From positions 62,001 to 126,000 of the forward strand of contig NZ_FXAY01000006.1 of the NCBI RefSeq assembly GCF_900177685.1: a stretch of 64,000 nucleotides of DNA, written 5' to 3'. Below are positions 1 to 64,000 of the stretch, piece by piece; within the stretch, counting starts at the first letter, position 1, and each line of letters starts with the position of its first letter. The position numbers were made by a program, and so were the translations under genes. The DNA is from Agreia pratensis. Lineage in GTDB: Bacteria > Actinomycetota > Actinomycetes > Actinomycetales > Microbacteriaceae. The notes under the pieces were generated by a model that was not told the DNA's origin, did no database searches, and worked only from the letters and a program-made list of their open reading frames with translations.

Positions 1-137
1 GCGAGCCGTTCGCAGACGCGCTGCTGCTCGATCAGCAGGCAAGAGGAAGCGCTGCTCGCATCGACCTGGGCTGGGAGCCCAACGGCCCCAGCATCCTCGA
101 CGAGTTGCGCACCGGGTCGTACGCGGTCAAGAACTAG
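1..137 (+). CDS. NAD-dependent epimerase/dehydratase-like protein, C-terminal end (partial)
   Basis: The frame is open from the left edge and ends at a TAG at 135-137. The 44 visible residues finish with LGWEPNGPSILDELRTGSYAVKN. That ending, a hydrophobic turn followed by SILDELRTGSY, is typical of the C-terminal substrate-binding part of extended short-chain dehydrogenases (NAD-dependent sugar epimerase/dehydratase family). The catalytic YxxxK and Rossmann parts lie outside the window, so the substrate cannot be named. The last bases CTAG are shared with the convergent aminotransferase gene, so the two TAG stop codons overlap on opposite strands. Confidence 0.6.
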   Translation, partial: EPFADALLLDQQARGSAARIDLGWEPNGPSILDELRTGSYAVKN

Positions 138-1816
138 TCGGTCGTCGCGCGCCTCTCTTGAAGCTCGAGGCCGTAGGCGCGCGACGGCTCGATACCGGGA
201 GGGTTCTCTCGATCGGGCATGCGTGAGAAGCCGCGCCGCTCATAGAGTCCGTGCGCGGTGGTCATCTCAGTTCCACTGTTCATGACCACGCGCTCGGCCC
301 CGCGCTCGCGGGCGAGGTCGATGACGAAGTCGGTGAGGATGCTGCCCACGCGACGCCCGCGCGACGCGGGGTCGACGGCGAGCAGGCGGAAGTCGAACTC
401 TCCCGGCCTGCCCAGCGGCGTCAGCAGCTCGCCCGGTCGAGGCGTCGTGACAGAACCCAGGATGCGGCCGGTCGCGTCGTCGACGGCGACCCACACCTCG
501 CCGATGGCCGCGTGACGCGGCACATCGAGGATCTGCACCGCGTAGTCGTCGCCGATGGTGAAGTCGAGCCGATACGCCTCGAGTCGCTGGCGAGCGATCT
601 CGTCGTGCTCGTCGGGGCGGGCGAGGCGCACGGAGATGCCGCCCGGCTCGGGCGTCTGCGCATCCGGCTGCCGTCGCGCTGGCTCGGGCAGGCGACGGAT
701 GCCCTCGAGCAGGTCGTCGAGACCGGCGGCGACACAGATGCGGATCCACCCCTCTCCCCCGCGACCGAAGGCGCTGCCCGGAGCCACGGCGACCCGTTTC
801 TCGAGCAGGAAACGCTCAGCCCATCCCGCCACGTCGCCGCCCGTCGCGTATCCGACGTCCACCCACAGATAGAAGGCGCCTGACGGCTGCAGATACTCGA
901 TTCCTCGCTCGCGCAGAAGTGCGGTGGCGGCGTCGAGGTTCTGCCTGTAGTGCAGGCCCGCTGTTCTCACGTGCTGCTGATCGCCCCCGACGGCCACGAG
1001 GGCGGCCAACTGCGCGGGCGTGTTGACACAGCTGATCATCGCCTCCTGCGCCGTGCGCATGATCGTCGACAGCCCCGGAGGTGTGACGAGGTATCCCACT
1101 CGCGCGCCCGTGAGCGCGTAGGTCTTCGACAGCGAGAACACGGAGAAGACCCGGTCGTCGGCATCGAGACTCGCCACCGACACATGCGGGGAGTCGTAGC
1201 TGAAGGCCTCATAGACCTCGTCGCTCACGATCCAGAGGTCGTGCTGCCTCGCGAATTCGACGAGTGCCCGCAGAGTCTCCTCAGGAAAGACCGACCCGAG
1301 CGGATTCGATGGCGAGTTGATGATGATCATGCGGGTGCGCGGCGTGATGAGCCTCGTCAGCTCATCGAAGTCCGGCAGAAAAGCGTTGTCTCGGCGCAGC
1401 GGATACGGCACCGAGACCGCGGAAATCATGGCCGCGTTCATCGCGAAGGTCGAGTAGCCCGGATCGGGAATGAGGACTTCATCTCCGGGCCCGAGAGTGA
1501 GACTCATCGCGAGATAGAGAGCCTGCATGCCGCCGCACGTCACCCAGACCTGCTCCGTGTCGACGACGACGCCGTTGTCGCGTGCCAGCTTGCGAACCAG
1601 GGCCTCGCGAAGTGCGGGAAGGCCCCCGTTCGGCCCATAATCGGTCTCGTCGGCGAGCCAGGCATCCGAGCCTGCTCTGAGGATCTCGGGCGCGACATCG
1701 ACGTCGGGCTCCCCCACCGCGAGCATCACCACGTCGTCGAGTGCCAGCGCCATCTCGAAGATGCGCCGGATTCCCGACGGAGGAACGGAATCGATGTGGG
1801 ATGCGAGCTGTGGCAT
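134..1816 (-). CDS. Aminotransferase class I/II fused to a GNAT acetyltransferase
   Basis: A 560-residue protein with two domains. Residues 1-385 are a fold-type I PLP aminotransferase: NSPSNP at 168-173, SDEVY at 198-202, the Schiff-base lysine in SLSKTYALTGARVGY (K231), and the carboxylate-binding Arg in WIRI (R359). Residues about 394-555 form a GNAT N-acetyltransferase domain, with the acetyl-CoA loop around LLAVDPASRGRRVGSIL. The start is set at the ATG that opens MPQLASHIDSVPPSGIR, as in related aspartate-type aminotransferases; an upstream extension of the frame has no family match and runs through low-quality sequence. The amino acid substrate is not evident. The fusion suggests that the transamination product or its precursor is N-acetylated by the same polypeptide, which is inference. 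It lies alone, divergent from rpsT. Confidence 0.85.
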   Translation of the reverse strand: MPQLASHIDSVPPSGIRRIFEMALALDDVVMLAVGEPDVDVAPEILRAGSDAWLADETDYGPNGGLPALREALVRKLARDNGVVVDTEQVWVTCGGMQALYLAMSLTLGPGDEVLIPDPGYSTFAMNAAMISAVSVPYPLRRDNAFLPDFDELTRLITPRTRMIIINSPSNPLGSVFPEETLRALVEFARQHDLWIVSDEVYEAFSYDSPHVSVASLDADDRVFSVFSLSKTYALTGARVGYLVTPPGLSTIMRTAQEAMISCVNTPAQLAALVAVGGDQQHVRTAGLHYRQNLDAATALLRERGIEYLQPSGAFYLWVDVGYATGGDVAGWAERFLLEKRVAVAPGSAFGRGGEGWIRICVAAGLDDLLEGIRRLPEPARRQPDAQTPEPGGISVRLARPDEHDEIARQRLEAYRLDFTIGDDYAVQILDVPRHAAIGEVWVAVDDATGRILGSVTTPRPGELLTPLGRPGEFDFRLLAVDPASRGRRVGSILTDFVIDLARERGAERVVMNSGTEMTTAHGLYERRGFSRMPDRENPPGIEPSRAYGLELQERRATTD

Positions 1817-1954
1817 GAGAGCATTAAGGCTACGCCTCGGTCGGGGTACGGTGAAACGCCGCAGTCCGCACGGGTAACGCGTTCCTGGGTCACCTCGATA
1901 TTGTCGAGAAGGCACCCGTCTGGTAACGTTGCCTGTTGGCTTACGCTTCCGTCT

Positions 1955-1960
1955 TACTAT
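1955..1960 (+). promoter_or_regulatory. Candidate -10 of rpsT
   Basis: TACTAT fits the TANNNT pattern and lies about 70 bp before the GTG of rpsT. Transcription from here would give a leader of roughly 60 nt. The -35 region is not well matched (TTGCCT at 20 bp, TTGGCT at 13 bp), so this is tentative. Confidence 0.35.
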
Positions 1961-2028
1961 GCGGAGCGAACTCGCGGTCGCCGGTCGATCGCATTGCATT
2001 CATCCGAACACATACAAGAGGTAATTTC

Positions 2029-2289
2029 GTGGCAAACATCAAGTCGCAGATCAAGCGCATCGGCACCAACAAGAAGGCCCAGGAGCGCAATAAGGCCGTC
2101 AAGAGTGGCCTGAAGACCGCTATCCGCGCCACCAAGACCGCTGTCGCCACGGGCGACAAAGACAAGGCCCTCGCCGCGCTGATCGCTGCGGGCAAGAAGC
2201 TCGACAAGGCCGCCTCGAAGGGCGTCATCCACAAGAACCAGGCCGCGAACCGCAAGTCGGCCCTCGCGAAGACCGTCGCCTCTCTCTAA
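2029..2289 (+). CDS. rpsT: 30S ribosomal protein S20
   Basis: An 86-residue basic protein that binds 16S rRNA early in assembly of the small subunit. The sequence opens [30 protein letters not shown] and carries the S20 signature [18 protein letters not shown] near the end; the length is normal. It starts at GTG, preceded by AAGAGG about 8 nt upstream, and the start is fixed because ANIKSQ is the conserved N terminus. It is followed at 30 bp by a strong hairpin terminator. rpsT next to holA, in convergent orientation, is a conserved actinobacterial arrangement. Confidence 0.97.
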
Positions 2290-2318
2290 CGAGAGCCGCT
2301 CTCTCACGAGACGCACGC

Positions 2319-2353
2319 ACGAAAAAAGCCCCGCACTGCGGGGCTTTTTTCGT
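2319..2353. terminator. Bidirectional rho-independent terminator between rpsT and holA
   Basis: The stem is ACGAAAAAAGCCCCGC with its complement after a short ACT loop: an A-run, a GC core and a T-run. It is symmetric, so it can end transcription of rpsT on the plus strand and holA on the minus strand. Confidence 0.93.
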
Positions 2354-2362
2354 ACCTGCCGC

Positions 2363-3391
2363 TCAGTGGGGCAGCTCACCGCGCTCGGCGATGACGCCGA
2401 TCATGCGCTCGAGCGAGTAGACGGCGTCGCGGCTGCCGCCCTTGATGTTCTCGTCGGTCTCGGCGAGCATCTGGATGCTGCGGCCGAGACCCGCACCCGA
2501 CCAGCCGGCCAGGTCGCGGCGGGCTCTGTCTATCTGCCACGGCGCGAGTCCGAGTTGGCCGGCGAGTTGGCCTGATCCGCCGCGGGTGCCCAACACCTTG
2601 GCCATCGTGCGGAGCTTCATGGCGAACGCGGCGACCATGGGCACCGGATCTGCACCCGACGCGAGCGCGTGACGAGCGAGTGCGAGCGCCTCGCCGTGTC
2701 GACCGGCGATCGCCATGTCAGCGACCGCGAAGGCGCTGGCCTCGACGCGGCCGCCGTAGTACCGGTCGACAGTGGCCTCCGTGATCTCGGCCGACGCATC
2801 GGCCACGAGCTGCTGGCACGCGCTGGAGAGTTCGGTGAGGTCGTCGGAGAACGCGGCGACCAGGGCCCTGAGCGCACCCGCCGAAACGCGGCGCCCTGCA
2901 GCGCGGAACTCGGAAGAGGCGAACTCGTAGCGTTCGGCGTCTTTCTTGAGTTCGGCGCAGACGATCTCGATTCCTCCACCCGAACCGGATCGGATCGCAT
3001 CGAGCAGCCGCTTGCCTCTGACACCGCCGCCGTGCCGAAGCACGAGGTAGGTGTCGTCTGCCGGGTTCTCGAGATAGGAGATGGTCTCGCTGAGGAAGTC
3101 GTCGGTGCACTTTTCGACTGAGGAGACGCGGATCATGCGCGGCTCGGCGAAGAGTGACGGGCTCGCGACGGTGAGCAGCTCGCCCGGCGCGTACGACGAC
3201 GCGTCGATGTCGGAGACTTCGAGACTCGGGTCCTCCAGCTTCAGCAGCTCACGGAGCTGCCGGATGCTGCGTTCGGCAAGAAACGACTCCGTGCCCGACA
3301 CGAGGACGACCGGCGCGGGGCGCACCTGCTCCCAGGAGAGCTGCGGGATCGAGGCCTTCGCCGTTTGTTTTGCGCCGCGTGCAGTAGCCAC
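2363..3391 (-). CDS. holA: DNA polymerase III subunit delta
   Basis: A 342-residue protein, normal for HolA. Delta opens the beta sliding clamp within the clamp-loader complex at the replication fork. The N-terminal part reads PAPVVLVSGTESFLAERSIRQL, the degenerate AAA+ nucleotide-site region seen in delta subunits. The C-terminal helical collar includes LGLAPWQIDRARRDLAGWS. It follows comEA and comEC on the same strand, the usual order in Gram-positive genomes. The first 151 bp lie inside the 3' end of comEC in another frame. Confidence 0.93.
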   Translation of the reverse strand: MATARGAKQTAKASIPQLSWEQVRPAPVVLVSGTESFLAERSIRQLRELLKLEDPSLEVSDIDASSYAPGELLTVASPSLFAEPRMIRVSSVEKCTDDFLSETISYLENPADDTYLVLRHGGGVRGKRLLDAIRSGSGGGIEIVCAELKKDAERYEFASSEFRAAGRRVSAGALRALVAAFSDDLTELSSACQQLVADASAEITEATVDRYYGGRVEASAFAVADMAIAGRHGEALALARHALASGADPVPMVAAFAMKLRTMAKVLGTRGGSGQLAGQLGLAPWQIDRARRDLAGWSGAGLGRSIQMLAETDENIKGGSRDAVYSLERMIGVIAERGELPH

Positions 3392-5859
3392 GTGTCCTCA
3401 CTTACGTCGTTTCTCGTATCGAGCCTACTCGGCGGCACAGACACGAGTGACGCGGCACCGGCACCGGCCGTCTTCTCGCTCCAGACGACCGTGTCGCCGT
3501 CCTCGATCGACACCACGACGAGGCCGAGCAGGTCGGTGCGGAAGACCCGGGTTCCGGCGCCCGCGAGGATCTCGAGAATGCGATCGTTCGGGTGCCCGTA
3601 GTCATTGTCGGCGCCCACCGAGATGAGTCCTGCTCGAGCGCGGATGCGGTTGTAGAGTTCGGCGCTCTGATCGCCTGATCCGTGGTGGGCCACCTTCACC
3701 ACGTCGACCGGGCCGAGTCTGCCCTCGGCCATCAACCGAGCCTGGTCGCTCTCGCCGAGGTCTCCGAGGAACAACGCATCGATGTCTCCCGAGAACCTCA
3801 TGGTGACACTCGCGCCGTTACCACGGAGTGTCGTGTCGGCCGTGGGCCAGAGCACCTCCCAACGAAGTGCTCCGAGCTCTCCCCTGTCGCCTCGTGCCGC
3901 CTGCTGGACTATCGCTCCGGACTCGACGACACGACGCACGATCACCTCGTCGGACGGGCCATCGACAGGTCCGACCAGCACGGCGTCTGCTCGGCCCACC
4001 ACTGCATCGAGACCGCCGATGTGATCGAGGTCGAAGTGTGTGATCACGAGGAGATCGATACGACCGATCTGCATACGCTCGAGACAGGCCCGCAAGAGAT
4101 CGGGATCCGGCCCCGTGTCGATGAGGGCTGTCACATCACCGCTTTTCACAAGCACAGCATCGCCCTGCCCGATATCGCATGCCGCGATACGCCAGTTCTG
4201 CGGTACAGAGAAGCGGAGCGCGATGGTGCCGCCGATCATCACCCCGCCGTACACGCCGACGATCGCAGCTGCCAGGAACACCGCCATCGCGCGCCGGAGC
4301 CGCGGAGCGCCGGAGGCAAGGAGAACCCAGAGCGCCAGGGCGGTCAAGACAAGCACGAGCAGGGCGCCGAGAAGACCCGGCACCCACGGTAGCCGTGCAC
4401 CGGGTGCATCAGCGAAGAACCGAGCGACAGCGCCGATCCACGCTGCCGGCAGCCAGCACAGCCATGCGGCCGGCACGGCCACGGGTGGGATGAGTGAGCC
4501 CACCAGACAGCCCAGCAGACCCACGACGGTGGCGATAGGAGCGGCCGGAGCCGCGAGCAGGTTCGCCGGAATGCTGTACGGAGCAACCGTGGGTGTGAGG
4601 AGGGCGAGCACAGGCTGGCAGGCGAGCTGGGCAGCAAGCGGCACAGCGATGACGGCCGCCAGCCATGGCGGCATCCAGCGAGAGAGAGCGGATGTGACGG
4701 GCCGGGTGAGCAGCAGGAGCCCGGCTGTTGCGAGCGAGGAGAGTGCGAAACCGAAGCTGTGCGAGAGCCACGGATCGGTGACGATGAGACTGATGACCGC
4801 CAGGCAGAGCACGGGCATGCCTCGAGCGGAGCGAGACGCCCCGATCGACACGAGAACGATGGCCGCCATGGCCGCCGCACGAATGACGCTCGGCTGCGGT
4901 GTGACGAGGATGACGAAGAGCACCAGCACCGCACCGGCCATACCGAGTCGCGCGCCTCGACGAAGACCGGCGAAGCCGGCGATGAGGAACGCCCCCGCGA
5001 TGACGATGGCGCAGTTGGCGCCGGAGACGGCGGTGAGATGGCTGAGGCCGCTGTCTTTCATCGACTCGTCGAGCGAGGCATCGACCAGGGAATCGTCGCC
5101 CAGGGCGAGTCCGGGTACCAGCTCTGCGCCATCGCCGGGGAGGCCTCGCGCGGAATCAGCGAATCGGGCTCGTAGCTCGGCCGCCCAGGCAAGCTGCCAT
5201 CCAGGAGGCCGGACAGTCTGCGGGTGGCCCTCTGCGAACGCGAGCCACGCAGTCTGGGATCCGTCGTCGGTGGCGCGGAATCGTGCATCGACGCGGATCG
5301 TCGATCCGATGGCGGGCGCGTCGGCCGTGCCGAGACCGTCGACGAAGACCAGCACCCGTGTCGACGTGCGGTCACTCCGACTGTCGGCGTTCTGAAGGCG
5401 ATGCAGGGTCGCCTCGAATCGCACACCCGACAGCGACTCGCCGCCGAAGCCGGAGTGAGCAGTCTCGGCCGGTGTTCCCACAACCTCGAGCTCGGCCGAC
5501 AGCGCCGTCTGCGTCTCGTCAAGAAGCAACGGGGGCTCTCGCAGAGGCTGGAGAACGAGCACCGCGACCGCGACGCACGCGCCGATGCCCGCACACACAG
5601 CGACCGTCGGGAGAGCACGGCGCGTTCCTCGTCGAACCCGGCCCCATCGAGATGCCCCCACGGTCGGGGCAAGCAACCGCCACAGCGTCAGCGAGACCGC
5701 GAGGCAGGCGACCGCGCCGATCAGAACGGATGACGCAGCAGTCGGCTGCCCGACGAGCACGAATGCGGCGCCCCATGCGAAAAGAGCCGGAGCCGTCAGG
5801 CGATGATCGGCCCACCGTGTAGAACCTGGATTCCGTGGCTCACGCCGCGGCCCGCTCAT
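3241..5859 (-). CDS. comEC: ComEC/Rec2 competence family DNA channel
   Basis: An 872-residue integral membrane protein. It has an N-terminal hydrophobic region, a multi-pass Competence domain in the middle (DSGLSHLTAVSGANCAIV is the characteristic start of this domain), and a C-terminal metallo-beta-lactamase domain with VITHFDLDHIGGLDAV and VAHHGSGDQS. Family members carry single-stranded DNA across the cytoplasmic membrane. The start ATG overlaps the comEA stop (ATGA), so the two are probably translated together. The frame continues about 50 residues into holA, and this Arg/Ser-rich tail has no family match. Confidence 0.92.
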   Translation of the reverse strand: MSGPRREPRNPGSTRWADHRLTAPALFAWGAAFVLVGQPTAASSVLIGAVACLAVSLTLWRLLAPTVGASRWGRVRRGTRRALPTVAVCAGIGACVAVAVLVLQPLREPPLLLDETQTALSAELEVVGTPAETAHSGFGGESLSGVRFEATLHRLQNADSRSDRTSTRVLVFVDGLGTADAPAIGSTIRVDARFRATDDGSQTAWLAFAEGHPQTVRPPGWQLAWAAELRARFADSARGLPGDGAELVPGLALGDDSLVDASLDESMKDSGLSHLTAVSGANCAIVIAGAFLIAGFAGLRRGARLGMAGAVLVLFVILVTPQPSVIRAAAMAAIVLVSIGASRSARGMPVLCLAVISLIVTDPWLSHSFGFALSSLATAGLLLLTRPVTSALSRWMPPWLAAVIAVPLAAQLACQPVLALLTPTVAPYSIPANLLAAPAAPIATVVGLLGCLVGSLIPPVAVPAAWLCWLPAAWIGAVARFFADAPGARLPWVPGLLGALLVLVLTALALWVLLASGAPRLRRAMAVFLAAAIVGVYGGVMIGGTIALRFSVPQNWRIAACDIGQGDAVLVKSGDVTALIDTGPDPDLLRACLERMQIGRIDLLVITHFDLDHIGGLDAVVGRADAVLVGPVDGPSDEVIVRRVVESGAIVQQAARGDRGELGALRWEVLWPTADTTLRGNGASVTMRFSGDIDALFLGDLGESDQARLMAEGRLGPVDVVKVAHHGSGDQSAELYNRIRARAGLISVGADNDYGHPNDRILEILAGAGTRVFRTDLLGLVVVSIEDGDTVVWSEKTAGAGAASLVSVPPSRLDTRNDVSEDTWLLHAAQNKRRRPRSRSSPGSRCAPRRSSSCRARSRFLPNAASGSSVSC

Positions 5860-6512
5860 ACGACTGCCGCATCGCGGAGTCCATCGAGCGTCTTCTGTCC
5901 GATGCCGGGAACCTCGAGCAGCTGGTCGATCGACGTGAACGGGCCGTGCTCGTCTCGGTAGTCGATGATCTTCTTCGCCGTCTCCGGACCGATGCGCGGC
6001 AGGGTCTCGAGCGCGGCGGAGTCGGCCGTGTTGAGGTTCACCGCGGCAGACGCGGTGTCGCCTGGCGCTGCTGCGCCGCCGCTCGACGGCAGCGGCACGG
6101 TCTCGCCCATCGCGGGCGCGTACAGCTGCTCTCCATCGCTCACGACGCGCGCCAGGTTGAGCTGCGCCGTATCCGCCACATCGGTGTATCCGCCCGCGGC
6201 GGCGATGGCATCGACGATGCGGGCTCCCTCACGCAGCTCGTACAGCCCCGGTCGCGCAACCGCCCCGAGGACGTGCACATAGATCACCAGCCCATCGGAC
6301 GAGCCTCCTCCGTCGAGGGTCTGGCCCACACCCTCAGGCGGAGAGTTGCTCTGCGCTGCGCCCTGACTCGTCACGAGGACCTCGCTGCTCCCTCGCGGAG
6401 CCAACGCCGACACGAGCACCGCGACCACCAGGACGGCGAGCACGATGACGATGCCGGCGCCAACCCCGATGCTGAGCCGCGCCCGCGCCGGTGGCGGCGG
6501 CTCGGCATCCAT
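5856..6512 (-). CDS. comEA: ComEA family DNA-binding protein
   Basis: A 218-residue membrane-anchored protein. One transmembrane helix lies near residues 15-38 (IGVGAGIVIVLAVLVVAVLV). It is followed by an SLBB domain (VIYVHVLGAVARPGLYEL) and a C-terminal helix-hairpin-helix pair (VNLNTADSAALETLPRIGPETAKKIIDYR and EVPGIGQKTLDGLR). ComEA captures double-stranded DNA outside the membrane and hands it to ComEC. The start is at the ATG of MDAEPPPPARARL just before the membrane segment; longer versions of this frame have no plausible N terminus. Confidence 0.9.
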   Translation of the reverse strand: MDAEPPPPARARLSIGVGAGIVIVLAVLVVAVLVSALAPRGSSEVLVTSQGAAQSNSPPEGVGQTLDGGGSSDGLVIYVHVLGAVARPGLYELREGARIVDAIAAAGGYTDVADTAQLNLARVVSDGEQLYAPAMGETVPLPSSGGAAAPGDTASAAVNLNTADSAALETLPRIGPETAKKIIDYRDEHGPFTSIDQLLEVPGIGQKTLDGLRDAAVV

Positions 6513-6667
6513 GCCACCACGGTAGGCGGGTGACGCATAACGACGATCGCCCCGTCGCCGTGCTGTGAACAGCACGAGCACCGGGGCGACTGGTGAGGAG
6601 AGGACGCGAAAACGCGCCCGCTTCAGCGACGAGCTCGCCACCACGAACGAAGTCTGCTCAGCTACCC

Positions 6668-7252
6668 CTAAGACCGCCCGCGTGCGGCGATGGGCGCGAG
6701 CGCAGCGTCGATGAGCCGAACGGCCCGCTCGGCCGTCATGCGGTCGGTCTTCTCGGCAGCGCGGGCGACGGCGATGCCATCCGTCACAGCGAGGACGAGC
6801 GCGGCGTCGTCGGCCGTGATTCCGGCATCCGGGTAGGCGGCCTCGAGCAACTGCTGGAGGAAGTCCTCGGTGCTGCCCCAGTCCGCGGCGTGTATCGCCC
6901 GGATCCCTGGCTCCGTCGTCGCGCGCGCGGCGAACGCCGTCCACACGACAGCGTCGGTCAGGCCTGTCTCCGTGAGGCACGAGACCTCCTCGCAGAACGC
7001 CCGGAGGCGTCGCTCCGCCGACTCCTCGTTCTGGAGCAGGAGGCGCAGGCGCTCGCGGAACCGCACGTTGACTGCGGTCATCGCGCCGATGATGAGTGCT
7101 TCCTTGGTCGTGAAGTTGTGCTGCACGGCGCCCACCGAGACGCCGGCTTCCGCCGCGACGTTGCGGATGGTGACGGCGTCGCTGCCACGGCTCGAGAGAA
7201 TGAAGATGACGGCGTCGAGGATCGCGTCCCTGCTCCCACGTCGGACGGTCAT
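6668..7252 (-). CDS. TetR/AcrR family transcriptional regulator
   Basis: A 194-residue protein with an N-terminal TetR helix-turn-helix (residues 10-55; VTIRNVAAEAGVSVGAVQHNFTTKEALIIGAM) and a helical ligand-binding C-terminal part of the TetR_C type. It is divergent from the DUF418 membrane protein gene 68 bp away and is the obvious candidate to control it. The ligand is unknown. Confidence 0.88.
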   Translation of the reverse strand: MTVRRGSRDAILDAVIFILSSRGSDAVTIRNVAAEAGVSVGAVQHNFTTKEALIIGAMTAVNVRFRERLRLLLQNEESAERRLRAFCEEVSCLTETGLTDAVVWTAFAARATTEPGIRAIHAADWGSTEDFLQQLLEAAYPDAGITADDAALVLAVTDGIAVARAAEKTDRMTAERAVRLIDAALAPIAARGRS

Positions 7253-7320
7253 CGCTCTCCCTCCCCCGCTCGCGGTGACATCGCTGGCGTCGATCGCCCC
7301 TCTTAGGCTACGGTCAGATC

Positions 7321-8487
7321 ATGACCAATACGATCGTATTGCACAGCACGAACCTCCGTGGCGCCCGCATCGGGGCGATCGATGTCGTCCGCGGTATCGC
7401 GATCGTCGGCACGCTCGGAACCAACATCTGGGTGTTCTCCCACCCGTGGGGACTCCTCGGCATGCTGAGCATGCCGGTGACGTCCGAGCCGGGCGGACCG
7501 GAAGCGGTTGCGCAACTCGCCCTGATGTCCCTCGCGCAAGGGAAGTTCCTGGCGCTGCTCTCCCTCGTCTTCGGGATGGGGCTCGCGATCCAACACGGCG
7601 CGGCCGTGCGCCGCGAGACCCGCTGGCCCGGGCGTTACCTCTGGCGGGCTGCGCTCCTGCTGCTCGACGGCGCGATCAACTACGTTCTCATCGCGGAGTT
7701 CGACGTTCTCATGGGCTATGCCGTCACAGGAGCGATCGTCGCCTACCTGCTCATCACTCGCCCGCGTGCCCAGCGGGCGATGATCGTGGTGTTCGGCGCG
7801 CTCCACGTGATCATCATCTCGGTGGTCGTGGCCGCCGTCGCCCTCACAGACGCGTGCTGCGACGCGACGCTGCCCAACGGTCGCAATCCCTACGCCGACA
7901 GCTCGTTCCTCGACCTCGTGTTCTTCCGCCTCGACAATGTCGGAGTCTTCCGCGCGGAACCTGTGCTCATCGCCTTCCTCTCGCTCGCGCTCTTCCTCCT
8001 CGGCGCACGACTCCTGGGTGCCGGCGTCTTCGCACCGGAGGGCAACCGGCTCCGCCGACGGCTCATCATCGTGGGTGCTTTCGCCGTGCCGATCGATCTC
8101 ACCCTCGGGATCGCTGGCGGAACGGCCGGACTGCTCGCCGAGCGGTACCTGGTGGCGCCGTTCGTGGCTCTCGGGCTCCTCGCCCTCATCGCCGAGCTCT
8201 GCTTGAGAAGGGGGACAGACGGCTGGCTCGCCCGCCGGTCGAGCGAGATAGGCCGCGTCGCGCTCAGCGCGTACATGTTGCAGAACCTCCTGGCCGGAGC
8301 GGTGTTCTACGGCTGGGGCCTCGGCCTCGCTGAGCACACCCTGGAGTGGCGCCTACCCGTGACCCTCGCGGTCTTCGTGGCGCTGACCGCCGTCATCGCG
8401 CTGTTCGCGCACCTCTGGCTGCGGCGCTTCGCCCTTGGTCCGGTCGAATGGCTCTGGAAGCGCGCCGCACTAGCGAGAGGCAAATAG
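7321..8487 (+). CDS. DUF418 family membrane protein
   Basis: A 388-residue protein with about ten hydrophobic segments. The N-terminal RIGAIDVVRGIAIVGTLGTNIWVF and the C-terminal GRVALSAYMLQNLLAGAVFYGWGLGL are the typical ends of DUF418/YeiB-type proteins, which resemble acyltransferase-3 family membrane enzymes. Function is not established for the family. TAGGCT at 7304-7309, 11 nt before the ATG, is a possible -10. The divergent TetR gene probably regulates it. Confidence 0.85.
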   Translation: MTNTIVLHSTNLRGARIGAIDVVRGIAIVGTLGTNIWVFSHPWGLLGMLSMPVTSEPGGPEAVAQLALMSLAQGKFLALLSLVFGMGLAIQHGAAVRRETRWPGRYLWRAALLLLDGAINYVLIAEFDVLMGYAVTGAIVAYLLITRPRAQRAMIVVFGALHVIIISVVVAAVALTDACCDATLPNGRNPYADSSFLDLVFFRLDNVGVFRAEPVLIAFLSLALFLLGARLLGAGVFAPEGNRLRRRLIIVGAFAVPIDLTLGIAGGTAGLLAERYLVAPFVALGLLALIAELCLRRGTDGWLARRSSEIGRVALSAYMLQNLLAGAVFYGWGLGLAEHTLEWRLPVTLAVFVALTAVIALFAHLWLRRFALGPVEWLWKRAALARGK

Positions 8488-8544
8488 CCTCACCGCGACT
8501 GTCACCCGGTTACCGGCTTCTCCGGAGCGTCTGGACTCCGTGAT

Positions 8545-8985
8545 TTACGACGAACGGATGACGATGTCCCCGTCGCGCGCTTCGACAGGCAGGTACTTCG
8601 CCAGGTGTCCGATGTCTACCTGGTCACCGTCGTCGTTGACGACGTGAAGCACGGCCACGCATCCCAGCCTCTCGCCGCCTTCGCGGAGCAGGTCCACGGC
8701 ATCCTCGGTCATGCTGGCGCTGAGCCCATACCGGTAGGGCAACGTCGTCACTGTCGTGACACACTCCGCATCGCCTTCGTCGTATTCGGTGAACGCCTTC
8801 GCGAAGTCGTCGGGCAGGGTCGCTACGACTGCAGCATCGACCTCAGGCTGAGCCGACTTCGGGGCCGGGCTTGCGCTCGAGCAGCCGGCCAACGCGAGCA
8901 TGGCAGCCACCATCAACAGCACGAAGAAGACCGCGAGCGCGGGCCGACGCACGGGGGCGGGCGACGTGGGGCTGAGAGCCGTCAC
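8545..8985 (-). CDS. Small lipoprotein of unknown function
   Basis: A 146-residue protein with an N-terminal signal (ALAVFFVLLMVAAMLALAGC). The LAGC lipobox would give an acylated Cys near residue 35. The mature part contains two further cysteines (DAECVTTVTT and ERLGCVAVLHVV) that could form a disulfide. I do not recognise the family. It starts at GTG 3 nt after the leuS stop, so it may be co-transcribed with leuS. Confidence 0.7.
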   Translation of the reverse strand: MTALSPTSPAPVRRPALAVFFVLLMVAAMLALAGCSSASPAPKSAQPEVDAAVVATLPDDFAKAFTEYDEGDAECVTTVTTLPYRYGLSASMTEDAVDLLREGGERLGCVAVLHVVNDDGDQVDIGHLAKYLPVEARDGDIVIRSS

Positions 8986-8988
8986 AGG

Positions 8989-11577
8989 CTACGCCCCCGG
9001 CTTCGTTGCAATGCTCACGACGCGGGGCTCGCGCACGACCACGTTGACGATCTCGCGATCGCCGATCGCTCGCTGCACGGCGGCGGATGCTCGGGCCAGC
9101 GCCTCGAGGTCGCTGCCGGCGATCGTCGGCGGCACCTCGAGCCGGTCGCGCACCTTGCCGTCGACCTGCACGACAGCGGTCACCGACTCCTCGGTGAGCA
9201 GTGCCGGATCGGCTCCACGCCATCCGTAGCTGGAGATCGTTGCCGGATAGCCCAGTCGCTCCCACATGTCTTCCGCCGTGTAGGGAGCGAAGAGGCTGAG
9301 GCCGAGCGCGATGGTCTCGACGGCCTCGCGCACCGCCGGATCGGCGCCGCCGGGGCCCTTGTCGACGGCCTTGCGTGTCACGTTGACGAGCTCCATGATG
9401 CGGGCGACGACGACATTGAACTTGAATGCCTCGATGAGTCCGGGCGCCTCGGCCAGGAACCGGTGGGTGACCCGGCGCAGGGCGATATCGCCCTCACGCC
9501 AGTTGACCTCGGGCTTGCTCGTGACGTCTCCCGCCAGTCTCCACGCTCGGGCGAGGAACTTGGAGGATCCGGCCGGCGACACGTCTGCCCAGTCGATGTC
9601 GTCTTCGGGCGGGCCCGCGAAGGCCATTGTGAGCCGCACAGCGTCGACGCCGTGCTCGTCGAGCTGATCGCTCAGCTGCACGATGTTGCCCTTCGACTTC
9701 GACATCGCCGAGCCGTCCATCAGCACCATGCCCTGGTTCAGCAGCGCGCTGAACGGCTCGGTGAACGAGACGAGTCCCAGGTCGAACAGCACCTTGGTGA
9801 TGAAGCGCGCATAGAGCAGGTGCAGGATCGCGTGCGTGACGCCGCCGACGTACTGGTCGACGGGCGCCCACTTGTCGACGTCTTTCGGGTCGAAGGCCTT
9901 CTCGCTGTCGTGCGGGTTGAGGAAGCGCAGGAAGTACCAGGAGCTGTCGACGAAGGTGTCCATCGTGTCGGCATCGCGCAGCGCCGGCGTTCCGTCGAGA
10001 GGGTTGGTCACGTTGACCCAGTCCTCGGCAGCACCCAGCGGCGAGCTTCCGCGCGGCTTCAGGTCGAGACCGTCGCTCGGCGGCAGCAGCACGGGCAGCT
10101 GGTCTTCGGGAACGGGAATCTCCTCACCGTTCTCGCCGTGGATGATGGGAATCGGGGTACCCCAGTAGCGCTGGCGCGAGATCAGCCAGTCGCGCAGCCG
10201 GTAGTTCTTGGCGGGACGACCGGCACCCTGCTGCTGCAGGATCTCGATGGCCTTCTTGATGGCGTTGACCTTCGAGAGCCCGTTCAGCGGGCCGGAGTTC
10301 ATGAGACGCCCGTCGCCCGCGAGGGCCTCGCCCGTGACGGCGGGGTCGTAGCTGCCGAAGTTCGGGTCATCCAACATCTCGTCGGTGATGATCGGGATGG
10401 CGCCGGTCGCCGGAGCGGTGACGTCGACGACCATGCGGATCGGCAGGTCGAAGGCGCGAGCGAAGTCGAGGTCGCGCTGGTCGTGGGCGGGAACGGCCAT
10501 GACCGCACCGGTGCCGTAGTCGGCGAGCACGTAATCGGCTGCCCAGATGGGCATGCGCTCACCGTTGACGGGGTTGATCGCGTAGCGCTCGAGGAACACG
10601 CCCGTCTTGGGGCGGTCGGTGGACTGGCGCTCGGTCTCGGTGCTCTTCTGCACGGCGGTCAGATAGGTCTTGAACGCCTCCTGCACCTCGGGCGTGGACT
10701 CTGCTGCCAGTTCGATCGCGAGATCGGAGTCGGGAGCGACGACCATGAAGGTGGCACCGAAGAGCGTGTCGGGGCGGGTGGTGAACACGGTGACAGGCTT
10801 GTCGCGACCCTCGACGACGAAGTCGACGTCTGCGCCGATCGAGCGCCCGATCCAGTTGCGCTGCATACTCAGCACCTTCGAAGGCCAGCTGCCTTCGAGC
10901 TGGTTCAGGTCGTCGAGCAGGCGGTCGGCGTAGTCGGTGATCTTGAAGTACCACTGCGTGAGCTTCTTCTTCACGACCACGGCGCCGCTGCGCTCAGAGG
11001 TGCCGTCGGGCAGGACCTGCTCGTTGGCGAGAACCGTCTGGTCTACCGGATCCCAGTTGACCCAGCTGGCCTTGCGGTAGGCGAGACCCTTCTTGTACAT
11101 CTGCAGGAACAGCCACTGGTTCCATTTGTAGTACTCGGGGTCGGAGGTGTGCAGCACGCGGTCCCAGTCGAACGACGCTGCATAGCGGCGCATGCTGCGC
11201 TTCTGCTGCTCGATGTTGTCGTAGGTCCACTGGCGCGGATCGAGGCCGCGCTTGATGGCGGCGTTCTCGGCCGGCAGCCCGAAGGAGTCCCAGCCGATGG
11301 GATGCAGAACGTTGAAGCCCTGCTGACGCCAGTAGCGCGCGATCACATCTCCGAGCGCGTAGGCCTCGGCGTGACCCATGTGCAGGTCGCCCGACGGGTA
11401 GGGGAACATGTCGAGGACGTACTTGCGCGGACGCTTGTCGCCCTCGAGGTCGGTCTTGAAAGGCTGCATCTCGTCCCAGCGTGGCAACCACTTGTTCTGG
11501 ATGGCGGCGAAGTCGTAGTGGAGGGCCGGGTCGTTGCGGGGGTCGTACTGCTCGGCGCTCGTCGTTTCGATGGTCAC
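8989..11577 (-). CDS. leuS: Leucine--tRNA ligase
   Basis: An 862-residue class I synthetase that charges tRNA-Leu. The HIGH-type motif is HMGH at 66-69 in [17 protein letters not shown]. The KMSKS motif is AMSKSKGN near residue 620. A CP1 editing domain lies between (about 225-430), including [19 protein letters not shown]. The GTG start before [16 protein letters not shown] was chosen because it begins the family N terminus; the longer frame adds 36 residues without similarity. No T-box or attenuator is visible in the 143 bp upstream. It is divergent from tag. Confidence 0.96.
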
Positions 11578-11707
11578 GCGACTCTCAATTCCTGCTTGGG
11601 TTCGGCTGCTGGGGCCAAGATCGCCGCGATACACACTGGGGATGCACGACACGAAGCGTGGCATGGGGGCGCGGCAGCAATCCATCGTACTAAACCTGCC
11701 CGGACCG

Positions 11708-11713
11708 TATCGT
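11708..11713 (+). promoter_or_regulatory. -10 element for a leaderless tag mRNA
   Basis: TATCGT lies 7 nt before the GTG of tag. At this distance the transcription start falls on the start codon. Confidence 0.5.
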
Positions 11714-11720
11714 TGAAGGC

Positions 11721-12320
11721 GTGGATGCGATCATCACCGGTGTAGACGGCGTCACCCGTTGCGGGTGGGCCCACTCGGCGCCGGAGATGCTGCCGTATCA
11801 CGACGACGAGTGGGGCAGGCAGTTGCACGGCGACCGAGCCCTGTTCGAGAAGCTCTGCCTCGAGACCTTCCAATCAGGGCTCTCGTGGATCACGATTCTG
11901 CGCAAACGCGAGGCCTTCCGCGCCGCCTTCGCCTCGTTCGACATCGACCGTGTCGCCGCATTCGACGATGGCGACGTCGAGCGACTCCTGACAGACGCCC
12001 GCATCGTGCGCAACCGCGCCAAGATCACCGCCTCCATCGCGAACGCCCGAGCGACGAAGTTCCTCGTCGACGCACAGCCAGGCGCTCTCGACGCTCTTCT
12101 CTGGGGCTTCGCTCCCCCTCGTCGCACGGTCGCGCCCGAGTCGTACGCCCAGGTTCCCTCGTCGACCCCGTTCTCGGCGGCCGCGAGCGCAGCCCTCAAG
12201 AAGCTCGGCTACCGCTTCGTCGGGCCGACGACCATGTATGCGCTCATGCAATACGCGGGTCTCGTGAACGATCACGCCGCCGGATGCCATCTGGCCGTGG
12301 GAGAACCCGGGGCGCTCTAG
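11721..12320 (+). CDS. tag: DNA-3-methyladenine glycosylase I
   Basis: A 199-residue protein that removes 3-methyladenine from alkylated DNA. The family zinc ligands are recognisable: Cys in RCGWA near residue 14, His in PYHDDEWG, and His and Cys in VNDHAAGCH at the end. The HhH-type core includes [18 protein letters not shown] with the catalytic Glu of the preceding FEKLCLETF. The length is normal. It starts at GTG and appears leaderless. Confidence 0.95.
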
Positions 12321-12332
12321 CCCGGCCCGGCG

Positions 12333-13691
12333 CTACAGACCGAGCGCATCCAGCAGCGGCCTGGCCTTGATGCGCGTCTCTTCGACCTCGTCTTCGGCGA
12401 TCGACAGGGCCGTGATGCCCCCGCCTGTGCCGATGGATGCCCCGCGCGGCGTGAGCACGACGCTGCGGATGACCATGGCCAGGTCGAGCGCCCCGTCGAG
12501 GCTCAGATAGCCGAAGACGCCGGCGTAGATGCCGCGCGCCCCGCCCTCCAGCCCGTTCAGGATGCGCATGGCACTGATCTTGGGAGCCCCCGTCATCGAC
12601 CCGGCGGGAAAGAGGGCGGCGACTGCGTCGAGCGAGTCGGCGTCAGGCGCGAGCCGGGCCGTGACCGTGCTGACGAGCTGATGCACGGAGCTGTAGCTCT
12701 CGATCGCCAGGAGGCTCGTCACCTCGACAGAGCCGAGCTGCGCCACCCGGGAGAGATCGTTGCGCATCAGATCGACGATCATGAGGTTCTCGGCCCGCTC
12801 CTTGTCGCTCGCGAGAAGCTCCTCCTTCAGCCGCTCGTCATCGACCGCGGTGAGACCACGCGGCCGCGTTCCCTTGATCGGCTTGGTCTCGACGGCTCCC
12901 GCAGCGTCGACGCGCAAGAAGCGCTCGGGGCTGGCGCTGACGAGGGCGACGCCGCCGATGCGCAGATACCCGCCATGGTGGCTCGCGTTCGAGCCGCGCA
13001 CCGCGAGGTACAGCCCCAGAGGGTCGGGGTGCACCTCGGCGGTGATCTCGTTCGTGAGACAGAGCTGGTAGGCGTCTCCCCGCCTGATCGACTCCTGGCA
13101 CTCGCGTACGAGCCGCGCATAGTCGGCGGGGTCGTGCCGCCATCGGGCGCTCGGTGCCGCAGGCGACTGCCGGATGCGGGCGGCTCGTGCAAGGGGAAAC
13201 GGCTCGAGAACCGATGGGCGCTCGAGACGAAGGGCCTCGAGACGGCGCCCCGTGCGCTCGAGCCAGCCCTCGGCATCCGGTTCGCCCTCGAGCGCGAGGA
13301 GCGTGACCACGCCCGCCCGATGATCGAACGCGATGGCCCGGGTCACCCACAGCAGAGCGGCGCCGGGCAGGGGTGTCGGCGCCGTGTCGACTCCGTGCTC
13401 GGCAGCGCCGAACTCGTACGACAACCAGCCCACCCATCCGAGAGCGAACCCCTCGGAATCGGCCCCGACCACGCCGGCCGCTCGGCGGCGCTCGCGAAGA
13501 TCGTCGATCAGGGACGGCAGATCGACCGGTGCATCGACAGGCTCGCCGGCACCGAGATAGCTCGTTCCCAAGGCGGCGCCTCGACCGGAGTCGAGCCAGA
13601 ACGCGTTCGTCGCCCGACCGTAGACCTCGATGAACACCCGCTCGGGATCGACCCAGTGATCGAGTGCTCTGGTGACGACGCGGCGGGACAC
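12333..13691 (-). CDS. pabB: Aminodeoxychorismate synthase component I (chorismate-binding)
   Basis: A 452-residue member of the anthranilate/para-aminobenzoate synthase component I family. It shows ETKPIKGTRPRG, DLMRNDLSRVAQ, FPAGSMTGAPKISAM and the C-terminal GGGITALSIAEDEVEETRIKARPLL. It converts chorismate with ammonia to 4-amino-4-deoxychorismate. PabB rather than TrpE is favoured because the divergent neighbour encodes the lyase that completes 4-aminobenzoate synthesis. The GTG start at VSRRVVTRALDHWVDPERVF is 18 bp from the pabC start. No glutaminase (PabA) gene is in the window. Confidence 0.87.
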   Translation of the reverse strand: MSRRVVTRALDHWVDPERVFIEVYGRATNAFWLDSGRGAALGTSYLGAGEPVDAPVDLPSLIDDLRERRRAAGVVGADSEGFALGWVGWLSYEFGAAEHGVDTAPTPLPGAALLWVTRAIAFDHRAGVVTLLALEGEPDAEGWLERTGRRLEALRLERPSVLEPFPLARAARIRQSPAAPSARWRHDPADYARLVRECQESIRRGDAYQLCLTNEITAEVHPDPLGLYLAVRGSNASHHGGYLRIGGVALVSASPERFLRVDAAGAVETKPIKGTRPRGLTAVDDERLKEELLASDKERAENLMIVDLMRNDLSRVAQLGSVEVTSLLAIESYSSVHQLVSTVTARLAPDADSLDAVAALFPAGSMTGAPKISAMRILNGLEGGARGIYAGVFGYLSLDGALDLAMVIRSVVLTPRGASIGTGGGITALSIAEDEVEETRIKARPLLDALGL

Positions 13692-13709
13692 TGTAATAGC
13701 GTAGGCCGT
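13692..13709. promoter_or_regulatory. 18-bp shared bidirectional promoter of pabB and pabC
   Basis: The whole space between the two GTG start codons is 18 bp. On the plus strand TAGCGT (13697-13702) is 7 nt from the pabC GTG. On the minus strand TACGCT (13703-13698) is 6 nt from the pabB GTG. The two hexamers overlap by 5 bp, so one element can act as -10 in both directions and both mRNAs would be leaderless. Confidence 0.55.
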
Positions 13710-14495
13710 GTGATCGCGCCCCGCTTCTTCGTCTGGACAGGGCGAGAACTGGCAGAGACTCCGGATGTCCCGGCGCACGACGGCGTGCTCGTGGCCGACA
13801 GCTGGCTGGTCGCCGACGGGGGCGTACGGGCCCTGCAGCTGCATCGCGACAGATTCCTTCGCGGCGTCGCATCGCAGACGAGCATCGACTCGCCCGCGAC
13901 GGAGAGCTTCTGGCAGGCGGCGGTCGATGCACTCCCCCGCACGGGCGAGTGGTTTCCCCGCGTCGAGGCGCTGCTGATCGGCGGCGAGCCGACCCTCGCC
14001 CTCCGCCTGCGGCCCGCACCCCCTCTCGGCGCCTCCGTGCGCGTGGCCTCGCTCGACGAGGGCGATCCGAGGACGGTCTCCACGGTGAAAGGCCCCGATA
14101 TCGAGCGGCTCGGCGCGCTGAAGAGCGAAGCTGCGCAGAACGATGTCGACGAGCCGATCATCGTCTCGGCCGCGGGGCACATCATCGACGGAGCCACGAG
14201 CGCCGTGCTGTGGTGGCGCGGCGACCGCCTGTTCGCTCCGTCGGCGTCGCTCGGCCGGGTCGACAGCGTCACGGCGAAGTCGATCCGGCTTCTGGCCACG
14301 GCAACAGGAACGGACACCGGCGAGGAGTTCGCGACCCCGGCCGACCTCGCGGGCTGCGAGGTGTGGGTCGTGAACGCGCTGCACGGCATCCGCGTCGTGA
14401 CGTCATGGAGAAACGGACCGGCACTCGCGCGCACCCATGGCCGAGCGACCGCGTGGCAGCGCCGCCTCGACGCGCTCGTGCGGCCGATCTCCTGA
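13710..14495 (+). CDS. pabC: Aminotransferase class IV, probable aminodeoxychorismate lyase
   Basis: A 261-residue PLP protein of the class IV (branched-chain/D-amino acid transaminase and ADC lyase) fold. Family features are the HDGVLVADSWLVADGGVRALQLHRDRFL start, the lysine in STVKGPDIERLG as the likely PLP lysine, and DEPIIVSAAGHIIDGATSAVLWW. ADC lyase releases pyruvate from aminodeoxychorismate to give 4-aminobenzoate for folate. The position beside pabB supports this over transaminase function. It ends 5 bp from the cydC stop with no terminator between. Confidence 0.82.
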   Translation: MIAPRFFVWTGRELAETPDVPAHDGVLVADSWLVADGGVRALQLHRDRFLRGVASQTSIDSPATESFWQAAVDALPRTGEWFPRVEALLIGGEPTLALRLRPAPPLGASVRVASLDEGDPRTVSTVKGPDIERLGALKSEAAQNDVDEPIIVSAAGHIIDGATSAVLWWRGDRLFAPSASLGRVDSVTAKSIRLLATATGTDTGEEFATPADLAGCEVWVVNALHGIRVVTSWRNGPALARTHGRATAWQRRLDALVRPIS

Positions 14496-14500
14496 CCCGC

Positions 14501-16156
14501 TCAGCCGAGATGCAGGCGGCCCGTGATCAGCTCGGCGGGCACGGGCAGATGGCTGATGATCACCACTGCGCGTCGCCCATCGGGGTCGGCGGATGCGGAC
14601 AGCAGGTCGCGCAGCAGCGCATCGGCCCGCCCCGGGTCGACGTTGGCCGTGGGTTCGTCGAGTACGAGTACTGGGAAGTCGGCGAGCAGCGCTCGGGCGA
14701 GCGCGATCCGCTGACTCTGACCTCCCGAGACGAGCACGCCGCGCTCGCCGACCCGGGCGTCCAGACCGCCGCGCTGCTCGACCCACTCCGTGAGGCCCAC
14801 GCGCTCGAGAACCGCGATCAGATCGTCATCTGAGGCGTCGTCTCGAGCGAAGAGCAGGTTCTGCCGAATCGACTCGTCGAACAGGTAGGGAATCTGCTCG
14901 CTGAGGCCGATCGTGCGCCTGACCTCGGCCAGAGGAAGGCTGCGCACATCGACGCCGCCGAGACGGTACGACCCCTCGAACTCGAGGAACCTCACGAGGA
15001 CGTGCGCGAGCGTGGTCTTTCCCGATCCGCTCGAGCCGGTCACCAGGATGCGATCTCCCGGCGACACGGTGAGGTCTATTCCCCGAATGGCCGGCGATGA
15101 TTCCTGTGGCCACGACGCCGACACGTCGCGAAGCTCGATCACCGCGTTCGATGCGTCGACGGTGTTGCTCCCGGCTCCCGGCCTGTCGAGAGGAATCTCC
15201 GGGGGAACGATCTCGGGCACAGCGGAGCCTATGCGCTCGGCGCTGGAGCGGACCTGACGGAGGGCCGACAGCGCGAGCGGCACGCTCGACATCACCTCGA
15301 AGACGGCGATCGGCACCAGCGCGATGATCGCCAGCACTGGCCCGTCCAGGCCGGAGGATCCGAGAGCCGGGATGCCGACGAGCAGCCCGGCGACGCTCGC
15401 CGCGCCCGCGAGCAACGACAGGATGCCGGTTGCGACTCCGGTGCCCGCCGCACTCGAGAGCACGGCGCGGGTCAGGCGCGCGTCGGCCCGTTCGACAGCA
15501 GCCAAGCGCTCAGCGGTCGCATCGAACGCGGTCAGGACATCGAGATTCACCACCGTGTCGAGGACCTCGTCGGCGAAGGCGCCGCGCAGCGGAGCGATCG
15601 ACCGCTCGGAGCGCGCGGCGATGAGGCTGTTGGCGGCGGTTCCCACTAGTGCGGCGAGCACCAGAGCCACCAGAAGGGCGATCCCCGCCGACGGAAGAAG
15701 GATCCAGACCGTGGCCACACTCGTGGCGGCTACGGCGCCCGAGATCAGCAAAGGCTGAACAACCCGCAGGGGAAGGTTCTGCAACTCGTCGACGTCGGCG
15801 GTCAGCCGGGTGAGTAGATCTCCGCGCCGCGTGCCGGCAAGGCCGTCGGGAGCGATGGGCACGAGGCGCTCGTAGATGCCGACGCGCAGCGTGGCCAATG
15901 TTCGGAACGCGGCATCGTGGCTGGCGAGACGGTCGGCGTAGCGGAAGCCGGCGCGGCCGAGGGCGAAGGCACGAACGCCGACGATAGCCATGTTCAGGTA
16001 GAGAATGGGCGGCATCTCGGCGGCACGGGTGATCAGGTACGCCGAGGTCGCGAGCAGACCGACCGCGCACAGGGCGCTCAACAGTCCGAGCAGGGCTCCG
16101 GGAGCGAACCTCCTGGCGCTCGGCTGCGCGAGACGCAGGATCTCGGTCGTGCGCAT
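14501..16156 (-). CDS. cydC: Heterodimeric thiol exporter CydDC, CydC subunit
   Basis: A 551-residue ABC half-transporter. The N-terminal membrane domain has six helices (GALLGLLSALCAVGLLATSAYLITRAAEMPPILYLNMAIVGVRAFALGRAGFRYADRL is typical of CydC). The ATPase has Walker A GSSGSGKTT, signature LVSGGQSQRIALARALL and Walker B LVLDEPTANVD. With CydD it exports glutathione/cysteine in E. coli and is needed to assemble cytochrome bd. The start ATG overlaps the cydD stop (TGATG). It is the last gene of the cydABDC operon. Confidence 0.93.
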   Translation of the reverse strand: MRTTEILRLAQPSARRFAPGALLGLLSALCAVGLLATSAYLITRAAEMPPILYLNMAIVGVRAFALGRAGFRYADRLASHDAAFRTLATLRVGIYERLVPIAPDGLAGTRRGDLLTRLTADVDELQNLPLRVVQPLLISGAVAATSVATVWILLPSAGIALLVALVLAALVGTAANSLIAARSERSIAPLRGAFADEVLDTVVNLDVLTAFDATAERLAAVERADARLTRAVLSSAAGTGVATGILSLLAGAASVAGLLVGIPALGSSGLDGPVLAIIALVPIAVFEVMSSVPLALSALRQVRSSAERIGSAVPEIVPPEIPLDRPGAGSNTVDASNAVIELRDVSASWPQESSPAIRGIDLTVSPGDRILVTGSSGSGKTTLAHVLVRFLEFEGSYRLGGVDVRSLPLAEVRRTIGLSEQIPYLFDESIRQNLLFARDDASDDDLIAVLERVGLTEWVEQRGGLDARVGERGVLVSGGQSQRIALARALLADFPVLVLDEPTANVDPGRADALLRDLLSASADPDGRRAVVIISHLPVPAELITGRLHLG

Positions 16157-17802
16157 CAGGCAGCCATCGCAGCCGGCTCGAGCGAGAGGATGCTGTCGGC
16201 GGCTCGCGCGACCGCCTCGCGGTGCGTCACCACGATGAGAGTGAGCGTTCTGGACTCGCTGAGGCGGCGGAGGCCGTCGATGAGCCTCGACTCCGACAGC
16301 TCGTCGAGTGCCGAACTCGGCTCGTCGAGCACCAGTACGGCCGAGTGCCGCTCGAGCGCGCGGTAGACCGCGCGAGCAATCGAGACCCGCTGCGCCTGCC
16401 CGCCCGACAGGCCCGCTCCGGCGACCCCGAGCATCCGGTCGAGCTCTATCTCGTCGGCCGCGGCGACGCCGAGGGCTCGCGCGGCCAGCGCGCGATCGGG
16501 TGCGCGACTTCCGAGAGCCACGTTCTCGAAGACCGAGCCGGCAAGCAATCCTGGGCGCTGGCCGCACCACGAGATCCAGTCGCGACCCGTTACACCGGCC
16601 TCGATCGTGCGGCCGCCGAGTGTGACGACGCCCGTGTGACCGACGAAGCCGAGCAGGGCGGCCACCAGCGTCGACTTGCCGACGCCAGACGGACCTGTAA
16701 TGGCGGTGAAGCTGCCCGTCGAGAACTCCGCATCGATCGGCCCGATCACCGGCCGCTCACCGTACGCCGCGCCGAAACCTGTCAAGACGAGGGTGCCCGC
16801 CGACGGCCGATCGGGCGCGCTCTCGACCATCGTCTCCGCCTGCTCTGCCGACGCCGCGTCGAGAATCTCGAAGACGTCGTCGGCGGCGGCTACGCCGTCT
16901 GCCGCGGCGTGGAATTGAGTGCCCACCTGTCGCAACGGAAGGAAGGCTTCCGGCGCGAGCAGCAGCACGAACAGGCCGACCGACAGGCCCAACGACCCGT
17001 CGATCAACCGAAGGCCAACAGAGACGGCGACCACGGCGACCGCGAGGCTCGAGACGAGTTCGAGCACGAAGCCGCTGAGGAACGATACCCGCAGCACCTT
17101 CATGGTCTGCACCCGGTACTGCTCGGTGACACTGCGGATGCGCTCGGCTTGCCGTGCGGCGCGTCCGAACAGCGTCAGCGTCGCGAGACCCCCGACGACG
17201 TCGAGGAAGCTCGTTGAGAGGGTGTTGAGCAATCGCCACTGCTTCTTCTGAACGGTCTGTGTCGCCCAACCGATGAGGATCATGAAGACGGGGATGATCG
17301 GCAGCGTCAGCACCACGCCCAGGGCGCTCGGCCAGTCCTCGAGAAAGATCACGAGAACGACGATTGGCGTGGCGATGGCGGTGAGGATCAGCTGAGGAAG
17401 ATAGCGGGAGAAGTATGTGTCGAGCGCGTCGAGGCCGGGGCCTGTGACGGTGGCCACCGAGGTCGCGTTGCGCTCGGCCATCCATCCTGGGCCCAGCTGC
17501 GTGATGGCGGCGAGGACGCGCGAGCGCAGCTGACTCTTGACCCGGGCTGCTCCCCGCGTGCTCGTCACCTCTGCGATCCACAGAAGTGCGGCGCGTGCCA
17601 CCACGACGCCCGCGAGCGCGGCGATCATCGGCATCAGCTCGGAGAGACTCTGCCCGTCGATCGCCCGCACGATCACCTGGCTGAGAAACCAGGCGAACAA
17701 GACGATGCAGGCGGTCTGCGCCAGCCCGATCAGTGCACCGGCCATCAGAAACGCCCGGGCTGCCCGGGCGTAGCCGAGCAGCCGAGGATCGAGAGGTTTC
17801 AC
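16156..17802 (-). CDS. cydD: Heterodimeric thiol exporter CydDC, CydD subunit
   Basis: A 548-residue ABC half-transporter paired with CydC. The membrane domain covers residues 1-310. The ATPase has Walker A GPSGVGKST, signature LSGGQAQRVSIARAVY and Walker B LVLDEPSSALDE. The start is placed at the GTG of VKPLDPRLLGYARAAR, 4 nt after the cydB stop, which matches the usual KPLDPRLL beginning. Another GTG 39 nt upstream, inside cydB, is the alternative. Confidence 0.92.
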   Translation of the reverse strand: MKPLDPRLLGYARAARAFLMAGALIGLAQTACIVLFAWFLSQVIVRAIDGQSLSELMPMIAALAGVVVARAALLWIAEVTSTRGAARVKSQLRSRVLAAITQLGPGWMAERNATSVATVTGPGLDALDTYFSRYLPQLILTAIATPIVVLVIFLEDWPSALGVVLTLPIIPVFMILIGWATQTVQKKQWRLLNTLSTSFLDVVGGLATLTLFGRAARQAERIRSVTEQYRVQTMKVLRVSFLSGFVLELVSSLAVAVVAVSVGLRLIDGSLGLSVGLFVLLLAPEAFLPLRQVGTQFHAAADGVAAADDVFEILDAASAEQAETMVESAPDRPSAGTLVLTGFGAAYGERPVIGPIDAEFSTGSFTAITGPSGVGKSTLVAALLGFVGHTGVVTLGGRTIEAGVTGRDWISWCGQRPGLLAGSVFENVALGSRAPDRALAARALGVAAADEIELDRMLGVAGAGLSGGQAQRVSIARAVYRALERHSAVLVLDEPSSALDELSESRLIDGLRRLSESRTLTLIVVTHREAVARAADSILSLEPAAMAA

Positions 17803-17806
17803 TCGT

Positions 17807-18817
17807 CTAGTGTGCCGCCTGTGCACCCTCGATGTGCGCACGGGTGACTCTCTTACGGAACACCCAGTACGTCCAGCCCTGGTAGGCGAGGATCAGCGGG
17901 AGCGAGATGAGAGCCACCCAGGTCATGACCTGGAGCGTATATGCCGACGACGACGCGTTCACGATCGTGAGACTGTTGGCCGGGTTGTTCGAGGCGGGCA
18001 TCACATCGGGGAACAGCGACAGGAACAGGCTGAGCACAGCGAACGCGACAGTCGCCGCCATGGCGCCGAACGCCCACCCCTCGCGGCCACGGGCGTTCGC
18101 GAGCACTGCGGCGATCAGCGTGACCGCTGCGACCGCAGACAGCACGGCCGACCAGAAGCTGCCGTACGCCAGCGTCGTCCAGAGCAAGAAGGCTGCGGCG
18201 ACGACGATGGTGAGGATTCCCGAGCGGGTCGCCAGCCGACGTGCCCGCTGCTGCAGTTCCCCGTCGGTCTTCAGTGAGATGAACAGGGTGCCGTGGGTGA
18301 AGAAGAGCAGCAGTGTGGTGACCCCAGCGAGAAGGGCATAGGGGTTCAGCAGGTCGAAGAACGAGCCGGTGTAGTTGAAGCCCTCATCGAGCGGAACACC
18401 TCGAACGATGTTGCCGAATGCGACGCCCCACAGCAGGGCAGGAACAGCCGAGCCGATCACGATCATCGCGTCGAATCGACGCTTCCACGCGGCCTCGGGC
18501 CGTTGGTGCCGGTACTCGAACGAGACTCCTCTCAGAATGAGCGACAGCAGAATCAGAAGCAGCGCCAGGTAGAACCCGGAGAACAGGGTCGCGTACCACT
18601 CGGGGAACGCGGCGAACAGCGAGGCACCGGCGACGATCAGCCAGGTCTCGTTGAGATCCCAGATCGGGCCGATGGTGTTGATGATGACGCGGCGGTCGGT
18701 GTCGTCTTTTCCGAGGAACGGAAGAGACATGCCGACACCGAAGTCGAACCCGTCGAGCACGAAGTAGCCGATGAAGAGGAACGTGATGATTCCGAACCAG
18801 ACAATGGTGAGGTCCAT
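17807..18817 (-). CDS. cydB: Cytochrome bd ubiquinol/menaquinol oxidase subunit II
   Basis: A 336-residue membrane protein with eight to nine helices. MDLTIVWFGIITFLFIGYFVLDGFDFGVGM is the conserved CydB N terminus, and GPIWDLNETWLIVAGASLFAAFPEWYATLFSGFYL is the next signature. It forms the bd oxidase with CydA, a high-affinity oxygen reductase of the cytoplasmic membrane. The ATG lies 2 nt after the cydA stop. Confidence 0.96.
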   Translation of the reverse strand: MDLTIVWFGIITFLFIGYFVLDGFDFGVGMSLPFLGKDDTDRRVIINTIGPIWDLNETWLIVAGASLFAAFPEWYATLFSGFYLALLLILLSLILRGVSFEYRHQRPEAAWKRRFDAMIVIGSAVPALLWGVAFGNIVRGVPLDEGFNYTGSFFDLLNPYALLAGVTTLLLFFTHGTLFISLKTDGELQQRARRLATRSGILTIVVAAAFLLWTTLAYGSFWSAVLSAVAAVTLIAAVLANARGREGWAFGAMAATVAFAVLSLFLSLFPDVMPASNNPANSLTIVNASSSAYTLQVMTWVALISLPLILAYQGWTYWVFRKRVTRAHIEGAQAAH

Positions 18818-18819
18818 GA

Positions 18820-20256
18820 TCAGTACACCGTCGTTTCCTGGCGCCTGACGCCGGTCTCGGGATGGGGTTCGGGCAGATCGTCCGGCCCCTTCTGGGCGGC
18901 CTTCTTGATGAGCTTGAATTCGACGACCGCGAGTGTTCCGTAGATGAGAGTGAAGGCGATCAGCGAGATCAGCACCTCGAGGCCGCTGACATTCGGGGAG
19001 ACACCGTCTGCTGTCTTGAGCAGGCCGAACACCAACCAGGGCTGTCGCCCCATCTCGGTGAAGACCCAGCCCATGATCATGGCGCCGAGCGAGAGCGGGA
19101 AGCTCCAGATGGCCGCCTTCCAGATCCACCGACTCCACCGACCGGCCAAGAGGCGCGCACCGAGGGCACTCTTTCTCCGCGTGAGCACGAGGCCGACGAA
19201 GGCCACGACGATGTGCAGCAGGCCGAGGCCGATCATCCAACGGAACGCCCAGTAGGTGACCCAGATCGTCGGCGTGTAGTCGCCTGGACCGTACAGCTGC
19301 ACGTATTGCGCCTGCAGGTCGTTGATGCCCTCGACTGTTCCGTTGAAGGTGTGTGTCGACAGAAACGAGAGCAGATACGGGATGCGGATCGAGAAGAGCT
19401 CGCTGACGCCGTCGGGGGTGCCGAGCGTGAAGACCGAGAACGACGCGTCAGCACCCGTCGAGGTCGTGTACATCGCCTCCGCCGCCGCCATCTTCATAGG
19501 CTGCGTCTGCACCATGGCGAGACCGAGCGAGTCCCCGCTGAGCACGGTGAGCGCGCCGGCGATCATCATCATCCACAGGCCGAACTTGAGCGCGGGCCTC
19601 ATAGTGTCGAGGTGCTGATTGCGTGAGAGGTGCCAAGCCGCGACGGTGACGATGAGGCCGGCGGCGACCATGAAGCAGGCGAAGATCGTGTGCGGGAAGG
19701 CCGCGAGCGCCACCTTGTTGGTGAGGAGAGCCCAGATGTCGGTGAGTTCGGCGCGCCCCTTCGCCTCGTTGATGTCGTAGCCCACCGGGTTCTGCATGAA
19801 CGCATTGGCGGCGATGATGAAGTAGGCCGAGAGGATGCTGCCGACCGCGGTCGCCCAGATGGTGGCCAGGTGCAAGCCGCGAGGCAGCTTGTCCCACCCG
19901 AAGATCCAGAGTCCGATGAAGGTCGCCTCGAAGAAGAACGCGAGGAGGCCCTCCATCGCGAGAGGTGCACCGAACACGTCACCCACGAACCGCGAGTAGT
20001 CCGACCAGTTCATGCCGAACTGGAACTCCTGCACGATTCCCGTGACCACGCCCATGGCGAAGTTGATGAGAAAGAGCTTTCCGAAGAACTTCGTGAGCTG
20101 CAGGTACTTCTCTTTGTTCGTGCGCACCCAGGCGGTCTGGAACAGCGCCACGGTAAGCGCCATGCCGATCGTGATGGGCACAAAGAGAAAGTGGTAGACG
20201 GTGGTGAGGCCGAACTGCCAGCGCGACAGGAGCAGTGGATCGAGCCACTCGTTCAT
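18820..20256 (-). CDS. cydA: Cytochrome bd ubiquinol/menaquinol oxidase subunit I
   Basis: A 478-residue multi-pass protein holding the three haems. The N terminus LSRWQFGLTTVYHFLFVPITIG has the axial His (H22). QEFQFGMNWSDYSRFVGDVFGAPLAMEGLLAFFFEATFIG and GRQPWLVFGLLKT are family hallmarks. The quinol (Q) loop looks like the short form usual in Gram-positive bacteria. AAGGGG lies about 9 nt before the ATG. It heads the operon cydA-B-D-C, read away from a divergent BlaI-type repressor gene with two palindromic sites between. Confidence 0.96.
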   Translation of the reverse strand: MNEWLDPLLLSRWQFGLTTVYHFLFVPITIGMALTVALFQTAWVRTNKEKYLQLTKFFGKLFLINFAMGVVTGIVQEFQFGMNWSDYSRFVGDVFGAPLAMEGLLAFFFEATFIGLWIFGWDKLPRGLHLATIWATAVGSILSAYFIIAANAFMQNPVGYDINEAKGRAELTDIWALLTNKVALAAFPHTIFACFMVAAGLIVTVAAWHLSRNQHLDTMRPALKFGLWMMMIAGALTVLSGDSLGLAMVQTQPMKMAAAEAMYTTSTGADASFSVFTLGTPDGVSELFSIRIPYLLSFLSTHTFNGTVEGINDLQAQYVQLYGPGDYTPTIWVTYWAFRWMIGLGLLHIVVAFVGLVLTRRKSALGARLLAGRWSRWIWKAAIWSFPLSLGAMIMGWVFTEMGRQPWLVFGLLKTADGVSPNVSGLEVLISLIAFTLIYGTLAVVEFKLIKKAAQKGPDDLPEPHPETGVRRQETTVY

Positions 20257-20281
20257 GGAGGGTTCCCCTTCGGAAGTAGAC

Positions 20282-20298
20282 TTCTACACAACGTAGAA
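20282..20298. promoter_or_regulatory. Palindromic operator 1 (cydA / BlaI-like intergenic)
   Basis: TTCTAC-ACAAC-GTAGAA, a perfect 6-bp inverted repeat with a 5-nt spacer. It includes the TAC...GTA core of BlaI/MecI-family operators. It lies 26 bp before cydA. Confidence 0.7.
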
Positions 20299-20305
20299 AT
20301 CCTTC

Positions 20306-20322
20306 TTCTACAGAGCGTAGAA
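20306..20322. promoter_or_regulatory. Palindromic operator 2 (cydA / BlaI-like intergenic)
   Basis: TTCTAC-AGAGC-GTAGAA, the same arms and spacing as operator 1, with centres 24 bp apart. It covers the expected -35 region of the BlaI-like gene. Confidence 0.7.
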
Positions 20323-20340
20323 CATATCGAAACGAAAAGG

Positions 20341-20346
20341 TAGTCT
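20341..20346 (+). promoter_or_regulatory. -10 element for a leaderless BlaI-like mRNA
   Basis: TAGTCT lies 6 nt before the ATG of the regulator gene, so the transcript would begin at the start codon. No Shine-Dalgarno sequence is present. Confidence 0.5.
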
Positions 20347-20352
20347 TGTCGC

Positions 20353-20733
20353 ATGATCACTCTCGGCGTACTCGAGCGTTCGGTGATGAACGCCCTGTGG
20401 GAGTCCCCCGACGGCCTCTCCGCCCCCGAACTCGGAGAACGACTGGTGGCGGCAGAGGCGCCCGCCAAACGTCGCGAACTCGCGACCACCACTCTTCTCA
20501 CAGTGCTCTCCCGACTCGAGAGCAAGGGCTTCGTGTCGCGCAGCCGCGCCACGAGGCCGCACCGCTATCACGCGGTCAACTCCCGATCGGAGCACACGGC
20601 CGAACTGATGCACGAGGTACTGCAGCTCGCTCCCGATCGAGACGATGCCCTCGCCCGTTTCGTGGGTGGGGTCTCGCCGACCGAGGCCGAGACGCTTCGC
20701 CGGCTCCTCGCATCCCGCGGCACCGGTAACTGA
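20353..20733 (+). CDS. BlaI/MecI family transcriptional repressor
   Basis: A 126-residue protein with the BlaI winged helix (LGVLERSVMNALWESPDGLSAPELGERL, then TTLLTVLSRLESKGFVSRSRATRPHRYHAV). The C-terminal part is the dimerisation helix pair. Family repressors bind TACA/TGTA-type palindromes and are inactivated by proteolysis started by an M56 membrane peptidase, which is the next gene (2-nt gap). Two palindromes between this gene and cydA suggest that it controls itself and the divergent cydABDC operon. That is inference from position. Confidence 0.9.
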   Translation: MITLGVLERSVMNALWESPDGLSAPELGERLVAAEAPAKRRELATTTLLTVLSRLESKGFVSRSRATRPHRYHAVNSRSEHTAELMHEVLQLAPDRDDALARFVGGVSPTEAETLRRLLASRGTGN

Positions 20734-20735
20734 CG

Positions 20736-21680
20736 GTGACCGGAGCCTGGGTCGGGCTCGCGGTTCTCGCCCTCGCTCTGGCGTGGCCTGTTCCCATCGC
20801 CCTGTCGAAAGCAGCGTGGCCGGCTCGTGCTCCCGGCACGGCGCTGGCCCTGTGGCAGGCAGTCGCTCTCTCGGGCGGTCTCTCGATGATCGGAGCGCTG
20901 CTGGCATTCGGCCTAACGCCCTTCGAGAATGATCTCGGCGTCGCGTCGAATCTCCTCTCAGGCCACCTTCTCGACGGCGCCTTGCCCACACAGACCGGCG
21001 CCCTGCAGATTGTCTCACTCGCCGGCGCCGTCGTGCTCGGTGTGCACCTCGTACTTAGCCTGGCGACAACGGCGGCCAACACGGCCCGCGAGCGCCGTCG
21101 GCACCGTGCGCTGATCGAACTCCTCAGCTCTCCACTGCAGGGAAGCCCCGACACCCGCATGCTCGATTTTCCGGCGCCGGTCGCCTACTGTCTCCCTGGC
21201 GTCCGCTCGATCACCGTGCTCACCGAAGGCCTCGTTCGGGTTCTGGATGCCGCGCAGCTCCGCGCGGTCCTGGCCCACGAGCGGGCCCACCTCCGCCAGT
21301 ATCATCACCTCGTGCTTCTCGCCTTCAAGGCATGGAACATCGCCCTGCCCTGGTTTCCCATCGCGAACCGCGCCGAGAAGGCTGTCGCTCTTCTCGTCGA
21401 GATGCTCGCAGACGACGATGCCCGCCGCGAGGTCGATGACGCCTCGCTCGCCACGGCGATCGCTATCGTCGGCTCCCCCTGGCGAGATGTCGACCCCGCT
21501 GCCGCTCCCATCGCGGCGGATGAGATCGTGCCGGAAGCAGATCCCGAGACTCTCGGGGCACGGGTATCGCGTCTGATCTCACCACCCGGCTCTCTCACCC
21601 GCGCGGCTCGTGCGCTCGTGCTCGCGAGCGGGGTGGCGCTCGTCGCCGCGCCGGTCGCTGTACTCGTCGCTCTGCTGTGA
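20736..21680 (+). CDS. M56 family (BlaR1-like) membrane zinc metallopeptidase
   Basis: A 314-residue protein with membrane segments near residues 5-25, 40-62, 93-112 and at the C terminus (290-312). The peptidase motif HERAH is at 181-185, with EMLADDDA about 30 residues later as the likely third ligand region. It lacks the penicillin-binding sensor domain of BlaR1/MecR1, so the signal it reads is unknown. It probably starts at GTG and is translated with the BlaI-like repressor. Confidence 0.87.
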   Translation: MTGAWVGLAVLALALAWPVPIALSKAAWPARAPGTALALWQAVALSGGLSMIGALLAFGLTPFENDLGVASNLLSGHLLDGALPTQTGALQIVSLAGAVVLGVHLVLSLATTAANTARERRRHRALIELLSSPLQGSPDTRMLDFPAPVAYCLPGVRSITVLTEGLVRVLDAAQLRAVLAHERAHLRQYHHLVLLAFKAWNIALPWFPIANRAEKAVALLVEMLADDDARREVDDASLATAIAIVGSPWRDVDPAAAPIAADEIVPEADPETLGARVSRLISPPGSLTRAARALVLASGVALVAAPVAVLVALL

Positions 21681-21717
21681 TCGGACCGATGCTCAGGTCG
21701 CGAAGACCGACAGGTCG

Positions 21718-21723
21718 TATGCT
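21718..21723 (+). promoter_or_regulatory. -10 element for a leaderless dedA mRNA
   Basis: TATGCT lies 6 nt before the GTG start. No ribosome binding site is visible between. Confidence 0.5.
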
Positions 21724-21729
21724 CGGGGC

Positions 21730-22413
21730 GTGAACGAGATTCTCACCTGGATCCTCGACACCGTGTCAGGTGTGGATCCCGTATGGCGCACCCTCATCGC
21801 GGGTGTCGCCATGCTGCTCGAGACGAGCATCCTGCTCGGCCTCATCGTGCCGGGAGATACGGTTCTGCTCGTCACCGCCACCGGCGTGCAGGGACCGGTT
21901 CAATACGTCGCGCTCGCGCTGGCCTCCATCGTCGGCGCGCTCGGCGGCGAGAGCATCGGTTTTATGCTCGGGCGCTACTTCGGCCCGCGCATCCGGCACT
22001 CACGACTCGGCCGACGCATCGGAGAGCGGCACTGGCAGCGGGCAGAGCGATATCTCGATCGCCGCGGCGGCATCGCCGTGTTCCTGTCGCGCTTCCTCCC
22101 GGTTCTGCACTCCCTCATCCCCGTCACCGTGGGCATGAGCACGATGAGCTACCGTCGGTTCATCTCATGGACGCTGCCCGCGTGCATCCTGTGGTCGTTC
22201 GCCTACGTCACCGCAGGCTCGGTCGCCGCTGGCAGCTACCGCGACCTGGCCGACCGTCTGCACTTCGCGGGGTATATCTTCGTGGCAGCCATCGTGGTCT
22301 TCGTTATCGTGGTGGTCATCGTGAAGAAACTCATCGCGCGCGGTGAGGAGAGGCATATGAATGACGAACTCGACTCCCCCGACGCCGCCGATCGAGGCAC
22401 ACTCCCCCACTGA
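21730..22413 (+). CDS. DedA family membrane protein
   Basis: A 227-residue protein of the DedA/SNARE-associated family, proposed lipid or undecaprenyl-phosphate flippases. Markers are LIVPGDTVLLVTATGVQ near residue 37, GESIGFMLGRYFGPRIR, and FLSRFLPVLHSLIPVTVGMSTMSYRRFI, the conserved RFxP segment. The GTG start was chosen over an upstream extension because VNEILTWILDTVSGVDP matches the normal N terminus. The last 53 bp overlap the CPBP gene in another frame. Confidence 0.9.
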   Translation: MNEILTWILDTVSGVDPVWRTLIAGVAMLLETSILLGLIVPGDTVLLVTATGVQGPVQYVALALASIVGALGGESIGFMLGRYFGPRIRHSRLGRRIGERHWQRAERYLDRRGGIAVFLSRFLPVLHSLIPVTVGMSTMSYRRFISWTLPACILWSFAYVTAGSVAAGSYRDLADRLHFAGYIFVAAIVVFVIVVVIVKKLIARGEERHMNDELDSPDAADRGTLPH

Positions 22414-23197
22414 CACATCCGACGACTACTCCTCGATCGACTACCGCCCTGCGGCGGTGATCCGCTGGGGCCTACCGCAGTTCGCCATCGGTCTGGGACT
22501 GTTCGTCGGCATCATCGTCGCGGTGAACCTCCTCTCGCTGTTTCTGCCGACATGGGCACAGAGCCCGCTGCTTTTCGCTGCAATCATCATCGGGTACGGA
22601 GCACTGTTCCTGACCGCCCTCCGTGCAGCGCGCTCACGCGGATCCGGATCTCTCGCAGAGGACTTCGGTCTGCGGTTTCGACTCGTCGATCTGGCCATCG
22701 GCCTCGGCGTCGGAATCGCGGCGAAGATCGTCGGATTCATCGTCGCGATTCCGCTGCTGCGACTGACCGGCGGCGCGCCCGCCAGCAACGTGCCGGTGCA
22801 GAGCGAGCTTCTCTGGATCATCCTCAATACCGTGGTGGCCACCGCCCTCGTGGCCCCCCTCGTCGAAGAGCTCTTCTTTCGTGGCCTGCTGCTGCGCGCG
22901 ATTCGGAACGGCATCCTGCGCGGACGCGCGTCGCGTCCGCGCACGGCTCAGCCGAGTGCGGCCAGGGCACGCGGCGCTCTGCTCACCAGCGTGCTCATCT
23001 CGTCTGTCGCGTTCATGGCCTTGCACCTGTATCAGGCACGCGACCTCGCGACGCTCGTCGTACTCGGGAGCGCGACGCTCATTCTCGGACTGGCGAACGC
23101 CGCACTCGCGACGCGCACCGGGCGGCTCGGGCCGGGCATCGTCGCCCACATGGTCTTCAACGGCGTGGCTCTTGTCGGTTTCTTCGCCACTCGCTGA
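22361..23197 (+). CDS. CPBP family intramembrane metalloprotease
   Basis: A 278-residue protein with about seven hydrophobic segments. The CPBP (Abi/CAAX-like) motifs are present: EELFFRGLLLRAI (EExxxR), LISSVAFMALHL (FxxxH) and IVAHMVFNG (HxxxN). Substrates of bacterial members are mostly unknown. GGTGAGGAG is a good ribosome site 8-9 nt before the ATG, inside the end of dedA, so the two genes are probably co-expressed. Confidence 0.88.
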   Translation: MTNSTPPTPPIEAHSPTDTSDDYSSIDYRPAAVIRWGLPQFAIGLGLFVGIIVAVNLLSLFLPTWAQSPLLFAAIIIGYGALFLTALRAARSRGSGSLAEDFGLRFRLVDLAIGLGVGIAAKIVGFIVAIPLLRLTGGAPASNVPVQSELLWIILNTVVATALVAPLVEELFFRGLLLRAIRNGILRGRASRPRTAQPSAARARGALLTSVLISSVAFMALHLYQARDLATLVVLGSATLILGLANAALATRTGRLGPGIVAHMVFNGVALVGFFATR

Positions 23198-23215
23198 TCG
23201 GAAGGCCAGGGTCCA

Positions 23216-23261
23216 CACGCAAGCGGGCCCGTCGACCTCAGTCGACGGGCCCGCTTGCGTG
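23216..23261. terminator. Perfect 21-bp hairpin between convergent genes
   Basis: CACGCAAGCGGGCCCGTCGAC pairs fully with its complement across a CTCA loop. No T-run follows on either strand. It lies between the CPBP stop and the stop of the osmoprotectant binding protein and probably ends transcription in both directions. Confidence 0.85.
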
Positions 23262-23272
23262 ACGGAACGAGA

Positions 23273-24190
23273 CTAGAAGAGCTTCTTGTCGTCGAGCCAG
23301 GCCTTGGCGATGACCTCGGCAGACTTCTGGTCGTTGACACTCTGCGCGTTGAGGTCGACCAGGTCTTCCTCCGTCAGCGCGGCGCTGACCTTGTTGATGA
23401 TGCCGGCCGCCTTGTCGTCGACCTTGGTCGACGCGACGGGAACGATGTTGTCTGCGACGAACAGGCCGTCGGGGTCGGCCAGGGCGACGAGGTTGTTCGA
23501 CTTGATGTTGGGGTCGGCGGTGTAGATGTTGCCGAGCTGAATCGTGTTGTCGACCAGCGCCTTGACCGTCAACGGTCCGCCGGAGTCCTCGATCGACTGG
23601 AAGGTGGTGTCGATTCCGTACTTCTCTTTCAGAGTGGCCGGACCGTAGGGGCGGGTCTCGAGTTCGGCGTTGCCGCCGACCACGATCGGGGTCTTCACGT
23701 TCTTGAGCGAGGCGATGTCGGTGAGCTTGTTCTCTTTGGCGTAGGCCTCTGTCACCGTGTACGAGTTCTGGTCGGACGCTTCGGATTTGTCGAGCACACG
23801 AAGGCCCTTGGGCAGAGCGGACTCGAGCTCGGTGTAGACCTCGTCGCTCGTCGTCGCCTTGGTGTCGGGCTTGAGTGCCTGCAGCAGGCTTCCGGTGTAC
23901 TCCGGGAACAGGTCGATCTTGCCTGCCTTGATCTCGGGAAGGTACACCTCGCGCTGGCCGATACGGAACTGGCGGTCGACAGTGTAATCGTTCGCCTCGA
24001 GAGCCTGCGCGTAGATCTCCGCGATGATCTCGCTCGAGTAGTAGTCCTGCGAGCCGATGACGATGGAGTCGGTGCTGGCCGATCCGGCGTCCAGCGGATC
24101 GGATGTCGAGCACCCTGCCAGCGCCACCACGGCACCGACCGCGATAACGCTTGCGACGATCCGGCCCTTCTTAATGTTTGCTGTGAACAT
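23273..24190 (-). CDS. Osmoprotectant ABC transporter, substrate-binding lipoprotein
   Basis: A 305-residue OpuAC/ProX/OsmF-type binding protein. The signal peptide ends in the lipobox VALAGC (Cys near residue 27). The mature part carries IVIGSQDYYSSEIIAEIYAQALEANDYTV and DLFPEYTGSLLQAL, features of glycine betaine/choline binding proteins. AGGAAA is 6-7 nt before the ATG. It is the last gene of a four-gene operon (ATPase, permease, permease, binding protein). Confidence 0.92.
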   Translation of the reverse strand: MFTANIKKGRIVASVIAVGAVVALAGCSTSDPLDAGSASTDSIVIGSQDYYSSEIIAEIYAQALEANDYTVDRQFRIGQREVYLPEIKAGKIDLFPEYTGSLLQALKPDTKATTSDEVYTELESALPKGLRVLDKSEASDQNSYTVTEAYAKENKLTDIASLKNVKTPIVVGGNAELETRPYGPATLKEKYGIDTTFQSIEDSGGPLTVKALVDNTIQLGNIYTADPNIKSNNLVALADPDGLFVADNIVPVASTKVDDKAAGIINKVSAALTEEDLVDLNAQSVNDQKSAEVIAKAWLDDKKLF

Positions 24191-24192
24191 CG

Positions 24193-24930
24193 TTATTTCC
24201 TCTCTTCGGTGGGAGACCCCACCACCGCGACGCGTCGAGGTGACGACGTGCGGACATCCGTGTTCTGGTTTGCGACGACGCCGCGTGGTACCACCAACTT
24301 CTGCAGCAGCGCGAAGATTCCCTCGCTGAGCAGCGCGAGCGCGATCACGAGGAGCGATCCGGCCAGCATCTGGGGGTAGTCGTTCGACTTCTGGCCCACG
24401 AAGATGAAGTGGCCGAGGCCGCCCGCACCCACGTAGTCGGCCAGCGTCGCAGTCGCGATGATCTGCAGCGTTCCCGACCGCAATCCGCCGATGAGCAGCG
24501 GAAGACCGAGCGGAACCTCGACCTTGGAGACGATCTGCCACTCGGTCATACCCACGGCTCGAGCGGCGTCGATGGTGCGCCGATCGACGGCTTCGAATCC
24601 CGAATAGGCGCCGGCCAGAATAGGCGGCACGGCGAGGACGATGAGCGCGATGAGCGGTGCCTCAAGCCCCACGCCCAACCACAACGCGAGAATGATCAGC
24701 AGTCCGAGCGTCGGAAGCGAGCGGAAGCCTCCGGTGAGGCTCACGGCGAGAGTGCGCCCCTTGCCCGTGTGCCCGATGAGATACCCCACGGGAATAGCGA
24801 TCGCGCTCGCGACCACCAGAACGAGCAGGCTGATTCCGAGGTGCTGAACGAGTCGGGTCGGTATGCCATTGGCTCCAGCCTGATGGGCTGGGTCGAAGAT
24901 CCACGCGAAGGCGTCGACAAGGAGATTCAC
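24193..24930 (-). CDS. Osmoprotectant ABC transporter permease
   Basis: A 245-residue BPD_transp_1 permease with five to six helices and the EAA loop EAVDRRTIDAARAVGMTEWQIVSKVEVPLGLPLLIGGLR. GAGGLGHFIFVGQ is typical of OpuCD/ProW-like subunits. It lies 2 nt before the binding-protein gene and overlaps the upstream permease by 4 bp. Confidence 0.92.
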   Translation of the reverse strand: MNLLVDAFAWIFDPAHQAGANGIPTRLVQHLGISLLVLVVASAIAIPVGYLIGHTGKGRTLAVSLTGGFRSLPTLGLLIILALWLGVGLEAPLIALIVLAVPPILAGAYSGFEAVDRRTIDAARAVGMTEWQIVSKVEVPLGLPLLIGGLRSGTLQIIATATLADYVGAGGLGHFIFVGQKSNDYPQMLAGSLLVIALALLSEGIFALLQKLVVPRGVVANQNTDVRTSSPRRVAVVGSPTEERK

Positions 24931-25613
24931 GCCGCCACCCCCGCATCAGAGGGAAGGGCTCGTCGCACGCGCTTGGATGACACCACATGTGTCCACGGCA
25001 TCAGTACCCGACCGACGAGAACCAGTGCGAAGTCGATCAAGAGCGCAAGAGCGATCGTGGCGACCATTCCGGTGGCCACCTCGGCAACGATGTTGCGCTG
25101 AAGACCATCGGTGAAGAGCAGACCGAGACTCTTGATGCCGAGCACGGCCCCCACCGTCACGAGACTGACCGTGCTCACCGCGACCACGCGGATTCCGGCG
25201 AGGAGCACGGGCCCGGCCAGCGGCAGATCGACTTTCCAGAATCGCGTCCAGGGCGAGAATCCCATGGCCGTCGCCGACTGCGTGACGTCTGATGAGACCG
25301 AGCCCAACGCATCCGCCGTCGTGCGCACCATAAGAGCGATGCCGTAGAGAGTGAGAGCGACGATGACGTTGACGGAATCGCGGAGACCCGTACCGAGGAT
25401 GATCGGAAGGACGACGAAGAGCGGTAGCGACGGGATCGCGTAGAGCAGCCCGAGAACGGTGAGCAGCACACCGCGGCTCCAGCGGTAGCGATTGGCAAGC
25501 CAGCCGATCGGCACCGAGATGATGAAGCTCAGAATGATGGGCGGGATGCTGAGGGCCAGGTGCTCGGCGGTTCGTTGCCCGATGAGGGGCAGATTCTCGA
25601 TGACCCAGTTCAC
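24927..25613 (-). CDS. Osmoprotectant ABC transporter permease
   Basis: A 228-residue BPD_transp_1 permease. The EAA-type loop is GSVSSDVTQSATAMGFSPWTRFWKVDLPLAGPVLLAGIR, and YAIPSLPLFVVLPIILGTG is the family's early motif. It is distinct from the downstream permease, so the transporter uses a permease heterodimer as in OpuC. It overlaps the ATPase gene by 4 bp (ATGA type). Confidence 0.92.
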   Translation of the reverse strand: MNWVIENLPLIGQRTAEHLALSIPPIILSFIISVPIGWLANRYRWSRGVLLTVLGLLYAIPSLPLFVVLPIILGTGLRDSVNVIVALTLYGIALMVRTTADALGSVSSDVTQSATAMGFSPWTRFWKVDLPLAGPVLLAGIRVVAVSTVSLVTVGAVLGIKSLGLLFTDGLQRNIVAEVATGMVATIALALLIDFALVLVGRVLMPWTHVVSSKRVRRALPSDAGVAA

Positions 25614-26455
25614 GTCGGGACTTCTTCGCCGGTGCCGGCTGATCCTTCGACGAGCACACCGGCTGCGCGACCCTCGCTGTCGAGCACAACGTCGCGCCCG
25701 TCGCGCCGGTCGATGTGCAGCGCTCTCTTGCCCTTGGTCGCTCCGATGAAGTCGGCCACGAATTCGTTCGCCGGTGCGGTGAGAATCTCGGTGGGCGACC
25801 CCTTCTGCACGATGACGCCACCCTTCTGCAGGATCACGACCTGGTCGCCCAGCAGAAATGCCTCGTCGATGTCGTGGGTGACGAAGACGACCGTCTTGTC
25901 GAGTTCACGCTGCAGGCGAATGAGCTCGTGTTGCAATTCGGCGCGCACGAGCGGGTCGACCGCGCCGAACGGCTCGTCCATCAGCAGGATGTTCGGGTCG
26001 GCCGCGAGGCCGCGTGCAACTCCCACACGCTGCTGCTGGCCCCCCGAGAGCTGACTCGGGTAGCGATTCGCCAGCGCGCGGTCGAGGCCGACCGTATCGA
26101 GGAGTTCGAGAGCTCGGGCGTGGGCCTCTCTTTTGGGCACCCCATTGAGAAGAGGCACGGTGGCGACGTTGTCGACCACCTTGCGGTGAGGAAGAAGCCC
26201 CGAGTTCTGCATCACATAGCCGATCCGACGGCGGAGCTTCACTCTGTCGAGCCCGACGATGTCTTCACCATCGATCTCGATCGAACCGGCAGTGCGGTCG
26301 ATCATGCGGTTGATCATGCGAAGGATGGTGGTCTTGCCGCAGCCGGATGACCCCACGAAGACCGTGGTCTTGCGCGACGGGATCACGAGGCTGAAGTCCT
26401 CGACGGCCAGAGTGCCGTCGGGAAACCGCTTCGAGACCTGACGGAATTCGATCAT
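25610..26455 (-). CDS. Osmoprotectant ABC transporter ATP-binding protein
   Basis: A 281-residue ATPase: Walker A GSSGCGKTT (35-43), signature LSGGQQQRVGVARGLA, Walker B ILLMDEPFGAVD and switch His in VFVTHDIDEA. Many OpuCA/ProV subunits end in a CBS pair that senses ionic strength. Here only about 40 residues follow the ATPase core, too short for a CBS domain. It is the first gene of the operon. Confidence 0.92.
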   Translation of the reverse strand: MIEFRQVSKRFPDGTLAVEDFSLVIPSRKTTVFVGSSGCGKTTILRMINRMIDRTAGSIEIDGEDIVGLDRVKLRRRIGYVMQNSGLLPHRKVVDNVATVPLLNGVPKREAHARALELLDTVGLDRALANRYPSQLSGGQQQRVGVARGLAADPNILLMDEPFGAVDPLVRAELQHELIRLQRELDKTVVFVTHDIDEAFLLGDQVVILQKGGVIVQKGSPTEILTAPANEFVADFIGATKGKRALHIDRRDGRDVVLDSEGRAAGVLVEGSAGTGEEVPT

Positions 26456-26566
26456 GTCATGGCCCGTTCGTCTGGCGCGCCTGTGCGCACGCGTGTGACA
26501 TCAGCCAAACATGACCCGACCTAATAGGCAAAGCATGCGAGCCGGGAATGACGAACTGTGTCTGGC

Positions 26567-26596
26567 AGGCTAGAGTGCGCCTCTTTACAGACTCAA
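26567..26596 (-). promoter_or_regulatory. Candidate promoter of the osmoprotectant operon
   Basis: On the minus strand TTGAGT and TAGCCT are separated by 18 bp. The -35 overlaps the stop of the upstream TetR gene, and the leader would be about 105 nt. Confidence 0.4.
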
Positions 26597-27255
26597 GCGG
26601 GCCGTGCGTCGCCCTCGTCGTAGCGGGTGAGATAGTCACGGACAACCTGCTCGCATTCGTCGATGATCGTCTCATCGCCCGTGCCGCCGAGCATGAACGC
26701 ACGAACCAGCAAGGCGTCGATCATCGTGACGGAGACCTCGAGGCGTGTCAGGAGAGCGGCATCCTGAGAGACACCGTAGTTCTCGACCACCACATCGTGA
26801 AGATTCTGAGCGATGCGGTGGGTCTTGATGCGCGACACGTCGGTCTCGGGCGACGACACCAGGTCGCCGAGCCTGATCGACGTGAATCCGACCTCATTCC
26901 GGTGCATCGCGACCGAGGAACCGATCGACACCACGACAGCGTCGATCCATGTCTCTGGCTTCTTCTCGACGACGTCGGCCTCGAACTGTCGCAGGAAGCG
27001 CTCCACGCTGCGTGTTCCGAGCGCCGTCAAGACAGCGATGCGGTCGGGGAAATACCGGTACACGGTGCCGATGGAGGCCTCGGCACGGTCTGCGACCAGT
27101 GCTGTGGTGAGCCGTTCGATTCCCACTTCGTCGACCACGGCGGCCGCCGCGTCGAGCAGAGCAGCGATGCGATCGGAGCTGCGAGCCTGGATGGGTTCGT
27201 TGCGCACCTGCACGGCTTCGGCACGGACTTCCTCGGTGACGTTGTTCACAGGCAC
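26593..27255 (-). CDS. TetR/AcrR family transcriptional regulator
   Basis: A 220-residue protein with a TetR helix-turn-helix at about 30-75 (RIAALLDAAAAVVDEVGIERLTTALVADRAEASIGTVYRYFPDRIAVL). It starts at GTG with AAAGGA 8-9 nt upstream. It lies upstream of the osmoprotectant operon on the same strand and 67 bp from the divergent SRAP gene. The target is not evident. Confidence 0.88.
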   Translation of the reverse strand: MPVNNVTEEVRAEAVQVRNEPIQARSSDRIAALLDAAAAVVDEVGIERLTTALVADRAEASIGTVYRYFPDRIAVLTALGTRSVERFLRQFEADVVEKKPETWIDAVVVSIGSSVAMHRNEVGFTSIRLGDLVSSPETDVSRIKTHRIAQNLHDVVVENYGVSQDAALLTRLEVSVTMIDALLVRAFMLGGTGDETIIDECEQVVRDYLTRYDEGDARPA

Positions 27256-27322
27256 GGCGCCGATCCTTTCATGAGGGATGTGCTGACCATCTTAGTTGCG
27301 TCAGGGCGGCAGAATAGAGAAC

Positions 27323-28060
27323 ATGTGTGGTCGTTTCGTCGTGTCCCGTACAGCCGGTGACCTGGTCGCCGTCTTCGACGTCGACGTGGAGGGCGCAGGG
27401 TTGCCCGAGCCGTCGTGGAATGTGGCTCCGACGCAGCAGATTCCGGTGATCATCGACGCGATCAATCGCGCAGCCGCGACCGATGAAGACGCGCCCGCCG
27501 TGCTGAGGCGGCTAGAGCCGGCCCGCTGGGGACTCGTGCCGGCGTTCGCGACCGGGCCCGCGGCATCCGCGCCCCTGTTCAACGCTCGCATCGAGACGGC
27601 GGCCGAGAAACCGGCGTTCCGCGAGGCCGTTGCCGCGCGCCGCGCAGCGATTCCGGCCTCGGGCTACTACGAGTGGCTTATCGCGCCCGACGGCAGCAAG
27701 ACGCCGCAGTTCGTCTCGGCCGGCGACGATGAGCCGATCCTCTTCGCCGGATTGTACGAGTGGTGGCGCAATCCCGCCGTAGCTGCCGACGATCCCGCCC
27801 GCTGGCTGCTCTCGACCACCATCCTGACCCGGCCGGGCGCTGGGCCGCTCGGGTCGTTGCACGAGCGCATGCCCGTGTTCCTCGAGCCGGGCCTGATGGA
27901 GGACTGGCTCGATCCGCGCACGACGGGAGACGCTGGGCTTCTCGCCGACATCTCACTGGCCGCTGAGGAACTGGCCGAGGATATGGTGTTCCACACCGTC
28001 GGGGCCGCTGTGGGTTCGGTCGGCAACAACTCGCCGGAGCTGGTACTGCCGGTCGACTGA
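27323..28060 (+). CDS. SOS response-associated peptidase (SRAP/YedK/HMCES family)
   Basis: A 245-residue protein that forms a stable thiazolidine crosslink with abasic sites in single-stranded DNA. Cys2 (MCGRFVV) is the reactive residue after Met removal. Other active-site motifs are FNARIETAAEKPAFR, SGYYEWL and LHERMPVFL (Glu and His). The ATG before CGRF is required for function, so an upstream ATG in the same frame is rejected. A DNA-repair role agrees with the polymerase-like and glycosylase genes 1.3 kb downstream, though they are not contiguous. Confidence 0.95.
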   Translation: MCGRFVVSRTAGDLVAVFDVDVEGAGLPEPSWNVAPTQQIPVIIDAINRAAATDEDAPAVLRRLEPARWGLVPAFATGPAASAPLFNARIETAAEKPAFREAVAARRAAIPASGYYEWLIAPDGSKTPQFVSAGDDEPILFAGLYEWWRNPAVAADDPARWLLSTTILTRPGAGPLGSLHERMPVFLEPGLMEDWLDPRTTGDAGLLADISLAAEELAEDMVFHTVGAAVGSVGNNSPELVLPVD

Positions 28061-28080
28061 CGCCGGGGCAAATCGGATGC

Positions 28081-29163
28081 GTGCGACACTGGGGTGTGCG
28101 GAAATCGGATAAGCCCCTCTCGGCCAAGCAGGGCGCCGAAGTCATCATTCACCGCGCGGCCCGCATCGAAGACGCGGTGCACGAGTTCCGCCAGAAACGC
28201 GCGCAGGCCAGGGGCAAGATACCCACGGTCATCCCGTACACCGGCTACGGTTCGACCAGCTGGGTTCGGGTCCTTGCCCGGGTACTCCTGACGACCCCGC
28301 CCCGGCCTGGTTCGCGAGAACATCGAATAGCCCGAACACAGCACGAGAGCGTGCGCGGCTGGAGGAGCTTCACGAGCGTTCCCTTCGGCAATGCCTCGGT
28401 CACGGTCGAAGCGGGCGGTAGATCTCACGCCGTCGCAGCCGATCGGGGCGGCGTCGTCGATGCCGTCATCGAGGTCGCACTCGAGCCCGGTTGGCAGACG
28501 GTCACCATCGGAATCGAGGGTGGCCAGACGGTCGAGGCTCCCATCTTCGTGCTCGATCCCTCCTCACGCTTCGGCGTCGTCAGCGACATCGACGACACCG
28601 TGATGGTCACGGCCTTGCCGAGGCCTCTGCTCGCCGCCTGGAATACCTTCGTGCTCGACGAGCACGCTCGAGTGCCCACACCAGGCATGGCCGTGCTTCT
28701 CGAACGATTGACGACCGAGAACCCCAGCTCCCCCGTCGTCTACCTGTCGACGGGTGCGTGGAACGTCGCGCCGACGCTCAGCCGGTTCCTCTCGCGCAAC
28801 CTCTATCCCGCCGGCCCCCTGCTCCTCACCGACTGGGGACCGACGCACGACCGCTGGTTCCGCAGTGGACGCGAGCACAAACGTGAGAACCTGCGGCGCC
28901 TCGCCCGAGAGTTTCCCGATGTGCGCTGGTTGCTCATCGGTGACGACGGGCAGCACGACGAGGAGATCTATGCCGACTTCGCCATCGACTATCCCGACAG
29001 CATCGCGGCCGTAGCGATACGACAGCTCTCGAACAGCGAAGCCGTGCTTGCCGGCGGCCGTTCGAAAGACGAGGTGCACACGGAGCGCACCGGCGCGACC
29101 TGGGTGTACGCCCCCGATGGTGCCGGCCTCTCTACTCAGCTCACCGAAGCCGGCATCCTCTAG
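28081..29163 (+). CDS. App1 family (DUF2183) phosphatidate phosphatase-like protein
   Basis: A 360-residue protein with a HAD-like catalytic core: SDIDDTVM near residue 168 is the DxDxT motif, and YLSTGAWNVAPTLSRFLSRNLYP with LIGDDGQHDEEIY completes it. Yeast App1 dephosphorylates phosphatidate; bacterial substrates are not known. Two in-frame GTG codons (28081 and 28096) are possible starts, and neither has a clear ribosome site. Confidence 0.85.
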   Translation: MRHWGVRKSDKPLSAKQGAEVIIHRAARIEDAVHEFRQKRAQARGKIPTVIPYTGYGSTSWVRVLARVLLTTPPRPGSREHRIARTQHESVRGWRSFTSVPFGNASVTVEAGGRSHAVAADRGGVVDAVIEVALEPGWQTVTIGIEGGQTVEAPIFVLDPSSRFGVVSDIDDTVMVTALPRPLLAAWNTFVLDEHARVPTPGMAVLLERLTTENPSSPVVYLSTGAWNVAPTLSRFLSRNLYPAGPLLLTDWGPTHDRWFRSGREHKRENLRRLAREFPDVRWLLIGDDGQHDEEIYADFAIDYPDSIAAVAIRQLSNSEAVLAGGRSKDEVHTERTGATWVYAPDGAGLSTQLTEAGIL

Positions 29164-29251
29164 CTCTCCTGGTCGACGACGTGGCGCGCGCCCGCCGCAG
29201 GATCGAACGCCACGCCGGGTGACTGGCGAAAGTCGGTGCGGCTTCGTAGAC

Positions 29252-29276
29252 TTCGAATATAGAAGATATATTCGAA
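29252..29276. promoter_or_regulatory. 25-bp AT-rich perfect palindrome upstream of the DnaE2-like gene
   Basis: The arms are TTCGAATATA and TATATTCGAA with a GAAGA spacer. It stands out as AT-rich in a GC-rich region. TATATT in the right arm could be a -10. It lies in the 197-bp gap before the DnaE2-like gene, a likely operator. It does not contain the CGAAC-N4-GTTCG LexA box. Confidence 0.6.
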
Positions 29277-29356
29277 TGTCTCCCGATCGGAGTTCGGCCA
29301 TGAACATCGAGGCGTCGCCCACCGTCGAGCGAACAATCGGCGAATCTCTCCTCTGA
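29276..29356 (+). CDS. Possible 26-residue leader ORF
   Basis: ATG at the edge of the palindrome opens a short frame (MSPDRSSAMNIEASPTVERTIGESLL) that stops 4 nt before the ATG of the DnaE2-like gene. No ribosome site is obvious and no family is recognised. It could be a translated leader or a chance frame. Confidence 0.2.
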   Translation: MSPDRSSAMNIEASPTVERTIGESLL

Positions 29357-29360
29357 CGCC

Positions 29361-32195
29361 ATGGCTCGATTCACCCACCTGCACGTCGCGTCGACTTTCT
29401 CCCCGAACGTCGGAACGGCGCAACCAGCGGCGCTCGTCGCTTCGGCCGCCGCGGGCGGCGCCGATGTCGCGGCCATCACCGATCGCGATGGTCTGTACGG
29501 CGCCATTCCGCACCTGCGAGCCTGCCTCGCCGCGGGCATCGACGCGATGGTCGGGGTCGATCTCGCTCTGCTGCCCGACAGAACCGATCGAGTGCTACCC
29601 GGTGACTCATTGCCGAGGCGGGTCACCGTATTGGCGCACGGGCAGAATCGTGGCAAGGGATGGTCCGCACTGTGCCGACTCATCAGCCGGGCCCACGAGT
29701 CCGAAGCGGACGGCTCGCAGCGACACCCGAGCGGCATCGGCATTGAGCGATCTGACCTCAGAGACCTCATCCTCACTGAATCGACGCCCGTAGCGACGGT
29801 GCTGCTCGGGCCAGACTCCGACGTGGCGCACGCCGTCGCCTCTGCCGACTTCGCACGCGCCGCATCGACCCTCGCCGAATGGAAGCACCTGCTGCCCGGC
29901 GCGATGGCGGTCGAGGTCGTGTGTCACCTCAACGAACCAGGCGATGTCGCGAGCATCCGCCACGCCGCACGCATGCTCGAACTCGCCGATCTCGTCGGTG
30001 TGCCCGCCGTGCTCAGCAATGCTGTTCGGTATCTGCGACCCGACGCTGCGGCTCCCGGAGACATGCTCGGAGCATTCCTGTCTCAACCGGATACTCAGGC
30101 GTGGCTCAAGCCCGCCGTCGCCATGAGGCGGCTTGCCTCGCTCATCGTCGACCATTCATCGCTGCGTCGATCCGCGATCGAGCGACTGCTGTCGACCACC
30201 GAGGGCCTCGCCGACACGTGCAGACTCGATACGTTGGCCGACCTCGCCTGGCGCCGACCCAAGGTTCCCTCGAGGGCGGCTCTCCGCATCGAGGCAGACC
30301 CCATCGCCGAACTGCGCCGACGCAGCGACTCCGCTCTACTCGAACGCTATGCGCATGCACGGCCAAGTGATCTCGAATCGCTCAAGGTCCACCTCGACAA
30401 CGAGATCGACATGATCGGGCGGCTCGGCCTCGCGAGCTACGTTCTCACCGTCGCCGAGGTGTCGTCGCTGATGAGGTCCATGAGGGTGCGCAACCAGGCG
30501 CGTGGCTCCGGCACGGGAGACCTGGTGAACTATCTGCTGCGCATCTCCAGCGTCGACCCGGCACGACACGGCCTGCTGTCCGAGCGCCCTCCCGACAGCC
30601 CGGCATCCAGACCCGTCATCGCCATCGATGTCGAATCGAACAGACTAGACGACGTCTACCGGGCCATCATCGAACGCTTCGGCGACAATCGGGTGGCCCT
30701 CGTGTCACACCACGTCAGCACACCCCCGAGCAGCCTCATCCTCGGAGCTGACGACCTTCTCGACACGACTCCTACTCAACCCAGCAGCATCGGCCTGCCC
30801 ATGAGCCAGTACGCCACGAACGACCTGGAGGACGTCGGCCTACTGGCACTCGATGTGCTCGGGTCGCAGACGCAGAGCACGCTCGCCGACGCTGTGTCCG
30901 AGATCCGTCGCATCCACGGCCGTCTTGCGGCTCAGGCGGGTGGCCTGCCGGTCGACGCCCCCTACGTCGGCAGTGACGGCTCGATCGAGCTCGACGAGAT
31001 TCCGCTCGACGACGAGGCGACCTTCGAGTCGATCCGCACTGGCCACACCGTCGGTATGTTCTACATCGAAAGCCAGTCGCAGCGCGAACGGATCCGCACG
31101 ATACGCCCGACCGAGTTCGATGATCTCATCTCCATCGAAAGCTCAGACGACACACCCAAGGCGCACTGCGTCGCGCTCGCGCATTCGACATTTCAGAGCG
31201 CCTGGATCAAAACCCACTATCCCGCCGAATTCCTGGCCGCCCTGCTCACCCACGACAGGGGAACGCACCGACGCGATCTGCTGCTCGCCGAAGCCCGGCG
31301 AATGCGTGTGCCGATCCTGCCGATCGACGTCAATGCTTCAACAGAGGCCTACCGCACAGAGCGTATCGACCCGCCCCGATCGCGCGGCGTGCTGGCCGAT
31401 CCCGACGACGTGATCCTCGGCATCCGCCTGTCGCTCGGCGACGTGCACGGCATGACCGCGATCGAGCTTGATCGCATCCTGGCGAACCGCCCCTACGTCG
31501 GCATCGATGACTTCTACCACCGCGCTGCCCCATCGCCCGCCTTGCTCACGACGCTCGGAGTCATCGGTTCCCTCGACTCCGTGGCCGCCTCAGACATATC
31601 GCCACGCAGTCCGCAGGCGATCCGAGGAGCTGTCATGGCTCGAGTACGCGAACTGACGGCCCAACGTAAGCGCCCCGCCACCCGGCACACCCACCCCACC
31701 TTGCCGGTTCTCGTCGACGACAGCCACCAGCCGAACGAGGTCGACGCCGAGCGGATGACCGTCTCGCCGAGGCCAACCGAGCCCGATGGGCCGCCCACAA
31801 AGTCCGGCCGTAACGCGATCGAAAGCTACCGTCTGATGCTCGATGAACTCGGAGCTCTGCCCACCGGCGACCTGTCCAGCTGCGACGACGACGAGGCCGT
31901 GCTGGTGGCAGGAACCCGCGTCGCCACACGAACTCTGCCGAAGAGCAACGGCGAACGCGTGGTCTCGGTCAGCCTCGACGACGGTTCAGGATGCGCCGAC
32001 TCGATCTTCTTCGACGAAGCGCAAGACCGCGCGGGCACCCTTCTCTTCGGCACGAAGCTGATGCTGATCCAGGGAAAGACGCGGCACACAGAAGATCGCG
32101 GAATCTCGATCGAGGCAAGCAACGTCTGGGATCTGAAGGCTCTGTGGGCGCAATGGCAGCTGACGCAACGGCGTCAGGCACAGGAGGCCTCGTGA
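29361..32195 (+). CDS. DnaE2/ImuC-like polymerase III alpha homologue, apparently catalytically dead
   Basis: A 944-residue protein; DnaE2 is usually near 1,080. Order of parts: a PHP domain with HLHVASTFS and ITDRDGLYGA (1-250); palm with GSGTGD (382-387) and VDPARHGLLSER (398-409); the segment that should read PDxDxDF is PVIAIDVESNR (418-428), so the first two catalytic Asp are Val419 and Ala421 while Asp423 remains; LALDVLG (495-501) keeps the third catalytic Asp (D498). FYIESQSQRERIR corresponds to FQLESxGM. The sequence then jumps from DLISIESSDDTPK to KAHCVALAHSTFQSAWIKTHYPAEF, so about 120 residues of the usual RPGP...QEQVM...GFPESHA region are missing. An HhH region and an OB fold (VLVAGTRVATRTLPKSNGERVVSVSLDDGSG, 847-877) are retained. 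The frame is intact and codon use normal, so this is not an obvious pseudogene. The stop overlaps the glycosylase start. Confidence 0.75.
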   Translation: MARFTHLHVASTFSPNVGTAQPAALVASAAAGGADVAAITDRDGLYGAIPHLRACLAAGIDAMVGVDLALLPDRTDRVLPGDSLPRRVTVLAHGQNRGKGWSALCRLISRAHESEADGSQRHPSGIGIERSDLRDLILTESTPVATVLLGPDSDVAHAVASADFARAASTLAEWKHLLPGAMAVEVVCHLNEPGDVASIRHAARMLELADLVGVPAVLSNAVRYLRPDAAAPGDMLGAFLSQPDTQAWLKPAVAMRRLASLIVDHSSLRRSAIERLLSTTEGLADTCRLDTLADLAWRRPKVPSRAALRIEADPIAELRRRSDSALLERYAHARPSDLESLKVHLDNEIDMIGRLGLASYVLTVAEVSSLMRSMRVRNQARGSGTGDLVNYLLRISSVDPARHGLLSERPPDSPASRPVIAIDVESNRLDDVYRAIIERFGDNRVALVSHHVSTPPSSLILGADDLLDTTPTQPSSIGLPMSQYATNDLEDVGLLALDVLGSQTQSTLADAVSEIRRIHGRLAAQAGGLPVDAPYVGSDGSIELDEIPLDDEATFESIRTGHTVGMFYIESQSQRERIRTIRPTEFDDLISIESSDDTPKAHCVALAHSTFQSAWIKTHYPAEFLAALLTHDRGTHRRDLLLAEARRMRVPILPIDVNASTEAYRTERIDPPRSRGVLADPDDVILGIRLSLGDVHGMTAIELDRILANRPYVGIDDFYHRAAPSPALLTTLGVIGSLDSVAASDISPRSPQAIRGAVMARVRELTAQRKRPATRHTHPTLPVLVDDSHQPNEVDAERMTVSPRPTEPDGPPTKSGRNAIESYRLMLDELGALPTGDLSSCDDDEAVLVAGTRVATRTLPKSNGERVVSVSLDDGSGCADSIFFDEAQDRAGTLLFGTKLMLIQGKTRHTEDRGISIEASNVWDLKALWAQWQLTQRRQAQEAS

Positions 32196-33334
32196 GTACC
32201 GAGACATCGTCTCCCGGTTCGGCGCAGAATGGGCGCATGCGACGCACGGATCGGGCACGGCTCGCGAACCTCAGGCTGGTCTCCCAGAACCTGGTCGCAA
32301 GCACACTCTCCTCGCCGGCAGACGCTGCGTTCTCGATGCTCGCAACACAGGCGCAAGACCTCTCGTCGGCGCAGTGGGCCCTGGCCGTTCGCAGTCCGGG
32401 GTCGTCGATCGCCGATGTCGACCGGGCTTTCAACGACGGCTCGATCGTGCGGTCGTGGCCCTTTCGGGGAACTCTCCATGTCATCCCGGCCGCAGACCTC
32501 GGGTGGATGCTCGCCCTGACCCGAGACAGAACTCTGCGCGGCGCGACAACAAGGCACACCGGCCTAGGACTCGATGACCAGATCTTTTCGCGCGCCGCCG
32601 ATGTCGTCCGCAGTTCGCTGCAAGGCGGTGGGCGCTTGTCGCGGGCGGCCCTCCTCGCCGAGCTCGACGCATCCGGCATCGCCACCGACCACCAGCGCGG
32701 CGGCCACATCATCTGGTATCTGGCTCATACGGGCCTCATCTGTTTCGGTCCGATGGAGACGTCGGGCCAGGCCGTGGTACTGACCGACGAGTGGGTTCCT
32801 GAGCCCCGCCAGCTCTCCCCCGACGAGGCCCTGACCGAGCTCGCTGTGCGCTACTTCTCCTCACACGGGCCCGCGACCCTGCGCGATCTTCTGTGGTGGA
32901 GCAAGGTCTTGGTACCCGAGGCGCGAGGGGCGATCGAGAGGGCGGGCGACAGGCTCCGCCAGATTGTCATCGACAACACTGTCTACTATTTGGCCGCCGA
33001 TCAGACCGCTGAGGCCGTGGCCCCGGGCCTCCTGCTGCTCCCCGGCTTCGACGAGTACCTCCTGGGCTACACCGACCGCGACGCGGTGCTGCCGCCGCAG
33101 CACAGCGCCCGAATCGTGCCTGGATCGAACGGCATCTTCCTTCCGATGGTCGTATCGAGCGGTCAGGTGGTCGGCACCTGGCGACGAACGGTTCGACGCG
33201 CATCAGTCGATACCGCCGCGACGACATTCGAACCGATGACCCCGACGAGTGCCGCCCGCTACAGAAAGGCAGCCCAGGGCTACGCGCGGTACCTCGGTCT
33301 GAACCTCGGCGAGGCGACGATCGCCGACTCATAG
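32192..33334 (+). CDS. Winged-helix DNA-binding protein of the AlkZ/YcaQ DNA glycosylase superfamily
   Basis: A 380-residue protein of the winged helix family PF06224 (HTH_42), which includes AlkZ and AlkX/YcaQ, glycosylases that unhook interstrand crosslinks and remove bulky N-alkyl adducts. The Q-x-Q catalytic motif is TQAQDL (Q53, Q55). SIVRSWPFRGTLHVIPAADLGWMLALT and LLLLPGFDEYLLGYTDRDAVL are other family segments. The GTG overlaps the stop of the DnaE2-like gene (GTGA), with AGGAGG 4 nt upstream, so it is probably translationally coupled. Together the pair suggests crosslink or adduct repair. Confidence 0.85.
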   Translation: MSTETSSPGSAQNGRMRRTDRARLANLRLVSQNLVASTLSSPADAAFSMLATQAQDLSSAQWALAVRSPGSSIADVDRAFNDGSIVRSWPFRGTLHVIPAADLGWMLALTRDRTLRGATTRHTGLGLDDQIFSRAADVVRSSLQGGGRLSRAALLAELDASGIATDHQRGGHIIWYLAHTGLICFGPMETSGQAVVLTDEWVPEPRQLSPDEALTELAVRYFSSHGPATLRDLLWWSKVLVPEARGAIERAGDRLRQIVIDNTVYYLAADQTAEAVAPGLLLLPGFDEYLLGYTDRDAVLPPQHSARIVPGSNGIFLPMVVSSGQVVGTWRRTVRRASVDTAATTFEPMTPTSAARYRKAAQGYARYLGLNLGEATIADS

Positions 33335-33382
33335 GGCACTGCAGCAATCCGCACAGGCATCCGCGAACGAACAACCCTAGAC

Positions 33383-34366
33383 ATGACCGACCTCGACGCG
33401 ACCGCACCGCCCTACGCTCCGTTCGGCCTCGATACCGACCCTGCGTGTTCGGGTCTCGTGCCCAGCACCGTCGAGACCGAGCTCGGCCCCGTGCGCGTGC
33501 ATCAATCGGCGACACGAAGCGGGTCGACCGCCACTCTTCTGCTTCACGGCGCGGCCGGAGGCTGGACGACCTGGACACCGCTGCTCGCGGCCGCCCGCGC
33601 GGCTGGCGAACCACTCACCGACGTGGTGACCATCGACCTGCCGGGCTGGGGCGACTCGCCCGGCCCCCGCATCCGGTCGCGTCTGACTCTCGATTCGCTG
33701 GCCGATGTGGTGTGGCGTATTGTCACGCTCCTCGGCTACAGCCGCGCCGACATCATCGGCCATTCCTTGGGCGCCTTTATCGCCCTGCATCTCGCGGCGA
33801 CCAGACCGGCGCAGGTCGATGCCGTGCGTCTCGTTTCGGCGACGAGCTTCTCGGTCTTGGCGAGCGTCGAGCACCCGGTGCGATCATTCGGCGCCGTTCC
33901 CGGGTTCACCCTCCTGCTCGGGGTATTCCGTCTGCTCCGGATGGGCGGAGACCGCGGCGCCGGCCTGGTGCGCGCCGTGCGACGCATCGGACTGCTCCGC
34001 GTCGCGGTGAGCCCGCTCTTCCGGCACCCTCTGCGCGTGCCTCGATCAGTCGTCGACGCGCTCGCAGACGAGGTGCGCCCCGACAGTTTCGTGCGCGCTG
34101 CCGAGGCGACCCGGGCTTACGATCCGCGGCGACGCTGGGCGAGCATCCGATGCCCCGTATGGGCTGTTCGAGGCGACGCCGACTCGTTCGTGCCTTCGCG
34201 CGATCTCACCGGCCTGCTTCGCGCGATCCCCCGTGCGACGCTGGCGGAGATCGGCGACTGCGGCCACTTCGCCCATGTAGAGCGCCCCCGAGAGACGTTG
34301 GAAGCACTCGGCCTCATGACATGGCGCTCGAGCGTTGCGCGAAACGACGAAGCCGCCGCCCGGTGA
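33383..34366 (+). CDS. Alpha/beta hydrolase
   Basis: A 327-residue alpha/beta-fold hydrolase. The oxyanion region is LLLHGAAGGWTTW, the nucleophile elbow is IIGHSLGAFIAL, the acid is probably Asp in VRGDADSFVP, and the His is in GDCGHFAHVERP. The substrate cannot be predicted. It follows the glycosylase gene by 48 bp on the same strand. Confidence 0.85.
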   Translation: MTDLDATAPPYAPFGLDTDPACSGLVPSTVETELGPVRVHQSATRSGSTATLLLHGAAGGWTTWTPLLAAARAAGEPLTDVVTIDLPGWGDSPGPRIRSRLTLDSLADVVWRIVTLLGYSRADIIGHSLGAFIALHLAATRPAQVDAVRLVSATSFSVLASVEHPVRSFGAVPGFTLLLGVFRLLRMGGDRGAGLVRAVRRIGLLRVAVSPLFRHPLRVPRSVVDALADEVRPDSFVRAAEATRAYDPRRRWASIRCPVWAVRGDADSFVPSRDLTGLLRAIPRATLAEIGDCGHFAHVERPRETLEALGLMTWRSSVARNDEAAAR

Positions 34367-34383
34367 CCCGGGCGACGGCTTCG
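34348..34383. terminator. Bidirectional hairpin terminator
   Basis: CGAAGCCG and CGCCCGG pair with their complements around a TGAC loop, with one mismatch. It overlaps the hydrolase stop codon and faces the convergent yceI gene. Confidence 0.7.
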
Positions 34384-34408
34384 ATCTGCGGATGATCCGC
34401 TGAGGTGA

Positions 34409-34963
34409 CTACTTCTGGAGCGAGGCCTGAAGGTCGATCGTGATGGTGACCTCGTCGCCGACGAGAACTCCGCCGGTCTCGAGGGGCGCGTTCCAGCTGA
34501 CGCCGAAGTCGTTGCGGTTGATCTTGGTGGTCGCGGTCAGTCCGGCCTTGTAGTTGCCGTACAGGTCGTCCTGGAATCCACCGAACTCGAGGTCGAACGT
34601 GACCGGCTTGGTGACGCCCTTGATCGTGAGGTCTCCATCGACGAGGAAGTCGCCGCCCTCGTAGCGGATGCCCGTGGACACGAAGGTCAGCTCGGGGTGC
34701 GTGGGGGCGTCGAAGAAGTCGTTCGTGCGCAGGTGACCGTCGCGGTTCTCGTCGTTCGTGTTGATCGAGGCGACCTCGGCCTTGGCCGTGACGGTGGAGT
34801 CGAGGGGGTTCTCACCCGTGGTGAAGGTGGCATCGAACTTCTCGAACTTGCCCTTGACCTTGCTGATGAGCAGGTGGCGAACGCTGAACGAGACCTCGGA
34901 GTGCGAAGCGTCGATGGTCCAGGTGCCGGCCTTGTAACCCGGGATGGTGATCGTGTCGGTCAT
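34409..34963 (-). CDS. YceI family protein
   Basis: A 184-residue lipocalin-like protein: GTWTIDASHSEVSFSVRHLLISKVKGKFEKFDATF, then DFFDAPTHPELTFVSTGI and LTIKGVTKPVTFDLEF. Family members bind polyisoprenoids or other amphiphiles. No signal peptide is visible, so it is probably cytoplasmic, as usual in actinobacteria. The start at MTDTITIPGY has AAGAGAAAT just upstream; longer versions of the frame lack similarity. Confidence 0.93.
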   Translation of the reverse strand: MTDTITIPGYKAGTWTIDASHSEVSFSVRHLLISKVKGKFEKFDATFTTGENPLDSTVTAKAEVASINTNDENRDGHLRTNDFFDAPTHPELTFVSTGIRYEGGDFLVDGDLTIKGVTKPVTFDLEFGGFQDDLYGNYKAGLTATTKINRNDFGVSWNAPLETGGVLVGDEVTITIDLQASLQK

Positions 34964-35127
34964 GATTTCTCTTTTCGTCTGAGACAGAAGGGAGTGGGCC
35001 AGAACCCACTTCGATACAAATGCATGTACCACCGCGATTATTCCACTTCGGTGAAACGAGATGCTGAATAGCCGGTGAATGTCGTCACGAGACGACATAG
35101 TCGGGCGGCAGTTGAGAGGATTGCACA

Positions 35128-35757
35128 ATGACGACTGACAACACACGCGTGGATTTCTGGTTCGACCCCTCTTGCCCCTGGGCGTGGATGACAAGCCGAT
35201 GGGTCGACGAGGTGGCCACCCATCGCGACCTCGACGTGCACTGGCACATCATGAGCCTCGCTATCCTCAACGAGAACAACGACGTGCCCGAGTCCTACCG
35301 CGCGTTCTTCCCCCGCGCACTGCGCTACGCACGTGTCGTCGCCACCGCCGAGGCACTGCACGGAGCAGAGACGCTCAAGCCTCTGTACGACGCGCTCGGC
35401 CGACGCATCCATCTCGACGAGCGGGCGACCGATATCGAGGCCGTGGTCGCGGAATCGCTGGCAGAGGCCGGGCTGGATGCGTCGATCGCCGACCGCGCGC
35501 TTCCGGATGCCGATGGCCGGTTCGAGTTCGAGGCCGAGTTGCGCGCGTCCCACCGCAGCGGAATCGACCTCGTCGGAGACGATGTCGGAACTCCGATCAT
35601 CGCCGTGAACGGCGTCGCTTTCTTCGGCCCCGTCATTTCGCCCGCTCCGCGCGGCGAGCAGGCACTCGCCCTGTGGGACGGCGTGGTCGCCGCAGCGTCG
35701 TATGACGGGTTCTTCGAGCTCAAGCGCAGCCGCACCCGCGATCCGATCTTCTCCTAA
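35128..35757 (+). CDS. DsbA-like mycothiol-dependent nitroreductase family protein
   Basis: A 209-residue thioredoxin-fold protein with an alpha-helical insertion, similar to Mycobacterium Rv2466c. The active site is DPSCPWAWMTSRW, so the second Cys of CPWC is Ala. The cis-Pro is in VGTPIIAVNGVAFFGPVISP. Rv2466c uses mycothiol to reduce its active-site cysteine; a single-Cys version fits that chemistry. GAGAGG is 8 nt before the ATG. Confidence 0.87.
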   Translation: MTTDNTRVDFWFDPSCPWAWMTSRWVDEVATHRDLDVHWHIMSLAILNENNDVPESYRAFFPRALRYARVVATAEALHGAETLKPLYDALGRRIHLDERATDIEAVVAESLAEAGLDASIADRALPDADGRFEFEAELRASHRSGIDLVGDDVGTPIIAVNGVAFFGPVISPAPRGEQALALWDGVVAAASYDGFFELKRSRTRDPIFS

Positions 35758-35806
35758 AGTCCCGGTAATCCCGGGATTCCCAATCGCTTCGCCTACCCTG
35801 GAGACC

Positions 35807-36982
35807 ATGGCCCACTCCGTTCTGAGATTCTTCGGCGTGCTCGCGACGGTCACCGCGCTCGTCGTGGTGCCGTTCTCGGGCGCTGCCGCCGGCCCGCTTC
35901 GCACCGCCGACTATCCCTCGTGGGACGACGTGCAGGCGGCCAAGCAGAACGAAGCCACAGCTCAGGCCGAGGCAGACAGAATCAGCGGTCTTCTCGACGA
36001 CCTCGAGGCGACGGCTACCAGCCTCAGCAACGAAGCGCTGAAGCGCGGCCAGGAATACCTTGTCGCGACGTACAACAGAGACGCAGCGCAGAACTCGGCC
36101 GACGACCTCGAGGCGCGGGCGACCGAGGCCTCTACGAAGGCTGATGCGGCGAAGCGACAGGTCGGCCAGATCGCCGCTCAGCTCTACAAGTCCGGTGGCG
36201 ACAACGGCACCGTGAATCTTCTGCTGAACGGCGACAAGTCGAAGGAGCTTCTCTACAAGCTCGGCACCATGAGCCAGCTCACGTCGCAGACGGTCGGGCT
36301 GCGCGACGCCGCCGAGATCGCTGCGAACAACGCCTCCTCCCTGAGATCTCAAGCCGACGCCGCTCTGGCGGAACGAGACAGGCTGTCGACCGAAGCAGAG
36401 ACCGCGCTCGAGGCGGCGAAAGACGCACAAGCTGCCGTCGATGCCCAGGTCGTCGAGGAGAAGGCGCACAGCGCCACCCTCTACGAGCAGCTCGCTGCGC
36501 TGAAGAACACCAGTGCAGCAGCAGAGCAGGGTTACCGAGAAGGCCTGGCCAAGGCCGCAGAAGAGGCCGCACGCAAAGCGGCCGCCGACGCCGCGGCTGC
36601 CGCCGACGCAGCGGCGAACGACAGCGGCGGTGACGGCAGTGCCTGGGTGCCCGACTCCGGATCGGTCGCATCGCCCGACGAGGCGAAGCAGATCGCCTTC
36701 AATATGCTGGGCTCCTACGGCTGGGGCAGCGAGCAACAGAGTTGTCTCGTGCGGCTCTGGACGGGCGAATCCGGGTGGCGGGTAAACGCCTACAACCCCG
36801 ACAGCGGGGCCTATGGGATTCCCCAGTCGTTACCCGCGAACAAAATGGCCGACGTAGCTCCGGACTGGCCCACCAACGCGGCAACACAGATCACCTGGGG
36901 ACTCAACTACATCAGTGGCAGGTACGGCTCGCCGTGCAGCGCGTTGGCGTTCTGGGACGGCAATTCGCCGCACTGGTATTGA
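35807..36982 (+). CDS. Secreted coiled-coil protein with C-terminal lysozyme-like (transglycosylase) domain
   Basis: A 391-residue protein. A signal peptide covers residues 1-28 (LRFFGVLATVTALVVVPFSGAAAG). Residues 45-275 are an Ala/Glu/Lys-rich coiled coil like those of peptidoglycan hydrolases of the NlpC and lysozyme-like groups. A low-complexity Ala/Asp linker leads to the C-terminal domain SWGEQQ-like CLVRLWTGESGWRVNAYNPDSGAYGIPQSLPANKM, a lysozyme-like fold with the catalytic Glu in GESGW. It probably acts on the cell wall. TACCCT lies 7 nt before the ATG. Confidence 0.83.
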   Translation: MAHSVLRFFGVLATVTALVVVPFSGAAAGPLRTADYPSWDDVQAAKQNEATAQAEADRISGLLDDLEATATSLSNEALKRGQEYLVATYNRDAAQNSADDLEARATEASTKADAAKRQVGQIAAQLYKSGGDNGTVNLLLNGDKSKELLYKLGTMSQLTSQTVGLRDAAEIAANNASSLRSQADAALAERDRLSTEAETALEAAKDAQAAVDAQVVEEKAHSATLYEQLAALKNTSAAAEQGYREGLAKAAEEAARKAAADAAAAADAAANDSGGDGSAWVPDSGSVASPDEAKQIAFNMLGSYGWGSEQQSCLVRLWTGESGWRVNAYNPDSGAYGIPQSLPANKMADVAPDWPTNAATQITWGLNYISGRYGSPCSALAFWDGNSPHWY

Positions 36983-36996
36983 TCAGCTGATTCCGA

Positions 36997-37833
36997 TCAG
37001 CGCCCGACGAGACTCGAGCCGGCCGTCGTCAGCAGAACCACATCGACGACCGCGCTGGCGATGATCAGCTGAAACAGCAGCCGCGTCGGCGGCCGGGTGA
37101 GCGCCAAGGTTATTCCGGCGATAGCGATGACGACGCCGGCGACGAGCCCGATCACGGCAACCACGATCAAACCGGGCGCCACTGACCCGATGCCGATCGA
37201 CGCGACGAGCGAGGCGATCGCGAGCGACGCGAACGCGACCACACTCGATGGCCGGCGACCGAGAATGTGGGGCAGCCCACGCACGCCGGTACGCGCGTCA
37301 TCGTCGAGGTCGGGCAAGACGTTGGCGAAGTGCGCCCCGAAGCCCAGAAGGGCCCCGACAACGATGGCCCACCACACTGCGGGCCGAGGCTCCGACAATG
37401 ACAGCGTTACGAACAGCGGAAGCGTTCCGAAGGTGACCAGATAGGGCACACCCGATGCGGGCGTGCGCTTCAGCCACGCGTTGTAACTCCACCCTGAAGC
37501 GATTCCGATGATGTTCACCAGTGCGGCAAGCGGGCCGAGCAGCAGAGACAGCGGAACAGCAACGACGACGGCCGCGATGGCGGCCCTACGAACTGCAGAG
37601 CGGCTGACGAGGCCGGATGCGATGGGCTTATCCGCGCGCGCCACGGCCACGTCCCGATCAGCGTCGATCCAGTCGTTGCTCCACCCGATCGACAGCTGGC
37701 CCGCCAGCATCGCCGCGCCGACAAGCACGATCCTCGCCGTATCGACGCCCACCCCTGCTGCGAGGATGACGGTGACGAGAGTGACAGCGACCGCCGGCCC
37801 CGGGTGGGAGGCACTGATCATCCCGCGGAGCAT
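36997..37833 (-). CDS. UbiA family prenyltransferase
   Basis: A 278-residue membrane protein with about nine helices. The first Asp-rich motif is NDWIDADRDVAVARADKP and the second is LPDLDDDARTGVRGLP, both needed for Mg-diphosphate binding. The aromatic acceptor (menaquinone precursor, chlorophyll-like or other) cannot be told. The ATG at MLRGMISASHPGP was chosen because TATACT lies 7 nt upstream, consistent with a leaderless start. A longer frame runs into the MarR gene. Confidence 0.85.
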   Translation of the reverse strand: MLRGMISASHPGPAVAVTLVTVILAAGVGVDTARIVLVGAAMLAGQLSIGWSNDWIDADRDVAVARADKPIASGLVSRSAVRRAAIAAVVVAVPLSLLLGPLAALVNIIGIASGWSYNAWLKRTPASGVPYLVTFGTLPLFVTLSLSEPRPAVWWAIVVGALLGFGAHFANVLPDLDDDARTGVRGLPHILGRRPSSVVAFASLAIASLVASIGIGSVAPGLIVVAVIGLVAGVVIAIAGITLALTRPPTRLLFQLIIASAVVDVVLLTTAGSSLVGR

Positions 37834-37840
37834 ACGTCGA

Positions 37841-37846
37841 AGTATA
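37841..37846 (-). promoter_or_regulatory. -10 element for a leaderless UbiA-family mRNA
   Basis: TATACT on the minus strand lies 7 nt from the ATG at 37833, in the 34-bp gap after the MarR gene. Confidence 0.5.
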
Positions 37847-37867
37847 GAGAGTGTCCGTGCGTGATCC

Positions 37868-38383
37868 TCAGGATCGCTCGATGCTGGCGAGAAGCCGTGT
37901 AAGTGACCTCTCGAGCACAGCGCTTTCGTCGCCCTCGAGCCCCGCAATCAACGAGTTCTCTGCCGAGAGTTGGAGAGGAAACACCTCATCGGCGAGGTCT
38001 CGGCCCGCCGCCGTCAACGCAATCAGAGCTCCGCGTCCGTCGGCGGGATTCGTCGCACGATGCACCAGGCCGCGAGCCTCGAGCTGCTTGAGCCGCTTCG
38101 TGGTCGACGGAGCCGTCGCCAAGGAGATCGTTCGCAGTTCGCCCGGAGACCTCGGGGCCGCAGATCGTCTCAGCGCAGCCAGAATGTCGAACTCGCCGCG
38201 GGTCAGCCCGTGAGCGGCTAGTACCTCGTCGCTGTGATGCACGATCAACGCCGCGCTGCGCAACACGCGCCCCACGATGCCTATCGCCGAGAGATCGAGG
38301 TCCGGTCTGAGACGGTGCCACTCACGCTGAATAGCATCGACCGCGTCGCCCACAGCATTCTCGTCACCGCCCGTGCCAGTCAT
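37868..38383 (-). CDS. MarR family transcriptional regulator
   Basis: A 171-residue winged-helix regulator. The DNA-binding part includes LTRGEFDILAALRRSAAPRSPGELRTISLATAPSTTKRLKQLEARGLVHRATNPADGRGALIALT. It is divergent from a FUSC membrane protein and has GGAGG 5 nt before its ATG. A TTTACTAGTAAA palindrome in the 39-bp gap is the likely operator. Confidence 0.9.
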   Translation of the reverse strand: MTGTGGDENAVGDAVDAIQREWHRLRPDLDLSAIGIVGRVLRSAALIVHHSDEVLAAHGLTRGEFDILAALRRSAAPRSPGELRTISLATAPSTTKRLKQLEARGLVHRATNPADGRGALIALTAAGRDLADEVFPLQLSAENSLIAGLEGDESAVLERSLTRLLASIERS

Positions 38384-38401
38384 CAGACCTCCGCAAAATA
38401 A

Positions 38402-38413
38402 TTTACTAGTAAA
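38402..38413. promoter_or_regulatory. MarR-type palindrome between MarR and FUSC genes
   Basis: TTTACTAGTAAA is a perfect 12-bp palindrome in the 39-bp divergent gap. It overlaps TAAACT (38410-38415), a -10 placed 7 nt from the GTG of the FUSC gene. A bound regulator would block that promoter. Confidence 0.65.
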
Positions 38414-38422
38414 CTATATCTC

Positions 38423-41733
<3,311 letters not shown>

Positions 41734-41735
41734 AG

Positions 41736-41751
41736 AGTGCAGTATTGCACT
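41736..41751. promoter_or_regulatory. TetR-type palindromic operator
   Basis: AGTGCA-GTAT-TGCACT, a perfect 6-bp inverted repeat immediately before the TetR start. A further GTGCAA at 41764-41769 inverts the TTGCAC half-site. It overlaps the likely promoter, so the repressor probably controls its own operon. Confidence 0.65.
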
Positions 41752-41790
41752 TTGCCATCCATGGTGCAATCCGGAACGAAAAGCGCGCGA

Positions 41791-42741
41791 TCACGCCCCC
41801 GCGCGCACCTCAGCGGCGATCCGCGAGATGTCTGCGGGACCGATCCGGCAGCATCCGCCGACGAGCCGTGCGCCCTCGGATAGCCACTGAGCGACCGAGC
41901 CGTCGGCGACGCCGGTGGCGCCCGCCCACCGCCGGTTCTCGGCATCCCAGGTTTCGCCGCTGTTCGGATAGACGACGAGGGCTTTGTCCGTGACCGAACG
42001 AGCGGCAGCAATCGCCCGCGACACCTCTGTCGGATCACAGCAGTTGACGCCGACAGCGACCACCTCATCGACGGACGCGGCGCGAGCAAAGGCGCTCTCC
42101 ATGGGCTCTCCTGAGCGGAGACGGCCATCGGCTACGGTGACGCTGATCCATGTCGGGATGCCGAGTCCGGCGATTTCTGCGGAGATCGCGTCGACCTCGG
42201 CGTACGAGGGAATCGTCTCGACGGCGAATATATCGGGATGTGCCGCGGCCATCGCCCTCAGCCGCCGACGATGCCACCCCCTCAGTTCGTCGACGCTCAG
42301 GCCGTAGTCGCCTCGGTACTCGCTGCCGTCAGCACGAGGGGCGCCATAGGGGCCCACCGAGGCGGCGACCCAGGCGACGTCACCGGTCGCGCCGGGGGCG
42401 ACGAGTCTCGCATCATCGCGGGCATCACGAGCCAGCTGAATACTCAGGGCGAGCAGATCGTCGACGGCGATGGCATCCAGGCCCAGCTCTGCCAGCTGCA
42501 GATATGCAACCTGATACGAGGCGGCGATCGCCACCCGTGCCCCAGCAGCAAAGTACTCGCGGTGGGCCCGCCGAATCTCATCGGGCGCGTCGAGGAGCAT
42601 CTGCGCCGACCACAGAGGCGAACTCAGGTCGTTGCCTCGACTCTCGAGGAGAGTACCGAGGCCCCCATCGAGGACGACAGGGTCGCGACCGAACAGCTGC
42701 TCGAATGCCGCGGCGCCAGTGCTGTCCATCGCGTTGCGCAT
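41791..42741 (-). CDS. mmuM: Homocysteine S-methyltransferase
   Basis: A 316-residue zinc methyltransferase that uses S-methylmethionine or AdoMet to methylate homocysteine. The TIM-barrel motifs are VLDGGLGTLLESRGND at the start, VGVNCCDP and GGCCRIGP for the zinc cysteines. The ATG shares one base with the stop of the upstream small gene (TGATG), which suggests coupled translation. A second ATG four codons in is possible. Confidence 0.9.
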   Translation of the reverse strand: MRNAMDSTGAAAFEQLFGRDPVVLDGGLGTLLESRGNDLSSPLWSAQMLLDAPDEIRRAHREYFAAGARVAIAASYQVAYLQLAELGLDAIAVDDLLALSIQLARDARDDARLVAPGATGDVAWVAASVGPYGAPRADGSEYRGDYGLSVDELRGWHRRRLRAMAAAHPDIFAVETIPSYAEVDAISAEIAGLGIPTWISVTVADGRLRSGEPMESAFARAASVDEVVAVGVNCCDPTEVSRAIAAARSVTDKALVVYPNSGETWDAENRRWAGATGVADGSVAQWLSEGARLVGGCCRIGPADISRIAAEVRAGA

Positions 42742-43088
42742 CACGATCGAGCCCACTGTTCGCGTGGTGGCACAGCCTCCCAATTCCAACGGTCGGGGTC
42801 GGACTCCTTGACGACTTTGTAGATGGGGGCACCTCGTATGCAGAGACCCCAGAATCTTGTTCGTCCACAGGATTCGCACTTCAAATAGCTGACGATCGTG
42901 TACCGCATCTCGGAGTAAGCGAGATCGAGCATGTCTTGCAGCGGAACATCTCCCCGGATGTACCGCATGAGACCCGCGTCGACGAGGCTGATGAGCCGAT
43001 CGTTAGTGGCCTTGACCGCGATGTCGTGAGGCGGCACTCCATCCGAATGCACAAGCGCCCAGTCGCAGGTTTTGCAGGACGTGAACAT
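42741..43088 (-). CDS. Hypothetical protein with two Cys pairs
   Basis: A 115-residue protein with CKTC near residue 5 and CESC about 65 residues later, a possible zinc-binding pair. Between them is a helical segment (VKATNDRLISLVDAGLMRYIRGDVPLQDMLDLAYSEMRYTIVSYL). I do not recognise the family. Evidence that it is real: a clean frame with amino acid composition of a folded protein, Cys-pair spacing, and TGATG coupling with mmuM. Confidence 0.6.
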   Translation of the reverse strand: MFTSCKTCDWALVHSDGVPPHDIAVKATNDRLISLVDAGLMRYIRGDVPLQDMLDLAYSEMRYTIVSYLKCESCGRTRFWGLCIRGAPIYKVVKESDPDRWNWEAVPPREQWARS

Positions 43089-43340
43089 CGGCCCACTGTA
43101 GCGAAGCAAGCTGGCGACCCGTATTCACCAAGCCGGCTCGGTACCGATATCTATGCTTCTGTCAGGGGGCCACCCCTCGCGGGCGACGGCTAAGGAGTGC
43201 ATTCGGGCTCTGCCTATGCCGGCTTCTCTTGCGGGGGTGCGGCACCCAGCTCGAGATACTGGATGGCTCCATAGCGCTCGTCGACCAGTCGACTTTCCGA
43301 GCCTCTCTCGGAAGCGCGAAGAGCCCCAGAAGACAAAAGA
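43089..43340. other. Intergenic region without a recognised gene
   Basis: About 250 bp between the Cys-pair gene and the tRNA terminator. The short frames here have no start signal or family match. It should contain the promoter of the Cys-pair/mmuM operon; ATAGAT near 43150 on the minus strand is the only -10-like element I see. Confidence 0.5.
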
Positions 43341-43370
43341 AAAGGAACCGCCCTGTCAGGCGGTTCCTTT
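43341..43370 (-). terminator. Rho-independent terminator of tRNA-Ala
   Basis: AAAGGAACCGCC pairs with GGCGGTTCCTTT around a CTGTCA loop. On the minus strand it is followed by a T-rich run (TTTTCTTTTG). Confidence 0.92.
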
Positions 43371-43390
43371 GTTGTTCTGAATTTCTCTGA

Positions 43391-43466
<76 letters not shown>

Positions 43467-43515
43467 GAACATGTCCCTCCCTTGAGCTTTCGCTCCGGGC
43501 CGAAACAACTTGCCT

Positions 43516-43521
43516 AGCTTA
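43516..43521 (-). promoter_or_regulatory. Candidate -10 of tRNA-Ala
   Basis: TAAGCT on the minus strand, about 50 bp before the mature 5' end. The -35 is unclear. Confidence 0.35.
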
Positions 43522-43574
43522 CAACACGGATCCCGCTGAAGAAAAATCGAGACGCGATCCGGCCGATGTCAGCG

Positions 43575-43952
43575 TCAGGCGCTGGCTTCGCTCGACGCGA
43601 GCTCGATCGGAACGACAGGGCAGTCCTTCCAGAGACGCTCGAGCGAGTAGTACATGCGGTCTTCCTCGTGGAAGACGTGCACGACGACGTCGCCGAAGTC
43701 GAGGAGAGCCCAACGACCCTCCGAGAGACCTTCGCGGCGCAGGATTTTGACGCCCTGCTCGGCGAAGCGGTCGATGATCTCCTCGCCGATGGCCACGACG
43801 TTGCGCTCGTTGCGACCGGAGGCAAGCAAGAAGATGTCGGCGAGGGGAAGCGGGCCGGATACGTCGAGGGCGACGAGATCGGATGCCTGCTTCGAATCAG
43901 CGGCCGACGCCGCGATCTGGGTGAGCTCGATGGAGCGTGCTGAAGCTGTCAA
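43575..43952 (-). CDS. rsfS: Ribosomal silencing factor RsfS
   Basis: A 125-residue protein that binds ribosomal protein L14 and blocks joining of subunits under nutrient stress. Motifs: DLVALDVSGPLPLADIFLLASGRNERNVVAIGEEI and GRWALLDFGDVVVHVFHEEDRMYYSLERLW. The length is typical. It is last in the obg-proB-proA-nadD cluster. Confidence 0.95.
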   Translation of the reverse strand: MTASARSIELTQIAASAADSKQASDLVALDVSGPLPLADIFLLASGRNERNVVAIGEEIIDRFAEQGVKILRREGLSEGRWALLDFGDVVVHVFHEEDRMYYSLERLWKDCPVVPIELASSEASA

Positions 43953-43958
43953 TTGAAT

Positions 43959-45020
43959 TTAGAAGATCCTGAAGACAAAGGCGGCGAGCAGAAGGCCCAC
44001 GACGCCGATCGCGAGAACACCCGCGGTGATCGCGAGGACGACAGGCACATTGGCCCTGCCCCGCTTGGGAGGAGCGACGAGGGCATTGTTCGACGCCCCT
44101 GTGCTGACTGCTCGGCTGGCGCTGACCGGTGCGACATCGTCGCCACTCTGCTCGGTCTCGCCGATGTCGAGGAGTGCGTCGAGATCTTTGGACTCTATGC
44201 CCGCCGCGGGAGCGCCGCTGGCACCCATGCTCGAGGGCAGATCGATCGAGCCGGTGATGATGACCTCACCGGTCTCGTCGAGAGCCGTGCCCATGTCCAT
44301 GCTGCTGGGAACGGCAGGAAGAACGAGCGCACTGGTCTGCGACGAGTTGGTCGATCCCACGGTGCGCGACGAGATGAGGTCGTCGAACGACGCGTTGGAG
44401 TCGTCGGTCTTGGCAGGAGCCTGCTCGTCGGGAACGACGGCCGGCGGCTGGAAGATGGGCGCGAGAATCGGTCCGCTCGAAAGCGACTCCACGGTGATCT
44501 CGGTGACCGAGTCTCCGTCGTCGGGATCGTCGTCGATCGGCACATCGTCGGTTCGCGAGTCATCGCTTCGCACGTCGCCGGTTCGCGGCTCGTCGATCTG
44601 CGGTTCATCGATGACGAGCTCTTCTACGATGGGCTTCGGCTCGCTTGCCTCGGGCGCGAAGCTCGAGATCGGGTCGGATGCGCCGCGTGCGCCGACGGGA
44701 GACGGCATCTGCTGCGGGGCCTCACGCTCGAACGTGGGAATAGCCTGAGTCGGTTCTTCGACGACCACGGCGTCTTCGACGACTTCCGTGGCGTCGGATG
44801 TCTGGGAGGCCTCGGTCTCAGAAGTCACGGACTCGTCGGAACCAGCCGCCGCTTCCTGCTCCGGAGCGTCGGGAATCGCACTCGCATCGGCCTCGGCTGC
44901 GCGTCGCGCGGCCTCTTCCTGCACCTTGGCGGCGTCCTGCCGGTCTTTCTTGGGCATGGTGCGCTCGAGTTCGCGCAGCTGGCGCCGTGTTAGCGGCTGC
45001 TCGTCGGGAGACAACGTCAT
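43959..45020 (-). CDS. Acidic, disordered single-pass membrane protein
   Basis: A 353-residue protein. The N terminus is [11 protein letters not shown]-like with basic and coiled character; the middle (60-310) is Glu/Asp/Ser/Pro-rich and appears disordered. It ends in a lone C-terminal helix ([29 protein letters not shown]) after a KRGR stop-transfer charge cluster. The topology suggests a cytoplasmic N-terminal region. This position between nadD and rsfS is often occupied by such a protein in Microbacteriaceae. Function unknown. Its ATG overlaps the nadD stop by 4 bp. Confidence 0.75.
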
Positions 45021-45619
45021 TCAAAACTCCGATATAGATGGTGCTTGGTGATGTACTGTACGACACCGTCGGGTACCAAGTACCACACCGGAAAACCCCG
45101 GCCCACCCGGCCGCGTATGTCAGTGGACGATATCGCTAGAGCCGGAACTTCCAAATAGCTTACGTCTTCATGCGGCAAAGCGGAAATGGACAGTGGATGC
45201 CCGGGCCGTGAGACGGCCACGAAGTGGGCCAGCGACCAGAGTTCTTCGGCGTTCTTCCACCCCAGAATCTGTGCGATGGCGTCGGCGCCCGAGATGAAGA
45301 ACAGGTCGGCGTCGGGGCGCTGCTCGTGCAGATCACGCAGGGTGTCGATGGTATAGGTATCGCCGACGCGGTCGATATCGACGCGACTCACGGTGAAGCG
45401 CGGATTCGACGCGGTGGCGATGACCGTCATGAGGTAACGGTGTTCGGCCGGCGTGACGACCTTCTTCTGCCAGGGCTGTCCGGTGGGAACGAACACCACC
45501 TCGTCGAGGTCGAACGACTGGGCCACCTCGCTGGCGGCCACGAGGTGCCCGTGGTGAATGGGGTCGAAGGTTCCACCCATCACACCGATCCGGGCACGCC
45601 TGCCGCTGGCGGAGGTCAC
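45017..45619 (-). CDS. nadD: Nicotinate-nucleotide adenylyltransferase
   Basis: A 200-residue enzyme that makes deamido-NAD from nicotinate mononucleotide and [24 protein letters not shown] is the (H/T)xGH nucleotidyl-transfer motif, and [13 protein letters not shown] is the second ATP site. [11 protein letters not shown] matches the substrate loop. It starts at GTG. Confidence 0.95.
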
Positions 45620-45631
45620 GTTCTTCGGTGC

Positions 45632-45853
45632 CTAGTGGTCGGCGCCGGTGCGGTCTGCGTGTCCGTGAGGATCGTGGCTGGCGGCGTAGGCGGCAGACTT
45701 GCGCGGGTGGCGGTTGGCAACGTCACGGTAGCTCCACATGACGGCGGCCAGAGCGATGAAGATCACGAAGGCGATGAGTCCGAAGACGATGGCCGGGAAC
45801 GGCAATTCGACGTGGGCCTCAGCTTCGGCCAACAGGCTGGTCACAACTGACAT
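45632..45853 (-). CDS. Small single-pass membrane protein
   Basis: A 73-residue protein with one helix (FPAIVFGLIAFVIFIALAAVMWSYRDV) and a hydrophilic, His-containing tail (SHDPHGHADRTGADH). It lies between proA and nadD, 12 bp from nadD, and small proteins of this type recur here in actinobacteria. GAGAACC lies close to the ATG. Function unknown. Confidence 0.75.
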   Translation of the reverse strand: MSVVTSLLAEAEAHVELPFPAIVFGLIAFVIFIALAAVMWSYRDVANRHPRKSAAYAASHDPHGHADRTGADH

Positions 45854-45910
45854 GGTTCTCTTTCGTCGTCGGCGGCGCGCAGAAAATAACGCGGTCGTTC
45901 AAGGATACCG

Positions 45911-47179
45911 CTACGCGCGCACCTGCCCCGTTCCCCGCACCAGCCACTTCGTGCTCGTGAGCTCGGGAAGCCCCATCGGGCCGCGCGCGTGCAGCTTCTG
46001 GGTGGAGATGCCGACCTCTGCCCCGAACCCGAACTCGCCCCCGTCGGTGAAACGCGTCGAGGCGTTGACCATGACCGCCGCGGAGTCGACCTCACGCAGA
46101 AAGCGCTCGGCATTCGAGAGATCGTTGGTGATGATCGACTCGGTGTGGTGCGTCGAGTACTGACGGATGTGATCCATCGCCTCGTCGAGATCGGCGACGA
46201 CCCGCACGGCGAGGTCGAGGGTCATGTACTCGGTCGCCCAGTCGTCGTCGGTCGACTCGATCGCGTCGGGGAACAGCGCCAGGGTGCGGGCGTCGCCGTG
46301 AATCGTGACACCGGATGCCCGCAGCGCACCGAGCACGCCGGGAAGCAGTCGCTCTGCGGCCTCCTCGTGCACCAGCAGCGTCTCGAGCGCGTTGCACACA
46401 CTCGGACGCTGCACCTTGGAGTTGTGCACGATGGCGGTCGCCATCTCGAGGTCTGCGCTGGAGTCGAGAAAGATGTGCACGATACCGGCACCGGTCTCGA
46501 TGACCGGGACAGTCGACTCGCTCACGACGGTGTTGATGAGGGCAGCGCTGCCGCGGGGAATGAGCACGTCGATGTATCCTCGCGCGGTCATCAGAGCGGT
46601 CGCACCCTCTCGCCCGAATTCGTCGATGGTCTGCGCGGCCTCTCGCGGCAGGCCGACCGATTCCAGCGCACTCTGAATCAGATCGACGAGCACCCGGTTC
46701 GTGTTCTCAGCAGCGGAGCCGCCGCGCAGCACGACGGCGTTGCCGCTCTTGATAGCGAGGGCGGCGATGTCGATCGTGACGTTCGGGCGGGCCTCGTAGA
46801 TGGCACCCACCACGCCGAACGGCACACGCACCTGCTCGATGCGCACGCCGTTGGGAAGCGAGCGACCGCGCACGGTCTCTCCCACGGGATCGACAAGGCC
46901 TACGAGGTCGAGAGTGGCCGAGGCGAGAGCCTCGATGCGGGCGTCGTTCAGAGTGAGTCGATCGAGCAGCCCAGCGGCGAGTCCGTTCTCTCGCCCGTTG
47001 GCCAGATCGAGATCATTGGCCTCGCCGATGCGCTGCACATTCGATCTCAGCTGCTCCGCGATGGCCGAGAGTGCGCCGTTCTTGACGTCGGTCGTAGCCT
47101 GGGCGAGACGGCGCGCAGACGTGCGCGCGGCATCCAGCCTCTCGGTGAACGTGCTGGAGGCCAGTGTCGAAAGGGGCAT
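45911..47179 (-). CDS. proA: Glutamate-5-semialdehyde dehydrogenase (gamma-glutamyl phosphate reductase)
   Basis: A 422-residue NADPH enzyme of proline synthesis, reducing gamma-glutamyl phosphate. The sequence PFGVVGAIYEARPNVTIDIAALAIKSGNAVVLRGG and the catalytic Cys in KVQRPSVCNALETLLVH are diagnostic. The start at MPLSTLASSTFTERLD gives the standard length; the longer frame is rejected. It follows proB by 16 bp. Confidence 0.96.
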   Translation of the reverse strand: MPLSTLASSTFTERLDAARTSARRLAQATTDVKNGALSAIAEQLRSNVQRIGEANDLDLANGRENGLAAGLLDRLTLNDARIEALASATLDLVGLVDPVGETVRGRSLPNGVRIEQVRVPFGVVGAIYEARPNVTIDIAALAIKSGNAVVLRGGSAAENTNRVLVDLIQSALESVGLPREAAQTIDEFGREGATALMTARGYIDVLIPRGSAALINTVVSESTVPVIETGAGIVHIFLDSSADLEMATAIVHNSKVQRPSVCNALETLLVHEEAAERLLPGVLGALRASGVTIHGDARTLALFPDAIESTDDDWATEYMTLDLAVRVVADLDEAMDHIRQYSTHHTESIITNDLSNAERFLREVDSAAVMVNASTRFTDGGEFGFGAEVGISTQKLHARGPMGLPELTSTKWLVRGTGQVRA

Positions 47180-47195
47180 GGCGCCCAGTTTACGG

Positions 47196-47984
47196 CTACG
47201 GGGCCGGGTCGAACCAGGTTCCGACGGCCTCGCCGGCGAGCGCCTGCGCGGCCTGCGGCGTCGAGGTGAGAATGACCGCGGTGCCGTTGCTCGCGGCATA
47301 CCGCGCGGCAGACACCTTGGTCGTCGCGCCACCGGTGCCGAGCCCCGTTCCCACATCGCCGACGACGACTCCGTCTAGTTCGTCGCCGTAGGGCACGTGC
47401 GAGATCAGGATGGCGCCGGGTTCGAGGGGCGGACGCGTATAGAGAGCGTCGACATCGGAGAGCAGCACCAGCAGGTCGGCCTGCACGAGCTCGGCCACGA
47501 GCGACGCCAGGCGGTCGTTGTCGCCGAAGCGGATCTCGTGTGTGGCCACCGTGTCGTTCTCGTTCACGATGGGCAGGATGCGCAGACCGAGCAGACGCTC
47601 CATCGCGCGCTGAGCGTTCGAACGAGGCGTCGGATTCTCGAGGTCGCCGGCCGTCAACAGCACCTGGCCCGCCACGATGCCGAAACGGTCGAGGCTGTCT
47701 TGATAACGGTAGATCAGCACGTTCTGCCCCACCGCAGCCGCGGCCTGCTGGGTGGCCAGATCGGTGGGGCGGGAGTCGAGCTGCAGGTAGGGCATGCCCG
47801 TGGCGATCGCGCCCGACGAGACCAGCATGATCTCGATACCGCGACCGTGCGCGGTGGCCAGCGCATCGACGAGGGCAACGATCTGGCCCGCATTGTCACC
47901 AGAGATCGACGACGAACCGACCTTCACGACGATGCGTCTCGCGCGCTCGATGTCGCTGCGGTCGGCCAGCCGGACGCGGGTCAC
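47196..47984 (-). CDS. proB: Glutamate 5-kinase
   Basis: A 262-residue amino acid kinase-fold enzyme, the first step of proline synthesis. Motifs: [52 protein letters not shown] and [15 protein letters not shown]. It lacks the C-terminal PUA domain of the E. coli enzyme. The GTG overlaps the obg stop (GTGA). Confidence 0.95.
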
Positions 47985-49495
47985 TCCTCGTCCGTGCTGT
48001 CTTCGCGCCAGAGTCCTGCCTCTTTCTCACGCACGAGTTCTGCGCGGGCCTCTGCCTTGGCGTCCATGCGCTCGAAGTACTCCTCGCGGCGCTGGTTGCT
48101 CGTGCGTCGGCCGTCTTTGAGAAGGCGGGGGTCGAGGCCACGGGGGGCGGTGACCAACTCGGCCGTCGAGGTCATCGTGGGCTCCCAGTCGAAAACAACG
48201 CCGTTGTCGAGGCCGATGATGACGGTCGAACCCGCCTGCGCGCCCTTCTTGAAGAGCTGGTCTTCGACACCGAGCTTGGCCAGACGGTCGGCGAGGAAGC
48301 CGATGGCCTCTTCGTTCGTGAAGTCGGTCTGCTGCACCCAGCGCTCGGGCTTCGTACCGAGAACGCGGTAGATGTTTCCGCCCGATCCTCCCTCGACACG
48401 CACGGTGAACCCGGCTTCGTCGACGGCACGGGGGCGCATGACGAGGCGAGGCTTGGGCGGAGCATCGATGAGCGCCTGGCGCCCTTCTTCGACGAGCTGG
48501 GCGAGGGCGAACGACAGGGGCTTCAGACCCTCGTGACTCACGGTCGAGATCTCGAACACACGGTATCCCCGCGCCTCGAGTTCGGCGGTGACGAAGTCGG
48601 CGAGTTCGCGCCCCTCCGGCACATCGATCTTGTTCAGAGCGATGAGCTGCGGGCGTTCGATGAGCGGGATCTGGCCCTCGGGCACCGGGTATGCGGCCAG
48701 CTCCGCAAGAATGATGTCGAGGTCGGAGATCGGATCACGGCCGGGCTCGAGGGTGGCACAGTCGAGCACGTGCAGCAGCGCAGTGCACCGCTCGACGTGG
48801 CGAAGGAATTCGAGGCCCAGACCCTTGCCCTCGCTCGCGCCCTCGATGAGGCCGGGAACGTCGGCGATCGTGTAGCGGGTCTCCCCCGCCTGGACGACGC
48901 CCAGGTTGGGGTGGAGCGTGGTGAAGGGATAGTCGGCGATCTTCGGCTTAGCGGCAGAGAGCGCAGCGACGAGACTCGACTTGCCCGCCGAGGGGTACCC
49001 CACGAGCGCGACGTCGGCGACGACCTTCAGTTCGAGCCGGATGTCGCCCTCGAAGCCGAGCGTTCCGAGCAGAGCGAAGCCGGGAGCCTTGCGCTTCGTG
49101 TTCGCCAGCGCGGCGTTTCCGAGCCCGCCCTGTCCAGCCTCGGCGACGACGACGCGCATGCCGGCGTCTGTCATGTCGGCGAGCTCGGTGCCGTCGGCGT
49201 CTTTCACGAGCGTTCCGATGGGCACGCTCAGCACGAGTTCATCTGCGTTGGTGCCGCTGCGGTGATCACCCATGCCAGGGCCGCCGTTCTCACTGCGACG
49301 ATGCGGTGAGCGGTGGAATCCGAGCAGCGTGGTGACGCCGGGGTCGGCGACGAGCACGATGTCTCCACCGTTCCCGCCTGTTCCGCCGTCGGGGCCCGCG
49401 AGGGGTTTGAACTTCTCGCGCTTCACCGACACGCAGCCGTTGCCGCCATTGCCTGCGCGGAGGTGGAGTGTCACATGGTCAACAAACGTCGCCAT
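47981..49495 (-). CDS. obg: GTPase Obg/CgtA
   Basis: A 504-residue ribosome-associated GTPase. The Gly-rich OBG domain (1-158; [33 protein letters not shown]) is followed by a G domain with GYPSAGKSS (G1), [17 protein letters not shown] (G3), NKIDV (G4), and a C-terminal OCT domain (about 340-430; [18 protein letters not shown]). The acidic/basic tail is typical. A terminator-like hairpin separates it from rpmA, so it may have its own promoter or be attenuated. Confidence 0.96.
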
Positions 49496-49534
49496 CTGCT
49501 CTCCTAACGTTGGTGTTTCAGTGAAAAACGAAGA

Positions 49535-49568
49535 ATGGCAGGAACGGGCCGAAGCCCGCCCCTGCCAT
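49535..49568 (-). terminator. Terminator between rpmA and obg
   Basis: ATGGCAGG and CGGGC pair with their complements around a CGAA loop, with one small internal loop. On the minus strand CGTTTTTC follows. It would end or reduce transcription from rplU-rpmA into obg. Confidence 0.8.
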
Positions 49569-49587
49569 CTGTGCCTGCGAGGTGGTG

Positions 49588-49842
49588 CTACTCGCCTGCC
49601 ACGATGTTGATGACCTTGCGGCCACCCTTGTGTCCGAACTCGACCGAACCTGCGGCCAGAGCGAACAGGGTGTCGTCGCCGCCACGGCCGACGTTCACGC
49701 CGGGGTGGAAGTGAGTGCCGCGCTGGCGAACGATGATCTCGCCCGCTCCGACGACCTGGCCACCGAAGCGCTTGACGCCCAGACGCTGTGCGTTGGAGTC
49801 ACGACCGTTGCGAGTGGAACTCGCGCCCTTTTTATGTGCCAT
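49588..49842 (-). CDS. rpmA: 50S ribosomal protein L27
   Basis: An 84-residue protein: [42 protein letters not shown]. The N terminus begins directly with the mature AHKKG, without the cleaved extension seen in Firmicutes. L27 contacts the peptidyl-transferase centre. It is co-transcribed with rplU, 14 bp away. Confidence 0.97.
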
Positions 49843-49856
49843 TAGCTCTTCCTGCC

Positions 49857-50165
49857 CTACTTGATTCCGGTGACCTTGACGCGGGTCAGGTCTTGACGGT
49901 GACCCTGGCGCTTCTTGTACCCGGTCTTGTTCTTGAACTTCTGGATGACGATCTTCGGGCCACGGAGGTCTTCGAGAACCTCGGCGGTGACGGTGACCTT
50001 GGCAAGCGATGCGGCGTCGAAGGTGATCTTGTCACCGTCGACGAGCAGCACGGCGGCCAACTCGATGTTGCCGTCTTTGTCGGCCTTGATGCGGTCGAGG
50101 GTGACGATCGTGCCGACCTCTACCTTTTCTTGCCGACCACCGGCGCGCACAACTGCGTAAACCAC
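49857..50165 (-). CDS. rplU: 50S ribosomal protein L21
   Basis: A 102-residue protein: [26 protein letters not shown] with the C-terminal [24 protein letters not shown] signature. L21 binds 23S rRNA. It heads the rplU-rpmA operon. The 196-bp region upstream must hold the promoter and leader. Confidence 0.97.
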
Positions 50166-50264
50166 TTCAGTACCTATTCTCTAGAGAGCGAATGCCCACA
50201 AAACTCGATTGACACGCGGGCTGAGCCAAGCGCGCGCCAACGGACAACTTTACGTCAAGCTCGC

Positions 50265-50284
50265 GCTCCGGTCAAACCCGGAGC
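50265..50284 (-). other. Hairpin in the rplU upstream region
   Basis: GCTCCGG and CCGGAGC pair around a TCAAAC loop. No T-run follows on the minus strand. It could be a weak terminator of the upstream gene or part of the rplU leader. Confidence 0.3.
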
Positions 50285-50361
50285 ACGTTGATGAGCGCCT
50301 TCCCCCGAGGGTTCGGTCGAGGTCTTTGCGCTCTCGACAGCATAACAGCCCCCGGTGGCGG

Positions 50362-51723
50362 TTACTGCCAGGTGACGCGGAGACCTGTCAGGGTGCGCTC
50401 CACCGCGCCACTCGACCGGTCGACGAGAGAGGTCGCGACCTCGGCTCCAGTACGCGGCTGCACAGCGATCGCAAGGTACTGCGTGTTCGGCGACTGCGTG
50501 ACCGAGACGATGCGCGCCTCCGCCGAAGCGGTGTCGAAGATGACCGTTGCCCCGCCGTCATCGCTTCGCACGACGACCTGCCTCGTGGTGCCATCGACAG
50601 CGCCGACGCTCACCACGGAGACGGTCGTCGTGTCGTCGGGCCCTAGGAGCGGCAGTCCGACAGGGATCGCACCCTCTGGGAGGATCGGCTTGAGCGGCGA
50701 CACCTCACCCGAGAGCAGATCGAGCACGTGGAAGGCTCCCTGACCGCCGATCACCGACTGTGCTCCCGCCGGAGCGACCTCACCGAGATCGTCGTAGTCA
50801 CCGATCACGGCCCCCTGCTGCAGCGCGGAGTCGTAGATCGACATCACGCCGTCGGCGGTCGTCTCGACCAGAGTGCTGTCGGGAATGAATCGCCACTGGT
50901 CCACCTGGAGCGGCTCACCGATCACGGTGCCGGGCAGTGTGAACGAGGTGTGCTTGGCAAGCAGATCGAACAACAGAAGCGTGTTCGAGTAGCCGTCGGC
51001 AGGGTCGGCACCGGTGAAGCGGAACCCGAGCATCGCCTGTTTCACCGAGGAGCCGAGTTGCGTGATCGTTCCGCGCGTCGGCAGGGGTAGCGTCTCGACG
51101 GCGCTCTGTCCGGGTGCCACCAGCACGAGCTGCGACATGCCATCATCGGTCTCGGTCGCGATTGCGAGACTCGACCCGACAACGGCGAAGTCCTGGATGC
51201 GCGGGGCCGAGTAGACGACGTCTCTCGCGGTTCCGGAGACCGTGGTTCGCACGATGGCGTCGGCGGCGCCGCCCACCGCATCCGGCGCGCCTTTCTGCAG
51301 ATAGTAGAGCGGCGGCGATCCCGTCGTGAAGGAATAGTCGAACGTCGACGCGGCCTCGTGGAACGGGCTCGTGACCCCGGACACGGACACGACGTAGTCG
51401 GTGCCGTACAACAGGCGCTGCTCGAAGGTGATGGAGAGCGTGTTTCCATCGGTGGCGACCTTCAGGGGAATGCTCGGCGTGACACTCACCTGCTCGGCGT
51501 CGATCTCGGCGAGCGGCTCGTTCGAGTGCATCAGCAGTCGTTGCTGGGTCAGCTGCACGACACCATCGGCATCGATGTCGGAGCGCACGAGCCGCGGACC
51601 CTGCCCCAGGGTCAACACGGCGAGACCGGTGCACAGCACGACCAGCACGGCGACCATCGCCGCCAGGGTGCGGCGGAACGAGCCTCGGTGTGCGGGCGCG
51701 GCCCCTCGCGACTCAGTAGACAT
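50362..51723 (-). CDS. Membrane-anchored protein with Ig-like and beta-propeller-like regions
   Basis: A 453-residue protein. One N-terminal helix (TLAAMVAVLVVLCTGLAVLTLG) anchors or exports it. Residues about 40-130 resemble a bacterial Ig-like Big_5 domain (LLMHSNEPLAEIDAEQVSVTPSIPLKVATDGNTLSITFEQRLLYGTDYVVSVSGVTS). The rest shows repeated short strands as in WD/YVTN-type propellers. I do not recognise a specific family. It overlaps the TIGR03943 gene by 11 bp; an alternative GTG start lies 9 nt upstream. Confidence 0.72.
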   Translation of the reverse strand: MSTESRGAAPAHRGSFRRTLAAMVAVLVVLCTGLAVLTLGQGPRLVRSDIDADGVVQLTQQRLLMHSNEPLAEIDAEQVSVTPSIPLKVATDGNTLSITFEQRLLYGTDYVVSVSGVTSPFHEAASTFDYSFTTGSPPLYYLQKGAPDAVGGAADAIVRTTVSGTARDVVYSAPRIQDFAVVGSSLAIATETDDGMSQLVLVAPGQSAVETLPLPTRGTITQLGSSVKQAMLGFRFTGADPADGYSNTLLLFDLLAKHTSFTLPGTVIGEPLQVDQWRFIPDSTLVETTADGVMSIYDSALQQGAVIGDYDDLGEVAPAGAQSVIGGQGAFHVLDLLSGEVSPLKPILPEGAIPVGLPLLGPDDTTTVSVVSVGAVDGTTRQVVVRSDDGGATVIFDTASAEARIVSVTQSPNTQYLAIAVQPRTGAEVATSLVDRSSGAVERTLTGLRVTWQ

Positions 51724-52456
51724 AGGGGTCACTCGGCTCGTCGACCGGGCTCACCTGCTGGGGCACGATCACCATCGGCTGGCGACTCTTGACGCTCGGA
51801 TTCAGGTCGAAGGCCCCCGTCACCTCGACCCAGTCGTCGAGCGCGAGCGACGACTTCCAGTCGGGCTGGTACACCGGCACCCCGACCGGCTGCGCATCGG
51901 CGGCGCAGCAGGTCACGAAAAAGCGTGTGACGAAGAACACGTTCTCCGGATCGTCGGGATCGGCGCTGATGAAACCGGTGAGCGTGGTGGGTTTTCCCGC
52001 GATTCCTTGCAGATCTGTGCTCTGCCGCAGGGCTGTAGCCCACTCCTTGACGCCGTAGTCCGCGGTGTCACCGGTGGCCTGCTGCGACCCCGCGCCCACG
52101 ACCGTGCCGCTGTTCACGCTGCGCTGGTCGGCGGTGGCCGAGGTGAGCGTCGCGGGCGGCAGAACGATCAATGAGCCGACGCCGAACAGGCTCGCGACCA
52201 CGACCGCTACCGACAGGCCGAGCCGCCACGCGCGACGCGTCGGTCCAGCGTCCGTCGCCTCGTCGGCCGGTACCCTCACGACGAAGCTGGCGACGACCAC
52301 CACGATGCCGCAGACGGCCGCGATGACGGTGAAGGCGAAGTAGCGGGGGTGGACGTAGAGCCCCAGGTCGCCGTTGATCCACAGCCACACGGTCGTCACG
52401 CAGGCCACCAGGGTCAGAACGACGCCGATCCATCGTTGTCTCACGCTGTCAAACAA
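51713..52456 (-). CDS. TIGR03943 family protein (partner of a DUF318 permease)
   Basis: A 247-residue protein with two N-terminal helices, a linker helix and a soluble C-terminal domain carrying FFVTRFFVTCCAADAQPVGVPVY, the family's CCAAD signature. In B. subtilis the relatives YcgQ and YcgR are a zinc-regulated pair. The start may be TTG at 52456 or GTG at 52444; neither has a clear ribosome site. Confidence 0.85.
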   Translation of the reverse strand: MFDSVRQRWIGVVLTLVACVTTVWLWINGDLGLYVHPRYFAFTVIAAVCGIVVVVASFVVRVPADEATDAGPTRRAWRLGLSVAVVVASLFGVGSLIVLPPATLTSATADQRSVNSGTVVGAGSQQATGDTADYGVKEWATALRQSTDLQGIAGKPTTLTGFISADPDDPENVFFVTRFFVTCCAADAQPVGVPVYQPDWKSSLALDDWVEVTGAFDLNPSVKSRQPMVIVPQQVSPVDEPSDPYVY

Positions 52457-53525
52457 GAACGTTCACCGCCAATCCCAATGCCGCGGCCATCAGCCCGACG
52501 AGGAGGGAAACCTGCAAAAGAGTCTTGGTCGTGAACGTGGTGCGCATCAGCGCCAGCATCTTCACGTCGATCATCGGTCCGAAGGTCAGGAACGACACGA
52601 TCGCTCCGGTCGAGAAGATGCCGCCGAACGACAGGATGAAGAAGGCATCGACATTCGAGCAGACAGACACGACGAAGGCGAGAGCCATCAACGCCAGCAC
52701 CGACCACACCGGGTTGCTGCCGAGCGCGACCAGCACGTCGCGCGGCACGATGGTCTGGATGCCGCCGGCCACGAGCGAGCCGATGATCAGCGCGGGCATG
52801 ATTCCCGTGGTCTCCCGCACGAACATCGCCAGGCTGCGCACGAGTCGGGGACCGGACTCATCGTGGGCGACGGCGCACTCCCGCACGAACCCCGGCGTCA
52901 GGAGGGCATCCGGATCGGAGTGCTTCGAGTAGAGCCACCCGATGGTGTTCGCGATGACGAAACCACCCACGAGTCGTGCAATGAGGACGATCGGGTCTCC
53001 CCCGAACGCCTGCTGTGTGGTGATGATGGTGATCGGATTGAGGATGGGCGCGGCGAGCAGAAAGGTCAGGGATTCGGGCACGGTGAAGCCGCGGATGATG
53101 AGCCCGCGCGCCAGCGGCACATTGCCGCACTCGCATACGGGCAGCAGCATGCCGATGAGCGAGATGCAAGCTCGACGGGCCACAGGGTTCTTGGGGAGGA
53201 TGCGGTCGAAGAATCCCGCGGGAAGCCAGACCTGCACGATCACCGCGAGCACGATACCGAGCAGAACGAAAGGCAACGATTCGACGATGACGCTGATCGA
53301 GAGGGTGATGAAGTCCTGCATGCGGTTGGGCAGGCTCCACCCGAGGCCCGGTATGAGGGCGCGAACCGCGAACAGGAGAGCTACGACGCCGACGCCGACG
53401 GCGATTCGCACGAGCAGCTGACGACCCGTCACCGATGCCGAGTGCGTATGCCCCTCGTGCCCCGTGTTCTCATCGTGATCGGTGTGATCACCATGACCAT
53501 CGAGCGTGAATCGGGTGGAAGACAT
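52449..53525 (-). CDS. DUF318/ArsP-like permease with His-rich N terminus
   Basis: A 358-residue protein with about eight to ten helices of the PF03773 permease family. LPVCECGNVPLARGLIIRG and AAPILNPITIITTQQAF are hallmarks. The cytoplasmic N terminus HGDHTDHDENTGHEGHTHS has six His and several acidic residues, probably a metal-binding segment. With the TIGR03943 partner this suggests a zinc or other divalent metal transporter; I see no Zur box. The ATG at MSSTRFTLDG was preferred over a longer frame. Confidence 0.83.
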   Translation of the reverse strand: MSSTRFTLDGHGDHTDHDENTGHEGHTHSASVTGRQLLVRIAVGVGVVALLFAVRALIPGLGWSLPNRMQDFITLSISVIVESLPFVLLGIVLAVIVQVWLPAGFFDRILPKNPVARRACISLIGMLLPVCECGNVPLARGLIIRGFTVPESLTFLLAAPILNPITIITTQQAFGGDPIVLIARLVGGFVIANTIGWLYSKHSDPDALLTPGFVRECAVAHDESGPRLVRSLAMFVRETTGIMPALIIGSLVAGGIQTIVPRDVLVALGSNPVWSVLALMALAFVVSVCSNVDAFFILSFGGIFSTGAIVSFLTFGPMIDVKMLALMRTTFTTKTLLQVSLLVGLMAAALGLAVNVLV

Positions 53526-53598
53526 CGGGCACCAGAGTACAAGCCGCTGGGAGGCCCGAGGGTGAGGAGCGCCGAGCAGCCGTACACTCGAGAAGACT

Positions 53599-53877
53599 AT
53601 GACCGTGCTCATCGATTGGCCCATCTGGCCCGCTCACGGCACCGTCTGGGGCCACCTCGTCAGCGATTCGTCGCTCGATGAGCTTCACGAATTCGCGCAA
53701 GCGGCCGGTCTGCCCGCGCGCAGCTTCGACCTCGACCATTACGACGTGCCCATCGCTCGTCACGACGAGCTCGTGGCCGCAGGCGCGCTGCCCGTCAGCT
53801 ACCGCGACCTGGTGCGCCGGCTCGAGCGCAGCGGATTACGCGTCAAAGGCCGCGACCGCCCCGGTGCGGGGCGATAG
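53599..53877 (+). CDS. DUF4031 domain protein
   Basis: A 92-residue protein, MTVLIDWPIWPAHGTVWGHLVSDSSLDELHEFAQAAGLPARSFDLDHYDVP. This matches the small DUF4031 family common in actinobacteria; function unknown. GAGAAG precedes the ATG. It is the only plus-strand gene between rplU and rne. Confidence 0.85.
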   Translation: MTVLIDWPIWPAHGTVWGHLVSDSSLDELHEFAQAAGLPARSFDLDHYDVPIARHDELVAAGALPVSYRDLVRRLERSGLRVKGRDRPGAGR

Positions 53878-53907
53878 CGGCCTCTGACGAGTGCTGCGGT
53901 CTGACCG

Positions 53908-56514
53908 CTACTGCTGCTGTTCCTCGGGCGTCGGAGCCGAGAGTGCAGCCGTGCTCACTCGACGGCTGCGCGAACGGCCCTGACCGGGCTGCTTGGGCTC
54001 GGGAAGAGCGCCGAGCACCGAATCGAGAAGCACTTCGGCGTCTCGGTTCGAGATGCGGCGCTGCGCGGCCGGCGCCTTCGCTACGGGGATATCGAGGATA
54101 TCAATTGCCGGAAGCTCTGCAGCGACGGGAGCCGCTGCGGCATCCGTGGTCGCGGAGACCTGAGGCTTCTCGGTCGTCGAAGACGACTCGGTGCTCTCGA
54201 CATCGACCACGGGCTTCGACTGGCGTGCGCGCCGGTTGCCCTTGCGACGTGACGATGTGGGCGCATCCGAGCCCGACGCATCCGGCGCTGTCTGAACGTT
54301 CTCAGACACCGAAGCGACCTCGACAGGCGCTTCGACAGCGGGCGCCGACGCAGCCTTGGCCGCCTCGGACTGCTCCTGGGTGATGATGTTCACCGCACCC
54401 GTGTGTGTGGAGATGGTCGACGCGGCGATCTTGGCGAGCGCGTTCTTCGCGTCGTCGGTGATGCCGTGCGGCTTGGTGGCGGGCGCGCTGTGCGATGTCG
54501 ATCCGTTCGAGGAGCCGTTGCCGTTGTTCGACGACCCGTTCGAACCGTTGCCGTTGCCGTTGCTGTTGCCATTGCCGCGACCCGAGCGCCGACGCTCCTG
54601 CTGAGGGGCGCCCGACGAAGCGGGGGCGTTTCCCGTTCCGCGGTGCTTCACGACGGGATCGTGGTGCACGATGACACCGCGCCCGGCGCAGACCTCGCAG
54701 GCCTCGCTGAATGACTCGAGCAGTCCGAGACCCAGCTTCTTGCGTGTCATCTGCACGAGTCCGAGCGAGGTGACCTCGGCCACCTGGTGCTTGGTGCGGT
54801 CGCGGCTGAGGCATTCGACCATGCGTCGCAGAACCAGATCGCGATTCGACTCGAGAACCATGTCGATGAAGTCGACGACGATGATGCCGCCGATGTCGCG
54901 CAGACGCAGCTGCCGCACGATCTCTTCAGCGGCTTCGAGGTTGTTCTTGGTGACGGTCTCCTCGAGGTTTCCGCCGGAGCCCACGAACTTGCCGGTATTG
55001 ACGTCGACGACCGTCATGGCCTCGGTTCGGTCGATCACGAGCGATCCACCCGACGGCAGCCAGACCTTGCGGTCGAGCGCCTTCTCGATCTGCTCAGAGA
55101 TGCGGAACTCGTCGAAAGCGTCACGGTCGCCCTCGTAGCGTTCGACTCTGTCGAGCAGATCGGGAGCGACCTGGCCGAGGTACGTCTCGATCGTCGAGCG
55201 AGCGTCGTCACCCGAGATGACAAGGCGCTGGAAATCTTCGTTGAACACGTCGCGCACGATCTTGATCAGCAGATCGGGCTCGGAGTGGAGAAGGGCCGGT
55301 GACTGCTGCTTCTGCACCGCGGTCGAGATCTCGGCCCACTGCTTGGTGAGGCGACTCACGTCGAGGGTCAGCTGCTCTTCGGTCGCGCCCTCGGAGGCAG
55401 TGCGCACGATCACGCCGACGTTGTCGGGCAGCACCTCTTTGAGGATCTTCTTGAGGCGCGAGCGCTCGACATCGGGGAGTTTGCGCGAGATGCCGTTCAT
55501 CGATCCGTTGGGCACGTACACGAGGTAGCGGCCCGGGAGCGAGATCTGGCTGGTCAGGCGGGCACCTTTGTGACCGACCGGATCTTTTGTGACCTGCACC
55601 AGAACGGTTGCACCCGGCTTGAGGGCCAGTTCGATCTTGCGTGCCTGGTTGCCACCGTTCGGGTTCTCCGCGGCTGCGGCATCCCAATCGACCTCACCCG
55701 AGTAGAGCACGGCGTTGCGTCCGCGTCCGATGTCGACGAATGCCGCCTCCATGCTGGGCAGAACGTTCTGCACCTTGCCGAGGTAGACGTTGCCGATCAG
55801 CGAGGCGTCCTGCGCCTTGGCGACATAGTGCTCGACCAGTACGCCGTCTTCGAGCACGCCGATCTGAATCTTGTTGTCTTTGGCCCGCACGACCATGACC
55901 CGGTCGACAGACTCGCGGCGGGCCAGGAACTCGGCCTCGGTGACGACAGGACGACGACGACCCGCATCCCGACCGTCGCGACGACGCTGCTTCTTGGCCT
56001 CGAGACGAGTCGACCCCTTGATGCGCTGTGGTTCGGTGATGAGTTCGGGTTCGGGCCGAGGGGCGCGGACCTTGACGACGGTGTTGGCCGGATCGTTGTC
56101 TCCCGGCCTGTTGTCTTCGCCTGAACGGCGGCGTGAGCGGCGCCGTACAGAGGTGTCGGGACGATCATCGTCGTCGTTCTCATCGTCGTCGCGCGGGGGC
56201 AAGGGCCGAATGTCGGGCGCCTGGAAGATCAGCGACGTGGTCGGGCGCACGACGGGCGCCTGAGCGGGCGCGTCGGCCGTCGCAGCGGGCTCGAGGGGCG
56301 CGAGGCCCGGGTGCTCCTCGTCGAAGCCGGCCGCGACCTCGGTCGGGGCCTCTGGCGCCTGCCTCGGCGCGTCCGGCACCACGGGGGGCGCGACGGGAGT
56401 CTCGAGCGCGGGAGCCTCAGCGGGCTTCTTCGCCGACTTCCGACCTCCGAAGAGGCGCTTGCGCGGTGCTGATTCTGTGTTCGATGAACCGTTGTTGTTG
56501 TTGTCTTCCACCAT
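53908..56514 (-). CDS. rne: Ribonuclease E/G
   Basis: An 868-residue endoribonuclease of mRNA turnover and rRNA processing. The N-terminal 200 residues are acidic/basic and disordered. The S1 domain (about 238-310) has IGNVYLGKVQNVLPSMEAAFVDIGRGRNAVL. The catalytic DNase I-like region has VVDVNTGKFVG and GGIIVVDFIDM (Mg Asp residues). The Zn-link is CEVCAGRGV near residue 605. The C-terminal 230 residues are low-complexity, as in actinobacterial RNase E, with an Asn/Gly/Ser tract. Confidence 0.94.
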   Translation of the reverse strand: MVEDNNNNGSSNTESAPRKRLFGGRKSAKKPAEAPALETPVAPPVVPDAPRQAPEAPTEVAAGFDEEHPGLAPLEPAATADAPAQAPVVRPTTSLIFQAPDIRPLPPRDDDENDDDDRPDTSVRRRSRRRSGEDNRPGDNDPANTVVKVRAPRPEPELITEPQRIKGSTRLEAKKQRRRDGRDAGRRRPVVTEAEFLARRESVDRVMVVRAKDNKIQIGVLEDGVLVEHYVAKAQDASLIGNVYLGKVQNVLPSMEAAFVDIGRGRNAVLYSGEVDWDAAAAENPNGGNQARKIELALKPGATVLVQVTKDPVGHKGARLTSQISLPGRYLVYVPNGSMNGISRKLPDVERSRLKKILKEVLPDNVGVIVRTASEGATEEQLTLDVSRLTKQWAEISTAVQKQQSPALLHSEPDLLIKIVRDVFNEDFQRLVISGDDARSTIETYLGQVAPDLLDRVERYEGDRDAFDEFRISEQIEKALDRKVWLPSGGSLVIDRTEAMTVVDVNTGKFVGSGGNLEETVTKNNLEAAEEIVRQLRLRDIGGIIVVDFIDMVLESNRDLVLRRMVECLSRDRTKHQVAEVTSLGLVQMTRKKLGLGLLESFSEACEVCAGRGVIVHHDPVVKHRGTGNAPASSGAPQQERRRSGRGNGNSNGNGNGSNGSSNNGNGSSNGSTSHSAPATKPHGITDDAKNALAKIAASTISTHTGAVNIITQEQSEAAKAASAPAVEAPVEVASVSENVQTAPDASGSDAPTSSRRKGNRRARQSKPVVDVESTESSSTTEKPQVSATTDAAAAPVAAELPAIDILDIPVAKAPAAQRRISNRDAEVLLDSVLGALPEPKQPGQGRSRSRRVSTAALSAPTPEEQQQ
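54499..54584. repeat. Low-complexity NGN/GNS repeat in rne
   Basis: Reiterated CCGTTG triplets and variants encode a run of about 28 residues of Asn, Gly and Ser in the disordered C-terminal arm of RNase E. It is probably length-variable between strains. Confidence 0.7.
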
Positions 56515-56785
56515 TGCTGGTGCACTCCTTGCCGAACCGGTGGCCGCGCCACCCGTCGGTACTCTCCAGAGCGAGCCCGCCGCCTGAGCGACGCCCTCGC
56601 CAATCCTTTACACGGACAGCCGGCGACATAGGCTCTGGCTGCCTTTACGTGTACTTCTTTTGTGACTGTACATCTGTGTTCGGATGAGGCGGGCGACCGA
56701 TGAGGTTGCGCCTGCTTTCGTTCCGACAAGCCTTCTTTGGCGTCTTCCCGGACGCGGCCAGGAGGACTGACGCCAATTATCGCAT

Positions 56786-56800
56786 GCATTCTCAGAATGC
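56786..56800. promoter_or_regulatory. Palindrome before the VKOR gene
   Basis: GCATTCT-C-AGAATGC, a perfect 7-bp inverted repeat. It lies 17 to 31 bp before the -10, over the -35 region, and could be an operator. Confidence 0.5.
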
Positions 56801-56813
56801 GTATTTTGCGCTG

Positions 56814-56822
56814 TGCGATAAT
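56814..56822 (+). promoter_or_regulatory. Extended -10 for a leaderless VKOR mRNA
   Basis: TGCGATAAT (TGN extension plus GATAAT) ends 6 nt before the GTG at 56829. No ribosome site is present. Confidence 0.55.
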
Positions 56823-56828
56823 CCGAGC

Positions 56829-57443
56829 GTGGTGGATACGGCGATGAAAACGAGAAGACCCTTTATTTTTGCGATCTTCCTGATCGTGGCCGGGGTGATC
56901 GGGTGGATCGCCGCCTTCGACCTCACTCTCGAGAAGATCGAGACTCTCACAGATCCCTCATACAGCCCGAGCTGCGACATCTCGCCTCTGGTGCAGTGCG
57001 GGGTGAACATGTCGAGCGCTCAGGGATCGGTGTTCGGCTTCCCCAACCCCATCATCGGAGTGGCGGCTTTCATGGCCCCGATCTTCGTGGGATTCGCGAT
57101 TCTGGCCGGCGCGCGATTCGCTGCGTGGTTCTGGATCACGTTCAACGCGGGCCTGTTGGCCGGCATCGTCTTCGTAGCCTGGCTCATCTCTCAGAGCATC
57201 TTCGTTCTGGGAACCCTCTGCCCGTATTGCATGGTGGTGTGGAGCGTGATGATCCCGATGTTCTTCTACGTGACGGTCTTCAACCTAAAAGAGGGCCACT
57301 TCGGCAACTCGGGCGCGTCGCGCCGGATCTTCGCCCGCATCTACCCGTTCACATGGGTTCTCGTGCTTCTCGGGTATCTGGCGATCGTCGTGATGGCGCA
57401 GCTGAGGCTCGACGCCATCACGACGATCATTCTCTACAGCTGA
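56829..57443 (+). CDS. Vitamin K epoxide reductase family protein
   Basis: A 204-residue protein with about four to five helices. It reoxidises periplasmic thiol enzymes using quinone. Cys residues are in SCDISPLVQCGVNMSSAQGSVFGFPNPIIG and the CPYC active site in LGTLCPYCMVVWSVM. The GTG at 56829 was chosen because of the -10 placement; GTG 56832 and ATG 56844 are alternatives. It stops 1 bp before ndk, which is convergent. Confidence 0.9.
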   Translation: MVDTAMKTRRPFIFAIFLIVAGVIGWIAAFDLTLEKIETLTDPSYSPSCDISPLVQCGVNMSSAQGSVFGFPNPIIGVAAFMAPIFVGFAILAGARFAAWFWITFNAGLLAGIVFVAWLISQSIFVLGTLCPYCMVVWSVMIPMFFYVTVFNLKEGHFGNSGASRRIFARIYPFTWVLVLLGYLAIVVMAQLRLDAITTIILYS

Positions 57444-57444
57444 T

Positions 57445-57867
57445 CTAGCCGAACCAGATGGCGAGTTCGCGCTCTGCCGACTCGGGCGAGTCGCTGCCGT
57501 GCACGAGATTCTGCTGAACTTTCAGTCCCCAGTCCCGACCCAGGTCGCCGCGAATCGTGCCGGGCGCTGCCGTTGTCGGGTCGGTCGTTCCCGCGAGCGA
57601 ACGGAAACCCTCGATGACGCGGTTGCCGGCGATGCGGATCGCGACGATCGGTCCGGACTCCATGAACTCGAGGAGCGGTTCATAGAACGGCTTGCCCTCG
57701 TGCTCCGCGTAGTGAGCCGCGAGCAGGCTGCGCTCCGGCTCGATGAGCTTGATGTCGACGAGCTGGTAACCCTTGGCCTCGATGCGGGAGAGGATCTCCC
57801 CCGTGAGATTGCGGGCGACGCCGTCGGGCTTGATGAGAACGAGGGATTCTTCGCTCGTGATGGTCAC
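57445..57867 (-). CDS. ndk: Nucleoside-diphosphate kinase
   Basis: A 140-residue enzyme that balances NTP pools. LVLIKPDGVARNLTGEIL is the N-terminal motif. The phosphorylated His is in QNLVHGSDSPESAERELAIWF, and GTIRGDLG is also conserved. The length is normal. Confidence 0.97.
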   Translation of the reverse strand: MTITSEESLVLIKPDGVARNLTGEILSRIEAKGYQLVDIKLIEPERSLLAAHYAEHEGKPFYEPLLEFMESGPIVAIRIAGNRVIEGFRSLAGTTDPTTAAPGTIRGDLGRDWGLKVQQNLVHGSDSPESAERELAIWFG

Positions 57868-57929
57868 AGAGGTGTCCTTCCAGACAATGGGAAACGTACC
57901 GCTTCACTGTAGCGAGGCTCGCCGACCGA

Positions 57930-58331
57930 TCAGGGCTGAACGGCGGCGGCAGCGGCTTTCTCTCGGTCGATCCGCGCCCCGACGACCATGCAATACGTCC
58001 ACAGACCCACGAAGAGAATCCCCACGATCCACATGACGGGAACGAGGAAGGCGGAGGCGATGATCGCGGCCTGCAGCACCCAGCCGAAGGCATAGCCCCA
58101 GCGGAAGCGAAGAAGACCGGCTCCGGCCACCAGCGCGACGCAGAGCACGGCGCCGCCGCCGAGCGCGGGCAGCGCGGGCAGCGCCTTGAGTCCGAACGCC
58201 ACGAGTGCGGCGAGGAACATCACGATGCTCTCGAATCCGAGCACGATCGAGCCGAGCGACCGGCGCACTGACGCGGGTCGGGTGGGCCGAAGCGGCTCGG
58301 CCTCGGCGGCGGGGGGCTGGATGTCTGTCAC
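57930..58331 (-). CDS. DUF4233 membrane protein
   Basis: A 133-residue protein with four helices (SLGSIVLGFESIVMFLAALVAFGLKALPAL is the family start). DUF4233 proteins follow folC in many actinobacteria; function unknown. The GTG overlaps the folC stop (GTGA) with GGAAG just upstream; a second GTG lies 9 nt earlier. Confidence 0.88.
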   Translation of the reverse strand: MTDIQPPAAEAEPLRPTRPASVRRSLGSIVLGFESIVMFLAALVAFGLKALPALPALGGGAVLCVALVAGAGLLRFRWGYAFGWVLQAAIIASAFLVPVMWIVGILFVGLWTYCMVVGARIDREKAAAAAVQP

Positions 58332-59743
58332 GGCTTCCACTTCTCGGCCGCGGCCAGCGTGATGGCCTCACCGACGAGGGTGATCGAGCCTGTCACCAGC
58401 ACAGCGCCCCGTTCGGCCTCGTCCGCGCTGTCGCGTGCGACCTCCATGGCGCGCTCGAATTCGGGCTCGACCGTGACGCGGTCGCGCCCCACGATGCCGA
58501 CGACGATCGCCGCCAGCGAATCCGCATCGACCGCACGGTCGCTGGGCGCATCCGTCACGACGAACTCGGTGACCACGGGCTCGAGCGCCCGCACGATTCC
58601 CTCGACGTCTTTATCGGCGAGAACACCGAGAACGGCGACCACCTTGTCGAAGGTGAAGTACTCGGTGATGGCCACGGCCAGCACCTCGGCTCCCCCGGGG
58701 TTGTGCGCGGCGTCGACGAGCACGGTGGGCTCGATGCCCACCAACTGCAGTCGTCCGGGTGACGTGACGGTGGCGAAGCCCTCATTCACGACGTCGGATG
58801 CGAGTTCGTGCGTTCCACCGCCGAGGAACGACTCGACCGCGGCCACGGCCACGGCGGCGTTCTGCGCCTGATGGGCACCGTAGAGCGGCAGGAAGAGGTC
58901 TGAGTACGTTCCGGCGAGCCCCTTGATCGAGACGACCTGGCCGCCGACGCCGACGGCGCTGGAGGTCAGCCGGAACTGCTCACCCTGCACGGCGAGGGTC
59001 GACTCGGTGAGCTCCGCTGCGCGCTGCAACTCGCTCAGTGCGCCTTCGGGCTGAAGCGCCGAGACGACATGCGACACCGGCTTGATGATTCCCGACTTGG
59101 TGCGCGCGATCTCCTCGACCGTGTTGCCGAGGCGCGAGGTGTGATCGAGCGAGATCGGCGTGATCACGGCGACCTGCCCATCGGCGACGTTGGTGGAATC
59201 CCATTCGCCGCCCATGCCCACCTCGATCACGGCGACGTCGACCGGGGCATCGGCAAACGACGCGAAGGCGAGAACCGACAGGGCCTCGAAGAAGGTGATC
59301 CGGGGCTCCCCCGCCGTCTCGAGCTCGCCGTCGACGATCTGCAGGAAAGGCTCGATGTCTGCCCAGTTCGCGGCCAGCGCCTCGTTGCTGATCGGTTCGC
59401 CATCGATGACGATGCGCTCGTTGAGTCGCTCGAGGTGCGGGCTCGTGAAGAGTCCCGTGCGCAGGCCGTACGCCCGCAGAATGCTCTCGGTGATGCGGCT
59501 GGTGCTCGTCTTGCCATTCGTTCCCGTGATGTGGATCACGGGGTACGCCCGCTGCGGGTCGCCGAGCAACTCGACGACCCGACGGGTGGCTGAGAGCCTC
59601 GGCTGAGGCGCGGCCTCACCGAGCCTCGAGAGAAGGGCCGTGTAGACAGCGTCTCCCGCGGCGACGAACTCGTCGGGATCGGTATCGTCGAGCGGACCGA
59701 TGTACCCGGATTTCTCTGGATCGGGTGACTCGTGATCAGACAT
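58328..59743 (-). CDS. folC: Bifunctional folylpolyglutamate/dihydrofolate synthase
   Basis: A 471-residue Mur ligase-fold enzyme. P-loop [43 protein letters not shown] and the C-terminal [16 protein letters not shown] are characteristic. It adds glutamate to folates and may make dihydrofolate. It overlaps ileS by 8 bp. Confidence 0.95.
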
Positions 59744-62700
59744 TGCGGATTCCTGACTGTCGGCTCACTGCGACGATGACGTCGTCGGTGTTCGCGTACT
59801 TGGCGCCGCCGATGCGAACGACGTGTTCGGGTGCGACGGCAACCACGTTGCCGATCCACTCGGTGACCAGATCTCCACGGTACCCGTCGAGACCGGGGGT
59901 GTCACGGGGGCCAGAGATGGTGAAGGTCGTGGCGAGGGTCTCTCCCGCGATATCGACTCCCGAGGCCTGACGCAGTGCGTCGGCATCCGCGTCATCGAAG
60001 AACACGAGGTCGAGCACGATCCTGTCGCTCACATCGAAACCCGCCGACTTGCGTGCGTCCTGCACGGCACGGATCATGTCGCGCGCGAGGCCCTCCGCCT
60101 CGAGCTCGGGCGTTGTGGCCGTCTCGAGCAGAGCGAATCCGCCGCCAGCGAGCAGGGCGAGGGCCGTGTGGGCGCCCTCACCGGCATCCTGCGTCTCGAG
60201 CACGAGCTCGTACTCGCCGGCGACGAGGTCGATCCCTCCCGCCGTCACCACACCGTTGCTCTCCGACCAGTCGCCCCCGCGGGCGGCCTTGATGACCTGC
60301 TGCACCTGCTTTCCGAGGCGGGGGCCTGCGGCGCGAGCGTTCACCGTGAGCTTCGATGTGATGCCGAACTCGAGCGCGCTGTTCTGCTGCTGCTCGACCA
60401 GGGTGACGTTCTTCACGTTGAGCTCGTCGGCGAGGATGCCCTCGAAGGGGCGCAGGGCCTCGACGTTCGCACTCACGATCGTGAGATTCGCGAGAGGAAG
60501 GCGCACACGAAGGCCGTTCTGCTTTCGCAGCGACAGAACGGTCGACGAGATCTCGCGCACCTGATCCATGGCGTGCACGAGGGCGGGGTCAGCCGGGAAG
60601 CGGTTCTCGTCGGGCCAGTCGGTGAGGTGAACGCTCCGACCTCCCGTGAGTCCCTTCCAGATGCGCTCGGAGACAAGTGGCAGAAGCGGCGCGGCCACTC
60701 GGGTGACCGTCTCGAGCACCGTGAAGAGGGTGTCGAAGGCCGCCGTGTCGGTTCCCGACCAGAAGCGGTCGCGGCTGCGGCGCACGTACCAGTTCGTGAG
60801 CACGTCGGCGAAGTCGCGCAGCTTGGCCGTCGCCAGCGTCGAGTCGTAGGCGTCAAGATCTGCCGCCACGTCGTGGATGAGCTCGCGCGTCTTGGCGAGC
60901 AGATAGCGGTCGAGCACATCCGTCGAGGAGGTGTTCAGCTGCGCGTCGTAGCCTCCGGCCCCTTCGACAGGCTCAGGGGACGGGTTGGCTGTGTTGGCGT
61001 AGAGGGTGAAGAAGTAATACGTGCTCCAGAGCGGCAGCAGCACCTGGCGAGTCGCCTCGCGGATCGCCTCCTCGGTCACCACGAGGTTGCCCCCGCGCAG
61101 AACCGGAGAACTCATGAGGAACCAACGCATCGCATCCGAACCGTCGCGGTCGAGCACCTCGGAGACGTCGGGGTAGTTGCGCAGACTCTTCGACATCTTC
61201 TGCCCATCACTGCCGAGCACGATGCCGTGACTCACGACGTTGCGGAAGGCCGGGCGGTCGAAGAGTGCCGTCGAGAGGGTGTGCAGCGTGTAGAACCAGC
61301 CGCGGGTCTGCCCGATGTACTCCACGATGAAGTCTGCCGGGTTGTGACTGTCGAACCAGTCCTGGTTCTCGAAGGGGTAGTGCACCTGGGCGAACGGCAT
61401 CGACCCAGAGTCGAACCACACGTCGAGCACGTCTTCGATGCGGCGCATCGTCGACTGCCCAGTGGGGTCGTCGGGGTTGGGGCGTGTGAGCTCGTCGATG
61501 TAGGGACGGTGCAGGTCGGTGGGGCGCACGCCGAAGTCGGCCTCGAGCTCGTCGAGCGAGCCGTAGACATCGATGCGCGGGTACTCGGGGTTGTCGCTCT
61601 TCCACACGGGGATCGGCGAACCCCAATAGCGGTTGCGGGAGATCGACCAGTCGCGGGCGTTCGACACCCACTTGCCGAACTGGCCGTCCTTGACGTTCTC
61701 GGGGATCCAGTTGATCTCCTGGTTCAGCGTCTCCATACGGTCGCGGAACTCGGTGACCCTCACGAACCAACTCGATACGGCCTTGTAGATCAGCGGGTTG
61801 CGGCAGCGCCAGCAGTGCGGGTACGAGTGCTCGTAGCTGGCCTGGCGCAGCAGACGGCCGTTCGCGCGCAGCAACTGGGTGAGCGGCTTGTTCGCCTCGA
61901 ACACCTGCAGGCCGACGACGTCGGACACGCTCGGCAGGAAGCGGGCGCCCTCGTCGACCGAGATCACGACAGGGATCCCCGCGGCCTCACAGATCTTCTG
62001 GTCTTCCTCACCGTAGGCGGGGGCCTGGTGCACGATCCCGGTTCCGTCGGTGGTCGACACGTAGTCGGCCACGAGGATGCGCCACGCGTTCTGCGTTCCC
62101 CACGTGTCAGTGTCGGCGTAGTAATCCCAGAGCCGGTCGTAGGTGATGCCCTCGAGCTCGGCCCCCAGGTGGGTGCGCGAGATCGCGGCGATGGCGTCGT
62201 CGGCCGACTCGTATCCCAGGTCTTTGGCGTAGTTGCCGACGAGGTCACTCGCGATGAGGTACTCGTGCGACTCCCCCTCGACTCTGTCTTCGTGCACGTC
62301 GGCGGCGCCGTTCGGCCCGCCGGGCACGACCGCATACTGGATGCCCGGGCCGACCGCGAGCGCGAGGTTCGTCGGCAGGGTCCAGGGTGTCGTGGTCCAG
62401 GCCAGGGCACGGACGGCGGTGAGGCCGAGTGCCTCGGCCTTGGCGCCGGTGAGCGGGAACGTCACGGTGACCGTCTGGTCCTGGCGCATCTTGTAGACGT
62501 CGTCGTCCATACGCAGCTCGTGGTTCGACAGCGGTGTCTCGTCGTGCCAGCAGTACGGCAGCACTCGGAAGCCCTCGTAGGCGAGACCCTTCGTGTGCAG
62601 CTGCTTGAACGCCCAGATGACGCTCTCCATAAAGGTGATGTCGAGGGTCTTGTAGTCGTTCTCGAAGTCGACCCAGCGGGCCTGCCGAGTCACATATTCC

Positions 62701-63146
62701 TGCCACTCACCGGTGTAGCGCAGTACGGAGTCACGCGACGCCTGGTTGAAGACGCCGATGCCCATCTCTTCGATCTGGCTCTTCTCGGTGATTCCGAGCT
62801 GGCGCATCGCCTCGAGCTCGGCGGGCAGGCCGTGGGTGTCCCAGCCGAAGCGGCGCTCGACCTTCTTGCCGCGCATGGTCTGGAATCGCGGAAACAGGTC
62901 TTTGGCGTAGCCGGTGAGCAGGTGGCCGTAGTGCGGCAGGCCGTTCGCGAAGGGTGGGCCGTCGTAGAAGACCCACTCGTCGGCATCCGATCGGTTCTCG
63001 ATCGACGCGCGGAACGTGTCGTCGGCCTTCCAGAAGCCGAGGACCTCTTCTTCGATCGCCGGGAAGTTCGGGCTCGGCGTCACGGCAGGAGCCGCGTGGC
63101 GGTGCTGCTCGCCGGGGTTCTCTTCAGAATTCTTGGGGTACGACAT
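59736..63146 (-). CDS. ileS: Isoleucine--tRNA ligase
   Basis: A 1,136-residue class I synthetase of the long (eukaryote-like, type 2) form. HIGH motif HYGH at 72-75 in [25 protein letters not shown] at about 648-655 ([29 protein letters not shown]). The editing domain lies between. The ATG of [10 protein letters not shown] has AGGAG 4 nt upstream, the site controlled by the T-box. Near residue 725 the sequence PSPEPVEG is encoded by a REP-like repeat. Confidence 0.96.
60960..60978. repeat. REP-like repeat inside ileS
   Basis: CCCTTCGACAGGCTCAGGG, a common actinobacterial intergenic repeat core. Here it lies within ileS and encodes SPEPVEG on the minus strand, keeping the frame. Confidence 0.7.
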
Positions 63147-63149
63147 GCT

Positions 63150-63371
63150 TCTCCTGGACGGGCCTGCTCGTTGCCTGTTCCACGAGGACGCCTGGTACGG
63201 AAACGTTCCGACCCGCGTGGTACCACCTCGCTTGCCGATCACGACTCTTGCCTCGATCGACCGCTTGTTCTTTGGCTGTGACGGGCCAGACCCGTTCGGT
63301 TCTACTCGGCCCGCTCTCGCGTGCCTTTCTTCCGAAGACTCACCGGTGATAGCCGGATCACTGTCATGCTG
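63150..63371 (-). promoter_or_regulatory. T-box riboswitch (short stem I, translational) of ileS
   Basis: On the minus strand the leader begins after TAAAGT (63383-63378). Short stem I CCGG-CTATCA-CCGG (about 63343-63356) carries ATC, an isoleucine specifier codon. The T-box sequence GAGGTGGTACCACGCGGG is at about 63212-63229. It is followed by an antisequestrator/sequestrator region that includes CGTCCTCGTGG, and AGGAG at the ileS start. No terminator T-run is present, so control is at translation, as in other actinobacterial ileS leaders. Uncharged tRNA-Ile would free the ribosome site. Confidence 0.92.
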
Positions 63372-63377
63372 CGGACA

Positions 63378-63383
63378 ACTTTA
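63378..63383 (-). promoter_or_regulatory. Candidate -10 of ileS T-box transcript
   Basis: TAAAGT on the minus strand, about 20 nt before the first T-box stem. It lies at the end of the DUF2071-like gene. Confidence 0.45.
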
Positions 63384-64000
63384 CCCGACGGGAACAGCAT
63401 TTGTTCCCTGAGCCTGTCGGAGGCCGCGACTCGGCACACCCCACGCGATGGGAACGTCTCGCATCACGAGAACGCTGTCGAGCCGCGCACTGCCGGAGGG
63501 CAACGCATCGAAGAACGACGACTCCACGTTCAACAGTCGGCCGGGCTCGACCTTCCACTTCTCGGTCTCGAGAGTGAGTCCGTCGAACTCTCCCGAATCT
63601 CGTCGCGGCGACCAGCCTGTCGAGCCCGCACGAAAGAACTCCGAGGCATCGTCGACTGTCGCAAAGAGCCGACTTCTCCATTCGGAGACGACGGCGACAT
63701 CGGCCGAGACCCGCACATCCGACGCCGCCAGCTCGACCCGGATACGATTTGCCGTCTCGGACCCGGAGAAGCGCGCGTGCCGGTGAACGCCGGGGAACAA
63801 CCGTCCGCCTACGGCCACGGGAAGCCAGGATGCGCTGTGCCGCACAGGAATATAGACGCCCCGCTGCGTTCCCTCGTCGTCGTCCCACTCCACGGCGATG
63901 CGGTGGGCCGCATTCTCGGCGCCCCATCCGAGTGCCCGCGGCATCCATGGCGCTCGCATGTCGCCGAGCCTGATGAGGCACACCCCGGCCACGGCGGAGC
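63381..64000 (-). CDS. DUF2071-like protein (5' end outside window)
   Basis: At least 203 residues, ending at TAA 63383-63381; the frame remains open to the right edge. Motifs: GDMRAPWMPRALGWGAENAAHRIAVEW, RGVYIPVRHSASWLPVAVGGRLFPGVHRHARF and WKVEPGRLLNVESSFFDALP resemble the uncharacterised DUF2071/YqjF family. The final 15 or so residues (SRGLRQAQGTNAVPVG) derive from a REP-like repeat and probably extend an earlier natural end. A GTG at 63992 could be the start, but the upstream codons are also open. Confidence 0.65.
   Translation of the reverse strand, partial: SAVAGVCLIRLGDMRAPWMPRALGWGAENAAHRIAVEWDDDEGTQRGVYIPVRHSASWLPVAVGGRLFPGVHRHARFSGSETANRIRVELAASDVRVSADVAVVSEWRSRLFATVDDASEFFRAGSTGWSPRRDSGEFDGLTLETEKWKVEPGRLLNVESSFFDALPSGSARLDSVLVMRDVPIAWGVPSRGLRQAQGTNAVPVG
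63390..63408. promoter_or_regulatory. Palindrome over the -35 region of the ileS promoter
   Basis: GGGAACA-GCATT-TGTTCCC, a perfect 7-bp inverted repeat in the C-terminal codons of the DUF2071-like gene. It could be an operator or part of a REP-like element. Confidence 0.35.
63405..63423. repeat. REP-like repeat, second copy
   Basis: TCCCTGAGCCTGTCGGAGG is the reverse complement of the ileS copy with one mismatch. It forms the C-terminal codons (GLRQAQG) of the DUF2071-like gene. Confidence 0.6.

Follow-up and report, generated by a model that had tools for sequence, protein, structure and literature searches.

An uninterrupted reading frame of 944 codons in Agreia pratensis encodes a DnaE2B-like DNA polymerase homolog that almost certainly cannot polymerize DNA, and there is good evidence that the dead protein is more than plain decay. 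We favor reading it as a pseudopolymerase, an SOS-controlled, noncatalytic shell that would be kept by selection and would dock through its PHP and (HhH)2 modules, with a probability of roughly 0.58. More than one species keeps the frame and a damage-response promoter site, and this conservation suggests a job still done by the inactive protein. The gene lies in a window of 64,000 nucleotides, which is the whole stretch analyzed (assembly GCF_900177685.1, contig NZ_FXAY01000006.1, positions 62,001 to 126,000 of the forward strand; genome G000).

Loss of the catalytic residues, thumb, and fingers

The frame at 29361-32195 starts with ATG and contains no internal stop, in agreement with the preliminary description of this DNA. 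Its product matched the Pfam domains PHP, DNA_pol3_alpha (over profile positions 3 to 132 of 260 only), DNA_pol3_finger (over positions 19 to 70 of 166 only), and HHH_6, and it also matched structure chains of solved DNA polymerase III alpha subunits. The PHP, palm-remnant, HhH, and OB regions that had been described as remaining were recovered, PHP and HHH_6 by Pfam and the OB region, which had no Pfam match at an E value of 0.001, by alignment to relatives and a weak match to chain 5fku_A. A scan of viral contigs found no more relatives usable in structure modeling, and an AlphaFold model built from two sequences (the window protein and L001) had a pLDDT of 31.5 and a pTM of 0.25 and was left out of the evidence. 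The features of the gene are as follows.

29361..32195, + strand, DnaE2B-like protein of 944 aa, almost certainly catalytically dead (Pfam, structure-chain matches, alignment to relatives)
29361..30035, + strand, PHP domain, residues 1-225 (Pfam PF02811 at residues 6-186)
30612..30629, + strand, mutated catalytic motif P418-V-I-A-I-D423, with D401V and D403A (alignment)
30705..30710, + strand, thumb deletion of 77 residues, joined at S449/H450 (alignment)
30852..30854, + strand, third catalytic Asp, retained, D498 (alignment)
31134..31157, + strand, finger-deletion junction, residues 592-599 in place of about 122 in intact relatives (alignment)
31155..31595, + strand, beta-binding/(HhH)2 module, residues 599-745, the most constrained part (Pfam HHH_6 at 650-742; dN/dS)
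31692..31712, + strand, presumed clamp motif, eroded, HPTLPVL (alignment)
31851..32192, + strand, C-terminal OB region, relaxed (dN/dS 0.55 [0.31-0.96]; weak match to chain 5fku_A)

The numbering of the catalytic Asp residues follows the motif published for Escherichia coli (D401, D403, and D555) in the passages used here of the 2013 C-family survey (PMC3919608). Alignment to intact relatives placed their PDIDIDV opposite PVIAIDV in the window copy, with D401 replaced by Val, D403 replaced by Ala, and D405 kept, and their LKLDVLG opposite LALDVLG, with the third Asp kept, exactly as the preliminary description had read these motifs. The stretch of about 120 residues from RPGP to GFPESHA that it reported as absent is likewise gone, the 122 to 123 residues of the finger segment between RPGP and the KAH motif in intact relatives being reduced to 8 to 9. 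A second missing block had been overlooked, namely, 77 residues of thumb that separate the second Asp from the third, as measured against five intact relatives (the alignment there spans 86 columns, 9 of which are gaps in the intact proteins). D401V, D403A, and the loss of the same 77 thumb residues recur in an independent genome, Agreia bicolorata (G192, the source of L001), where about 20 more residues are left at the finger junction, and this recurrence rules out an assembly error as the cause of the dead site. Measured against active C-family polymerases of the DnaE2 type, the protein retains PHP, (HhH)2, and OB, carries V, A, and D at the three Asp sites, and lacks the thumb and fingers. 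The earlier impression of a dead alpha-type protein is borne out, and this protein is almost certainly unable to polymerize.

A putative SOS operator

One operator lies in front of the gene.

29260..29275, + strand, SOS (LexA)-box-like operator TAGAAGATATATTCGA, the only such site in the window on both strands

The SOS-box call uses what we take to be the LexA consensus, and with up to two mismatches, 0.01 chance matches were expected in the window. The operator is one letter off the recA box of the same genome and two letters off the boxes at an alkB-like gene and at an imuB-dnaE2 cassette. The pattern TMGAANNNNNNTTCGA had 11 forward and 10 reverse matches genome-wide, at 12 places; its reversed control had 2 and 4. 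The center is AT rich at 6 of the 12 places, and five of these six lie at or before the 5' ends of recA, a 2OG-Fe(II) oxygenase gene, the imuB-dnaE2 cassette, a radical-SAM gene, and the dead polymerase. The box is identical in G000, G192, G077, G140, G278, G299, and G238, so that every dead locus has it, and among the five intact a-type loci only G300 differs; b-type loci have SOS-like sites of their own. Judging from this site, the dead polymerase is probably still produced after DNA damage.

The locus in eight Agreia genomes and a lost partner gene

A homolog was present at the same locus in all eight Agreia genomes examined. Five (G077, G140, G278, G299, and G300) carry an intact polymerase of 1134 to 1165 aa with PDIDxD, and three carry dead copies, namely, the window copy (944 aa), the G192 copy (967 aa), and that of G238 (G238s; 886 codons, more degenerate, uninterrupted). 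SRAP, APP1, YceI, and DsbA genes lie near the locus in all eight. A second, b-type polymerase is intact in G077 and G238, and decayed b-type copies, either short or frameshifted, remain in G192, G140, G238, and G278. The neighbors of the window gene are as follows.

27296..28060, + strand, SRAP DNA-damage protein, conserved neighbor (Pfam, synteny)
28081..29163, + strand, APP1-type protein, upstream neighbor (Pfam, synteny)
29300..29356, + strand, 18-codon leader ORF, remnant of DUF6504 (ImuB-C-like), with its stop 4 nt ahead of the polymerase gene; a full DUF6504 ORF stands here in five intact relatives
32237..33334, + strand, AlkZ-like DNA glycosylase, 41 bp past the polymerase stop (Pfam PF06224); start codon picked by eye, an alternative GTG overlapping the polymerase stop

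AlkZ adjoins the polymerase gene in six of the eight genomes, and a search with the AlkZ protein alone gave no match in G077 and G300. The idea that the protein recruits a glycosylase comes down to this adjacency, and in three of the six genomes AlkZ stands beside an intact polymerase.

The small DUF6504 ORF lies directly upstream of all seven intact copies in the genus, the b type included, and beside none of the three dead copies. The G000 genome had no DUF6504 match at an E value of 0.001, and one further match, below the family cutoff, adjoins a b-type fragment of G192. The collapse to 18 codons, from the same start and with the stop 4 nt short of the polymerase gene, is common to G000 and G192. 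Among 14 control genomes, DUF6504 matches were found in Caulobacter only, which presumably has an ImuB. We infer that DUF6504 is the ImuB-C family of PMC12926913, in the part of that study drawn on here.

Family placement and wider survey

By sequence comparison, the window gene and its intact orthologs belong to a third clade of the C family, at about the same distance from DnaE1 as from classical DnaE2. An intact relative (G077a) scored 594 bits with the NCBIfam model for DnaE1 and 587 bits with that for error-prone DnaE, below both cutoffs, and the genome's own DnaE1 and 1139-aa DnaE2 scored 1522 and 1441 bits with their models. In a tree that included one DnaE1, support was 100% for the window-type clade and 100% for the four 1139-aa DnaE2 proteins. 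Elsewhere in the genome, on contig C8, the intact 1139-aa DnaE2 has an IMS-Pfam Y-family-type gene directly upstream and then a 242-aa ORF behind an SOS box, which had no Pfam match and is named ImuA' by position only. The 1139-aa DnaE2 resembles the window gene in its PHP-Pol-HhH-OB architecture, which was that of the window gene's ancestor, and in having an SOS box, but it has 24% to 29% identity to the window gene and its intact ortholog and exists as an intact copy elsewhere in the same genome. The second dnaE2 and imuA/imuB for which the preliminary description proposed a search are thus represented by an intact imuB-dnaE2 cassette, and the reading of the missing neighbors as a lost mutasome was rejected. 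As for the assignment to DnaE2 of the ImuA/ImuB/DnaE2 mutasome, membership in the C family stands; the imuA/imuB partnership does not, and a third clade with DUF6504 takes its place.

The best name for the protein appears to be DnaE2B-like, by likeness to a published description and with a tree that holds none of the DnaE2B sequences. In the part of that description consulted (PMC12926913), a fifth group of DnaE2B is linked only to ImuB-C, as in Arthrobacter alpinus, and DnaE2B genomes lack imuA and imuB. The syntenic intact Agreia relatives agree with it in standing apart from DnaE1 and classical DnaE2 (the DnaE2A of that scheme) and in having a standalone DUF6504 directly upstream. Unlike these, the window copy lacks the catalytic Asp residues, thumb, fingers, and partner, of which the 18-codon remnant is left, and G000 encodes imuB-dnaE2 (an IMS-family gene with the 1139-aa DnaE2).

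Matches at an E value of 1e-60 or better were found in 65 of 396 genomes of the order, G000 included. The first two Asp residues are intact in 75 of 79 aligned proteins (10 from the genus, the window gene included, and 69 from the family, among the matches listed). The 69 come from 69 places in 68 genomes, chosen among the listed matches that cover the N-terminal half, so that C-terminal pieces and most contig-end pieces were left out, with the longest-matching frame used per place. The fourth dead copy (G019) comes from another genus. Its residues at these two Asp sites are S and G, its thumb motif is absent, and an apparent insertion element, which we take to be of the IS3 type, interrupts it. 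Frameshifts in relatives, which had been named as a sign of a decaying gene, were absent at the locus in all eight Agreia genomes, and the broken G019 copy is an instance from outside the genus. Two of the places listed in the 396 genomes lie in short frames, of 673 and 728 aa, and no additional short form with an unbroken frame turned up among those listed.

History of the dead allele

The three dead Agreia copies group together against the intact ones with 96% support (28 of the 79 sequences in the tree and 14 in the topology tests), and a tree in the order of the neighboring genes was rejected (approximately unbiased [AU] test, 1e-44). The dead pair, G000 and G192, shares 36 derived residues at positions that are invariant in seven intact proteins. 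G238s carries the residue of the pair at 7 of these positions, the ancestral one at 5, a different one at 18, and a gap at the remaining 6. As a yardstick, it shares 4 of the 39 changes found solely in the window copy and 2 of the 25 found solely in G192.

Several independent inactivations in the genus that ended in the same shell, in place of a single old dead allele, have close to an even chance and are compatible with the other readings discussed here. G238s has different residues at the Asp sites, has also lost D405 and the third Asp, and keeps 28 aligned thumb-region residues, none of which remains in the dead pair. It falls beside the window copy within the dead group on a very long branch (1.56 to 1.76), and one placement outside the group was not rejected (AU P value, 0.061). 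However, the best trees unite it with the dead pair, and another outside placement has a P value of 0.025.

The neighboring genes of G000, G299, G192, and G077 form a near star (support of 48 to 78) in which G000 does not pair with G192. The dead allele may therefore predate these species or may have been exchanged between them; with near-star neighbors, the species tree leaves an old trans-species allele unproven. The dS between the window copy and the intact G299 copy is 0.82, and that of eight neighboring genes is 0.12 to 0.65.

Selection on the dead copies

If the dead features shared by the two species come from a common ancestor, all divergence of the pair followed inactivation. The dead pair has a dN of 0.180, a dS of 0.521, and a dN/dS of 0.345 (bootstrap, 0.28 to 0.41), and neutral simulations gave 0.64 to 1.39 (four settings, 100 each), never below 0.64. 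Neither copy of the pair contains a stop, compared with simulated means of 7 to 22, and none of 800 neutral simulations was stop free (200 in each of two settings and 100 in each of four). The marks of pseudogene decay are thus missing at this locus, with no stop or frameshift in the three dead copies and an overall dN/dS away from 1; residues 450-490 alone, beside the thumb scar, reach 1.08.

Constraint is about six times weaker in the dead pair than in an intact pair at equal dS (G077a-G299a, 0.057 at a dS of 0.52). The other intact pairs have values of 0.104 at a dS of 0.67 (G077a-G140a) and 0.248 (the more distant G077a-G300a), and eight neighboring genes compared between G000 and G192 are all tighter than the dead polymerase (dN/dS, 0.03 to 0.20; dS, 0.13 to 0.68). 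By region, the dead pair has a dN/dS of 0.28 (0.19 to 0.41) in PHP, 0.27 in residues 226-330, 0.31 in the palm, 0.40 in residues 491-598, and 0.53 in the linker. The two parts of residues 599-745 have values of 0.16 each (0.06 to 0.32 for residues 599-665 and 0.08 to 0.29 for HhH), and the OB region has a value of 0.55 (0.31 to 0.96). In three intact pairs, the corresponding ranges are 0.01 to 0.32 for residues 599-745 and 0.02 to 0.10 for OB, which places the HhH module within functional constraint and OB outside it. On the stem that the pair shares, residues 599-665 saw the most change, with a share of 9 of 63, and they were constrained thereafter.

Private changes at unambiguous sites number 96 in the window copy versus 49 in G192, about a twofold difference, and 24 versus 5 in PHP. 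The motif QPTLPIF of four intact relatives, which is presumably the clamp motif, is HPTLPVL in the window copy and QPTLPIL in the G192 dead copy. With the presumed motif eroded, recruitment of the clamp, as proposed in the preliminary description, is disfavored for the window copy.

Possible function and comparison with known systems

That the dead protein retains a function of any kind is probable, by a modest degree. The ancestor would have been an SOS-controlled DnaE of the third type (DnaE2B-like), partnered with a small ImuB-C-like protein (DUF6504), which then lost two metal-binding Asp residues, the thumb, the fingers, and the partner gene. The remaining shell of PHP, palm remnant, HhH/beta-binding module, and OB would be made after DNA damage, as its promoter site predicts, and the substitution rates point to its being kept by selection. 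It may bind DNA through the HhH module, and its likeliest action would be nonproductive docking through PHP and (HhH)2, with DNA, ImuB of the intact imuB-dnaE2 mutasome, or both as the partner; such docking could limit or shape error-prone synthesis. In the section on mutasome models of PMC12926913, the main DnaE2-ImuB contacts of Mycobacterium tuberculosis lie at PHP/ImuB-C and at (HhH)2/ImuB thumb, and these contacts make the mutasome the favored candidate target, at odds that we consider rather low. The docking idea borrows from published models of another DnaE2 group and would apply here by analogy.

Clearly less probable than the pseudopolymerase reading, and still the account to be taken most seriously beside it, is slow decay of a useless protein, in which the frame stays open as the upstream part of an SOS transcript that reaches AlkZ, stops being polar on the downstream gene. 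It fits the AlkZ gene 41 bp downstream in the same direction, a dN/dS far above that of intact copies, the faster change in the window copy, the loss of the DUF6504 partner, and the broken G019 copy. However, polarity guards against stops and frameshifts and leaves amino acid changes unguarded, and the value of 0.16 in residues 599-745, which is within the spread of the intact pairs, is a constraint that slow decay leaves unexplained. Dead b-type copies in the genus did become frameshifted or short, although the five fragments measured look recently dead (dN/dS, 0.08 to 0.11), which makes them a weak control for decay. The features that speak against retained function are weaker constraint, the value for residues 450-490, the fast window copy, stem changes in residues 599-665, the eroded motif, and the broken G019 copy.

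A narrower form of the pseudopolymerase reading, and an improbable one, is that an old dead allele, exchanged among Agreia species or predating some of their splits, encodes an SOS-induced decoy subunit, which would keep two ImuB-docking surfaces, occupy the mutasome, and lower mutagenesis. Within the literature searched, such a decoy would, if real, be the first case of a C-family polymerase that has a role despite inactivation, and a mirror of ImuB. A still-active polymerase that uses other residues is hardly credible: the third Asp and D405 are kept, but two of three metal ligands, the thumb, and the fingers are gone, and the three Asp residues are reported as absolutely conserved across the C family in the relevant passages of PMC3919608.

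The literature search, which included passages of two C-family/DnaE2 surveys, returned no dead DnaE, and a search on Agreia and DNA polymerase returned nothing relevant. The 2013 survey (PMC3919608) had first discarded fragments that lacked an intact active site, so dead members would not have been counted there. The locus offers a useful evolutionary control, in that a single genus holds intact and dead alleles at one position, both with an SOS box, and selection on the dead allele can be measured; it makes testable whether bacteria tune mutagenesis with dead alpha subunits, as with the dead Y-family ImuB. The dead protein resembles ImuB and other inactivated Y-family polymerases in being a polymerase homolog with a dead active site, SOS-type control, and a possible adaptor role; unlike them, it belongs to the C family. 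In eukaryotic Pol epsilon, an inactivated polymerase module has reportedly been kept by evolution. That module belongs to the B family and is fused to an active polymerase; the window gene likewise retains a dead polymerase fold but stands alone and is found in a few Agreia species.

The Agreia pratensis genome (G000) carries an imuB-dnaE2 cassette (contig C8, locus L058) together with the DnaE2B-like gene (window 29361-32195), which distinguishes it from the DnaE2B-containing genomes described in PMC12926913, where ImuA/ImuB are reported to be absent. Across the eight Agreia genomes searched, a second DnaE of 1139 aa has a match in seven, with none in G300, whose assembly is fragmented; the adjoining imuB was looked at in G000 only. 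An SOS-box-like site (TCGAATATATGTTCGA) also lies near position 1500 of L161 in G000.

In G077 and G300 (L063 and L073), where the polymerase is intact, tblastn found no adjacent gene for the DNA glycosylase AlkZ, and the polymerase-AlkZ pair is therefore not obligatory. In three genomes, a trio of genes, tentatively named by eye, separates the upstream neighbor APP1 from the polymerase.

Apparent sensor kinase, response regulator, and small membrane protein between APP1 and the polymerase
L063 3700-6700 (G077)
L069 9800-12800 (G299)
L071 9100-11900 (G238)

The apparent small membrane protein is VTT/DedA-like by a Pfam match below the cutoff, and the trio is absent between APP1 and the polymerase in G000, G192, G140, and G278.

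The second DnaE2B-type polymerase of the genus (b type) is present as short or frameshifted pieces (L062, L067, L072, and L074) in G192, G140, G238, and G278, and an intact b copy is found in G238 on a 64-kb contig, which is possibly a plasmid. Outside Agreia, the DnaE2B copy of G019, a genome of another genus (L106 301-4325), lacks both Asp residues as well as the thumb motif and is interrupted by an apparent insertion element, presumably of the IS3 type. The DnaE2B match in G083 (C1:782924-783943) was returned with one in-frame TGA, which falls in the C-terminal portion of the match.
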